From Mesaphorura yosii (Eukaryota; Arthropoda; Collembola; Poduromorpha; Tullbergiidae): a DNA stretch of 64,000 bases. Both the position numbers and the translations under genes were made by a program. The notes under the pieces were generated by a model that saw only the letters and a list, made by a program, of their open reading frames with translations, was not told the DNA's origin and searched no databases. Location of the stretch: NCBI GenBank assembly GCA_009869945.1, contig WIXG01000009.1, positions 186,001 to 250,000 of the forward strand, read 5' to 3'. Shown in pieces: positions 1 through 64,000 of the stretch; the first letter of the stretch is position 1; each line of letters opens with the position of its first letter.

Positions 1-388
1 TGGGCCGAATGGAGCTGAATTCGAACCAGCTCCACATATTAATATCCACGGACCGCAAACGTTCGACATTCATGCATTTGCTAAGTAATGTCGACGGGGG
101 CTAACAATAAGGGTCTGCGATATTAGCAACATATCTCATATTGTGCAGGGTTCTGCAATAATGGCGGGTGGTGGCGGGGCACATCTCAAAGAATAGCAAT
201 ACATTTCAATATGTGCATGGAGTTAAACAATGACAGAACGAGTGGAGGTGGGACAAACTCTCAAGAGTATTCTGGAGTTCAAGAATCGTAGCACGGGTTG
301 AGGAGGTGCGCAATCAGTAACCACAGAGGGTTGTGGTTGGTGGCTTTCATTTTTCTGCAGCCTAGCATCCTTGCCCGAGGAACCACAC

Positions 389-403
389 CCGGCCGAAGGC
401 CGG
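389..403. repeat. short GC-rich inverted repeat
   Basis: CCGGCC and GGCCGG face each other around a GAA loop, giving a perfect 6-bp stem. A second small inverted repeat (CTAGC, then GCTAG) follows directly. No gene is nearby, so the role is unknown and chance is possible. Confidence 0.4.
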
Positions 404-3400
404 CTAGCTCTGCTAGTCTCAATTAAAGCACGTTCACCGCTTGCTCAGGTTGCCGGTAAGAGTTCCCCATTTTACGGAGGGTTCAGAGTGGCAAGTCAAA
501 TATTAATTGTCTGAAATCTCGATGTGGGCAAATTCTATTGGATCTCGAAACTTTCGAAGTGCTTTTGATGAAAGCTTAAATTGGGTTAATAATCAAAGAA
601 CGATGTGCTAGCTAGATTTTGCGTCGCGGAATTGTAATTGGTGCCATTTCGCCATTTCAGGATGGACGAGCGATTGTAATTTTCTGCTCTTCATTTCTCA
701 ACAGTACAGTGCTCACGTCAAACCAATCCATCCACTGCTTATAATCAGAGACACGAACGCTTCATGCTTATGCTGATACTTCAGTTTCGAGTAGCGAATT
801 ATTGAATTATGAATGAGAATCTATTCATGCTTTCACCGATACTTCAGAAGCTTCCCTTTCGCTGCACGGCACTGCACGTCAGACTGTTTTCTGTTCTGCT
901 GGTGCAACTTTTACCTGTCAAAGTACGACACGCACGCAGCCATGCAGGCACGAAAGCCTGGTGAATGCGTTCTTCGCTCTTATTCACATTTGGATTTCGA
1001 AATGAGAACTCATCGTCAGAAAACCAAGCCCATATCCGTGTTTGTGAATGCAGCTCAAAAACAAGAAGGCAGGCAGCCACGACCACATAACTAATACATA
1101 AGAGTCGAATTTACGAAATGATATTGTTCATTTTCCGTCCGATATTGCACAAGTACAAGTTTTCGATGGACAAGAGTAAGAGAATATCGAAGTAAGCGCG
1201 GCGATGGTGAATGAGTTTGTGTATTCATTCAGCGCAGGTTGCATGACAAAGACGAACGGCGACCCTACCCATGCCCGTACCCATGTTCATACAAAAAAGA
1301 GGCTCTCAGACTTGTAAATTGTACTCGGAGAAATCGAACTTTCGAACATTCACCACGCGCCAGGCGCCACACGCACATGCATGAGAGAGAAGCAGAAGCA
1401 AAGAAGAAGGTAAACGATTAGTGAATAATTGATTGAACTTTCCGGTCTTTTCTTGTATACTCGTACTCTTGCTCGATACGTACATACAGTGTGAGTGAGT
1501 GTGTAGTGGATGACGAGGAAAATAATGTCGGTATTTGGTCGAGGAAATAATAACAGTAATAATATGAGTATGAACTCTCTTGCCTTGCCTTGCCTAAATA
1601 CGTAACGCTATTAATAAGTTGTTCAGTTCTTATGACAGACAGCTGAAGCCTGCCTGCTCTTTCCTTTTGCCATATCCATAGCATAGGCGAGGCGAGTTCT
1701 TACACTTTCTCCATTCCCATTGTGCCTGCCGTTCCGTGCCCACGCTGCCGCTGCTACTGCCGTTGCTGTCTGCTGTCATGTTCAATTTCAAATTTACTCA
1801 ATTATACTCATAGTATTATTACATCAGGATCAGAATAGAATAAAATTTTCCTGGAGCAGCTCAAAAGTTCATAAATTCTGTTGGGAAACTTTTATTCTTA
1901 TTCTCTGGTCAGTCGGCATGCGTAGGCCGTAGGCTTAAGTCTACCTTTACCTGCCCTTTGCCAAAATATTTTGCACGAATCAGAATCAAGACTTTCTCAT
2001 GAATACGACATTGCATCAGTAATTACATTAATAGTATGAAAATATTGGAATGAAAATACGGCCGTAAATTCTTAATGAACTGAAAAAGATCAATTTTCTC
2101 TTCTTCATAGGAGCAGGTAAAGAGTCCATTTTCCCTTTCCTCTTTCTTTCGTCATTTTCCATGTTTCCTTTCCAGCGCGGGTTAGATTACTGTACAAAAC
2201 AAACTAGTGACTGGACACGAGTAATTTGAACCGTGTGCCGATGCCTTTGTCTTAATGAGTATCGGGCCGGTAATGAGCGATCAATACCTTAATTACATTG
2301 ATTTCCTCTCCATTTCGCACTTGGCCCGTAGAAATAATGATGAGCAAGCTTTCTGACTTTTTGAGAGGCCTGTGGCTTCGATATTTCCATTTTTCGATGG
2401 ACATGAAACTTTGAGAAAGAATTTTAATAAAAATCGCTGGAGAAGAAGCAGAAAACGCCACGCCATGCCATGCAAAATTCAGTAGCTTGAGAAGCAAACG
2501 AGGAGAAGTGTCATCCTGTCATTCTCTTCAAGAAGTTCCATTCGTACTCGAAGACAGCGGAGACAGTCGAGTGACAGGCAATACAGTTATACACAGCGAG
2601 TAGAGTATTCAGAGTCAGTGGATAAAAATATAAGTCGCCAAGAGCCCGATGCCTGAGACTTGAGACTTCGACGATGCGTGCGTGATGCGCCATGCCAGTG
2701 AGAACGAGTTGGAGAGAAAGTATTAAAATTTGTTTATTTGATGCGAGTAACGCCAAATGCTGCCACCATCGACCAAGCATAAGCACAAGCAGATGCACAC
2801 TCAGTTTGGATTACAAGAAAGAAATCTTGTCATTACTCTTCCCCGTCGCGAAGATTTGTAGAGGACGGCGCGACGGTAGCAGAATGCGTACAAAAATGTC
2901 CGTGTAATGCACGCATACGACACATGAGAAAATTCAGCACTGTACTGGAGCTGGAAATCATAATAACATGCATGATGGCAATTCAAATACAAACATGACG
3001 ATGGCGATGACGAAGAAATAGCACTTTACTCTGCCTGCTTCTGCTTTGCTTTGCTTGCAAATAGGATACAGCTGCTTCCTCGACCAGACCGACACGGCGG
3101 AGATCAGAAACTGTCAAATACAGCACAGTAATACCGATGTTTGATGTTTGCCATGTACGCAGCTTGTGCTCCGTTTGAGAGAAATAAGTATCACAAATAT
3201 TCGAATTTCAAATATTCGCAGATATTGATATCAACACCAGGACAGCGCCAGCTAGAATCGGTTTGAGATTTCAAGAAATCTGTGTCCTGTGTATTCAGAA
3301 CACGCCACTCGAGTGCCTCAAGCATCAAGCTGTGGCTAGGCCGCGGGTGCCCACGACTAAAAATGAAACTGAGTATGGTACAGCAAAGATTTGTAGTATA

Positions 3401-4268
3401 CCTGACCTGCTTCTGGAATATGATTTGCGATTTCTTTGCCTTCGAAGAAACAGATTCCTATTTCCTATTCCTCTGCAAGCAACAAATTATGTACGCGCGC
3501 GGTGCACAAGCACAAAGCACCAGCTTGGACAGCATACAGTAAACAGAATTTGTGCTTGAGATTGAAATGACAAGGAGTAAGAACCGGGCTGGTCCGGATT
3601 TTTGCTGCAGTGTTTCATAATTTCAGAATTGCAGCTGGAAGCCAGTCGCGCTTCGCGTGACGGCATAAAAGAGTCGAATGGAGTGTAGGGCCAGAGTCTA
3701 ACCGCAATTAATGAAAATGAGTCCATTACGAATCTCGGAGATCATAAATCACGTCTAATGACCTAATCTTGGAGCAAAGGCACAGCAAGAGCAAAATGAC
3801 ATCAAAACCTTTTTCTCAATTTGTTCGTCAAACAAATCGTTGAATAAAGATGTGTGCACGTGCTGCCGACCGAGCGAGCCAAGTTCTTTGAAATGTAGGT
3901 GTTCTGTGTTCCGAGGTTTGTGCTCTCGAAAAGAAAATGAAAGCGTATGAATTCCCTTGTCATTTATTATGTCTCATTCTCTCATTTCTATTGAAAAATC
4001 CTGAAAGAGGTAACTAACTCAATGAACCTGGCATGAGCAATGGCAGCAGAAATGACTTTGAGCACAAGATGAATGGTAGGAAAACGAAGAAAATCACTGA
4101 AGCCAGCGAGCTGGGCCGGGCTAACCACTCGCATTAGCCGGCTGGGCCGCCACGCCGAAGCCGTAGGGACGGCACGCATTTTCTGTTTTCTCTTCTGAGT
4201 CCCGAATGCCCTTTCACGATGATTATGATTATGTTTGGTGGCCCTCAGTGCAATACTTCAAAATAATC

Positions 4269-4288
4269 AATTATGATCGATCATAATT
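4269..4288. repeat. 20-bp perfect palindrome
   Basis: AATTATGATCGATCATAATT reads identically on both strands with no spacer, centred on GATCGATC. By a simple random-sequence estimate a spacerless 20-bp palindrome is expected less than once in 64 kb. It lies in non-coding DNA about 1.8 kb from the nearest exon. Confidence 0.75.
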
Positions 4289-6113
4289 CAAGAACCCTCG
4301 ATGCTCAACGCCGTGTCGCTGCTGCTGTGCTTGCTCTCCTGAACAATATTGGATATAGCCTTCTCATTCTTAAATCGGATTAGCTATCTACATGCACGGC
4401 AAGCCACTGTCTGGGGAGGGCTGGAGCTAGCGCGTAATTATTTATTTACTGATGAAGAGCACTCGAGCTTATCCTTCTCCATCTCTCCACTTCTACGTTA
4501 CGCATGTACACCTTTGAGATGTATAATTTGTATGTCGTACTTTTGCCGTTTCATTCCATGAAAAGACGATTAAATTATATAATCTTCTACTTGCTTGATA
4601 CTTGATTATACCGTGCGCGTGCATTGTGTTCCCCTCCTAATTAAAATTAGTTTAGCACAAGAATAATGCACAAATCAACTCAACTCCACTCCTGAAAACT
4701 TTTGCCACGCATAGGCCATCGGCGTGACGGCGCAAACGGAAAGATAAAATCGACACAGTATCGGAAAACAATTCTGTGAATGGAAAAAGTCGTTAATAAA
4801 TCAGAGCCAAAGAATCATGAGGCAAGACCAGCAAAGTTGACTTGGTTTGGTTTGGCAGGCACTTCCAATAAATAATGCACTCTTCATTTCAGTTCAGCGA
4901 ATTCCTGCATGCTCGTCGCTCATGCCTCGTGCTTCATTCAACTTAATTCAATAGAAATCACGTGCCTTAATTAAAATCTCATCATATTTAATTAGCACTC
5001 TAATTTTCAAAATGAACTCAAGTCAACGTGACAGCGACATGCAACTTCAATGGCCGTTGCTAAACATTTACTCATTAGTAGAATTGATGCTGCCGTTGCA
5101 TGCTGGAAATGGAACCAAAACTTATCGAATGGCGATAGCTTTTGTGTTCACGTTAGACTTTTTGCTTACATTGCGCACAGAATAGCGAAATACGAAAGTA
5201 AACCACACGCACGCAGAAACACTTTTCCACTTTTTCGTATGCAACGCATTGCAGTGAAAGTTGACTGGAGTGTGGGCTCGGCTGATTTTTATACGGTTCA
5301 AAAGTTATTTTCAATGTGTCTGTGAAGTATAGAAAGGAACTGAGACTTTTTATCGATCCAATTAACCTTATGGATGAAATGGGGAGAAGAGATGCATAAT
5401 ATTACTTACAGTCGCAGTTACAGTGAGCACATTATTCGGCTATTCGGGATTTTTGGCTAGGAAAGAAAACTTTTCCACGACCGACAAGCACAACGTCAGA
5501 CCAGAGTCGCGGAAACCGCGATCCGCGAGTACTTCAGTCAAAAAAGTAGTTTCAGTTATTCCAACAATAATATTTAACGAAAAACACAGACAAAGGCATA
5601 CGCCTGGCTGGTCGCCCCAGAGTCAAACATTAATATTATGCCACCTTCATTCGGCTTGCTACCAAATGACAAAAATGCTTAAAATACGCAAATCATCCCC
5701 CTGAGAATTTCCATCGCACTTTCCACTTTCTGTCGTGCTTTGCTGTACTCCTTTTTCAGTTTGACGCTTTACACAATTTTCGACTTTTTCTTGATACACG
5801 AAGCACAATCGCAGTCCCATTCGCATGCATTTCGCAGTCGCAGTCATTACTCGAGCTCGAATCCATCAACAGTGCATTCATAATTAATTACCTAACCGAA
5901 CCAACTTCACGTCAATGCGCCCACGTCAAAGGTAAAGGTAAAGCTATCTATGACTTGAGAATGTATTTGGCGTGTGACTGACTCGGCTTCAATTTCGTTT
6001 CCACTTGGACGCGAACTCTTTCCTCTTCGCTTTCTACGTCGGCCCGTTCAAAAATAAGCTCTAATTTGACAGGTAATCAATAGCGAGGCCGTAAATAATG
6101 GAGAGTGGCTTAC

Positions 6114-7453
6114 TTGTCTTCATCACAGTCGTGTTCATCGAGGCTTCCCCCAGGGGATGTCGTAATATTTGGTCCAACCATATTTAAACCCAATCCAGAT
6201 ACAATACTATTAATGGACATATTGTTGCAATCCACTCCAAACGACGACGACGAGGGCGCCGACGTGTAGGCGGAGGACGAGGACGAGGTTGTCACTGACG
6301 AAGAAGGACTGCACGCAGAAGCTGAAGGAGAAACCGGATTATTATTACCTTTTCTACTTTTACCTGTCACGAAGTGGCCGGCAGAAGCACCGGCACAGAA
6401 ATTATAAATATTTCTCTCACCGTCCACCGTTTCACTGCCGCTAAAAGACTGTTCGCCGTCGTTATTATTGTGATTACCTAAATGATTGTAGCTTGTCACA
6501 GCACTTCCTCTCTCGTTTAAGTTTCTTTCAAGATTTGTCATCAAAACGTCGTCATTAACACCACTTAAATCACCATTAGCACTCAACTGTCTATCCACTC
6601 CTAATGATTCAGCAGCTCCAGGAGCCGTCTCTTCATGCCCTTGCCGGTGTTGATGGTGGTTGTGGTTCTGGAGTTGCGAGTAAAGTGACGCGGGCGCGTA
6701 GGAGGAACTCTCACCGTTCGACGCCTGGGCTTGGGCTTGGGCCTGCAGTTGCTGCTGCTGGCGGTGAATTTTTAGACTTTCTTCGAGCAATCGAGCCGCT
6801 ACAGAGTTCACATTGAGTCCGTTCAGAGCAGCATTGGAGTTCTTCACAAACTGATCCAACATGCCAATGTTAACACCAGATTGCTCCAATTTAAGTAGAA
6901 CCGACGACACGACGGGGGAATTGGACGCAGATTTGTCATCTGCCGCCTTCAACGACGGGAAGTGCTGACTAGAATTTGAGGATGTTGCGCTCGGGGCGAC
7001 ACCGCTGATGTTGTTGCTGCTGCTTCGGCCGCCGAGGTTGTACGGTGCGATTGCGGAACGACTCTGCTTGGGAGACAAATGATTGTCTGTGATTTTGGGG
7101 TTGTTGATCGTGTTGTTGTTCAAGTGCTGGAGCAGCGCTGCCTGGGCATGCTGCGCGAGAGCGGAAGAGAGAGAAATCGACGGCGTGCCCGTTCCTGCCG
7201 CTCCACCTGGCCTCCCGAAGCTACTCGAGTTTGCTACGCTCGGGCTCCCGCCGGTGGTGCTGCTCGGACTTGTTCTGAACGCATGATTCGTGGAATGATG
7301 ACTGATTGTGTTGTTATTCGAAGCATTCGCGACGACCAATTTTTCAGCAAGACAAGTCGGTATCAGGCATTGATGGAAAGACTGCGTTCGCTCGCTAGAG
7401 GTCATTTCTCGGAGCGTCGGCTCTCCACACGTCTCATTGCTGAATCTCTCGCC
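6114..7453 (-). CDS. internal exon of an unidentified low-complexity, regulator-like protein
   Basis: A single open frame of about 446 codons reads from a strong acceptor (pyrimidine-rich tract ending CCACAG at 7454) to a donor GTAAGC directly after 6114. It is therefore an internal exon, not a complete gene; the first methionine in frame is at 7405. The protein is rich in Ser, Asn, Gln and Ala, with an NNN run, a QQQQLQAQAQAQA stretch around 6730-6770, a His-rich patch and Ser runs. A more ordered segment (LLKLEQSG to LEESLKIHRQQQQ, about 6750-6900) may form helices. This composition is typical of arthropod transcription factors and RNA-binding regulators, but no DNA- or RNA-binding domain lies in this exon, so no family is assigned. 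Empty DNA on both sides suggests long introns. Confidence 0.7.
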
Positions 7454-10400
7454 CTGTGGACAAAACAGAGAATACGCGAATTAGAATAGAAAAACCAGAA
7501 TTAGAATAAGAGAAGGAAATTTTGACACGGGCCGGGCCCTGACATCGCTGAAAATTATACGTTTGAAAGATTGCGTGCCCGTGTTGGAAGCGTGTCAAAC
7601 TCCAGGTGGTAGGATTTTGAACATTTGAAGGAAGTAACTCGAGACAGACATCGACATCGACTTCAACTTCGACTTGAGCCTGAGCCCAGTACAGGCTCAG
7701 CAGCAGCGCCGGGCATCAATTCAAATGTGGAAGCAAGAACCCGAAGTCGAAATGATAAATGAGGAAGGTATTCGCCAAGATGACCTTCTTCCGAGTGAGT
7801 CATCTCATCTTACTCGTGACGCTGACGCGAACCACATAAAGCATTTCAGTGGAGAGCGGGCAAACACCACAGCCGACGACTCGCTGAGAGAAGTCACTCA
7901 AATTATTTGGCAGTCATGTTCAATTTCAGGCATTAGCAGGCCAGGCATCTCATTATACAATTCTACCCTGCCCTGCCTTGCCGTGTCGTGGCGTCAGATG
8001 TTACAGCAAAATACAATATTACGAATATTACTATTACCATTACCATTTGATATGGTCTGACTAATCCATTATCTCAAAAATAGTTTCGGATTCTGATTTT
8101 GGCTGGCCCAGCCAAGCCAGGCAGCATAATTACTCCGAGGTAGTGCAAAAACCGCGTGATGATGAAGACGGAGACGAAAATGAAGATGACGAGAATGAGT
8201 GAAAGGCTTCAAGAACGACAAGAGTCGACACGACACGCGAAAGATGAGGAAAGAAAAATAAAATATTGGCGCAATGTGCCAAGTTATTTCGTACGCAGCG
8301 TTCGCATATTATGACAGTTGTGTGAATGTGAATTAAGACAAGAGGAAGAGAATCGTTAACGAAATTATTTCTTAAGCACAGTCATAGCTTGAAACGGTAC
8401 ACGGAGCTCAGGAGCAACAAGAACGCGGTTCGGCATTTGCGTTCGGGTTCGGTTGCATAATAACATTGTAGTGGAAACTAGGAATTAATGGTGGTAATAA
8501 TAATAGCAAATAGCAAATAGAATGTAAAGACACATCATCAAAATAGTTTTAAGAAAAAAGTCGTCCTGTGCCGTGCTGTGCTGGTGTCTTTAATGAGTTC
8601 TTGCCGTCACTGCCAACATTTAGTCATTTTCTATTCAAATCGCGTACTCGCAGTCTACGGGCCACGGGCAAGTGTGCAAGTGCAGTGCAGCCCCACAAAC
8701 GACGGAGACGGAAGAGAGAAGCCGAACAATTTAGCCTGCTAAAAAGTCATGTCAAATTTAGAAAACGCCTCTCGCCTTTTGTTTGCTTGCTGCAGAGATC
8801 CTAAATTAACCAAAATCTCTGCAGTGTAGTGCAAAGCTGTTTTGCTTTTGCTTCGCTGTCCTCGACGTTAATAAGGAAATAGAACATCAATGAATGGAGT
8901 CACATTTCTCTCTCGCGCACTTCTCGCGCCCGCATTGCCTTTGTGATTATTAACCGTAGCGCAGCAGCGTAGATCAGTGCATAGTCAAGTACGCTGTACG
9001 CCATGCCAAAAGGTCGTGTTAATCGTTCTTTCTAGAAAATTGATGGATGTATTTTCTCTCACTTACACCATAAGTGAAGCGACTCCACAAACACTCCCGT
9101 GCATGGGCTGAGAGAGAATCATTATTCTTCTTTTTAAATTATGTGCCATTATTACTTTGTTGGCTGACAGTTTGCGTGTATATTTATGATCTATTTTTGG
9201 AAAACCCCTTCCTGAAGTCCATGCTGCCTGCCTGCCTGCTGCACTGCCTGGCCCACTGCGAAGTGAAGTTTAATTTGCGCACTTGACTTGAGTTCGACTT
9301 CCATTTACGTAATTTGCGCTTTCCTTCGTTACAGACCGAGCAGAGCTGCTGTCAGCTCAATTCAGCTCAACACGGGCTGGCGACTAAAATTTACGAAAAC
9401 TCTTCAAAAAGAGCCTGCGCCTGGCGTGCATGAGTGCGCCAGTCAAGCTTACTGCTTACCGTATCTTCGAGTGCCTCAGGCGGCTCATGTTCGGGCTCGG
9501 ACACATCTTTTTCGGAGGCATCCATGTGTGACAAAGAAGACACAACGCACGATCCTGGCAGGCACTGCCCTGATTAATCTCACCACAGGTGTCAAAAATT
9601 CAAATCACCGATTTTCAATACTGTTAACTCAACCCTTGCCAGTATTCTTGCCGTTTGAAATTTCGACTAGACTGTCTTCTGGGTCAGGCTTCAAAATACT
9701 AATACTAGTACTAATTCGAATCTAATTGCAATGCAGATTGAGCGTGATACTTCAATGACTGCTTGTTATTGCTGAGGTTCCGACCACAGGGGTTTGCGTT
9801 TGGCGTTCGCTATTACGACAAACCGCAAGAACAAGAACAAAAAACTCTAAACTGGACACTGGACAGGACATACACATAGTGTGTCCAAAACTGCACTGTT
9901 CATGTAACTCACTCCGTGTAAATTGTAAACTCCGTCCAGTACAAAACCGATTTGATTCGATTCAACGACATCAGCACAACTGGGCAGTGTACTTCAATGT
10001 TCAATGTGGAAAGATAACACGTAAAAGCATTTGAAAGCTATTAATAAGCAACCATCACTGCGCTTTATGGCGACGATGACGATGACGAGGAACAAACACA
10101 ATGTGGGATAAATTCGCGTTCGCGTCTGCGTACGCAGGAATACATAATTTTCTTATCAGCGACACTCGAAACTCTCAACGCTTAACCGAACGCTAATAAA
10201 AATTACAATACCCACATGTTATCAATCACCACGAAGCTCTGCGCTTGTAACTCATTTACTTTTACGTGCCCGTGTCGTGCCTTTTTAATGTACTGCGTAT
10301 TACGATGATTTGAGGCTTCACAGAATGAAACTCTTTACTGCTCTTCGTAATAGGTTTCCATTTCAATAACTCTCGAATTTAGATTTTACAAATACTGCTG

Positions 10401-12694
10401 CCTGGCTGCATGGCAAAGTATAAAAGCCAAAACTATTGTTTGGACAGAAGGAGGCGGGCCGCCTCGCCAACCGACCGCCAACTTCGCTAAGCTTGAGCGT
10501 GTAACGTATTTATGATTATTAGTTCTCACTTTTCCATCATCATCGCATCCCGCATGTTCGGTTCTTCGGTACACGTACGTCTGTCATGCATTGTGAAATA
10601 TAAAAGCAAACGCTGATAAAAATACTCTTCAGCAAACCACTGAACATGAATTTATGAATATGAACAGAGCAGAGCAGGCGGGCATGGCAGATACGATGCG
10701 AGAGAAAACAGAACAGAACAGAATTTAAGTGTGTTTAGTCACTTCGGCGTAGTGCCTGTGCCTGGCAGGGCAGGAATTAGAATACAAATGGGCATTTTAT
10801 TTCGCTTATCTTGCACTCGATTGTTGTGAACCGTGTCTGGCCTGCTGATTAAATGGAATTCATTAGCTAGGCCAGGCGCATGAAACAACTCAAATATGGC
10901 AGTAACACGAGGTACGGGCGTATGGAGTATTTGGTTTCATGTTAATAACCGCGTGTGATGCCGGCTAATGGGTCTGGAAAAGGAAAATCAGCTCTGGTTT
11001 GCTTTGCTACGGAAAGGGAAATGAATTTTAGATAAGACATAACGCAGAAGGCTGAACGCTGAAACCTGAAGGAAACGGGCCAGTGATTGTGAACGTCAAG
11101 GAAATTGGGCACAGTACTGTGCTAAAACAGTGTTATCAGAAAAAATACATCCATCCATGTGCCAATACTTCGGCTCTGTGCTGCGCTGCTTCCTGGTGAA
11201 ATGTAAAATGAATGATTAAACAAGCACAAACACAAGCAAGGTACTCGTTACAGGCAAGTACGTAAGTAATCCCTCAGTTTTAAGATATGAGGTTAAGCAC
11301 CGAAGTTAAAATGTGAAGGATTCCCAGCAGTTTGATAAAACGAAAGGTAAGTCATTATATACATGTAATTGCAATTGCATTACAAAAGTTTGTCGTGAAG
11401 TGAAACTTTTTATTGAATATATGCCGCTACATTTTATTGAATTCTGTATTATTAGCGATATAGCTGGCTCGGCTCGAGCGAACATGCGGGGTGCAGTGCG
11501 GCTCGTAAAATAACCGATTTAAAGGCAATAAAATCAAGTAGCTGATGCGATGCTTGACGGAAATACATACACTGTAAGTACGACGAATGAACGAGTACGA
11601 GTAATGTTTTAACCACCATGAGATCCTGTATTGAATTATTTGCTAGACACAGATTCAGTCAAGAACAAATCCTTCTGAGCTATTAAAGCTGTTGCTCCTG
11701 CACGTAAGTCTCGTAGTCGTAGTCATCGTTTAAAATATCGTCTTAATTGAAAGGACCTCCAAAATATTCAGAGATTCTCTTCATAGCTGCTGACTGCTGA
11801 CGCACGGCACAGTGCTGATGTGTTAACTTAAATAAACATAAAGACTTGTTCGGTACAAATTAAAACGACCGACGTGAAGAACAATGTGCAAGTTGAAATA
11901 ACCTCCAGTAGCCGTAGCCTTCATGCACTCGCCGTCGCCTTGTCCAAACTCAGGCCATGCCCGACGAGACACGAACAAGTTCATCTACAAATGACAATGA
12001 TGATGACGACGATGATTCGATTCGGAGTCTTTCCTTAACACAATTACGCCCAACTCCCTGCTGTTAAAGCCTGTCGTCTGTCATCTCCGGGTGAGACATG
12101 CTGTGCGGCTACCTGAAGTCGGGAAACAAGTTTTCTACTCTATTTTTCAACAACGAGAAAGTCTTAATTTACTGCCCCTGCAGTCAGGCAGTAAGACGAC
12201 ATGTGCGAGAAAAAGCACGGACAGAACAGTGGGAATGTTTCCAGGTTACAAATAACGAAATCCAGCAAAATTAAATCTGGGAAATGCGAGATGTGCGCTG
12301 TGCTGTAAGGTCATGGCATGCCGAGGCTCTGTCCAAAGGTAATCAGATAGAAAGCGAAGGCAATGAAGACTCGCCGGGTCTTGATTTAATTTTGTTCTCT
12401 GCAAGCGTCCGCTTAATAAAGTACACAGTCCACATGGCTCAGCACGGCAAGGCTTTAATTTACGAATTTACCTGAGAAATGCCAACAGCCAGCAACAAAC
12501 TTTAAGAAACTTACTTTCAAAAATAAGTCCTTCTTGTCCTTCATCTTTTCCAATCAGGACGGGAAACTAATTTTGCTTGCCCCGCACACGCACAAATTCT
12601 TGACATGTTTACCCTCTGACGCTGAGCTTGGAAACTTTTAACGAATGAAATGAATCCAATTTCCAATCGAAGTGAAGTTTTAATAACTCAGGAG
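7454..12694. other. non-coding stretch with one doubtful exon-like segment
   Basis: No supported gene. Around 7640-7793 on the plus strand a frame of acidic and Gln-rich residues (containing WKQEPEVEMINEEG) runs up to a good donor (GTGAGT after about 7793). Its upstream part is a simple GACATC/GACTTC repeat and no matching exon was found, so it is not called. Confidence 0.5.
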
Positions 12695-12832
12695 ATGATG
12701 AGAACATCACTTTCACTATTGTGCTTGTTAGTTTTGGGCGTAACGCGCAATGCGCAAGCAAAGTATGCCCAAAGGATAAACACCTCCGAAGCATACGCCG
12801 TAATTATTATGGAACTATTTCAGCCCCCATGA
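12695..12832 (+). CDS. possible small secreted peptide (45 residues)
   Basis: Beginning at the tandem ATGATG, the frame encodes a signal-peptide-like start: basic MMRT, a hydrophobic core LSLLCLLVLGV, then a plausible cleavage motif AQA. About 23 residues follow to a TGA stop, including one N-glycosylation-type NTS. There are no introns, no paired cysteines and no recognised family, and no neighbouring gene supports it. A frame this short could arise by chance; it is listed only because the signal-peptide pattern is complete. Confidence 0.22.
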   Translation: MMRTSLSLLCLLVLGVTRNAQAKYAQRINTSEAYAVIIMELFQPP

Positions 12833-15800
12833 AAAGATGCAAAGTATCCATTTCTCGTGTCTCGTCGCGTTCGCACTGAAAACTTAATTAAAATTGGCCA
12901 AAGTTTCTTCGTGCATGTTTCAAGTTTGAGGTTCAAACTTCACGTTTCACAAACACAAACTCGCAAGAATTCTTCTCATTTGGCGTTCCTGAGATCGTTT
13001 TCCAAACTGAGGAGCAATTTTCAAACTCTAACAATACGTAATGAATACCGACAACGACAATGACGACGACGGTCTCAGGTCTCAAACTCTCATTCTCATT
13101 CCGCATGCACGTCCATCATCACAAGTACAACAATAGAATGGCATTAATAACACCGTTTTCAGCGTTTGCATAATAAATTTAAAGTACGCAAACGCAAGCA
13201 TAAGCCTACCAGTTTAGCTCCGCTGCTGCTGCTGCAAAGTTTACAATAATTAAGCCAGGCTCAGCAGTCTTGTCAATGCCTATTTGCTATTACCATTGCC
13301 GTACTGCATTAACTAAATTCAAGGTTGCCACAGTGGAACTGTTCACTATTTAAGTTTGCCAGGCAGTAAAGAGTGCGTGGAGTAAAATCTGTATTTACTC
13401 TTGGTCCACTAAATACTTCACCAACCCTTGGCCCATTCTTCAGTTTATTCTACGCATTGTCAGTGTCGTATTTCATTTTAAGCACTGCACTGCATTGTAC
13501 GGATGGACGGACGGATGATTATTTGCATACCAAACAAAAATAAAGCAGTGGATGTGGATTCTCTGTGCCGCACTGCACGCAAAGGCAGGCAATTGGACCT
13601 CTGAATTCCAATTCCAAACAATACAAACTATCTAACCATAACCATTATCGCATGCAGTGGGCACGGTGGGCACGGAATTGGGCTTAAGACAAAGTCATGC
13701 ATTTGTGTTCGTACTCGTTCGTTGTTTGTCCAGGTAGGTTGTCGTTCTGTACCAGCAGGACAAGATTCACTTACACGAGATTCAATGGCACTTGCAAACA
13801 TGCGCTTAGCGCTTTGCTCTTCCAATTTGTATTTTGCAGGCTCGCAGTTTCGTCATCGAATTGACCTTCGATTTCAAATACCTTGCCGTTAAAATCATGC
13901 AGGCTGCCGAATGAAGTGGATTATGTGGAGTAAGGATCAATGTGACACTTTGTACATGATGCAAAACTCCCAGCGTGAACGTGAATATTCGCAGGTGAAG
14001 TGCTGCCTTTCACGCAAAGCGGTTTGGGTTTGTTTTCTTTTGTCACTTCCACCCAACAGCCAACATCAACCCAAATCGGCGAAGCCGAAGTTGAAGTCGT
14101 AGCTTCAGTGAACACGCACAGTGCAGCTATCAAATTGAGGTTATGCAAACAGCCAACCCAGCCACATTGTTATTAAAATGTCTCACTTACTCAGCCTGCC
14201 ACTACCGCTGCAGCCATGCACTGACCATGTAGGTCGAAGTGACAATTTATTCTCCATTCGTCAACATTGCTGCATGCATAGGACGTTGTACCTGGCCTCT
14301 AGCCCACGGAAGTTATTACCGATTTTATTACTGCAATTTGTGTTTTTAAACAATGAACCCTCTCCTTGCGTAGTGAATAAAGTTTTATTACTCCAGCCAC
14401 TGAGTTCGCATTACACCTAAGCAGCTCAAGAAAACCTAATCAAACGAGCGAATGGATGAGCGAGCGTGATTTGGTGTTTGCTTCGTTTCGATTATGCACC
14501 TTAGCTTGAAACTGCATGCCAAAGTGCTTGAGACACCTGTACCGCCACCGTCACCTTGAGTAAATGAAGATCCTTTGTTTTACGACTTACGACACGACCC
14601 AACCTGGTAAACGTAATGGATAATTAACGCTTGAAATGAGTTGGGTCAGTTTATTCGAATATCCGACTACAAATTCCAGTAACCTCATCTGTTTGAGCAC
14701 GCCAATTGCCAAAACTACGCAAGAGACTTAAGAATTCATTAAGCCAACCTTCTACACTCCGCGTGCATTAGTCCGAAACCTTCGCAGCTCACAACTTTGT
14801 CACATTGAAGCTGAAACACAGCAGAATATTTGCTTAGAAATCCATTGAATTTCAGCTCGGCAGCAGAGGACAAACGAAGATGAATATTTTGTAAAGTGTG
14901 GCACAGTAGGATGTTTAGATAGGACATGACCCAAATCATTATCTACCAAGCTAGATTTTAATCAGCGAAATCTGTGGTTGACATCGTGCCACTGACGCTA
15001 ATGCCACCTCACTCGAGTACTTGTTTTGCCACCTTCATCGATGAGGCATTGACGAATTGAGGAAAAATGCCAAAAATTATGATGGAGCCGAAACTAACGG
15101 GATTCGAGACTACTTTGGATTCACCAGCCTCAAGTTCACGTTGGGGTTGGATTTAATGGAGTTCCTTACCGTGGCAGAAGGAGAGTGGCGAGCGTGGTGA
15201 GATCTGCCCATTTTTCTTCAAGAACGCCGGGACAAAATTGGAACGTCAAATGCCACATCAAGAACAGAGACACGCCACATGTACCACAAAATCACTTGAA
15301 TTTTGAGTTTTCACAAACGCGAATTTTGATTCGCTTTGAATTTGGATAAAATGTGATTGGAATTGGAATTTTGACAAGAATTTCAAACGAAAACGAAACG
15401 GAACTTAGAAATTAATATGCTAATGAATTTACCTTTACAATCCTCCACCAAAGACAAAGACTGAAATCCAATCCAAACAATGGAGTCGTTTGCCGAAGCA
15501 CGCCGTAAAATGTTTTCAAATCTTGTTCAATGAGCCGTAAAGTAATTACAACAGTTTTGTCGGTGCTATTGTGTCGTTGCTTAGCTCATTTCCTCACTGA
15601 CTGACTGGGTCCCGAATTTGAAGGACAATTTGAAGAACTTGCAAATTGGATCTAATTTTGAGAGTACTATTTCTTGAAGAGTTCACTCAAACCTGATGAA
15701 ATTGCTGTCCAGCCGCCACCAGAAACCAGAAGAAATGAATATCTACACTTGTTATCAGCGAACCGAGGCGCACTTTAATAGCGGATCATGTGTCTGTTTC

Positions 15801-18800
15801 TGTTCATCATCGCCTGCCTGCTCTCGTCGGTCCTCGTCTCCTCAGTTTGTTGATAACACACAGAAATCATAAGAAAATTGGTGCTGGTCGCTGGCGCTGT
15901 TCTGTCGCTGGCACTGCGTTGCACTTGACTCGAGTTCTTGAGTCAGCAAAGTAATGGAGCAATAAATAAATACAGTGTACTTAAGTCGGGCTTAACTCAA
16001 AAATGATTGACTGACTGCGTATTAGCGCATTCAGCTGGGAATCGTAATAATAACTTTAACTGGTTTATATCCGTGAGGCAACACGTTCACTCTGCTCGCT
16101 CTCGCTGCGTCTTTGCTCATTAACAAATTACTTTTCAATGATCACCATCCGTTCACTTCACTTCACAGTGCTGGTCTGTATATTTAGTTAGTTATAGTCG
16201 CAATAATCATTTTAGACCCATTCCAGTCGCAGTCGCTGTGAGCTATTAAAGCCGGCTGGTCTGGTCTCAAACGCTACGTATCACGTATCGCGTATAAACT
16301 CGGCTTCCCGCAGCCACAGCTTCACTTTTTTCTGGCTAATTTTTCTGTCGGCCGCGTCTCGTTTTCCTCTGCGCCCCGTTCCGCTGCTCCTCGCAATGGC
16401 AATGGAAAAGAGTCGAGTGTATAATTTATGATAATGCGTTGGGCCATACACCGATAAAGTGCGATGCGATGGTTTATGTTAATTTTATTAGTCGGTTATT
16501 AACCAGAGGAAGAGGTTCTGTTTCTGTTTGTATTTCTTTTGGCGCACTGAAGCACTTGCACTTTTATGCACTAAACATTGTACTTGGACTGGACATTTAA
16601 ACGAGGGGCTCGGCGGCAGAGCAAAATTCTTAAATACACGAGCGTCTGGTAAACAATGTTAATTGAGACACTGCAAAATCGGCAACGATGGCAAGAATGC
16701 ACGCGTTCACAAAGTCTGTGGACTCACACCAAAAATGTAATGTACAAATTGTCAATTGTCTTGGTTCTGGTTTGTTCAAAGTGAGACTCGCTTTTTTCTT
16801 CGTTGCGAGTAGCGAGTCGCGTGCCGGGTCTGTTTTGCGGATGCGATGCACTGTTGTGATACGATTCAACTCCAACTTGAAACTAAACTTGGATTTTCGG
16901 TGATGCGGTGTGTCGTGTGTGAAAGTCAGTTCTCGTTCTCAGTTTTGGCTGAGGGGAACTCACAAACGGCATGGCACGGTACACGGCGGTGCGGGTGCCT
17001 GTGTACTAGAACTTCCGTACTTTACTTCACTTTGTGTTACTACTTCAGAAGCCAACCCAGTCTTTCGTCCTATCTCTCCAAAGTTCAATTTCTAAATGTT
17101 CAAATGTTGGTTGGAAGAAAGGTATGTGCGGTACGCGGACGGCACGGCGGACGTACGCGGGTACACAAAGTAAATGCACGGCGAGTGAGCGGGCATAAAA
17201 ACTGAAGAAGGAAAAGCTCCGAATTTATTATGAACCTCTGAACTATCAACTGACGTGCCACAGTACGAATATGAGCAAAGCACAAGCCCAGCCAGCCACA
17301 AGCTCCTAGCAGTAGCATATAGCAAATAGCTCTGACACCACCGCGATGCGATCCACGGAACAACATTATTGTTGGTCTGTAACTATTTGTAAGGAAAATT
17401 CCTCCCGCAAAGTATTTCCTAACGTGAATTGTGCATTCTGCGCTGTGCAGTTCATTCGTGGCCGGATCAGCGTAAATATTATATCACATTCACCGTGCCG
17501 CCGTGGCCGTGGCCGTAATAGCATGATCGTTCGTTCAAATACACAGAATCAAATATACGTTTACGTTTCACGTTTTCGCGTTTCTCCTTTTTCTTTTCTC
17601 CTTTCCTCTTCTCACTTTCCAATAGTTCCGTGGACTGTGGATGACTGAAACTTCATATACAAGCTGGACACTAGAAACCAGAAACTGAAATTGCGCTGGG
17701 GGCTGTGGACTGGAAGAGGATGTCCAACGTGTTATGTGTGATATAACATTTGTATTATCGAGACATTCCGGTCACACGAGGAAAAGAGAAAGATCTCGCC
17801 TGTGACCGGTTGGCCTTTACTGTGTACTGGTAACTGGTATTTTGCAATTTTCAAAAGAATTCGTCCGCAAGTAAGTTGACGTTGGAAGTCATCGTCGTCA
17901 TCGTCATGCTCATCGTGTGTAGTACACTTTACAAAATAAGTACAGTACAAGCATAGGCTCTTCGAGCAAATGATTATATTGTATCAAAAGACCACCGTTT
18001 GCGTCGGCCGTGTGCGTGCTGACGAATTTTCTCTAGGCAAGTGAAAGCAAAGCAAGCGTACATTCACAAGACGTGGCGCAGGTCAGTCAAAGCGTCAAGG
18101 CCTTCTAGCGTCGTTGTGGAATGGAATTCCATGCGGACGTGAATTCTTTGGGGATTTCAAGCAAATTTTGTCCTTGTCGTCTGTCCTTTCGTCGCGTGCT
18201 GTGCCGGCAATCCACAGGATTGAATACGCTTCCTCTTTAAATGATAATTCCGATTGCACTGAACGTCGTTTACTCGGTCAAGTTAGGCAGGAGCGGTATT
18301 GCGTTTGCATTCTGCGAATGGCAAATTTACATTCAACTTTCCTTATTCAAATGCACGCTAAATGTAAACGCATTGCATGTGCAACTCACGTCTCGGTGCA
18401 GCCCGGCCCGGCTTACAAAATTACGTCCTATTCATGCATTTAGCATTGCATTTAGCCTGAGCATTGTTATTCCTCTTAAAGGGTGTAAATAAAGAATTCA
18501 ATTTCAGATATTTGATTTGAGAGTACTCAACAAACGCAGGCACAGACACGAATTTGAATGCTGGAAAGATTCGACTGCTTTGCTTATAAGTTGTGCTTTG
18601 AATGATGAGAATTCGTTTGTTTGTTGTTTGAAATCTGATCTGAAAGGCAGGCTTGAACGAAATCTCGACCGTACGTATACGCACTCGCATTTTTAAATGC
18701 CTGACACACGAATACGAAACGGAGAGGATGTTTATTATTATGAGCCGAGGAGGGTCGGAGCGAATTGTGAGTCAATGAATTGAATGGATCAGTCTGCTCT

Positions 18801-21800
18801 GGTTTATTTTGCTGCGTTTGGCTTCAAGTGCAGGACAGAATTTGAAGTGCCATGAACGAAGGACAGCCTGCATCATCTCATGATTAAGTTGAAAATAAAC
18901 AGGATTCATTCCATTTCATCAACAGCTGAATTCGCGGCTTCGAGGTATACCCCTTTAACGGGCATGCCCATACGCGAAGCAACTAGCAACGATGCGTGAG
19001 ATGATGATGGCCATAAACAGCAACCACGAACGGAAGTCGTATTTAACGCGAGAGCCATTGAGTCAGTCAGCTGCATTAACCATGCTTAATTTTGGTATGC
19101 AGGTCAGCCAGGTATTAAATTACTTGTTGTTTTATGTTGACCACAACATCCAAAATCGCATCGAAATGTGCAGAAGCAATTGCATTGGAACTCATTGTTC
19201 AAGATTTGACTTTTGAACGCGTGTGTGTGCATGACAAAATCAAGTGTTAAAGACTGAAACCGACGCCCATGCCACTCTCAACATCTTGTCAATTTATTCT
19301 TGGCCGTCCCGTGTTTGGCTTTTCCTCTTTCGTCTTCGAAGTCGGCCCTCGTCCTACTTCCATTTCCGCTGATTTCTCCAACTTGCCTTGAAACAAGCCC
19401 AAACTTTGCTTGAAATTGCAGGTTGCATATTGCAGCTTGAATGTGAAGGAATTAGAAAACTAATAAGAAACTAATCGCTGAGATACAAAAGAGGAATGGA
19501 ATTTCCTGTTTTACTAATTTGTCTCCAGCCTCGCGTGGTTAGGCTTTGAAGTCACCTCATTTTGATTTTGGCCACCCTCAAAAACTGAAACTGAGTCCAT
19601 CTGATCTCCTTTAACACGTACAACTTTAAACGTCACGTGTTATCGAGTGAATTACAAAATCTCGTCGTGTCATCTAAAACCTCGTACTCGTGTATTCTTG
19701 GTTCGTTTTCGGTGAATTGCAGCCTTGCGCTGCGGTCTTCGTGGCGTACTGACATGCAACTGTTTTATACCCTTGTTCCTTTGTCACATCACGTTCATCC
19801 TGTCTCTCTCTACTTTGTCGTTTCCTCGCGTTATTCACCAAGCACTTATTTGTTCCAGCAGCAAGGGCACAGACAGGAAACAGTGCATACTGTTGCTCCG
19901 CCACCGAAAACGTGTAAAACCCGACTTTCTTTTTCTTACTCGATATTTCAAGTCAAGATAATCTTTACCGACAAATTTTTATTTGCTTGCGGCAACGAAA
20001 TAATGATCAGAATTCAGAATTCCATTACGTCGTCGTTTATTGCGTTAGCGTAGCGTTTGCTTGCATTGCATTGCTAGCAAGCAAGTTCAAAGGACTCGCT
20101 TTCGCACTCTGGAAAGACGAGGACGTGAAAAAGCTTTTATTTAAAGACCCTTTGGCCCTGTCAGTCGGTATCTCATCACCATTTACATCTAATAACGTCT
20201 CAGTTCAACGCTTCCGTTGGAGTATTAGCGCTATTACTGCCACGCATTACGTAACGCCGAGGATAAAAGCTCATCACCTCTTCATCTCTCACGGCAACGA
20301 CAACGCTCTACTATGCTTTCACTCGCTGTTCACGATTCACACTCGGCATTCAACCTCTTGCTTCACCTGGACTGAAACGTGGACTTTGACGAAGATTTAA
20401 CACGTCAAAAATGCGTAGGAAAATCAATTTAACATTATCATCAGAATTCGGAACCAGCCACCCAACCATAACCAAGTTCGTGAAGTTAGACAGGGGACGT
20501 CAACGCCGTCATGGTTTATGCATCTCGTACGCGTGCGGTGTGCTGGGACAAGGAGATTTACTTCCCGAGAATTCCTTCCGGCTACCCAATTTCAATTTCC
20601 TTAAAAATGGAATAATATTCGTTATCCACCACACTATCGTGGTGAGTAAGAAGTAAAGATCTTCCCGAAATCGGAGCACAGCTTGAAACTCGAAAAAGCC
20701 TCCACAGTTGGAGGGCGATTTCCTTTCCTTTTTCGCATCGTGATTTCTAATCTCCAAACTCCGAGCCAAGTACAAACTCTATTTAAATTATGGGCACGAA
20801 TTGAGTTATACTAATGAATCCATGCACTGTGCATGCGAGGGATAGGAGAATGGAAAGCCAAAGTTTAACTGAAATATGAACATGCACGCATCTCGGCTGC
20901 ATGTCAATGTATTTACATGCGAACATTGAATGGAAACCAGTTCAATGTGATTGCGAATGCGAAGAGGAACATCAAAGAGCTTTGCTCGGATGAAATCTGA
21001 TTCAAAATTGTATTTTGACGTACGCGTACAAAGAAAAATAAATAAAATTCATTGCGTTTGGCTCTCTACTTTTCTGCTACGTTTCGCTTTTCCTTCTTTA
21101 CTGTTCAAAGCAATACAAGCATACAGAGCTTGCAAGCAAGTCTTACAGTGTGTTTGGTATTTATGATTGAATTAAATCAGCTCATCAAGCAAATAAAATT
21201 TGGCTTCAAAGGCAAGGGCGAGTTTTCAATGGCCAGGCCAGAAGCTTGCAGGGTGCTGGATTCTCGCTCAATAATGTTTTAAATGAGCTTAATTAATGTT
21301 AAACGAGGGGTTGATCTTTCTAGCTGGTTGGCTTGGGTTCATTCTCGTTCCACAGAAGAATTCCACTCAATAAATGCAACTTGACTGGTGATAACGTGTC
21401 GTCAAGTTGAAGCTCGAATGTTAACTTCTGAATTTCAATGCGGTAGAGAGGGGAATTATTTGATCACTATTTATTGACGCCTTCTCGTCCATTTGACTTC
21501 AATTTGCACAAGAAATATTGTGAAGTTTGCTAAATCAGGTTGAATTCGAAGAGTTGCACTGTCAAGTCTCAAATTTCTAAAATTCCTCTTTATTGTAGCC
21601 AATACACATAAAAATATACAACTTAAGCCAAAAGTATGACCAATTCTCAGGAAACGGACGCCAATTTCAGCAGACGCCTGAGTTTTGAGTTCTTGGAAGC
21701 TGTGCCCATACTACCATGATGCATGAACTTCGCTGACTTCCGCATCCGCAATTGCCGGCTCCGACAGTGGAAATACCAGCACGAGTCTCCTGCAGCACGC

Positions 21801-23810
21801 GGCATTCCATGAAGTCATTTTAAAAAGAATTCGCAAGTGGAATATAAAAAGTAATTAAAGCATAAAATGTTAATAACGACGAATGCAAACGCTGCCGCTG
21901 CTGTGCATCTCTTCGTCACGACTTGCGAAATGATTTGTTACGACTGGAAATAATTTTCTAAATTTACGCAGGCAGAAATGCATTCGCGAGATGAATGAAA
22001 ACTTTTATTTGTCTCCAACGTGCAATATCGCGCTGCACTGTGCTGTACGGTTGTACTGCATTTTACTAAATGAAATATGAAATGACAATGTAAAATACCG
22101 GCGCATTGCGTACGGGCTTAATTTTGCAGTGCCACAGACAAAGACTTAAAAGAAGAATGCTTCCCTTCGTTCACCGTGCGTGTGAGTGCGAGTGCGTTTT
22201 TGTAAATGGGCATCAGAGAGCACTAATAAAGGGAAGGGCAACGTGAAATGGTGAAATGCTGCTGAACTCCTCTTTCTTCTTTCTCCTTTGTAGAATAAAC
22301 TTATGATGAGATTTTCTTTCGCCCTGAATGCAGAGAGAAAATCTTTGATGGAGTACAGTCAAGATGAGTCAAGACAAGAATGGTCATGCCCGTCGTCATC
22401 GCCCGTCGCGTTCGTGTCACGTCAGGCTAAGTATGCGAGAAATGAGAGAAGGACAAGAACACGTAGATGAAAAGGTGGAAACAGACAAAAGATGGTCCGT
22501 CATCACGCCGAAGCAAGAAAATAAGAATCTTCTACGATGGAGTAAATAGTAAATTCACAATGGGGGAAGTGCGGTGCATTATGAATTGTGGCTTAATAAT
22601 ATTGGTGTGAGTTGTGGCACAGTGCAGCACAAATTGAAAGACGCTCGTGTCGAGTCGAGAGTGTACTCAAGATCATTATAAAAGACGAGGACGGAAAAAC
22701 CAACTAACCAACTGTGACCATGACTTTGCTTTATCATAAGCTGGTAGAAAATGGACGGGGAAGGGAAGGAAAGTAACCATGAAATATAAAAACGCAACCG
22801 AAAGAAGAGATTTTCTCGAGGCGCGGCGTGGCACAAGAAATTAGAATCTTCTCAGGTCTTCAGAACAGGACGGTGACTGACTGGGGCAGAGAAGCACGTA
22901 AGTAGCACAATAACAGAATTATAGTCCTTATCTTACAATCGGTGCACACTCATTGGTTCGTTCTGTGTACTTACAGTTGGTTGTCTTGGACAATGAAATA
23001 ACACCGAAATTGAATAAAATTCACTGTTCGAATGCAGACGCCGACAACGCCGAGAAAAAGGCTAAAAGGCTGCTTCTGCTTATTCGTGCTTCGTCTTCAT
23101 CATAATGGAATATAAAATCATTATTATGTACTCCATGCCAGCGCTCGACCGACCAGTGACCGACCGCACATGCAACACGTGCGAGCAGAAATTTTAGATA
23201 TTCTGGACATGTGTCTTCTTCCTGCTCTTATTTTCAGAGCCAGTCGCCGAGAAAGCTGGGAAGACTCAATCTGACAGTGACCGTGACTGTGACTTGGTTG
23301 ACTAGTCTCGCAAAACAAATGTAAATGCGCAATAGTGTTATTTTTGAAGTGTCTTGGCCACTGTCTGCTCTGCCTGTGCATCGTAAAACTTGAAACGTAA
23401 TATAATTTCGTGGTCAATGCCCAATTTAACGTCCGGCTTTACCGTGCACACAAAATAAAGTGGTCTGGCTTGTCGAGTGTAACTTTCACTTCCTTCCCGA
23501 GCTGTGTGAACCGAAAAAGAAAAGAAATAAAGAAAAGCTTTCGGATTTGTTTACATTTGCTTCAACATTCGACTGATTTGTTTGTGTTTGTTTCTTGCCC
23601 ATCAGACGTGCATTGCAGTAGTGCAGCGAAGCAATGATGTGTGCGTTTAGCTCGGCTAATAGAAGTCAGTTCAAGCAGAGTTTCATGGTTTCCTCTTCAC
23701 GTGTGGTCTTCCTCGTCTCATCTCTTTGTGGCTGGTTGCTGGTGCTGTGCGGACTGTGCCTTAACTTTCACTATTCTGTATTCATGTATTCATTTCCTCC
23801 TTTGATCCAT

Positions 23811-23826
23811 GCAGTGCAGTGCAGTG
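23811..23826. repeat. short GCAGT tandem repeat
   Basis: Three tandem GCAGT units plus one extra base. An example of the cryptic simplicity spread through the non-coding part of this window; no function suggested. Confidence 0.6.
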
Positions 23827-25850
23827 ATTGTAGTGTCTTAGATGATCTGTCCTTCCCCTTCTTCATTTTCTGTGCTGTATTGTTTCTTGCCCGCCTGCCT
23901 TCTCCCTCCGCGATCAGCTTTCTCCAATCTTCCCCTTCATTGCCATTGCCATTCCAATATTTTTCTTTCCGCTTTGTTTTCTCTAGATTTTTATATTTCA
24001 AAGTACCGAGAAAGCAATGGCAATTACTTATACATGGAATCGATGCGGGATCCATCGTGCGATTTCGATATCAGTGCAGTTGCAGTCGCTGTTGCAGCCG
24101 AGCCGAGCATCATCAAAGTAAAACGTACAGCGCAAAAGAACGACGACAATGCATTCGGTTGGCTGGCTGAGAGGAGAAGAGACAAATATTTGCTGGGTAT
24201 CAGCCGGAGATACTGTCACTCATGCACACGCGACGCACTGCATCGCATCCCCTTCCCGACCAGACCAGACTAGACCAACTTCATCTCCGAAACGTCATCT
24301 TGTCACACAATTTCTCATTTCCCAGCACTGCACAGCGCAGCGTAGCGCGGCACTTCGTTTCCTTTCTGGCGGTGGCTGCTTCTTTCCCCATCACCCAAAT
24401 ATTTTCCCAATTTACAGTCATATGCATCGGCTAATCTTTTTACGTTCGCGTTCACCCTCTCGAAAAGAGCTGGCTTAAGCTCAGGCTTTCACTTCGCTGT
24501 GAAGAATTGCGCTTTCAGAACAAGGGCGATTGAGATTTGTTCACATCGCCAATATTAGTATACTAAAAGACTAATACTAGCAATGCAAGGCAATATTATT
24601 AGTAAAAATTGTGAATCCCCTTCTTCTTTCTTGTCTGCTTTCTTCTTACGTAATATTCCAATTCGAAGTCTGAAACAAGTGAATCGACCGAAAACTGAAT
24701 CTGGTGGATTCATTCACTTTCTCTTCGCATTCGCATCGCTCTTTCGATGAGAGCAGAACACGACCGAATAATAATAAGACCCAATTTCACATCATTTGGA
24801 AATGGAGAAATGAACTATGAAATGATTACCTCCGGGAATATAATCGAATAATATTTCACAAGGATGATACACTGCCAACGCTCGTCCTGCACTTCACTGG
24901 TTTCTTTTCATCTCATCTCACCCCTAAAAACGCATGAGACGAAACGAATGGAGAAACGGACTTTCTCCAGACGACCTTTCGTTTTCGTAACTCGTAAATA
25001 TTCCCCTTCCAGTCCCTGCCCCAGCCAAGATTCCGTGTCCACAAAGTGCGTAGAGTACTCAAGTGTATTGTAGTGCATTACGAATGAATTTTGTATGAAC
25101 TTCTTTACGCTTCTGCGCTGCCAAATTGAAATTAAGTTAAAGCGAAAAGTAATGAACTGTAAATCCGATTTGCTGGTGAACGCGTACGAGTACTCGTAAA
25201 AAAAGTAAAATAAACACTCCGAATCCACACCCGTGCCTTAGTGCGAGGTGTTAATGGGTTGTGATAAATACTTAATGGAATTAAATATGCAGAATGCAGA
25301 ATGCATAGAAAGCATGGCTGCGAGTTCTTTCACGGTTAACGCTTGAACTCATAAAATTTGCAGTGCAATGCACGCAAATCAAATCCAACACCTTCGTGCT
25401 CGTTTCTTATTTAATCATGCAAAAACAAAGCTCATGCCCATGCCAGTAATTCGTGCCCGTGCCCAGAATACTTCAATATAAAAACACCTGAAAGTGGCGT
25501 AGGCGTAGAAAAGAAAGCACAGGGTTTAAATTCAGCTCTTGCGTGAGTAGTCAAGTCAAGCTCTCCACACTGCATTCAATCAATTTGATTTAGCATTCCA
25601 TGCAGCTACGCTACAGCGTCGAGCTTAGAGTTTTTCTCTCATGTGCTCGTGCCTGATTTTATTATTTTCCACGCACTGCGCTTGAAGTTACACAACAAAG
25701 GAACGATTTGGCGCGATGCTGTGCTATGCGGAAACGGAACTGGTATCGTGAACGTGCTCTTCTGCTCTTCGTGGAGTTCATTTTTTGTAAAGCCAAGAAT
25801 TGGAAGATAATAGTCATTCAATAAAGTATGTACTTTCAGCCACCGCTCAG

Positions 25851-25881
25851 CCGTATGATTCATGAATCATGCTTCGTACGG
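25851..25881. repeat. nested palindrome
   Basis: The inner 16 bases ATGATTCATGAATCAT (25855-25870) form a perfect palindrome. Outside it, CCGTA (25851-25855) is matched by TACGG (25877-25881), sharing one base with the inner element, so a larger imperfect hairpin is possible. It is in non-coding DNA about 0.8 kb upstream of the small spliced candidate at 26693. Confidence 0.6.
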
Positions 25882-26692
25882 TGAAAGCGTGGGGAAAGCC
25901 ATTTCAAGGGTCGTTGGGTTGTTGCTGTTCTATGCTGCGCTGCGCTGTTTGTGCGTGCGAAGATGACTGATAAGATTTCTCAGGAGTGCATGAGACTCAA
26001 TTCAACTTTAAAGCAATTTGCTCCTTTGTTTTACAGGCGCACGTGCGAATCTAATTTATTTTTTCAATTAATTTTACCCGACAACTTTTTCTTTTGTCCT
26101 TCGCTTTGTTTATTTGGTGAAAGCAAAGGCACCTGACGCTAGGATTTCTTTCGTTAAAAATCAACACTCATTCAATTCATCTTGCGTTCCGGTTTTCTTG
26201 GTATTAAAATCGTGTAAAAGCAGATAAATGCTTCTGTAGCACAAAATACTAGTAGTGATATCAGTCAGATTTAGATTTGATTTGTGTCAGGCTGAAAGCG
26301 GCGCGAAGGAAATGCGAGCTGAATCGCGACCCAATAGCTGAAACCTAGCAAAAATTTACCTTGAAAGGGTAGGCGAGAATTTTCTCAAGCGAAAAAATTA
26401 TTTTACTCGCGACACGAAGAACGAAAGCGGCAGCCATACATCGAAAGCTATCAACAGCTCATCACATTCCATCGCACTACATTTACCATTTACTGAGCGA
26501 GGCAAAATAATACTACATGTGCCATTATGTACTTGTGCTTTGCCTGACTCGTCGAGAGTATCGAATCTAAATTGGATAGAAACACTCATTGTCCTGAAAC
26601 CAAACTCGTGCTTGGTCTTTCACCGTCCTGAAGGGAATACAGCCAGAGCGCGAAAGCAAAAGCACTGAGGACAGCAGAGGAAAGCACTGACA

Positions 26693-27029
26693 ATGACAAA
26701 AGTCACCTTTCTCTTCGTTGAACTCTTTTTGTGGTTACTACAAGGTAAGACACGTCGTCACACTTGGAAATCATCAATTTTATCGTCACGCTTATTTGCG
26801 CCTACACTCAACACTTCAGCCGCGTTATTTTTGTTTGGCTCATTGACTGTGTTTCAATGCTTTCACGCTTCTTCTACATTTCGTCTTTCGCACTTATTCG
26901 CTTTCTCACCATGTGACGTGGCGTGTGACCGACCTTCACATGATTTCAGTTATCTTTTCTAATTAACACTTTCCAATTACAGCAACCGCGGTTAGAACTC
27001 GTGAGGGCAAGAAACTTGTCAACTTCTGA
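26693..27029 (+). CDS. possible spliced small secreted peptide, or signal-peptide exon of a longer gene
   Basis: The first exon (26693-26744) begins with ATG and encodes a signal-peptide-like segment with core VTFLFVELFLWLLQ, ending in a good donor GTAAGA. A pyrimidine-containing acceptor at 26982 joins in phase to 26983-27029, giving residues ATAVRTREGKKLVNF and a TGA stop: a 32-residue product whose short tail has a dibasic KK. A second reading is equally possible: a GTGAGG donor at 27001 could make 26983-27000 an 18-base micro-exon of a larger secreted or membrane protein continuing elsewhere. No homolog is recognised. Confidence 0.3.
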
Positions 27030-30000
27030 AAGAATCTTATAAAGTGCTCAGTCCGAAAGATGCCTGAAAGGAAAGTCAATTTGCACTTTTAGAGTCGTGA
27101 GCCACTCCAAAATGGCCGGAACTCACAAGTCGCAAAATAAGACACTCTTCGAATCTTCCTCGACTCGACTTCTTCCAATCGTTCGCTTGCTTGCTACAAC
27201 ATGAATAATGGATATTTTATTCTTTGCAACTTGTGCCAGTACAGCGCCTACACCGAGTTGTTCGATTCTTCCCATCGCATCTTCTTTCTTCCAGAAACTC
27301 AATTTTCTAAATAATGCTATAAATAATACAAAGACATGGACCTACAGTCGAAACCGACGAAGAGAAGAGAAAAGCAACGGTCAAAGTTGCGAACTTTGGC
27401 TTTGGCGTGTCTGGTCTGACTGAGATTTTAGCTTCAGGCTTGTTCAGGTCCGCCATAACAATTTAAAAATTGCATGGCCACTCGCCACGGCAGTACGACC
27501 CAGATGTCTTGATCTTTGCCCGCATTACGTAACCTTATTGTCCAATGGCTCGTTCAATAATGGAATTACCACTTTGCTCTCACTTTCACGGAAATGGAGT
27601 CAAGCATTCATTGCATTGACCACGAACAAAACAAGTCATTCCGTTTATGTGGTATTTATTCGTGGACATATTCTGGAACTTTTCTTAAATGGTCTCATTT
27701 ATGCTGTCGTAAGTAAACGCAAACGCAAGCCACTGTCACACTCGTACAGAGAACTGGATACTTAACTTTCTATTGAGCGGAATGCACTTAAGAAGAAAGA
27801 AATCACTCGCCGAAATTCTTGCGTGTGTAGAGCAAATTGTCAACTTCGTTACAAATTGAGGCATTCACGCCACGCCACGCCAACAGACTTTCTGAATTCT
27901 GAACCGCACGGTACAACGCGACAGCCTCGCGCTTTTAAGCAATTTGTAACTGACAGTCTGAAGGAAGGAATTTCATCATAAATTATTTTCGCAAGTATGA
28001 GATGTTAATTATTGTTATGTGCCATACCCAGGAAGGAATTTGAGACCGACTTGTGCAAGTTTCTGACTCCTGACTGCCGCAGCTGAATCTGAACCCGAAA
28101 CTCGGCTTGCCTGTCCTGACTTTTGCTGTAATGGGATAGCGAAGCGACACTGCAAGGCACGTGGCTTGGTCTGGTGTGGCTTGGCACATGCATGTGGTCG
28201 TTTGTGCTAACTCGAAAATACTTGAGTAAATTGGAGGCAAACCTTTTCTAAAATGCGAAGTGGTTGGTTGGTATGGTTGTGGTCGTACCTGAAAATAAAT
28301 TGCTTGCTGACTTGACTGCGCACTGGCACGGTTGCAGCAACCACAACTTTCGCTTTCACAAAATGTCAGTTTGTGATTAATGACGACCTTTCCCTTCTGA
28401 TGTGTCTCAAGAGCTTTGTCATTCGCTTCCTCGTTTTCGTTTCTCTCTTTCAACCGTGTTGTACTGTGCCTCCTCGCTGCTGCTACTAGTTGTTGGCCAG
28501 CCGTAGTCGTGGCGTGGTATTTTATTTCCATTATTTGGTATTCTCAATTTACGAACACGAAGTTACCTTTTCCTGTAACGCTGGCTTCGGAAAGCAAATC
28601 CACGCGACGCGACGTGCAGTTACGAAATGCTCACTTGTACAGGCACAAAATTGACTGAGCATTTAATTTAAATGGACATTTCGCAATAAATCGGATTCCA
28701 CTAACAAAATGCACGAAGCTCAGCGTGGACGACACGAACATGCACGCGCAACGGTCGAGGATCTTTGTTTACAAAATTTGATAAGTTACACACCAAAAAC
28801 TAAATCTAAAGCTGGACATAGAAATCAAACAAGCTTAGAGACATTTGGGAATTGAAACACCTGCGCCGCTTTGTTTGTCGCTTTTCTTCACTCGCGACTG
28901 GCTGATTCTTTTCTTACATCGACTTGTGGAATCTCAGTCGCACGTGAGATTCCAGCAGACACTGCGAACGCGGCTTTAGGAAAGCGCCAGAAGTCGCGTT
29001 TCACAACAAATAAAACTCTTGTCATCCAATCTCATCTGAGATCTTTTCTTGTGGGAACTTTGTTTATGTCCGTGGCGACTGGTCATTTGTCAACAAATCG
29101 TGCAGTGTACGAAAATCAAGACTGGCTGGCTCGGAACAAGCAGGATTCTTGACCGCAGTCGCAGAACTACCGGCTGAAACCGAAAATCAAAGCTTCGCAA
29201 GGCTGTCGACATTCTCGCGCTCGAGTTTGTTAGGAGCATTGCATTCGAACTTTGCAATTGATGGCTGATGATGACTTCAGCGCATTTCACGCCTTCGCTG
29301 TGGCTGCACTGTGCTGGTTTATAAACTGCAGTTTGGTAATTGGGAATAGTAATGAAAATCTACTGCTGTCATAACTTTTCCTTTCTGCAGACAGTCATTG
29401 GCTTTTGACTTCCGTTTAAGTCTCTTCTCCTGCTTTAGTCTGTGGAACCTTGCAACACACCGTCACGTTCACGTTCGCGTTCTTGTTTGTTGAAATTTAT
29501 TGGACGCTTCGCTTCGTGCAAATGGCGAAAGGCGAGTACCTTGCAGTTGCATCCTCTGTGCACACTAAAAAATAAATTAATGAGTTGCTCCAACTTTTTC
29601 AAGCTCAGGCAAGCCAATGCCTCTGCAAAAAATTCCAGAGTTTTTTCAAAGTTTATGTGTCGTCATTTTGTCATTAAAGAAGAAATATAATTTCATAGCA
29701 AAGCAGAAAGAGAACGAGGCTTCCAAGCTCTCTTGCATTTCGGATTCTGCCGTTGCTTGACTTTAAAAAGTGTAACCCTTTGGACGCGGACGGTGGAAGC
29801 GAACGAAAAAGTGGTGGAGACAGACGCAGGAGAAAGTTTTAATGTTTACGATTATTGAACACACGGACAGGATGAACATTTTTAACATTTACGACGAGTA
29901 CGTGAGAATAGACACAGGATTCGCAAAAGCCAACTGGCGACGCGGGCGACTGGAAGGCTGGTGGGGACATTTTACAGCTACAACTTTACAAGCAATAAAA

Positions 30001-30549
30001 ACTTGTAGTCATTTATTACTGTTACTTGCTGAACTCCCAGCCCAATGCAGGGACGGGAGATGGAGGCAAGAAAGTAGTAAAAGTAAAAGAATTCGGATTC
30101 GAACATCGAATCCGAATCGCTGCTCAATTTTGTTACCCGACAAAACAAAGTTAAAGCGATGAGTCAGGCGCCAACTATTTTCTCTTCGAATTCCGCAAAT
30201 ACGTCTTCGCTTCTTAAAAAGACTTATTGTGAGTATCAATCTTCTGTAAAGTCGCGTAGTTGTGAAAATTTCATAATTTTTATTACCGGCATTGACAGCG
30301 CAGCCTGTGCATGGAAATCCAGTGCAGGGAAACCGTAATAAAATTCTGAATGATGGAAAAATCCAATTCACGCGACCGATGATCGGTAATCATGTCACTA
30401 TTAATTTGTAAAAATGTACCTATTTATCTGTCGTTGCCTTTTTCAGTGATGCCGGCCATATCAGACCATGCTTGTTGCAGATGAAATTGAATGTGACTGA
30501 TAAGATACATTCGGAAGAGTTTCAGTAGACTGGACTGCAAGGAGACAAA
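27030..30549. other. non-coding stretch upstream of the caspase gene
   Basis: No supported coding exon. It includes the caspase upstream region and the perfect hairpin at 30091-30117. Longer frames here (for example 27983-28531, minus) lack splice signals, domains or ordered composition. Confidence 0.55.
30091..30117. repeat. perfect 12-bp inverted repeat with 3-base loop
   Basis: ATTCGGATTCGA (30091-30102) and its exact reverse complement (30106-30117) flank ACA. It lies about 430 bp upstream of the caspase start codon, where it could be a hairpin or a paired binding site for a dimeric factor. Neither is shown by sequence alone. Confidence 0.75.
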
Positions 30550-32116
30550 ATGGAGCAAGAACATCGAGAGAAAATCTTGAGGAATTTAGTTCCATTAACC
30601 CGGATCAGAAATCCAGACTTATTAACCGCTGAGCTCGTGAAGAGGAATGTGTTCTCGCAGGACATGATCGAAAGTATCCAGGTAAGTCAGTTTTAGTTAA
30701 ATCTACCCACTCATGATAAAGAACGAAATCACGAACGATGCCCTCGCCATTGTCGTTTCAGGGTTCCAAGAGAAGTTCTAGCGAGCAAATACAGAAATTA
30801 TTTCTGGACTGCTGCAAGCGTGGCCCCAACGCTTTTGGGCAAATTGTTGACGCGCTTACGTGCAACGGCAATATGGAGGAAGCCCGATTACTGGACCCTT
30901 CTGTAATTCGTGAAGATTGCGACGACCGTAGCGCCAGTACCGATCAGGAAGATATTGAATTATGCGATCGGTTAACAAAACCTGCCACAGAAAATTCGAC
31001 CCGCGCTATTACTGCCGAAAAGGTAAATTAACTGAGGCTAGATGCTGAATGCAATTGCTGACGCAATTAACAATTTGTTGCAGCCTTACAAGCTGACCAG
31101 TAATCCTATCGGCTTCGCGTTAATTATCAACGTCGTTGATTTCGACGGCAATCCCGACTTGAAAAGAGACGGCGCAGATAAAGACGCATTGAACCTAAGC
31201 AGAACTCTCAAGCAATTTGGGTACGAAGTGTTCTTGGCGCTCAATCCTAAGAAGAAGGTGATCCTCGATTCTTTGCTTGTGGATTCAGTTACAAGCGCAC
31301 CCGCCCGGAGTGATACTTTGGTATTTCTTTCTTGTAGGACTTGCTTTGTCGCAGGACTGGAATTATTAAAACGTTTATCGACCGCTTCACCTCTCACAGC
31401 GTCGACTCGTGTGTCGTCGCCATCATGAGCCACGGCGAGGACAATTTCTGGATCCAAACTTCGGACTGTGAGAGCATGGCGGACGAGCGCGCGCATCTTG
31501 TCCATTTGTGGGATGATATTTTACGGAGATTTAACAACCACTTCTTCCCCGTGATGAGAGACAAGCCTAAGCTGTTCATTATCCAGTCGTGCCGCGGTGA
31601 CAGAGACCACCGTCGCGTGCTCGTGACCCCAGCGGTGAAGTATTACCCAAGCCGGATTCGCACCGACTCAGGCAAGCGGGGCCTGGAAGAAGAGTATGAA
31701 GGACACCCTGAATTCAATCACATGATTCTTCTGCAGTCAACAATTCCGGGATACGTCACAATTCGCCATGAGGAGAAAGGAAGCCCTTTTATCCGGACAC
31801 TTTGCCAAGTATTTCAAGATTTGGGACCACATTCACCGTTGGCGGATTTGATTCCGGTGGTGAGCCCCGTCCTAATTTATTTAACTAAGATTAGGAAGCT
31901 TTTTCATTTGTGCTAATATACACAGATCGCTCGAACGCTGCAGGATCTCCCAACAGAAGGTAAAACTTTAACTTGTCCAAAGCCCAGAGTTAATGTCTTA
32001 ATAAGGGTTGTATCTCAATATCCACAGAAGGAGGGCCCCAGACGTGTACCTTCAAGACAATTGGGTACGTGAGGCCGTTCCGATTTGTCACAAACGAATC
32101 AACCCCATCGTCGTGA
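30550..32116 (+). CDS. CARD-containing initiator-type caspase (Dronc / caspase-2/9-like)
   Basis: Cysteine aspartyl protease of apoptosis. Six exons: 30550-30681, 30762-31022, 31084-31257, 31338-31859, 31926-31959, 32028-32116; all phases agree and give 403 residues. Exons 1-2 encode a CARD-like prodomain (about 1-90, ending RGPNAFGQIVDALTCNGN), which in this family recruits the enzyme to an apoptosome-type adaptor. The large subunit keeps the substrate-pocket Arg (LKRDGADKD), the catalytic His in SHG (residue 221) and the catalytic Cys in QSCRG (Cys274), where most caspases have QACRG. Asp299 in IRTDSG could be the inter-subunit cleavage site. The small subunit has GYVTIRHEEKGSPFIRTLC, retaining the pocket Arg but lacking the usual Trp residues of SWR and GSWF. 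It should be active by its catalytic dyad. Orthology to Dronc specifically is inferred from the CARD. Confidence 0.9.
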
Positions 32117-32264
32117 TTTTAATTAAGAATTCGAATATCACGTCTCAGAGTCACACCTCAACGAGCTCACATTGAGAACACGAACATCTGATCTTTTATA
32201 ATCTACACGGTATTTATGGCGAGTAAGCTTTTAGTTTCAAAAGGCGCTGGCTGCAATTCGCATC

Positions 32265-32270
32265 AATAAA
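32265..32270 (+). terminator. poly(A) signal of the caspase gene
   Basis: AATAAA about 150 bp after the caspase stop codon. On the opposite strand AATAAA copies occur near 32290-32320, which could serve the convergent EGF-like gene, so the two 3' ends nearly meet. Confidence 0.55.
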
Positions 32271-32693
32271 CCGGAAAAGGTTCTAATTGGCAATCGCATT
32301 TATTATCACAGTTATTTATTAACACGTATTGACACGATTGGCAAGGATATTGGCAAAAGCTCATGAGCATTAGAGAGATTAGTGCCAGATCCACAAGTAA
32401 TACTGATCATGATCAGGTCCACGAACGAAGTGACGAAATTGACGAATAAACTCGCTTCGTTTATATACTAAACTGGTTGCAAGCTTTCGCTCGTGACATC
32501 TGTGTTGCTTATCTAATCTTATAAAGTGGTCAGGTCAAACTGTATCTTTATGGTGGAACAATAATAAATTGCAAACTAGGATCTGAAGATCCGACTAGAT
32601 ACAACTACAACAATAGAATACGTAATGAAAAAATTACATCAAAGGCACAGCTGAAAACTGGAAGCGACAAATTGTAATTCATAACCAATGAAA

Positions 32694-33236
32694 TTACAAG
32701 AGCAAGCCAAAAGAAACGAAGGCAAGCACCATTAAAGTTTTTCCAAATACTGCACCAGCTCCGCTATTGCTGTTGCCAGGATTGACATTTCTACAAGTCG
32801 ACTGACCAGCGTCCGCTTTATAGCCAGGATTGCAAACGCATACTTTAGCCCCAGAGTCACAAGACGCGTGTGGTCCACAATGGGAACTTGCGTCTACACA
32901 TGCCTTAGACTTCAGATGCCGTGGAGGGAGATCGTACGGATCTGAGCCATCTTCATTCGGAGGTAACCTGTGTACGCAGTTCTTCTGATCCGCCGCTGAA
33001 ATGTAGCCATGCTTGCACTCGCACGAGTTGTAATTATTGCACTCCGCATTCGCCGGGCACGCACCGAAGCTTTCACAGTACAACGACAGCAGTTGAAGTT
33101 GCATGATATACTCCGATAAGTTGGTCGGGTCGAGCTGACCTGTGAATTGGGCCGTCGCCGTGCTTGCCTCGGTGCAGCAACAGCAAATGATGATAAGAGA
33201 AGCCAAGAGTAATTTTAACGGGTGTCCACGCCTCAT
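32694..33236 (-). CDS. secreted EGF-like protein, probably GPI-anchored
   Basis: An intronless 180-residue frame. Residues 1-30 are a signal peptide (basic MRRGHPLK, then a hydrophobic core with a CCCC run). Two Cys-rich EGF-like modules follow: about 54-90 (CESFGACPANAECNN to CECKHGYISAADQKNC) and about 111-148 (CVDASSHCGPHASCDSG to CVCNPGYKADAGQSTC). Both have the C-x-C-x-x-GY signature of EGF folds. The C-terminus passes through a small-residue segment (NPGNSNSGAGAVFGK) into a hydrophobic tail with nothing after it, the pattern of a GPI-attachment signal. A cell-surface location is inferred; ligand and function are unknown. It is convergent with the caspase gene. Confidence 0.8.
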   Translation of the reverse strand: MRRGHPLKLLLASLIIICCCCTEASTATAQFTGQLDPTNLSEYIMQLQLLSLYCESFGACPANAECNNYNSCECKHGYISAADQKNCVHRLPPNEDGSDPYDLPPRHLKSKACVDASSHCGPHASCDSGAKVCVCNPGYKADAGQSTCRNVNPGNSNSGAGAVFGKTLMVLAFVSFGLLL

Positions 33237-36200
33237 GTTGATTGCAGATGGTTCCTAACTATTCGAAGGAGTTTATGAAATGTGATCAATAAAGCGATTT
33301 AATGAGATATTTGAGATATGAACGGCAAAATCCGGGTATTCGATACGGGGCCGCAGCACTGACCAAGGGGCGCAGTGGGTCGTTGCGGTTTAAACCGGAA
33401 GTTGTGTTACCTCAGTTTTAACTATTTAGCTCTACTTGTCGCTGTCGTTTAACAATCCATTCAATTTAAACGAATTGATGTTTACGTGTAAGCTTTTATG
33501 GAGTTTCAAAGTCTCTCCAATCGTAAAAGCTTAATTTTCCCGCAGCGAGTTTCTGTGACTGCCGTTCGGAATCCGAACAAAGCCTCATCTTTTCAGTTTC
33601 AGTTTACCCAAGTTGAGGAGTCACGGCTTTGGCTCACGAGATTTGTAGTTACTAAATGCGACGACGATATCACAAAAGTCACACGCGACGACGACAGCAA
33701 CTCGAGTGCGCGTTACGAATAGAAAAAGAAAGCAGATTAATGATAGCGCAACTTCTGAAAGTAGTTCATCAGCGTAATTGCTGGTCATTGTCACTGCGCA
33801 GCCGCAGCTTAGTGCAATTGAAGATGACCGTGCCTGAGTGCCTGCGATTCTGAAGTGAAGTAAAGTCCTGAAATGTGAATTATGCGTGTGATTGAAAGTT
33901 TTGATCGCTGATCAGTGATCACATACGTACGACAAGCTGTCCCGAGTTTTGTAAGAAGTCGGGCCAATTTTCCACTGCGGGTGGTCGTGCGGAAAAGTAA
34001 TTATGCTCGACCTGATGAGCAATGAGCATAACGTTCAGAATCACATGAAGTCAATCACCGTCGCTGTCGCTGCATAACGCATGAACAAGAAGAGCTGAAA
34101 TTGAATAGAAGTCGTTAATTTCACAGGCCACAGCGCATATTCTAATTTTAAGGGTCAAAGTGAAACTGACCAAGTTCGAATTCTCAATTTGGCGTTGACG
34201 AATTTGGTTTCTACACCAATTCTGGACGCAGAGTGGCAAAGTTGGACGTGTGATTCATTCCATTTCAGATTTCAGGCACTCTTCTTTATATTGATATGAC
34301 TTACATTTAAACAGAGCCAGCCGACACGCTTGAAAGACAAATTTTATATATAACACACTAACGGGATTCAAAGTGTACACATAAAACACCTCAGAAAGAG
34401 GTAAATAAATAACAACATTATTTTAATACTTTGTACATACGACGCGTATTTTTTATGATTTGGTTCTGCATTCTGCATTCTTCCTCATGCATTCTTGTGC
34501 AGTCGAGTCGTATCTGTAGAACTCTTTTCTCAGAAGAGAACTCATGGGAAAAGGAAGAAAGAATGATTTCATGTGCTAATAGCAATTTAGCAGTAAAGAG
34601 AAATTGGTTTCGAAGCCAAAATTTTATTTACTTTGTGCATTGCACCGCCACGGCATTTGGCGTGGCGTGGCACGGAAGACCGAGACCGAGACCAAGACCA
34701 GGTCATCTTCATCCATCATCCATCTTATGCAACACTTCCTCCACTGGCCTTATTAATTTGTGCCAACGCCAAGCTGCGAAGTGCAAGCACTCCAAATGAG
34801 CACTGCAAACATTCACTTGCTATGTGCTATGTTTAGCGATTACAATATTTGTGGCCCACCCGGCCCATTGTTGTGTCTTATGTGAGTGCATGTGTGGTGT
34901 ACCGTGCCAATTGCCAAAGATCCCATGAACTTGAAATTGAAGCACGGCTACACGGCTTGAACTTCTTAACCACAAACTGCATTCTGCACACAATACGTAC
35001 ACAAAACAATTATCGCGTCAATTTGATACGTAAATTTGTGGTGTAATTAAGAAAAGAGCGAATCAGACATGATTCTGAGTAATTAGTTCACTTGCGCACA
35101 ATCCTCACACATGGCAAGAGTTTCAAGAGCATTCAGGGCAAGTTCAAATTTACGCCGGATGAGGATTGCAATTGCAAATGAGGAAGAACTCAAATCAGTC
35201 AATCGATTGATCGTGATCTTAATTGCAATTTGAAGTCCCAAATCCAAGATTTTAATGTCATCTCCAAAATGACAACTTTTGCGTTTAATTTCTTGTGCAT
35301 TTCGATGAATAAGATAAGAACTCTCCTTCGCACACTTTTTAACGCCATAAATTGCTTCGCTCTGAAACAAAGACATGCTCATAAATATTGAAGTTATCTC
35401 GTCAGCGCTGGTGAAATTGATGACACGTTCGAGTTCTTCTCATTTCATTTTTATGTCAATTAATGTCTTCATTGCAGTGTGATGGCTTGGTTAACTTGGT
35501 TTTGACTCACAACTTCAATGCAGCCGTAATTAAATTAAGCCATTGCAACTATTGCAGTTAAAATGTTGACTCGGCTCCGTCTCGGCTTGGTTAACCAATG
35601 CATTAAGGATAAGCATTAACTGTAATTATACAATTTCGATTCCAAGCAAAAGCCTAAATCCTGCCTCGCGTTGTCATTAATCACATCACGATTGAGCTGC
35701 TCCTGCGTTCCTCATTCATTTTCATTTTGCGCAGCTAGACGACGAAGACGTGCACTTGCTTTGACTCTGGCACAATGGCTACTCCACTTAATTAGCAGCG
35801 CAGCAATGAGGAGACGAATAATTAAGCCACAGCATGACTCCGGCCTTTGCATTACATCAACTATCAGGCCTTCTTTTGAATTTTCAGTTACGATTCGCGA
35901 CGCTACTCAAAATTGACGTAAATAGACTGACTTTGGGCTGGTACAATTCGCGTACTCGAGAAATGCGTGTCCAATCTTTGTGTATTTGTGGCTGATGTAC
36001 TTGACATTGTGACTGTAAATCATGCAGATGACAAATCTGCCACAACCACACCGATTCCGACGAATCACACATGACAGGTTGAAATTAATCCGAGACACAA
36101 TTTTAATTGAGTCATTCTCGTTCTCATTCATTCAGTGCAATTTCAATTGCAATTGCAATGCAACTGCAGCCGCAAAAGCAAAATGAGCACACGACACGCA

Positions 36201-37613
36201 GCACAAAGATAAAAGGAAGTGTTCGCACACCTTAAATTAAAGATACTTCTAATTACGGATGGCGATGTAATGTTTATTGAATTGGTATCCTGAGCCAACT
36301 TTTCAGAATTAGAACCAGAAGAATAGGAGCATGGCTAATAATAATGGAAGAAGATCCTTGTCTTCTCTGTATCTTGTGAAGTGAATGCTTAATCCTGGTG
36401 TAAGCACACGAGTAACGAGTTCGATGTGCATTGTACGATTGTGCTCCGCCAAGCCACGCCGCGTATTCACGTAAGACAACGTAGGCAATGCAATTTAATG
36501 TCATGGTCCTGTGAATCTTCAATGTGTGTTTGAACTAAATATTATTTTTAAGTATCATGTGCGATGTGAGCCACCAGGGCCGCATCTTCGTCGTCGTCGT
36601 ACTACATTTGTGCTTGTGCTTCAAACAGGTGAATTGTCTTTCTAGCAAGTATGTTTTAGCAAGTATGTACGCATTTTCAGACTTTTCTACTTAGTCTGAA
36701 GCCTGACAACAATAAAGTGACAGTTCAGAATTATTAACTCTCAATTTAAAGTCTAAAATGACATGTTTTGTGCTACACGAAGAAGCCGCGTACCGCGTTC
36801 AATTTAAGTGCTGTGCTTCGAAATTTATCATAAACCTTTTGTAGAATTCCTGAAGCATAAAGTTTTAGCCTGCATTCAGCCTGTATTACACTTGTTCTTG
36901 GTTCTTACGTAGGGAGGCAGGATGGCGTACTGCAAGAATAGTGGAAAAGTCGAATAGCACTTTACAATAATACCATCACCATCAGTCAGTCAGTTTCCTA
37001 CTTATGTGCTGCTCCTGAATTAAACGTGTATCACTTTATTTTAGAGTGAAAAACAACTTAAACCCTCATAGGAATCTTTCTTTCAAAGAAGATTCAGTCT
37101 GAGGCGAAAATTAGAACAGTGAACAATGCTCGAAGCGACTGCGGCAGGAACGGCACGGGCACGTGAATTGTGAAGTGCAGGTGTGAGAATAGTCAACAAT
37201 CATTTCATGCGGTTTCATTCTGTCGATAAACATTGACCTACAAAATGCCCGGTTATTGTGAGTGGAGTGTGTGCATGCCAAAGTGCGGGTGATTTGAGTG
37301 ATTCAGTAACCGAGCTTGCCCGAAACCGAATGCTGAAATGAGTGACCAATGACAAGCCTTCTAAGTCGCGTCCCTTTTCTCTCATTTGACCGCTGACTGA
37401 AAATCAGTCAAAATTCCGAAGTTTTACCGCTCCCATCGACAAACTCGTCGACGGCGGCATCGACACGGACACCGAAAACCATACGACGGACACGCCCATG
37501 TCCGACCTCCGTCACCCATCTACGTAGCCACCACCGTCCCCGTACGGATCCCCATCCCGGCTGAGAATATCATCCGACGCCATCACGGCTACGGCTCACG
37601 CGCGCGCAAAATC
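33237..37613. other. non-coding stretch
   Basis: No supported gene between the EGF-like gene and the first exon at 37614. Frames at 34431-34836 and 35671-36131 lack domains and splice context. The last few hundred bases (about 37440-37613) are CG-rich compared with their surroundings, consistent with a promoter or 5' UTR of the membrane-protein gene. A CAATTG-rich simple patch lies at 36136-36170. Confidence 0.55.
36136..36170. repeat. CAATTG-type simple repeat
   Basis: Overlapping CAATTGCAATTG units, each self-complementary, degenerating into GCAATGCAAC at the right end. Simple-sequence DNA in a non-coding region. Confidence 0.5.
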
Positions 37614-40600
37614 ATGTTCGGAAGATCCGGTCAAATGTTTCCTAATCCCAGGGTAAGCAAATTGCCAATTATTGCTCATTTAGGCCGCATTGTTACGGCA
37701 CGTCAGCACCCGGCGCGTTGCGTGCACACGGCGAGACGACGCAATTATTTTGCACTTAACAGGCTTAACATTTAGCAATGGCATTCTTCTTCGCTTCTGG
37801 GCGCCCATCTCGACTCGAAGATGAGTCACGAGCGCCGACGACGCGACACGAATCTCGAATTCGGTCGTGTATTGACAAATTGATAATTATGTGGTGTTTT
37901 GAAACGCGAAATGGGTTCGTCGATCGACCAACTCGAAGCGCACGCGTAAGCGCACGCATGACACGAATATTTTGATTGCGTGTCTTGCTGTGTCAAATTT
38001 TATTAATTAACTTTGTTACTCGGCTCGTACGCACTGAACGCACTGAACAAACGGGGAAGGTAATGACTGACGATTTATTGCGTGGTGCTTGTTGCTCGTG
38101 AATTGGTCAGCCAAATCACTACAATAATTTTAAATTATTGTCAGTGAACAAATGAAAGTTTTCTGCGCCTTGACTTGGCGCTCGACGCCTTTTTGATGTT
38201 TACAAAAATGATTTTGTATGCCTAGCCGCCCTGCAACTGCGTCTTTATGATTAATGATAACTCGCGACTCGCAGCAGCGAGCACCATTCATTTATTGAAA
38301 ATTACAATTAATATTTCGGCACGCAATCTCAGTCACACTCGCGCTCGAAATTCTTGAATTGCATCACAACGTGTTAAATGTTAAGTGCTCACGCTGGTGT
38401 TCCTTGAGATTTTGACTTTAATCATTCAGGTGCTAACAAGTTACGAAGAATGTAATTCGATAGTGGCCACAAAAAATGCCAAACGGGACGTTGCACGTTC
38501 ATGTGTCAGTTGTCAAATTGTAATCTGCAGTGTAGTGCAGTCATTCAGTAGTCCTTCATCGTCATCTTCATCATGGAATGCTCACAACGACAGCATGCGC
38601 GTGTGTGTACGCTCTTCGTCCTATTTTTGACCAGTGTCAGTGTCACTTTGGTTTCTTCCACGCCTCTGCCAATCGGCTTGGACGCAGGCACGGGCACAGA
38701 CGGAGACACGGACCACCAACAGCTCTCCGGCTGCCAAATATTCGAGCTGCCCAAGTACGAGGGCGAATTCTTGCACCTAGAAAACCGACAAGAAGCCCCA
38801 AACTTGCTGCATCTGATCGAGAGTAAATGGGGCAACTCGACGAAGCGACACTCCATTAAGCTGTTTGGGACTTGTCACCTGTACGGATGCACGGAGGAAA
38901 GGTTCGCAGGTCTGTGCAAGACGTTCAATGCCACGCGGAAGGTGGTGCTCCAGAATCGCATCGTGTCGGTCCAGTGTCGGTGTGCGGATATCATCATCGT
39001 GTACAAGAATGAGGGCGGAGGCGGAGACTCGGATCGGGAACGTGAACGTGATTTGGAGTTCAAGGTTACACTCAACGTCTTTGCCTTGCATAATTCCAGG
39101 CTTCAGCGTCATCAAATTGGCATAATCAGTCTCAAATTTGTCAATTCGTAGAATGACAATGCAGTCGCGAGCACCAATGACCAGAATCTTGGGTCGACCT
39201 CGCACCCTTCGTTTCAAGCCAGTTATCATGCAAAGACAACTCTAACGGGTTCATCTGAGGACAACTTTGAGAATTTTGCTCGGTTTGGCAAAAAAATTAT
39301 TGGCGTCGCAAGAAATTATCCGTAAGGCAGTCGATTCATAATTAATTCAAGTACTCGGCTTTCCTAACCAAATTAACCACGAACTCGTGCCTCTTTTAAC
39401 ATTGGAATTTTGGCCTGCCTTTCTGAGCGAAGGTGGAACAGAACGAGTTTGGCGCAGAGCGTTGAGCCTTCGACGAAACCTATATTTTTCCTGAAGCCAA
39501 CCACGTCGTACTTGCTCGAAGGAGAACCAATCAGAGTACGTAAATAAAATAATAAATGACTATAATTATAACGATAACCAGCAGGAAATGCAGGCAATGT
39601 TTCAAGGTCCTAAAGATTTACTCATTTACTCATTGCGCCAGATTCCTAAGGATGTGGGCAAGATTTACTACGAAGTGGAACTTGGAGTTGTGATTGGGAA
39701 GCGAACGTCCCGAATTTCTGAGGAGGAAGCGTTAGACGCGGTCGCCGGCTATTTTGTGGTCCTGGATTTGACGGCCAAAGATTTATTAGTGAGCCGAGCC
39801 TTACAGAACCTTTTAAACTGGTAGTGCCTAATTCTTGTCGGGTTACTTTTAGACGAGTGCAGTTTCGAAGGGCCTACCCTGGGAAATTAGCAAGGGATTT
39901 GACACATTCACCCCAGTTGGTCCATTCATCCCTCGCGCACGAATCCCGAACCCAAACAACGTTCAGCTCACGTGCAAACTGAACGGAGACGTGCAGCAGT
40001 ACGAAAACACGAGCCAAATGGTGTTCAACGTGACCCAGCTAATCTCTCACATTTCGTCGTACATGACACTCGAGCCGAATGACGTAATACTCACGGGCAC
40101 GCCTGACGGAGCCGGCGAGCTGCACGCGGGAGACTCCATTGAGGGGATTCTCGGCAATGGCGATGAAAAGGCGCTGTCGAAAATACAATTTCATGTCATA
40201 TAAAGAACACGAACAGAACACGCATGACCAATTTGCATCACGCAGCAGCGCGGCACACAGCGCAAAGACGCAATAATGTGTAAAGTTTCTTATTAACATG
40301 TTACATATTCGTGCCGTGCCGCCGTGTCGTAAGACGCAAAACGGCAAAGATTTGAATAAAGGTAATAAATATACTGAGTAGTTGCAAAATTGTTCGAGCA
40401 TGGCATAAAATATTCGCAGTGCGAAGTGCCTGAGTACTGAGTATTTGGCACATATTATTGTTAAATGACGAGTTGACATCGACGACGACATGACCATGAA
40501 TGAGACAAGATGGAGCGAATCAGAATGCCACGCGACACGCCACGCCGCGCCGCGCCGCACCGCTTGTAGCCTGTTAAGCATTGTTCCTGTTGCAGTTGCA

Positions 40601-43600
40601 GTTGTCTGATTTGACGGTTGAAACAATGCCGAATGCTCGCGACCCAAATAATATTTTATTGTTTTATTGCGCAGAGGGTTTACCACGACGCCATGTACGA
40701 AGACGAGTTCACTGGCTCGACGCAGTCAGACCACGAGTGCTGCTGTCGAACGCGAGGAGGACTCTCGGCGCTTGCGTGCTGGTTCCTCAGCGTCCTCATC
40801 CTGCTTGGGCTGGCCGCGTCAATCATCCTCACCGTGTTCTTCGTCTTCAGAAGTGAGTTCCGGAAATACAAATGTCTAATGTGTCATTTTTGCCTGACAA
40901 ATTGACAAATTAAATGACAACCGAGTGATTGCCGTTCAGCTTTGAAGTCGGAGATGCGTTTGATTTTATCAGATTAACAGCTCGGCTCGACTCTGTTCAT
41001 TATTTGGGAGTGATCTAAATCTAATTGAAATCTTCACGTCACGTCACATTAAGTTGCTGATAAGGTGAATGGGGTATGGCTGAGCGTAGTAGTAAGTGAA
41101 TTAAAAAGCAGGCCGCACGATGACAGATTTCCGTGTGACCAAATTAACCACGTATCATCCCCACTGGCTAGGCTCTGGTTTCTAATGTGCGGTTAATAAA
41201 AATTGAAAATGAATTTCAATGATGAGTCAAGTACAAGTGCGAGTACGAGGCAGACGAGCAATAACAATGCAACGCGACGCACAACGCAGCGGTCACTTCT
41301 TCATCTTCATGTACTTGGAAATTTAAAAATAAAAAGTTTTTATAAGATACAGAGACAGCAGAATGCATGCAAATGTAGAACAAACGCATGAATGCGAATT
41401 CAGGCGGCACACAGGAAGTGTCAAATATTGAAGGAATTTCACGGTGCAAGACATAAAAATGTGTTCAAACTATGAAACCACAGCGTAGACACCAAGAGCA
41501 CGATCACCAAGCAAGGATCAGATAGCGAATGCCGAATGCGATCGAATCTTATCGTCAATTTGTAATCTATTAAAATAAAGACACAAATTTAAAGATCAAA
41601 ACTCAGAGCGCTACATGCCGTTTAATGATTTTGTAATTTCCCTTTAACAATGCACTGTTCTAAAGGTCGTTCCATGTGCTACAGTTTGAGCTTTAATTGT
41701 CGTTCTGTTGCAGGCCGTACGTTCATCGGCAAAGCCACTGAAAGTGGGACAATCATAACGTCAAATGAAGACCTGCACGTGGGCACCACGACCTTATCGA
41801 ACATACTATCCAATGACTTTGACCACACATTCAACGGAGGAGCGTCTACCCGGCAAACGACGCTCAAGTACGATGACACGGCGCGGGAGGAGAGCAGCAG
41901 CGAAGTGCACAACTTTGTCGTCCCTTCCCCAAAGACCTTCCCGTACCCGACCTCAACGGTGGGGACGGCGACAACGACGAGGCGACCGTCAAAGTCAACA
42001 TCGTCGGCGACAGAGCGCGGGCACGGGCATGGGCTCGATCGTCATCACCCCCAAGCAATCTCGCCAGTAATCAACTACAAGTCGGTCGTCGTTCAGAATC
42101 ACAATCCCGTCATGTCCTCTTCGCCTTCGCCGTCACAATCGCCCTCGTCCTCGACGACGATTACGTCGAGGAAAGCGTACCACGACCTGGTACGAAGCAC
42201 CACTCCGAACACGTATAATTACGGGTTATCCTCCTCTTCTTCGACGACGAAGGTAATTAATTGCGTGGAACGACTTAATAATTTGATTTATGGTGCGGCA
42301 GCCGCGGCAGTGGCAGCAGCTTTCATTTTCGTAAATTAATTGTACGAAACTTCAGGCAACAATGGCAATGAGTTCGTCCATTGTTGGTTTGATTCTCATT
42401 CTGTTCAATCCATAAATAAATATTGCTGGTGCTGAAAGCAGTGTGTGGCTTGTGGAAAGAATTTATGAATTGCATTGGTTAGTCAACAATGGCAGCAGGC
42501 AGGAGTCGAGTCTGCGTTATTTCTGTATCTCCTCTTTAATGCGTCAGATTTGTTCCAATACAATCGTTCCAACTCCACCCCGAACCTCTTTCCTCAATTT
42601 AATTTGGCTCCGGCCTGATAACTCGGCCTGTGTAATTTGAATATTAAATGTGATTGTGATTACACAGAAAGGAAAATGAGAATTGATTGACGTTGTGTTG
42701 TGAGCAGTTGAATCAAAAGCAAGGCAGCTGATTCTTAAATTGCTTCGTGCTGGTGCTCAGCGAATTGTGTTGGAATTGTGAAGCTTTTAAAGAATTAATT
42801 GAATGATGAAAGTAAAATTCTGAATGAACACAGAACGCTCAACGCATCAATTTTACTTCGTTTCCTGTACGCGTTCTATCGAATTGTATCAAAGACATCA
42901 GTCCAAATTCGAGTGAGATCAGTAAAAGTATTTAATTTGTGTGTAATCGGCAACGGACAGTTAACTTGAGTAATGAAGACTCGTTGAGCATTGTTCTTTG
43001 ACCGAATCAAGAATTAACGGATGGCACTGCTGAATGCTGCAAAATTTTAGAGACGAACAATCTTAGAAAGGAAATTAAGTACTTTATTTAGAAAGCGAGG
43101 CATGAAATCTATTAAGTTTAACCTCTTTAATTGTATTTTCATATTGGCATTCTTGGTTCACAGGATCTACTGGACTTGCAGTCGTCACTTTCCACAACGA
43201 CCAGCCGTTCTGCGATGATTAAGTTAATAATGGACACAATGAGCAAGCTCCGTGGCACGGACGACGCTAGCGTGGAAGACAGCGTGTTTCCCTCTACACT
43301 CTCGAAGGACGTGGTCGAGAAACTTAAAGCGTTAAGCAAGAAACAGCAACAGCGCAAAAACGTGGAAGAAAACGTTGAACGATACGATCAAGACGACGAT
43401 TCGAGCGACGAGAACTTGGAAAAGTTAATTGCGACGATAATCGCGTCGGAATCGTCATCAGCTGAGAAGAGCATCAAGAGACGAGTGCAACAGAGTGAGT
43501 CATAAAAGCGTACACATTTCGTTGAGCGTACACGCACACGCAATTGTAATTACGTGCAATTTCGTACACTTAATTAAATCTGCGATGTGCCTTGTGAGAT

Positions 43601-46387
43601 TTGAGCGTTAATGATTCTTTTCGTTTTCAAACAGCTTCAACTACGCCTGTCAGCGATTTCTTTGATGAGTACATCGGACTTTCTACTAAAAAGAAATCGT
43701 CCAAAGAGGACTTTAAAATCCTTGACACGACGACGACCTCATCGACGTCCGTGCCGCATTACTCAAGTCGAGGTGACCTCCTCACTAGAATCATCAAGAA
43801 TCTTGCACCTAGATTCAAGGGCAAGACAGAGAAACCCTTCGCGAGTTCAACGACGGATTCGTCCATCGAAAAGAGAGCACGCTGGGCCACCGCCTCGATT
43901 ACAACTTCAACGAGTACAACCACTGCAAAGCCAAACCCAAACGTGATCATAATCACACCCACGGTCGTTCTTCCCGGGGCAGGTTCGGCGCACTCGGCGT
44001 CTTCTTCGTCCGAGACGAGGAGGACAAATGGGCTGGAAGTTATCAAAGCTCCGACTTTGTCAAGGCCTTCATCTGATTCCGTTTCGCCGGAGCAAGACGT
44101 TCTGGATATTCTTGTTAGCAGCCAGGACTTGAAAACGATGGTCACGAAACAAACCGAAGACGGACTTGTGACTTCTGTCATTTTACCGCCGTGGTACGTG
44201 AATGACACGTACGACGACTATCGGTCCAGTACCACCCGCCGCAGCCCTGACTTTGCCTCAAAAGGAGAGAACAGCACGATAATCATTTATTCAAATGAAG
44301 ACAGCGAGAGCAGAGAAACAACGACCACGAATCCACCGCCGAGTTTGGGGAACTTCTTCAGAAACCTCTTTTTCAACACAGATCGATCGACCAGCACCAA
44401 GAAACCGACGTACCTAGAAGATAAGCGAGAGACAGGAACACTAAACCCGTTAATTTTCCGAAAAAGAGTGAAAAGCACGACGGTCAAGACGCCAATCACA
44501 AGTCCAGTGCCTGGAATTCGAACACCGCTCAACTTGCAGCCTGCCAACAATGGGTTCCACCAAGTCTCCTCCGATGGCAAAGCAAACATTTACGGATACT
44601 ACCCGGATAGTGACGAAATCCTGCAGTACAGTGATTCCAAACGAATACCAATTCCGAATCCAAACTCAGACGAGCGTGGCGAGGAGTCAAACACGAAAAA
44701 ATCGCCGAGTCATGTCATTGACATTGAGTTCGATCGCAAAATTAATCCAGAGATTATCGTGGACAATTCTGAGGAAGACACGCATCATAACGACGGTGAT
44801 TTCTTGTACGGAGGGTACGCGGCGGGCCACGGCCATCGCCACCGCCCTGGCCATGATCATATCACGGCAGGATCGAGCATACGTCCCCAGATTCTTGCTC
44901 CACCGCCAGGATTGAATATTGAACCAACTGGCGGAGGAATCCGGCACCCTGTTAGTATGTTGACCACTGGGAAGGGCGACACCCTCGTCGAATCAGATTC
45001 TTTAACTCCAAATCTGAATAATGAAACGGCAAGCAGTTCCGATGGGCCACCGCTGTCGACAACACCGTTGGGACAAGTTCAAAGCAGTACACTAACACCA
45101 GCGAGTGAGACCGCAGACAGTGATCAAGATCTCGATCAGTCAGTTCATGTGGTCGGAATTCAAATGAGTGGTTCCAGCAGCGAAGCGGCGGAACTCAACC
45201 GGCGCCCGGTGCAAGAGTTGGACGAGAAATTGTACCCGTTTTCACAAATTGTGAAGCCGAGACCAGCCGATTCACAAGAATTGCTCGAAAGCAGCCAAAG
45301 CCATGAACGGAGACAGAAGGTGGCGAAGGTCAAACCAACGACGACGACGGACAGCAGCAAACAGCAGGATTCTGATGAAATCACGACGAGAAGGCAAGTT
45401 TACGAGGTGTATGCAGTAAAATACACAACGACCGCGGAACCACCAAAACCGGTCAAAAGAAAGAACAAGAATTCGAAGGAAAGTCCATCCTCCAGCGAAG
45501 AAAATAAAAACAACTTTGCGCCACCTGAGCTGATAAATTTTCACACGAATACGTTGAAATTTAGCCCGGTACTCACCACCGGCGGGTTTCTGCCGTCAGG
45601 GGATCTTGCAGGTGACAGATGGAGGCCCGTAATGCACGAACAAGATCGCGAACACTCGCAAAGTAATATTCGTCAAGTTCGTACGTCCACTCCAGCAGCG
45701 CCAGCGCCAAAGATCATGAAAAGACCTATGAAGCATTTCTTCAATACTGCCGACGACAATGAAAAGCAATCTTCAGGTGGCAACAGCTCTGGTGAAGAAC
45801 GGAACTCTCTCGCGTCCAGCAACATGTGGTTTCAGACAACTGAAGCTCCTCCGTCGCTGTCACCTCCTCCGCCACAACCACAGAAGCCTGTCAAGCTACC
45901 GATTCGCCCGTCACAGCCAATACAACCACCGCCGACTCCTCCAATGCAGCAACATCATTTTCAGCATGGCCACGGACACAGCAACATGCATTATTTAATA
46001 AGCCCTCACGACCACGTTGTTCACCATCCCAACTTTGCAAGCAACAACCATTTGCACATCGACCGAAGCAAATACCTGCATCGGCCGGCCCCACCACCAA
46101 TTTTGATGCGAAGGACGCCTCATCAGCAAGGAGCGATAGCTAGTCTGCCGCCGCACTTTACGGATATGCATGCGGTGCGAAAAGTCTCTACTCCGAATTA
46201 TCCGCCGCAGTATTTAAGCAACCAGCAGCAATTATTAAGGCAACAGCAGCAGCTCCATCAACACATGACCAGAATGAAAGCGCAAAACCAGCAGCCTAGA
46301 GGAGACGTGAATTGGCAATCGTCGAATAATGAATACCAGGCAAATTTGGCAAATCAGCAGCACAATTTCCACCGGAGGCCCGGCTAA
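37614..46387 (+). CDS. large type II membrane protein with Ser/Thr/Pro/His-rich mucin-like ectodomain
   Basis: Five exons: 37614-37652, 40675-40852, 41714-42252, 43164-43494, 43635-46387. All join in phase, giving 1279 residues. Without the first exon, translation could begin at MYEDEF in exon 2. A short cytoplasmic tail with a Cys triplet (35-37, possible palmitoylation) precedes one membrane segment (about 43-71, LSALACWFLSVLILLGLAAS onward). No signal peptide precedes it, so type II topology is inferred. The ectodomain, over 1200 residues, is low in Cys and very rich in Ser and Thr, with STTT-type runs suited to O-glycosylation, acidic and Lys/Arg clusters, then Pro- and His-rich parts (HGHRHRPGHDH; QQHHFQHGHGH) and a Gln-rich C-terminus. 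No enzymatic domain or family is recognised. A surface or cuticle-associated role is a guess. Confidence 0.75.
38573..39151 (+). CDS. secreted beta/gamma-crystallin-like protein, nested in an intron
   Basis: A 192-residue frame starting with a signal peptide (about 1-29; core LFVLFLTSVSVTLVSS). Residues 54-137 resemble a two-motif beta/gamma-crystallin (Greek-key) unit: CQIFELPKYEGEFLHL, a middle NLLHLIESKWGNS, then SIKLFGTCHLYGCTEERFAG and VSVQCRC. Six Cys (54, 101, 106, 115, 135, 137) could form disulfides. The fold call rests on spacing and aromatic pattern, not a database match. The tail is uncertain: a possible 43-base intron (donor after EFK near 39063, acceptor near 39099) would replace the last 29 residues by about 18 and end at 39154. 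The gene lies inside intron 1 of the membrane-protein gene on the same strand, just before the FAHD1-like gene. Confidence 0.6.
   Translation: MECSQRQHARVCTLFVLFLTSVSVTLVSSTPLPIGLDAGTGTDGDTDHQQLSGCQIFELPKYEGEFLHLENRQEAPNLLHLIESKWGNSTKRHSIKLFGTCHLYGCTEERFAGLCKTFNATRKVVLQNRIVSVQCRCADIIIVYKNEGGGGDSDRERERDLEFKVTLNVFALHNSRLQRHQIGIISLKFVNS
39152..40203 (+). CDS. FAHD1: fumarylacetoacetate-hydrolase family protein, FAHD1-like
   Basis: FAHD1 proteins are mitochondrial acylpyruvate hydrolases and oxaloacetate decarboxylases. Exons: up to 39321 (frame open from 39152, ending KKIIGVARNY), about 39442-39535 (STKPIFFLKPTTSYLLEGEPIR), 39642-39788 (IPKDVGKIYYEVELGVVIG to VVLDLTAKDLL) and 39853-40203 (KGLPWEISKGFDTFTPVGPF, GDVQQYENTSQMVF, ILTGTPDGAGEL, stop TAA). 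Metal ligands E-x-E (YYEVE) and Asp (VLDLT) are present, as is the ITGTP-type loop. Two problems: no ATG in the first exon's frame, so the start is in an unseen exon or the gene model is wrong; and the His-Glu segment that follows RNY in relatives is not found. A short ATG frame at 39154, MTMQSRAPMTRILGRP, resembles a mitochondrial presequence but is out of phase. Confidence 0.8.
40355..40360 (+). terminator. poly(A) signal of the FAHD1-like gene
   Basis: AATAAA about 150 bp past the FAHD1-like stop and before the next exon of the host gene at 40675, so the nested transcript can end within the host intron. Confidence 0.5.
40531..40563. repeat. CGCGC/CACGC simple repeat
   Basis: Degenerate tandem CACGC and CGCGC units in intron 1 of the membrane-protein gene, about 110 bp before its second exon. 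Much more CG-rich than the surrounding intron. Confidence 0.5.
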
Positions 46388-46774
46388 CTGATCGGAGATC
46401 GGAGTCCGAGAACAATCGCAATGCAGTGCAAAATGTAAATGCTAAATGCAAGCAGAGACTGATAAATTACGGCAGCAAGCTGGGGACCTTTTTTGTGTTG
46501 TTGGGCGTTAGCGAATTTAGTCGAAGTCATAAGTGAAGTTGGCAAAAGTTCAAGAATCTTTAATCCAAAGAATGCTTTGCGGTGGTTGTTTGCTTATTAG
46601 AGTTTCGTGCTAGATTAATTGAGTTTGTAAATGTCAGTTACTCGCGTAAGAATTTATGTAAGGTGCCCAGTAGTTTTTATTACTCGAGCTATGTTTTAAT
46701 TATGATTCTTGGATGTTTTATATTTTATACACTTTTGTACGCCCGTCTTTGAATGATTGGAACAAATACACATT

Positions 46775-46780
46775 TTTATT
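46775..46780 (-). terminator. poly(A) signal of the bestrophin-like gene
   Basis: AATAAA on the minus strand, about 45 bp beyond the stop codon at 46825. The convergent membrane-protein gene ends at 46387, so the two 3' ends share a space of about 440 bp. Confidence 0.6.
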
Positions 46781-46824
46781 GAAACACAAATCAAATACTG
46801 AAAGCATAACACAAAAGCAGGCCA

Positions 46825-48983
46825 TTATGGATTCTCTGTCAGGAGGGCCGTCAGAGTTTCATCTCCCTTCGAGTTTCTGTCACCAGCCGCTGCTGCCCCT
46901 GACGCGTTCCTCGCCTTTTGGTACTCTTCTTTCATCATCCCAGACGTACCTGTGGAAATGATTTCGTGGATAGCGTCTGGTGACTTACTGGAAAGCTCCA
47001 GAGCATTCAGAGAGCAATCTGGGAGCAAAGGCTGATTCTTGGAGGAGAAAATCCACTCTTCGGGAGATGGCAATTTGTTCCCACACACTACCATGATTTC
47101 TCTGCGCGTCACCTCGCAGAAGTCGTCCAACGGCTGTCGGACAGTTAGCAAAACATTAGCACAGCATTTAAAGTACATCATGCCAGGATTTTTCTCACCA
47201 AATCATTGTCGTCGTAGCCAACTGCAAAATGAGGAAGCCGTAATTAGCACACTTGCCTTAATTATGATGATATTGAGCTGACTTACAAGGATTCTCGATT
47301 TCCCATCCAATTCCAAGAATACCTGCATTGCACGGATAAAGGAATACATTGTATTTCCTGGACCCTGCTACTGCTCAAGATCACTCGATTCGTCGATCTT
47401 ACCCAGCAGCGCAAACGAAGCCATGGTCGTAGCCGGAATCGTCCACCAATTCAGCTGCCCAACCATTTGAAAAGGCAACGCCAACAAGTATAGCCAAATC
47501 GAATGGTTCAAATGAACGGAGTAAGCGAGAGGAATCGGAGTCCTGAGAATTCGCTCGAAACTTGTCAGACAATCGACCAAAGTGATCACGGCTGAAACAC
47601 CAAAAATTTGTTACTGTGATTACATGTCATTTAGCAAATTCGCGTAATTCTACGCCTACAGCTCTGCAATGACGAAACCAGCGACGGTTCAATCATTCCC
47701 CTTGAATTAACACTGCTGATGTAGGATGACAAGTAGTACGACAGCTCAATTGGAATGTTGGACGGTGTTGCGATGTCGTGCGCTGTGAACTTGTTCTTTA
47801 CGATCGGTTTCTGAGACTCCAGCGCCACATTTGAGGAGGGCGTCTCGAATTTGGGCAGGTGACCGATCAGATCCTTCAAGTCATCAAAATCATATCTGAA
47901 AAAGGCGAAACCAACAAAATGCAGATGGCATATCGTGCATACAAATTGCGGGTGGTTATGAAACAATTACGAGTATTCTTCCCGAAGATAATGCTTCGTA
48001 GCGAACACGAATCCTGTGAGTAGATTGATGGCGGACTTCTTCTCAATAACATCGCGAGCGTCATTCTCTTTCACCCCGGACCAGATGCCTCGTGTCAACG
48101 TCCGAATGCAAATTGTCATCTGAGACCAAATTCGTCTTCCTTCCCAATACCTGAAGTGCCAAATATGCAATCATCAAGAAATGCTATAAAACTTGATTTT
48201 ACTGCATATTTCGAACTTCAATACAGTATGCAATTCATTGTATTTAAATTAATTCATTAAGTCATTCTTGTGACCGCGTCTGTGCCTATCAAAACGTAAT
48301 GAATGACAAATGACGCAGCATAAAATCATTGTGCTGGATATGAATTGTGATTACGTATTACGTAGATTCCAGCGTATAGAAATATCTGACGACAAAAGCT
48401 CTCAAAGTTCTGACTCTGAATTTCAACGAAGACACGAGTACATAAAACAGGAGTGTCTTTTGTATACTTCGTTTTTCCAAGCATTGATTAGCAAACAATT
48501 AGCCGGACCGTGCGGATGGACTGAAAGGAGTTAAATTCGCCTGTGCGTAATTGACCGATCCGATCGTCTTGTTCTAGCATATGAATCATCAAACCCTCTA
48601 CATCAGTTGCGTATTTCGATACTTTTACAGGCTATGAAATGACTTTGAAGCATTCGAAACGTCTGCTTGAGAATAATGCGACTTCTTACTAATTGCTAAC
48701 CTGTCGTAAGCTGTATTCGTCCGGAACACCAGCAGGAGACCTAAACAATTAAAAAAGCAGTTAATACAATAAATCTTCGAACGAGCACGTGATTGTGATT
48801 AACAGAACATTAGAATTTGTGCGCACCTGTCACAACGCCCAGCACCGGAATCAGCGTCTGTGGGAAATTCAGCTGGAAACCCGGCACGTACTTGTGGATG
48901 CAAACGACGACGGCTGTGTACGCAATCATAAACAGAATCTGCCACCATATTCGCAAAATCACGGTGCCCTTCAGACGAAACAT
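46825..48983 (-). CDS. bestrophin-like (UPF0187 / RFP-TM) membrane channel, fungal-type
   Basis: Predicted anion channel of the bestrophin superfamily. Eight exons, read right to left: 48827-48983, 48701-48740, 47971-48150, 47660-47895, 47403-47591, 47287-47322, 47199-47221, 46825-47133. Every phase agrees; total 389 residues. Family landmarks: FRLKGTVILRIWW plus a first membrane segment (about 8-30), LIPVLGVVTGLLLVFRTN (44-60), TAYDRYWEGRRIW (61-73), a C-terminal membrane pair (IWLYLLALPFQMVG and TTMASFALLGILGIGWE) and IENPFGYDDNDL (276-287). The last motif and YWEGRR are the UPF0187 form seen in fungi, bacteria and plants; metazoan bestrophins carry a different pore and Ca-clasp sequence. 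The frame stays open without ATG to about 49142, so an N-terminal exon may be missing. The introns show it is a resident eukaryotic gene, not bacterial contamination. Confidence 0.85.
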
Positions 48984-49142
48984 TGTGCGATTGTGCCAAA
49001 CACTGGAGTTCAAGAACACGAAGTGGAATCGGTCAGCCCAAGAGAGAGTGGACAGTGGACAGTCTCTGTCTGCTACTGCTGCGTCTGTTGAACTGATTTG
49101 AACCGTCTCCTCCGGTGTCCACTCGAAGTATGATTCATGTGG

Positions 49143-50058
49143 CTACATTCGTGCATGGAAGACGAAGACGTGTATCCTTCATTATGGACGCATGATTCTG
49201 CTTAATGACTATTTTGAAGGATGATAATGATCGTTTAAGAAAACGCTACTGGTCCTTCCCTTCCTATTATGTAATGCAAGAAAGCGTTGTATGAGGAACC
49301 GGGTTTACGACAAAAAGCCATGTACGGCACGGCAGGAGTTTCATGCGTGCAAGACTTCAAACTCAAACTTCTAAAGTTGTTCCAAAGCGGATAAACCTGT
49401 TATTGGAATTTTTTTACTTGCTTGCGGTTTGATGTCTGATTGTCTCAACGCTGAAGTTTTACGTGCAGATCAAATTTCGCATTCGAGCCCAAACCTTATC
49501 GAACTTGTCACTTGTCTGGATTAATTAGCCGATTTTATGGCTAGGTGAAGTGCAAACGAGGCATTGTATGCGGAACAGGTGCAACAACTGTAGTATCAAC
49601 TTGTAAATTGGATTATGAGTTACGTCACAATCCAAGACATTCTGCTTTACGGCTGATGATGGATGCTGGCTCGAATTTGTGACCAGTGACAAAAATTTCA
49701 ATTTATTCCTAATTCTTACATATTAGAAATGCTAGAAAGGAGTGAATGATTGCGCCATCAGACCAATTGCTCATTTACAGAAGTGTAATCATAATCGATA
49801 CAAGTTAATGATTGTAATACATTTATAATACTTTTTCTTAGGCTTCCTACTTTCTTAAATTGAATCCATTCATTCACAAAACTGTTAATTGAAAAGACCA
49901 CTAACTAAAACACTGAATAAGTAATTTGTTAATCGGGATGACTCTAAGACATAATTCAAAACCAAAAATCAACATAATTGTAATTAATATTCTTCCTGTC
50001 TTGGTACGTGATTTGGCTTGAAGTAGAAATTAGCTTGTGCTCGCACAAAGTATTAAAA
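49143..50058. other. intergenic, no gene seen
   Basis: AT-rich DNA between the 5' end of the bestrophin-like gene and the 3' end of ARPC1, both on the minus strand. It should hold the promoter of the former and the poly(A) region of the latter (a minus-strand AATAAA lies near 49702). Confidence 0.55.
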
Positions 50059-51630
50059 TTAAATAGCCAACTGCTTCATCTGTCGAATCAGAGTTGGTAA
50101 ATTCCAGATGATTATCTGGCCATCAATTGATGAACTGGACAGAGTCAAGGCATTTTCCTTTGAGCCGGAGTGAATTTTAAGTCCAGTAACAGTGTTCTGA
50201 TGCAAAGAGCCCAACTCGACGTCCTATAATAAGACAATCGAATTAGTCTGGAGTCCACCAGTCGTTCAGTCCTGAAGTACCAGCGTACAGAATCTTACCT
50301 CTTCGTTCACAACTTTTGCATGTCGGTCAAGTGACTGGAATTTCTTCATTGCCGTTACTCCGCCCTGTTCTTTCTTCTGCTCGCTGTTATCCACTTTTCC
50401 CAAACAAGCTAATCCCAGTCCGTTATGGCCTTGAACGACTTGGAACAACATCGGAGTCAGACTGTGGCCTGCAGCCACGATATTTTCCGCATTTATCCAA
50501 ACAACTGATAAGAACGGTAGGAATTGTGTACGCAAAGAGGAAACCGTCGCGGGCTGACCATTACCATTGCCCTGAGCAATGGATATCGAAGAATCGTGAC
50601 CCACCTACATAAGACACAATTTCTTGACCCGCTACTCCAAATTAGCATATGATTTAGTAGATGTATCAAGTACCCAGGTGATTCTGCTTCCATCATGACT
50701 AAACGAAACATCGTGCACCCAACCACCGCAGCCAACCAAGTTATTTGGAAATTCATGCATCAGCTGGCCAAGGGGCATCTTTGCTCCCCATACGGTGGGC
50801 TGTGGTTTCTCCTCAATGTCTTTGATGTATGCCGAAAATATCCTCACCTGATAATGATAACAATGGCAAAGAGAGTTCAGGAATATGCTGAATGCTTTGC
50901 GTATAAGTGCTATGTACCTTGAAATCGGAAGAACCGGTCGCCAGCAATATATTGTTTGGATGCCAATCTAATGAGGTCACCGTTGACCGAATGGGTTTCT
51001 TGATGTGCTTGGATACCCACCAGTCATTCTCTTTCTCGAAGTAACACACCTTCAAATAAGTGAGAACGTCAGCAAAGTCTAGGGGCCTTTAAGTTGGTTG
51101 ACTTGAACTTACAGAAATAATTTTGGCTCCAGAACCAACCGCGAATTTGTTCTCAAGCGGGGACCATTTGACGCAGGTGGCCGCACGGTTGATTCGCAAC
51201 AACACCAAGGTCGGTTTCCATTTCTGGTCCGGGCCATCTTGGATCCAGACATACGCGTTTCTATCCTGTATTGGCAACGGACAGCTGACGTGATGCTATA
51301 CTGGCCTAAGGGTCGAGTTATAAGCTTCAGGCAAAACATACCGCCGCACAAGTGACAATTCGATTCGTCCTGGGTCCCCAATCGATGCCTGTGACACGCA
51401 GATCGTGCTGCTTCAGAACGTCAGTCAGGATCCAATCGTTGCCTGCCTTCTTGTAAATATGGACTTCCGATGTATTCGGCGACATCGCAATTTCTAAAAC
51501 GACAGTTGACTTAATTCATGCGCTCCTGTTGCTCCGTTCTAATTTCAATTAATGAATTCTTACGTGTCCTGTCCTTGTTCCAGGCGTGACAAGTGATTGG
51601 ATCCACCCCAAAACTGTGTCTTTCTGTCAT
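50059..51630 (-). CDS. ARPC1: actin-related protein 2/3 complex subunit 1 (ARPC1)
   Basis: WD40-propeller subunit of the Arp2/3 complex, which nucleates branched actin filaments in the cytoplasm. Seven exons, right to left: 51564-51630, 51342-51493, 51113-51265, 50918-51049, 50674-50847, 50299-50604, 50059-50223; phases agree and give 382 residues, close to the usual 370-380. Characteristic text: [20 protein letters not shown] then [103 protein letters not shown], and a C-terminal repeat ending [11 protein letters not shown] loop with [17 protein letters not shown] before the last repeat corresponds to the ARPC1-specific insert that contacts actin. Divergent from XPF with about 630 bp between start codons. 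Confidence 0.97.
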
Positions 51631-52262
51631 TCTTGTCTTGTTGATTTATGCTTCTGTGCAACTAGTAAATTCAGTTCGGATTTTAACTCAGTCGATCCAA
51701 CGCTCACGGTCGCAGGCAGTGATTCGAATTACAAAATCAGTGCTTAACTCAGTTAATTAGTTAATTTTGCCAATTAATTATTTATTTAACGTGCGTGCAG
51801 AATTGACCGGAAGCTACGTGGGTGTAACTACAATAAATAACTTCAAAGTTTAGTGTCAATCGCTTTTACGAATGTATGAAAGGAATACGAGAGTGTGATT
51901 CATAGATGTCTGGCTACTTCTGACACCACGAAGTCTTGTTTTGTAGGTGGAGAGATTCTCTTGAACTTGCAGCGCGATAATCATAAAAAAGTTATATTCT
52001 TTTCAAAACGTCAACCAAGAGCAAATACAGCATTTAACTACTGCTGAATCGGCACAAGTTGAAGATTGACCGCTAATTACATCAAGATAACTGGACAGAA
52101 CTGATATTCGCTTGAAACAAGAGCAAATTGTGATTTATGATGGTCAAGAAGCGTCGTGTCGTGCTCAAGTCTGAGATTTGAGACTTTCGTGACCTGTGCC
52201 TGGTCGGCGACGTGCTCCAACCCCAATTGTGACGACTGCACCATTGCCTTGTCCTGTTCAAA
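51631..52262. promoter_or_regulatory. shared upstream region of ARPC1 and XPF
   Basis: About 630 bp separates the divergent start codons of ARPC1 (minus, 51630) and XPF (plus, 52263), so both promoters and 5' UTRs must lie here or overlap. No TATA box or other core motif is clear enough to call. Confidence 0.5.
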
Positions 52263-55200
52263 ATGCTGGAATACGAGAATCAGTTGTTTTTAGATTCGGT
52301 TCACGACAGTGAGCTCTTCATTTTTGCCAAAGGGCTTTCCACCGAAAAGGTACAGCGTTGCAAGTACAAACCTCATTACATACCCATCGTGATCGGCCGG
52401 CGGTTTCTGTTTCTTATCAGGTGATGACAAATCTTCTTAAATTATATGGAACGGAAGCCCACTTGGTGTTTGTCTTGTCGGCGGATACTGCTGAAGAAGC
52501 GTACTTTTATAAGCAATTGAAGGATGATGATGTCAAAATGAAGTCCATAACCTCCGAGTACAGCGCCAACGAAAGAAAGGAGTTGTACGCTAATGGAGGA
52601 GTGTTTTTCATTACTTGCCGGATAATGGTGGTGGATTTCTTGAAACAGATTGTGCCCGCTGAGAAAATCACTGGTATTATTATATTTAGAGCCCATAATG
52701 TGCTAGAAACGTCTCAGGTAAGAAAATAAAGCTAAAGAAATCATTGCTTGATTTTTGTTTCCAGCTGAATATTTCTTCTTAGGAGGCGTTCATTTTGCGG
52801 CTTTATCGAACCAACAACAAGGCTGGATTCATTAAGGCCTTCACTCATTCCCCGGCTTCATTTCTATTAGGATTTTCTAGGCTCACCAGTGTGATGCGTT
52901 CGTGCTTCCTAGCAAATGTTTCTCTTTGGCCGAGGTTTCATGAAGCCGTCAAAGAATCACTCAAGCCCGTCACTGATGGCATATCTCAGGACAATTCTGT
53001 GATAGAAATTCAGCTAAAATTGACTGAAGAAATGGCTGAGATCCAATCAAATTTGCTGGACTTGGTGACTTGGTCAATCAGTGAACTTAAGCGCCTCGTA
53101 CCTGCATTGAACGATGATGATGTTGCAACTGAAACGGCGCTGACGAAGAACTTTGAGAAAATCGTCAAGGCCTATATCGACCCGATTTGGAACACGATTA
53201 GTTCGAAATCCAAAGAAATACTTAACGATTTAAAAATCTTTCGTCTTCTCCTGGCACAATTGACGAAATTTGATTGCTTCACCTTCCATTCCACATTATG
53301 TTCGTACACCTCCGCCGATGCCGCTTTCAAGTCATCTTGGGTCTTGTCCGATTCTGCGGAAAAAATTATCACTGCATCGAGAAGAAGGTTGAAGCCTCCA
53401 ACTCACAGAGGCAAGAAAATGAAACAGGAAGACGGTGCACCGATGTCGTCCGACTTTGAGCCGGAGGTTCCGCCGAAATGGCTCGCCTTAAGCGAAATTC
53501 TCAACGAAATCTGCATTAAGCAAGAAGATTTGGGCGACTCGGAACAGAAAACAACATCGCGTTTGAAAACACTAATCTTTACGCATGACGCGAAGACAGC
53601 GTCGATACTCAGGGAGTATCTGGAGTACGGAAGTGGCCCGACTTTGGGCAAAATTGTACGCAACTGCGAAAATCTTAAGATCGAGTTACCGGCGGAGGTT
53701 ATAAGCAAATTGAACAGTATTCACTGCTATAAGAAATCAAAACCAACTCAGAAAAGAAAACCCACAGTAGGGGACGGAAACAGAAGTGACGAAGATTCAG
53801 ATGGAGATAGAAGTTGGGGAAACACGGAAGTGCAGATCACACTGACTCAAATCGAAAGGAAGTACGAGGATATTGAATTCCTTCAAAGTCCTGTATTTAT
53901 CAAACCATTGAAAACGTTTGGCGATATGGATGCGTTCTGTATTCCAGAAACGTTAGAGAATTTGAGGCCGGATGTCATCATTATCTACGACCCAGGTTAG
54001 TGATCCAACTATATGTTCTTTGTGAACTGCCTTACATATCGCAACTCTTTTGCCTCCAAACATTTCCATTCAAGATTTGGAACTTATTCGGAACATCGAA
54101 GTGTACAAGGCTCGTGTTGGAGCTAGTCAATCTGTCCGTGTGTACTTCCTAGTTTTTCGAAACTCCATTGAAGAACAAATTTATTTAACATCGATTCAAC
54201 GCGAAAAATTGGCTTTTGAAAGATTGATTCAAGAAAAGGCAACAATGGTAGGAAATATCTTCTGAAGACATCTTGAGCGCTAGACACGATTTAACAAAGT
54301 GTGACATTTTAGGTTGTTCCAAAGGAGAGAGAAGGCTTGGACGAGTTGAACCAAGATTTGTGGCGAGATCCTCGAAAGGCGAACGAAACTGTACCGACGA
54401 GTGGTCAGTCCAGAAGAAATATGGAAGCAGAGGACGATGGTATGGCGGACACTTAAACAAATCGCTCAAGATTGCCTAAACAAATCCGCTTCTTATTCAC
54501 TGCAGTGAGACAAGTAATTTTGGTCGACATGAGAGAATTCCGTTCTGAGCTTCCGTCTCTGATACATAAACGAGGAATCGATCTCGAGCCCATAACTCTC
54601 GATGTTGGGGATTACATCTTGACTCCGGACATTTGCGTCGAAAGGAAATCGATCTCGGACCTGATTGGGAGTCTAAACTCTGGACGGTTGTACAACCAGG
54701 CGGAAGCCATGGGACGGCATTATAAGAAACCTGTGTTACTAATTGAACACGAGCAAAGTGCAGGTCAAATTACAGGGAGAAATAGAAATGGTAAGAATTT
54801 GTACGCATCGTGTATTTGAGAATGACAGTGACCCTGTGACTAATTTTAAATTGCTTTTCGTGTGCACAGATTTGAGCCAAATCATGCCGAAACTTCAACT
54901 GCTGTCGATAAATTTCCCCAAGCTTCGAATTGTATGGTCACCTGGAGCACATTACACTTCGGAAGTGTTTCATGTAAGCTCTGCCACTAAGTCAGGAAAT
55001 TCTGCCAGCTGATTGGCTCTCTGACTGATTAATTGCTGCCTCCTGTTCACAGGAATTGAAGCGTGGGAAGCCGCAACCGAATCCCGCTCAGGCCCTAGCT
55101 ATTCAGAAGGATTCCGCCGGGTGCTACACGTCAACGAACATAAACCCCGTCTCACATGGATTCCTGTCCAAGTTACCTGGAGTGGACTCCCGCAATATTT

Positions 55201-55409
55201 ATGCTTTAATTCACAGATGTGATTCGTTAGATCAACTATGTACCCTTTCTGAAACTGAGTTAGCGACCATTTTGGAGAGCCAGCAAAATGCGGGCATTTT
55301 GCACTCTGGAATTCATACGGAACTCAGAAATTTTTTAGTTTCCGACACTGCGGCCACAAAATATATTAAGAAGGGGCGTAGTAAGGCCGTTTTAGCAAGG
55401 GGAAAATAA
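52263..55409 (+). CDS. ERCC4: DNA repair endonuclease XPF (ERCC4)
   Basis: Catalytic subunit of the XPF-ERCC1 structure-specific nuclease, which cuts 5' of lesions in nucleotide excision repair and acts in crosslink repair. Eight exons: 52263-52349, 52421-52717, 52783-53995, 54075-54247, 54313-54439, 54506-54790, 54870-54973, 55053-55409; all phases agree, 880 residues (human about 916). N-terminal half: degenerate helicase-like region, with [21 protein letters not shown] and [20 protein letters not shown]. The nuclease is intact: [20 protein letters not shown] at 639-658, then GD (667-668) and ERKSISD (678-684), the GDXnERKX3D active site. The C-terminus holds the tandem helix-hairpin-helix region (from about 795, [21 protein letters not shown]) used to pair with ERCC1. 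This is the single-copy animal form (Mei-9 in flies). Confidence 0.97.
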
Positions 55410-55410
55410 A
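55405..55410 (+). terminator. AATAAA overlapping the XPF stop codon
   Basis: The hexamer AATAAA spans the XPF stop TAA (55407-55409). If used, the 3' UTR would be only about 15-30 bases. It may simply be coincidence of GGA AAA TAA AAA, with a later signal in use. Confidence 0.35.
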
Positions 55411-56217
55411 AATAGCAAATTAAAACTTTAATAATTGCAATTATATTCACCGTGAACAAAGTTTCTACTGACGAATCTCATCTCATTTTGCATTACGTCT
55501 CCCGCGTCGTTTCGCATTTTTACTTGTCCGTATCAAATGCACGTAGTTTAATGCTGACCAGAGCGCTGACGATACTGGCGAAGCATAAGGACTAAAATTC
55601 CCAGTCACAGTCACATTCATAAGTGTGACTCATTCGTGAATCGCAATTCCTCTGCGTGCTAACAGGTACATTAAACATTGAATTAGCATTAAACTGACCT
55701 TAATCCGTTATATTACTGTATACTTGGTTATTTCCGTCAGTCACGAGAGTCACGACCCGCACAAGTAACAAGATTGATTGTATCATCTAGAGTTCGAGTT
55801 GGGAATAAATTCATTTTGTTGTTGCACACGTGAATGTCCCCGTGCTCAAGGCGTAAATAAATTCGTCTAATCGGTAAGTTATCTTTTACTTAACAAAAAT
55901 CTTCTTATGGTTCGTTTGCATTTACATTTTTCAAAGTTGGGAGTCTGAAGAGAGCCTCATTAAGAATAGCAGGCAGGATAAAGGAATACTTGATTTTAAC
56001 AATTTTAACTTCGAAATAAATTATATTTCTTAATGCATTGTATTTATGTTTTCTAGTAATTGTAATTGTCCGTCTATTTTCGGTGTCATAAAGTAGTCAA
56101 CATAAATGAATATTTTTAAGGAGCCGACACCCACCAAGAAGATAGTCGAACTTCTTCCTGTCAGAAATTCGGCTTCAAGAAGTCTGGGCTGAACATCTAT
56201 ACAAAATACACGCCAAG
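55411..56217. other. intergenic, XPF to VPS45
   Basis: AT-rich spacer of about 800 bp containing the XPF 3' end and VPS45 promoter. No coding sequence or clear element seen. Confidence 0.6.
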
Positions 56218-57996
56218 ATGAACGCAGTGCAAGCAGTCCGTTCCTACATCGATAAAATGATTCAGGGCAGTGGTCCAGGAATGAAAATACTCCTTTTGGA
56301 TTCTGATACCACCTCAGTCGTCTCCAATGTGTATTCGCAGTCAGAAATTATGCAGAATGAAGTCTATTTGTGTGACAAGCTGGAGAACAGAAGTCGTGAA
56401 CCACTTCGACATCTAAAATGCCTGACATTCTTAAGACCAACTGAAGAAAATGTGGCGATGTTGTCGATCGAGCTGAAAAATCCATTATACGGACAGTATT
56501 TTCTTTACTGGACCAACATAATATCGAAGACCGACGTCAAGCGTCTGGCTGAAGCCGATGAGCAAGAAGCAGTTCGAGAAATCACGGAGATCTTCACAGA
56601 TTTCATTCCAATCAATCCACACACATTCATATCGAACACTACCAGTGGTCCAATATTTGCGAGTGGCGATTCCATCATGGATGACAGACTAACGTACGCC
56701 ATTTCACAGTCGATCGTAAGCTTCCTGTTAGCGACAAAGAGGATTCCGTATCTTCGGTACACAGAAGGGTCCCATCATACGCAAAAGATCGCCGATCGTC
56801 TCCAAAGAATGATTACAAAAGAAACCCAGCTGTTTGACTTCAAATCAAGGCAACACACAAGACCGGTGCTGCTGATTCTTGATCGACGAGATGATTGCGT
56901 CACACCTTTGTTGAATCAGTGGACCTACCAAGCGATGGTGCACGAGCTACTTACCATTCGGAATCATCGCGTTAGCCTCGCTGATGCTGTTGGTAAGTTG
57001 ACTCTTTTTGCAACTCTTGACTCCTAAGTATGATAAGTTAAACACGTCACCCATACTTTGCTTCCAGATATTCCTAAGGATTTCAGAGAGGTGGTCCTCT
57101 CTCCGGAGAATGATCGCTTTTTCGCCGACAATCTGTACTGCGACTTTGGCTTGGTCGGCCAAAATTTGAAGCAACTTGTCGAAGAATTTCAAACCAAAGT
57201 CAAAACACACCAGAAAGTAGAATCAATTAACGACATGAAATCATTTATCGAAAACTATCCACATTTTAAGCAAATGTCGGGCACAGTCTCAAAACATGTG
57301 GCGGTAGTTGGAGAAATTGCAAGATTGAATGAAAAATATAGTTTGCTGGAGGTGTCCGAACTGGAGCAAGAAATCGCGTGTCACAGCAATCATTCCTCAA
57401 GTCTGCAGCATCTGAAGCAACTAATCTCATCACCGAAACTTCGTGAGAAGGATATTTTGCGTCTGGTGCTTTTGTACGCTTTGAAGTTTGAAACACATTC
57501 GAACAACGACATAGTTGGATTGACCTCAAAGCTAAGATCTCGTGGAGGGTTCACTGATGAAGAAATCGGCTTGGTACAAGGGATTCTGAAGTTCGGTGGC
57601 ATCAAAAAGAGAAAATCAGACTTGTTTGGGACGGACCCCGTTGCAGTGACGAAGAGATTCATGAAGGGACTTAAAGGCGTGGAGAATATTTACACTCAGC
57701 ATACTCCATGGATGAAGGCGATCGTGGAGGACTTACTCAAGGGCAAATTGAAGGAGAGTCAGTTCCCGTATTTTAATGTGGGAGAAAACCGTATGGCTCT
57801 CGATCCGAATTACAAACCACCAGAGGCAATTGTATTCGTCATCGGCGGAGTCACCTACGAAGAAGCATTGTCAATACACAACATCAATCGAGCAGAAAAT
57901 CGAGTTGCCGTCACGTTGGGTGGAACTGAAATGTTGAACATGAATTTATTTTTGGAAGAAGTCAAAGCCTTCGTCAGGGGAAAGAAGCCGTTGTAA
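56218..57996 (+). CDS. VPS45: vacuolar protein sorting-associated protein 45 (VPS45)
   Basis: Sec1/Munc18-family regulator of SNARE assembly in trafficking from the Golgi to endosomes and in endosome fusion; partners are Tlg2/syntaxin-16-type SNAREs and a rabenosyn-type effector. Two exons, 56218-56992 and 57068-57996, joined inside the Asp codon of VDIPKDFREVVLS; 567 residues, full length for the family (human 570). Diagnostic text includes MNAVQAVRSYIDKMIQGSGP, GMKILLLDSDTTSVVSNVY, LAEADEQE, LLILDRRDDCVTPLLNQWTY, QMSGTVSKHVAVVGE, FLKGLKGVEN-type MKGLKGVENIYTQHTPW, and near the C-terminus IVFVIGGVTYEEALSIHNIN. No domain is missing. The start fits: MNAVQAV aligns with the known family N-terminus and follows a clean 5' UTR. 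Confidence 0.97.
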
Positions 57997-58355
57997 TTTG
58001 GATATGCACTTCAGGCTCTTTACTTCGTCGTCCGTCAAAACAAACCTCACTGTTTAAGTTACGAATTTGTTAACCATTACACTTTGCACTGCTTAAGAAA
58101 GCTTTATCGCACCATTTAATAATTTAATTTCTAGTTCAACTTCAACCGACTTTATAATCATTTCAAAGTTTGAAATTGAATAACATCTTTGGTTCTATTG
58201 ACACATTAAAAGGTTCTCTTCGACTCCCAACAAATTTTAGGACACAATAGATTCGACTTTCTTTAAAGTTTTTCCTTTCCATACAGGCTGAAGAAAACTT
58301 TATCTTCAGACACGAAGATTAGAAGTCGAAGTCACCTGTAAATTCTGTGGCGAAA

Positions 58356-58946
58356 ATGTTTAGCTTTTTCAAAGACATCTGGGAGTCTCCACCGATTCAA
58401 GACGGCCAGAAGCTTCACCCGGACGTACCCATCGAAAAGCCGGTTGCATCGCCAGCAGATGACGACGACAGATTGACGGAGGAAGGATTTGTTCGAGTTG
58501 AACGAAGTTCGTTCCTTTTCAGTGCCACGCAATCGTCGCAAAGGTCTTGTGGGCTTCCAGCATCACAACTTCCTGGTCAAAGTGCCATTTTTGCATCTCA
58601 GGCGGCCTACAGTGGTGGATTTAGTCCAGCATTCTCTGATCGTGCTGCCAACGATTCCTACGTGGGCTACGGTCAGCCGATTCCGACACCCGACAACGCC
58701 GAGATCGTTCGTTCCCTCCCATTCGTCCTTCATCCGAATCTACGACCATACGTGTCGCTTTACAACCCGAAAACTCACGAGACGACCATGATGTGCTCTA
58801 ACCAGTCGAACATTGCTCAATACAATTACGATTTCGACTTTGAACGAGGAGTGCTACGAGATATTAATCAGCAACTGTCAATGAGGATGCAGCCTTCGAG
58901 CCGACAAAGTAATCAAAGCCAGCGTGATTCTTGGGTGAAATTCTAA
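58356..58946 (+). CDS. UMAD1: UMA-domain protein, UMAD1-like
   Basis: An intronless 196-residue protein. The start MFSFFKDIWES resembles the MFHFFRK-type start of UMAD1, followed by EEGFVRVERS (about 42-51), equivalent to the DGFVLLG-type motif. The UMA motif is at about 115-133 (AEIVRSLPFVLHPNL), and the end YDFDFERGVLRD (158-169) matches the YDF-type C-terminal motif. The UMA domain is shared with UBAP1 and MVB12 subunits of ESCRT-I, where it binds the complex core, so a role in endosomal sorting is inferred. The region between (50-110), rich in Ser, Gln and Ala, and the Arg/Gln/Ser-rich tail are longer than in vertebrate UMAD1 (about 137 residues). A frame extends 9 bases upstream through a GTG, but ATG at 58356 is the evident start. 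Confidence 0.8.
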   Translation: MFSFFKDIWESPPIQDGQKLHPDVPIEKPVASPADDDDRLTEEGFVRVERSSFLFSATQSSQRSCGLPASQLPGQSAIFASQAAYSGGFSPAFSDRAANDSYVGYGQPIPTPDNAEIVRSLPFVLHPNLRPYVSLYNPKTHETTMMCSNQSNIAQYNYDFDFERGVLRDINQQLSMRMQPSSRQSNQSQRDSWVKF

Positions 58947-58996
58947 TGAGTCGTTCAAATCTATGTGGATGTCACGTATTACTTACATTTTCTTAC

Positions 58997-59002
58997 AATA
59001 AA
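58997..59002 (+). terminator. poly(A) signal of the UMAD1-like gene
   Basis: AATAAA about 50 bp after the stop codon and about 60 bp before the candidate start of the next gene, showing tight packing. Confidence 0.6.
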
Positions 59003-59065
59003 TTCTTACCGAGCCATGTAACGGATTTTGCATTTTACCCTCGACTTGTCCAGCATCCGTTCACC

Positions 59066-60789
59066 ATGCCTTTTAGGAGTTTCCTTGACAAGTTACTTCC
59101 TGGCTCCTCCTGGAGCAAAATGATGACCTCCGGTTGACTTCATTCCAGTGGAATGGCAATGGCAGTTCATAACTCGTGTTCATTCATTCATGATTTCATC
59201 GTCCATTTTCCACATAAGTTCTGTTTCTACACGACGAAGCGAAAATTCTAGTGAAGATCGTTCCTTGTAATAAAATTTGATAATCGACTTGAATTGTGTT
59301 TTGCAATTTGTTGCCATCAGTATCAAAGTTTTGATTCTGCAGAAAGAAATGGGAGGCAATGCAGTAAGATTCTTCGTCGATTAATCTAACATCTGGTGAT
59401 TGCAAACCAGGCGTGCTGATTGATTGAATGTTAATACTAGAGTTCTCAAAGAGTAGGAGGCGGCGGTGACGCTGCGAGTGAGCAAAGACAGAAAGACAAT
59501 CATGTCAAACAAGTCCAAGGAAAGACGGCTTCTGTTTCAACGGCTGCGTCAGGCTAAAACTCAAATCCGTCGAAGCCTCAGCCTCAGAACCCTATTTAGA
59601 CAATTGACATCGCGAGGACAAATGAGCGCAATCTGGATGCGAATCTGACTATACCAGCGACAGCGGCAGGAGGAGACAACGTTCTTCGTATGTCGGTGCA
59701 TTCACGGCCTCCTTCTAAATTGCCGGTTCCTGTCCTGACTCACAAGACTCAAACCAGCGCAGGTGCTAGTGCTTCTTCGCTTCAAGCCCGTACCAGCTTC
59801 AAAACAGCCCCACCTCGCCAACCACCAAGATTTCATCATCAGGCCATTCCAGTTCTCATGCCAAAATCGTCAACATCAACGCCAACGTCCAGGCAGAACA
59901 AAAGAAACTCGCCGTACGTGGTCTGAAAAGGTACAAAGAAACTCACGGCCTTTGCACTCCGCCGCGGTGGGTTCGGGACTTTCCCTGTCGATCACGGTTT
60001 CATGTAGACTCGTACATCTACGACTTCCAACGAGATCAGCTTTCACCACGCCGAACCGCGATCGCCATGTCAGCGTGTCTGAAGAAAGGAGGTCGCTGCG
60101 ACCGGTGTGGGATATTTTGCGCCAACATTTGCCAGACATGCCGGAGATGTCAAGCGGATTGCCAGTGCGATCCCAGTTTCCTGAGACATGGCTTGTACTC
60201 GCCTGGAGGAGACTCGGTCACGACATCCAGTCATCTGACACGACACGGAGTCCAGACCGATGCCGACAGAATGCTGACTGACATTCGAGCACGAGGAAGT
60301 CCGAGTCCACTCCCGTCGCAGTACCCGTTTAACACAGCACGTCAGACTCTGACGAGCCAGAGTCAGAGTGCACTAACAACAACTGCAAATGCCAAGAACA
60401 ATCCCGCAGGCCCTGGTCCTAGTTCGGATTTCGGAGGAAATTTGCCCTTCCAGTTTCTATCACCGTTCATGCCTCCGTCTCCGCCGCTGTCTGCTGCGCC
60501 GTATCAAACAATTCCGAATTTGGGATGGCCGTACATGAATATGAACATGCATTCTCCTCATGGCTATCCTTACTATCCACCGCCACCTCTTGCTCCTTTT
60601 CTCAACGGAACACCACATACAGCATGTATGTACCAGCATCCTCCTTTCATGCCACCACCGCTTTTCCTTGCTCCAGCCACCGCGACCGCAATGAGTCCAC
60701 CTCAACGTTTCGGTGACTATCCTCCGCGAATTCCTGTGCTTCCACCTCCGCTCTACCGCCAAACCATAAATGGAATGAGCCAGAGATAA
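59066..60789 (+). CDS. unrecognised protein with a Cys cluster and proline-rich tail
   Basis: Proposed exons 59066-59132, 59457-59533, 59600-59762 and 59843-60789 join in phase to 417 residues. The last two are fairly secure: an 80-base GT-AG intron links HKTQTSA to GHSSSHAKIVNINANVQ. The first two rest on weaker donors (GTTGAC, GTTTCA), so the N-terminus (MPFRSFLDKLLPGSSW) is tentative. Features: a basic helical-looking stretch (QAEQKKLAVRGLKRYKETHG, 119-138), a Trp/aromatic segment (PPRWVRDF; YIYDFQRD), then a dense Cys cluster at 181-211 (CLKKGGRCDRCGIFCANICQ onward; Cys 181, 188, 191, 195, 199, 202, 205, 209, 211) that could bind zinc. The tail is Ser/Pro-rich with a Tyr/Met/Pro-rich part (YPYYPPPPLAPF). 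No known domain is matched. AATAAA follows at 60867. Confidence 0.6.
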
Positions 60790-60866
60790 GTTTCCATAAT
60801 TTTTCTGTTCTTGCTTCTGAAGGATTTCTACATATCAACGTAACAAAATTCTTACTCAGATTTGCA

Positions 60867-60872
60867 AATAAA
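60867..60872 (+). terminator. poly(A) signal of the Cys-cluster gene
   Basis: AATAAA 78 bp after the stop codon at 60789; supports the 3' end of this gene. Confidence 0.6.
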
Positions 60873-63622
60873 ACGCCACAATTCGGTAGATTCGATTTCG
60901 ATGTATTCTTTCGTGTGGTCATTGAATCAGAATACGTTCGGTGGCTTACTCAAATGATGGTCATCGAGTTCTCAACTTCATGACATTTATTTTCTCACAC
61001 ACACGCACGACATCGACATAGCAAGGTTAGGCAGGATTGTCGTGTCTTGGACATTGGACTCAACAATCGACACGCCACGCTCAACACGAGACCTTCTCAA
61101 AATGGTCAATTCACACGGAATATCAAATTAAGCGATTGCGACTCAGGCAGTACAAAGCCAGGCCACAAACAAGAAACCATTGCAATTCACAATTGCATTG
61201 ACCAAGTTAAGAACAATTGGCAGTAATTATCAATTCATCCACGCACGTTTCAATTAATTTGCTGCTGCAGTTTGCGTGGTGGTGGGTGCAAAAGCAAACA
61301 GCAGAGAGCAGAAGGGAAGTGCAGGAAATTTGAAGGTTCGAAGTCTTCGAAGGGAATGACTCAGGAAGGTTTCCGACTGACGACGCAGTCAGCAGTCAGC
61401 AACGAACAATGACCACTTTGAAATATTCTTGATTATTTCTAAAAATGGAAATAATGGCCTAATTATTTGATGGCTATCACATTTTCATTTGCATTTTAGT
61501 TATTTTTCAATTGCAATGTGACGATAAGACAAGTCGTTGTAGTTGTTGAATGGCAAGTGGCGATTGTGATTTTTGATTGACCTTTGATTGCATTGCGGCA
61601 GTCGCGGGCCTTCAAATTTCGGAAATCAAGCGGAACTAAACAAATCACAATCGCAATTCAATGTCCCTTGTCTTAGCTATTCGCATTAGCTTAATGAGTG
61701 TAAAAATTGTCAATTGAAACTTTGTTGGTGGATTTCTATTCGAATTGCGACGGACAGACCGTGGGGTTAGCAAGGAGACACAACTCCGCAACTTTTTGAC
61801 ATGTGGGACATTGTTTTAATTACGAATGCCCAAATTCAGAACAGAGAATGTCATCGAAGGGACATTCAGACTTGTTGGCCCTTCGACGACGGACATCGAG
61901 ATCGAATCTTACAAGTCTGGGCGAAGATTCGTGACAAAATTAATTCAAAATGAAAGGTCTCGCATTCGCCAGCTTGTTCGCAACCCAAATGCAATTATGT
62001 AACAAGACACGAATTTACGACACGTAATAAAAGCTTGTCAATCGCTCACAAGTCATAGCAGCACAAAAGTGAGCGTGACATTGGACTAAATCAAAATCAA
62101 TGCACTCTTTCTTTGGCACTTTGGCCCAGTGTCGTGTCGTGCTCTTTGCGATCCATTAATTGATTCTGACTTGACGTGATAGATATTATGAAACAGTTGA
62201 ACGTGTATACATGCAGTCATGCAGTGTTGCATACACTTTCAGTGACTAGTCAATGAGTGACAGTGAGACTGTATAATTATAATTTAATTATGCGAGTGAA
62301 CTCTGAATTGAATTCTTTGCATTTTGGCTGAAAATCTTGTTGAATTAAATTATCAGCAGGGCTCCTGCGTCGGTGTCGGCGCTGAGAACACTTTCAGTAT
62401 GCAAATATATCAAAAGAGTTAAAAGAGCGCATTCACGTACAAATCGACAGTCGAGAATGCGAAAATGCAATTGTGAATTGTGATTTTGACTGCTGCGGAA
62501 TGCGAGCCTCAATGAAGTCAGCCAGTCGCTTGTTGTTAACAATGCAATGAAATGAATATCTCTGGTCTTGAGCGCAACAGCAAGCCACAAAGCGCAAAGA
62601 GGTGCTAATTTTAACGTTAACATCTTGCTAACTGCCTTCTGCAAATGCAAATGAGCATTCTTTCACACGAACAATGCGAATGCGAATCCAAAGTGGAAGT
62701 CGATGTCCAGTCATTCGAATGGAATTCGTTGTCCACTCGAAGGGGTAAAGACATTCAGTAGAATCGAGTTTATAAAGCCCAGATGAGCCGGCAGCCAACT
62801 GCAAATTGTATTACTCCGTCGCACATCGTCGACGTCGGTGCGTCTCTTTTGGACGAATCTTTTTGAGAAAGTTCTTCATTATTGCGATTATCATCGTGCG
62901 TCTTTCAACAACAATTCAACAATTTGTTGAGTTGTGAATTCTTCTTTTGCTTCTTCGCCGTAGTGAAGTGGAGTGTGACAGTGACTAGCTATTGCTCTTC
63001 CTCGGGCCGCTGCTGATTCAATCAATTTGAGATTCCCTGAACTGAAAGGTACGTACGTATGCGCGTAACAATCATGATGAATTGCTGCGTCGAGTCTTCG
63101 AGCGAGGATAAGAATACGAGAAAGATGATATGCAATGTAATGCAAATGCAGTTGCACATACAGGCCGAAATGAAGGTACAGCTTGCATTGTTACGTTCAT
63201 TTTCATTTTCGTTAAGCCATAGCCATTAGCTATGAAGCTTATCACGTTTCGCGTATTGAGAGTGAACGCGAGAATGCAATGCAATGCAAATACAATGCAA
63301 GTGCGGCGAGAGAGATATGAATTGAGCGTCCACAGCGTGCATCTTAGTTGTTATTTGATAGCTGGCCTAATCTCATCCTAAGGGTACTGCTTCTTCTTGC
63401 AACAGGTTTCCAATCTTTTCAACTTCCGTCCCCGTCCGCGTGCCCGCTACATTTCTGTATCTGCTTCTCTCCCGCAGTAATTAGCAATTAGTAATTGTCT
63501 TGTGACTGTTCTTGTTCTCGCACTAGATCGATCGGATCTTCGACTTGGCGGTCTCATCTTCAATCTTTTCCATTCCTACTCGTAATCGTTTGCCGTAGTC
63601 GTATTTCGTGACCAGCTTCGCC
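60873..63622. other. non-coding stretch
   Basis: No supported gene. Frames at 62345-62650 and 62891-63284 on the minus strand lack domains and start context. Short AATGC repeats occur at 63271-63300. The last part presumably contains the promoter and 5' UTR of the exon at 63623. Confidence 0.55.
63271..63300. repeat. AATGC simple repeat
   Basis: AATGC units, three in tandem and then degenerate, in non-coding DNA. Confidence 0.6.
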
Positions 63623-63665
63623 ATGTTAACCGCCTTCGTCGTCTTCGCCCTCATACTTAATTCAG
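63623..63665 (+). CDS. signal-peptide first exon of a gene leaving the window
   Basis: ATG at 63623 opens MLTAFVVFALILNS and then, one base into the next codon, a strong donor GTAAGA. The hydrophobic start looks like a signal peptide and the exon-donor arrangement is typical of secreted or surface proteins. No acceptor with a convincing continuation was found in the remaining 335 bases, so the rest lies to the right. Product unknown. Confidence 0.45.
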
Positions 63666-64000
63666 GTAAGACACAACTTCATTTTTTGATTCGCAAATTC
63701 AACAATACAGCTCGCAATTCGAGATGTCAATGTGCACATGCGCAGACGCTCGGATTCGCGTTCCTTTCCAAAAATGGAAAGTGGAGATAAGGTTGGTTAT
63801 ATAAGATTTAATTTCAAGATAAACAATTGCGATTGCTCTACTTTTCAAGTCGAGTAAGGCAAGAAGAGCGAGCGCGAGTGAAGCTGCTCGGCTGCTGGTC
63901 AAATGATCGAATTGGCATTTCAACCGTATGATCGTTAAAGTAGTACGAAGTACGAACGTCGTTTGTTTTCTCACTCGTATGAGCAGCCCTGCCGTGAGCA

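Follow-up and report, generated by a model that had tools for sequence, protein, structure and literature searches.

Bestrophins are well-known animal chloride channels. The locus analysed here raises the question of how a bestrophin-like gene of the form that Pfam names Bacterial/Fungal came to stand among animal genes, and whether it stands there alone. The window, a stretch of 64,000 nucleotides, corresponds to bases 186001-250000 of a 601-kb contig (C9) of a genome assembled to 93 Mb in 1127 contigs.

Structure of the gene and its surroundings

The gene model on the minus strand (48983-46825) joins 8 exons, separated by 7 introns, into a single open frame that ends with a stop codon at 46825 and encodes 389 residues, counted from the in-frame ATG at 48983 (Table 1). 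All introns are of the GT...AG type, with lengths of 86, 550, 75, 68, 80, 65 and 65 bases in order. The model reproduced the eight in-phase exons, seven introns and 389 residues reported in an earlier sequence-only reading of this DNA, and both motifs named there, RTNTAYDRYWEGRR and IENPFGYDDNDL, are found in the protein. The span of 46825..49142 given in that reading holds as a coding region for 46825..48983; the remaining 53 in-frame codons ahead of the first ATG (48984-49142) contain no start codon. They may be 5' untranslated or the end of a further coding exon upstream, and a by-eye comparison with the N-termini of the paralogues revealed no visible likeness.

Table 1. Features of the bestrophin-like gene and its neighbour, in window positions
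Feature	Position	Strand	Basis
PF25539 bestrophin-like gene, ATG to stop, 8 exons, 389 aa	46825..48983	-	gene model, Pfam, PDB
Open in-frame stretch before ATG	48984..49142	-	gene model
Exon 1, coding from first in-frame ATG, A at -3	48827..48983	-	gene model
Exon 2 (LLLVFRTNTAYD)	48701..48740	-	gene model
Intron 2, 550 bases, phase 2; position common to 4 paralogues	48151..48700	-	spliced alignment
Exon 3 (RYWEGRRIW...YLREEY)	47971..48150	-	gene model
Exon 4	47660..47895	-	gene model
Intron 4, phase 1; position common to C7, C316, C725	47592..47659	-	spliced alignment
Exon 5 (SVITLVDCLTSFERILRTPIPLAYSVHL...)	47403..47591	-	gene model
Exon 6 (ILGIGWEIENP)	47287..47322	-	gene model
Intron 6, phase 1; position common to C254	47222..47286	-	spliced alignment
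Exon 7 (FGYDDNDL)	47199..47221	-	gene model
Intron 7, phase 0, between NDL and PLD; in 6 of 8 complete family members	47134..47198	-	spliced alignment
Exon 8, including stop codon	46825..47133	-	gene model
AATAAA, polyadenylation-like signal, 45 bases past stop; may be chance in A+T-rich DNA	46775..46780	-	sequence
Part of ARPC1 gene (host neighbour)	50813..51085	-	structure-sequence match

The bestrophin-like gene is adjoined by an ARPC1 gene, one piece of which matches ARPC1 structures (3.7e-28), whereas the two pieces at 50266-50601 and 51089-51292 of the same gene were without a Pfam match. The window further contains frames with Sec1, ERCC4 and caspase domains. The animal surroundings claimed for the gene were thus confirmed through its ARPC1 neighbour, and the host neighbours together with the introns place it within host sequence. 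Chitin_bind_4 domains belong to cuticle proteins and point to arthropods; 66 matches to this domain in the genome suggest an arthropod host. The telomere repeat of tardigrades had 0 matches, which makes a tardigrade less likely as host. The nematode profile Col_cuticle_N also had 0 matches, but none in any control genome either, and PF01395, an odorant-binding family found mainly in hexapods, had four (best 1.8e-5), too few and too weak to decide. A fatty-acid-binding frame matched 234 PDB sequences, with vertebrate-type names among the 60 listed, and gave no hint of the host. The COX1 query, which was found in 8 of 14 controls, had 0 matches, and the assembly may therefore lack the mitochondrial genome.

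On the other side of the gene, the plus-strand frame at 43598-46387, described before as mucin-like, gave no Pfam match. This frame and the bestrophin-like gene converge, with their ends facing each other across 46388-46824, where AATAAA/ATTAAA motifs were found on the minus strand and none on the plus strand.

Family assignment of the protein

Searches with Pfam profiles place the protein by score in PF25539 (Bestrophin_2, Bacterial/Fungal Bestrophin), with 260.8 bits (2.2e-77, profile positions 10-286 of 288) against a curated cut-off of 27 bits. For PF01062, the animal bestrophin family, it reaches 17.1 bits (E 0.0031) and falls under the cut-off of 24.2 bits, so that by score it is not a member. 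The sequence motifs agree with this assignment. The EIE(N/D)PFG-D-ND motif and the hydrophobic neck of bacterial PF25539 members are present, whereas the acidic cluster NPFGxDDDDFE of PF01062 is not, the protein reading ENPFGYDDNDLPLD instead. Metazoan bestrophins belong to the same superfamily and those checked carry this acidic cluster; in the host genome it was found on 4 of the 7 contigs with PF01062 matches. The difference from ordinary animal bestrophins to which the sequence-only reading had pointed is therefore borne out by both profile score and motif. Its term 'fungal-type' is covered by the Pfam name in part only: EIENPFGYDxNDLPLD occurs equally in cyanobacteria, which supplied the closest sequences reached, and 'fungal-type' hence cannot be told from 'cyanobacterial-type' by this motif.

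A search of PDB sequences revealed 22 distinct matches up to E 1, of which 19 are named bestrophin or bestrophin homolog (best 8e-25); we take these 19 to be KpBest of Klebsiella and its variants. The others were 'Rhodopsin' 7pl9, presumably a fusion of an algal rhodopsin with a bestrophin, and 7ek1 and 7ek3, each named 'bestrophin-like protein'; we assume both of these to be plant proteins and 7ek1 to be a plant VCCN. The bestrophins of the group 4wd7, 4wd8, 5x87, 6iv0 and others, presumably the bacterial KpBest, have a PF25539-like form and match residues 2-124 and 185-310 of the window protein, but read DPFGTAANDL where it has NPFGYDDNDL. The presumed plant protein 7ek1 (2.6e-15) and VCCN1 are members of the same superfamily, as is 7pl9.

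Passages in the literature describe a plant bestrophin-like protein as a voltage-dependent chloride channel (PMC4890181), anion currents in fungi (PMC10301571), a Bestrophin domain in three bilaterian-specific membrane orthogroups, with its form not stated in the passage (PMC7535936), and the name 'Bestrophin/UPF0187' in a nematode database (PMC6056837). The titles and abstract openings listed, a scope outside which most subscription papers lie, made no mention of the PF25539 form in animals or of its transfer to an animal.

The gene is one of about nine in the genome

A PF25539 profile search of the 93-Mb genome detected 20 matched stretches on ten contigs (C9 with the window, C371, C868, C309, C254, C7, C316, C725, C1060 and C1006). 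On C1060 (end of L032) and C1006 (L027) the matches run up to the end of the contig, and each covers the half of the profile that the other lacks. We read them as halves of one gene, which leaves about nine genes. The single extra channel of the sequence-only reading is therefore a family, and the number of its genes gives it the appearance of an old, multiplied family rather than of a lone recent import. PF01062 detected 27 stretches on 7 contigs of the same genome, so ordinary animal bestrophins are also present. The host accordingly carries a second, microbe-type set of bestrophins, similar in size to the native set.

The 8 complete members form one clade (100/100), within which the identity between distant paralogues goes down to 35-45%. 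An astacin gene lies beside one paralogue and a gene with an AARP2CN domain beside another. NG86 estimates for six family pairs gave dN values of 0.19-0.47; dS was 3.3 in one pair and 5.1 in another, and could not be computed for the other four, which we read as saturated. These data fit purifying selection on the family. In the C254 member (L030:2442-2796, minus strand) the loop after TPSS extends to 112 residues, compared with 13 in the window protein, and is rich in Lys, Thr, Ala, Pro and Glu.

Intron positions are shared between distant paralogues

Intron positions were compared in the 8 complete members by our own spliced alignment, in which the gene models of the paralogues are predictions. 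Two introns called in the low-complexity loop of C254 were overruled by hand. The first model of C725 was likewise overruled, and a GC-AG intron was chosen there over a GT-AG alternative that gave a poor junction. This probable GC-AG intron (L028:3181-3239) has a GCAAGT donor; three members have GT-AG at the same position.

Introns in the same alignment column and phase were found at five places: phase 0 in NDL|PLD (6 of 8 members), phase 2 in YD|RY (5 of 8), phase 1 before the ERILRTP region (4 of 8: the window gene, C7, C316 and C725), phase 2 in EI|GWEIE (2 of 8) and phase 1 in NP|FG (2 of 8). The window gene has all three introns of C7 and two of the three of C316, each 45% identical to it; if introns fell at random, such sharing would be expected with chances of 3e-7 and 1.6e-4 respectively, which span the range for the intron-sharing pairs (42-45% identical). 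C309 and C316 also have two of three introns in common. Shared positions and phases in paralogues of about 45% identity imply that introns predate the splitting of the family, and an intron-bearing common ancestor is most likely on this comparison of predicted genes. Four of the seven introns in the window gene are common to paralogues, and much of its intron set is thus older than this copy; the other three are in no other complete member. Ancestral introns agree with a eukaryotic donor or with long residence in the host, but no less with plain vertical descent.

The member on C371 (L024:2209-3393) is intronless, while C309, the member closest to it (75% identical), has 3 introns. The missing introns alone make it a probable retrocopy that has kept its open frame.

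Bacterial and viral relatives

With the window protein as query, matches were obtained in 71 of 194 genomes of the cyanobacterial phylum, 93 of 377 of Proteobacteria (phylum assigned from one record) and 45 of 198 of Bacteroidota. Among the matches listed, the best cyanobacterial one reached 202 bits with 45% identity over residues 3-303, and the best five full-length ones were 42-45% identical; partial stretches went up to about 50% and others down to 22%. The best listed for Proteobacteria had at most 132 bits (34-36%) and for Bacteroidota 112 bits (37%). Cyanobacteria are thus the nearest of the three bacterial phyla sampled. A pattern scan of prokaryote genomes revealed 8 relatives among 83 candidate stretches, the 5 best of which are cyanobacterial (36-39%). 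Viral contigs contained 12 relatives among 93 stretches, 11 with 25-31% identity and one whose best segment has 45%.

The listed cyanobacterial proteins (e.g. L066, L067) have the EIENPFGYDxNDLPLD stretch in common with the window protein, but are encoded by intronless open frames of about 300-345 residues, and cyanobacterial genomes have one to a few bestrophin-like matches each against about nine genes in the host. Two bestrophin-like frames lie close together in one genome from the cyanobacterial phylum (L072).

The phylogeny proposed in the sequence-only reading was run with bacterial homologues from these three phyla, and the host is the only eukaryote in the trees. In a quick tree (68 of 85 rows) the 8 animal proteins formed one clade (100), the cyanobacteria one group (94) and both together a group with 99. 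A more careful tree (51 of 85 rows) again gave the animal clade (100/100) and joined it to cyanobacteria (100/99), with a long animal stem branch (1.01). Here the cyanobacteria were split around the animal clade and formed one group in only 30% of 200 bootstrap trees; constraining them to one group was not rejected (AU p 0.447), and a group of the animals with four cyanobacterial rows had a support of only 59/14. Both a sister position of the animal clade to cyanobacteria and a position nested within them are allowed.

Origin of the family

Contamination or misassembly as the source of the window gene is very unlikely, and far less probable than any other explanation considered here: the contig is 601 kb long, the gene has an ARPC1 neighbour and seven spliceosomal-type introns, paralogues occur on nine other contigs, two of them beside the astacin and AARP2CN-domain genes, and no point in support was found. 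With slightly more confidence than doubt, we regard the gene as a working gene of its arthropod-like host for a PF25539 channel, one of about nine from an intron-bearing ancestor, with a founder that arrived by old transfer. The founder would have reached the animal line before the family multiplied, which we hold to be somewhat likelier than its opposite, and a single intron-bearing ancestor would then have given rise to the about nine genes. Transfer of the founder is plausible as judged from the sequences, and for it counts that cyanobacteria are nearest while the genome keeps its ordinary animal bestrophins; against it stand the long stem branch, a tree with the host as its only eukaryote, and a place that may be either sister to the cyanobacteria or nested in them. 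A serious alternative, to which we give a good deal less than even weight, is old vertical inheritance, in which the PF25539 form was present in early eukaryotes or animals, was lost in most well-studied animals, and was kept and multiplied here. It agrees with the intron-bearing ancestor, the 35-45% identity of the paralogues, their single clade and the normal host context. The joining of this clade to cyanobacteria to the exclusion of other bacteria argues against vertical descent, but weakly, since the host is the only eukaryote in the tree.

Two narrower versions are special cases of the old transfer. Transfer from a fungus, as the sequence-only reading had it, with introns carried along or gained later, appears unlikely: the Pfam name of the family and an ancestor with introns, which fungal genes can have, speak for it, yet the motifs are equally cyanobacterial and the sequences in the trees beside the host's own were bacterial. 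Slightly less likely again is transfer from a cyanobacterium, or from an alga with the cyanobacterial form, followed by intron gain in the animal before the duplications. The bit scores of the cyanobacterial matches, well above those of the other two phyla, favour such a donor, as does the failure of cyanobacteria to form one group in 70% of the 200 bootstrap trees. The unrejected single cyanobacterial group, its recovery in the quick tree, the low support for the animals with four cyanobacterial rows and the sampling of three phyla weaken the case, and all introns would have to be gained. Doubtful even beside these is the full scenario in which a cyanobacterial-type bestrophin was taken up long ago, given introns and multiplied to about nine channel genes beside the native bestrophins, as a second channel family of foreign origin. 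If the founder was acquired, a transferred ion channel would have diversified into a family inside an animal; if it was inherited vertically, a lost branch has to be added to the history of animal bestrophins.

Predicted channel properties

By homology, the window protein is predicted to be a bestrophin-fold channel subunit. Like its solved relatives, it most likely assembles into a pentamer with a central pore, and by the same analogy would conduct small ions, of which chloride or bicarbonate are the probable ones. Anions are the likelier choice, but the preference is unsure, because the bacterial relative KpBest passes cations.

Both Asp residues of the motif are present in all 8 animal family rows. 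By BEST1 numbering they stand at Ca2+ clasp-like positions; the same aspartates are conserved in nearly all motif-bearing bacterial rows, which makes them uninformative, and we draw nothing from them on a Ca2+ clasp.

The residues of the hydrophobic neck, located by KpBest numbering, are V, L and F in the window protein. According to the alignment, two members (C316 and C725) have T, F and F, and the neck reads I, L and F in 30 of the 39 cyanobacterial rows, out of 40, in which the pattern was found.
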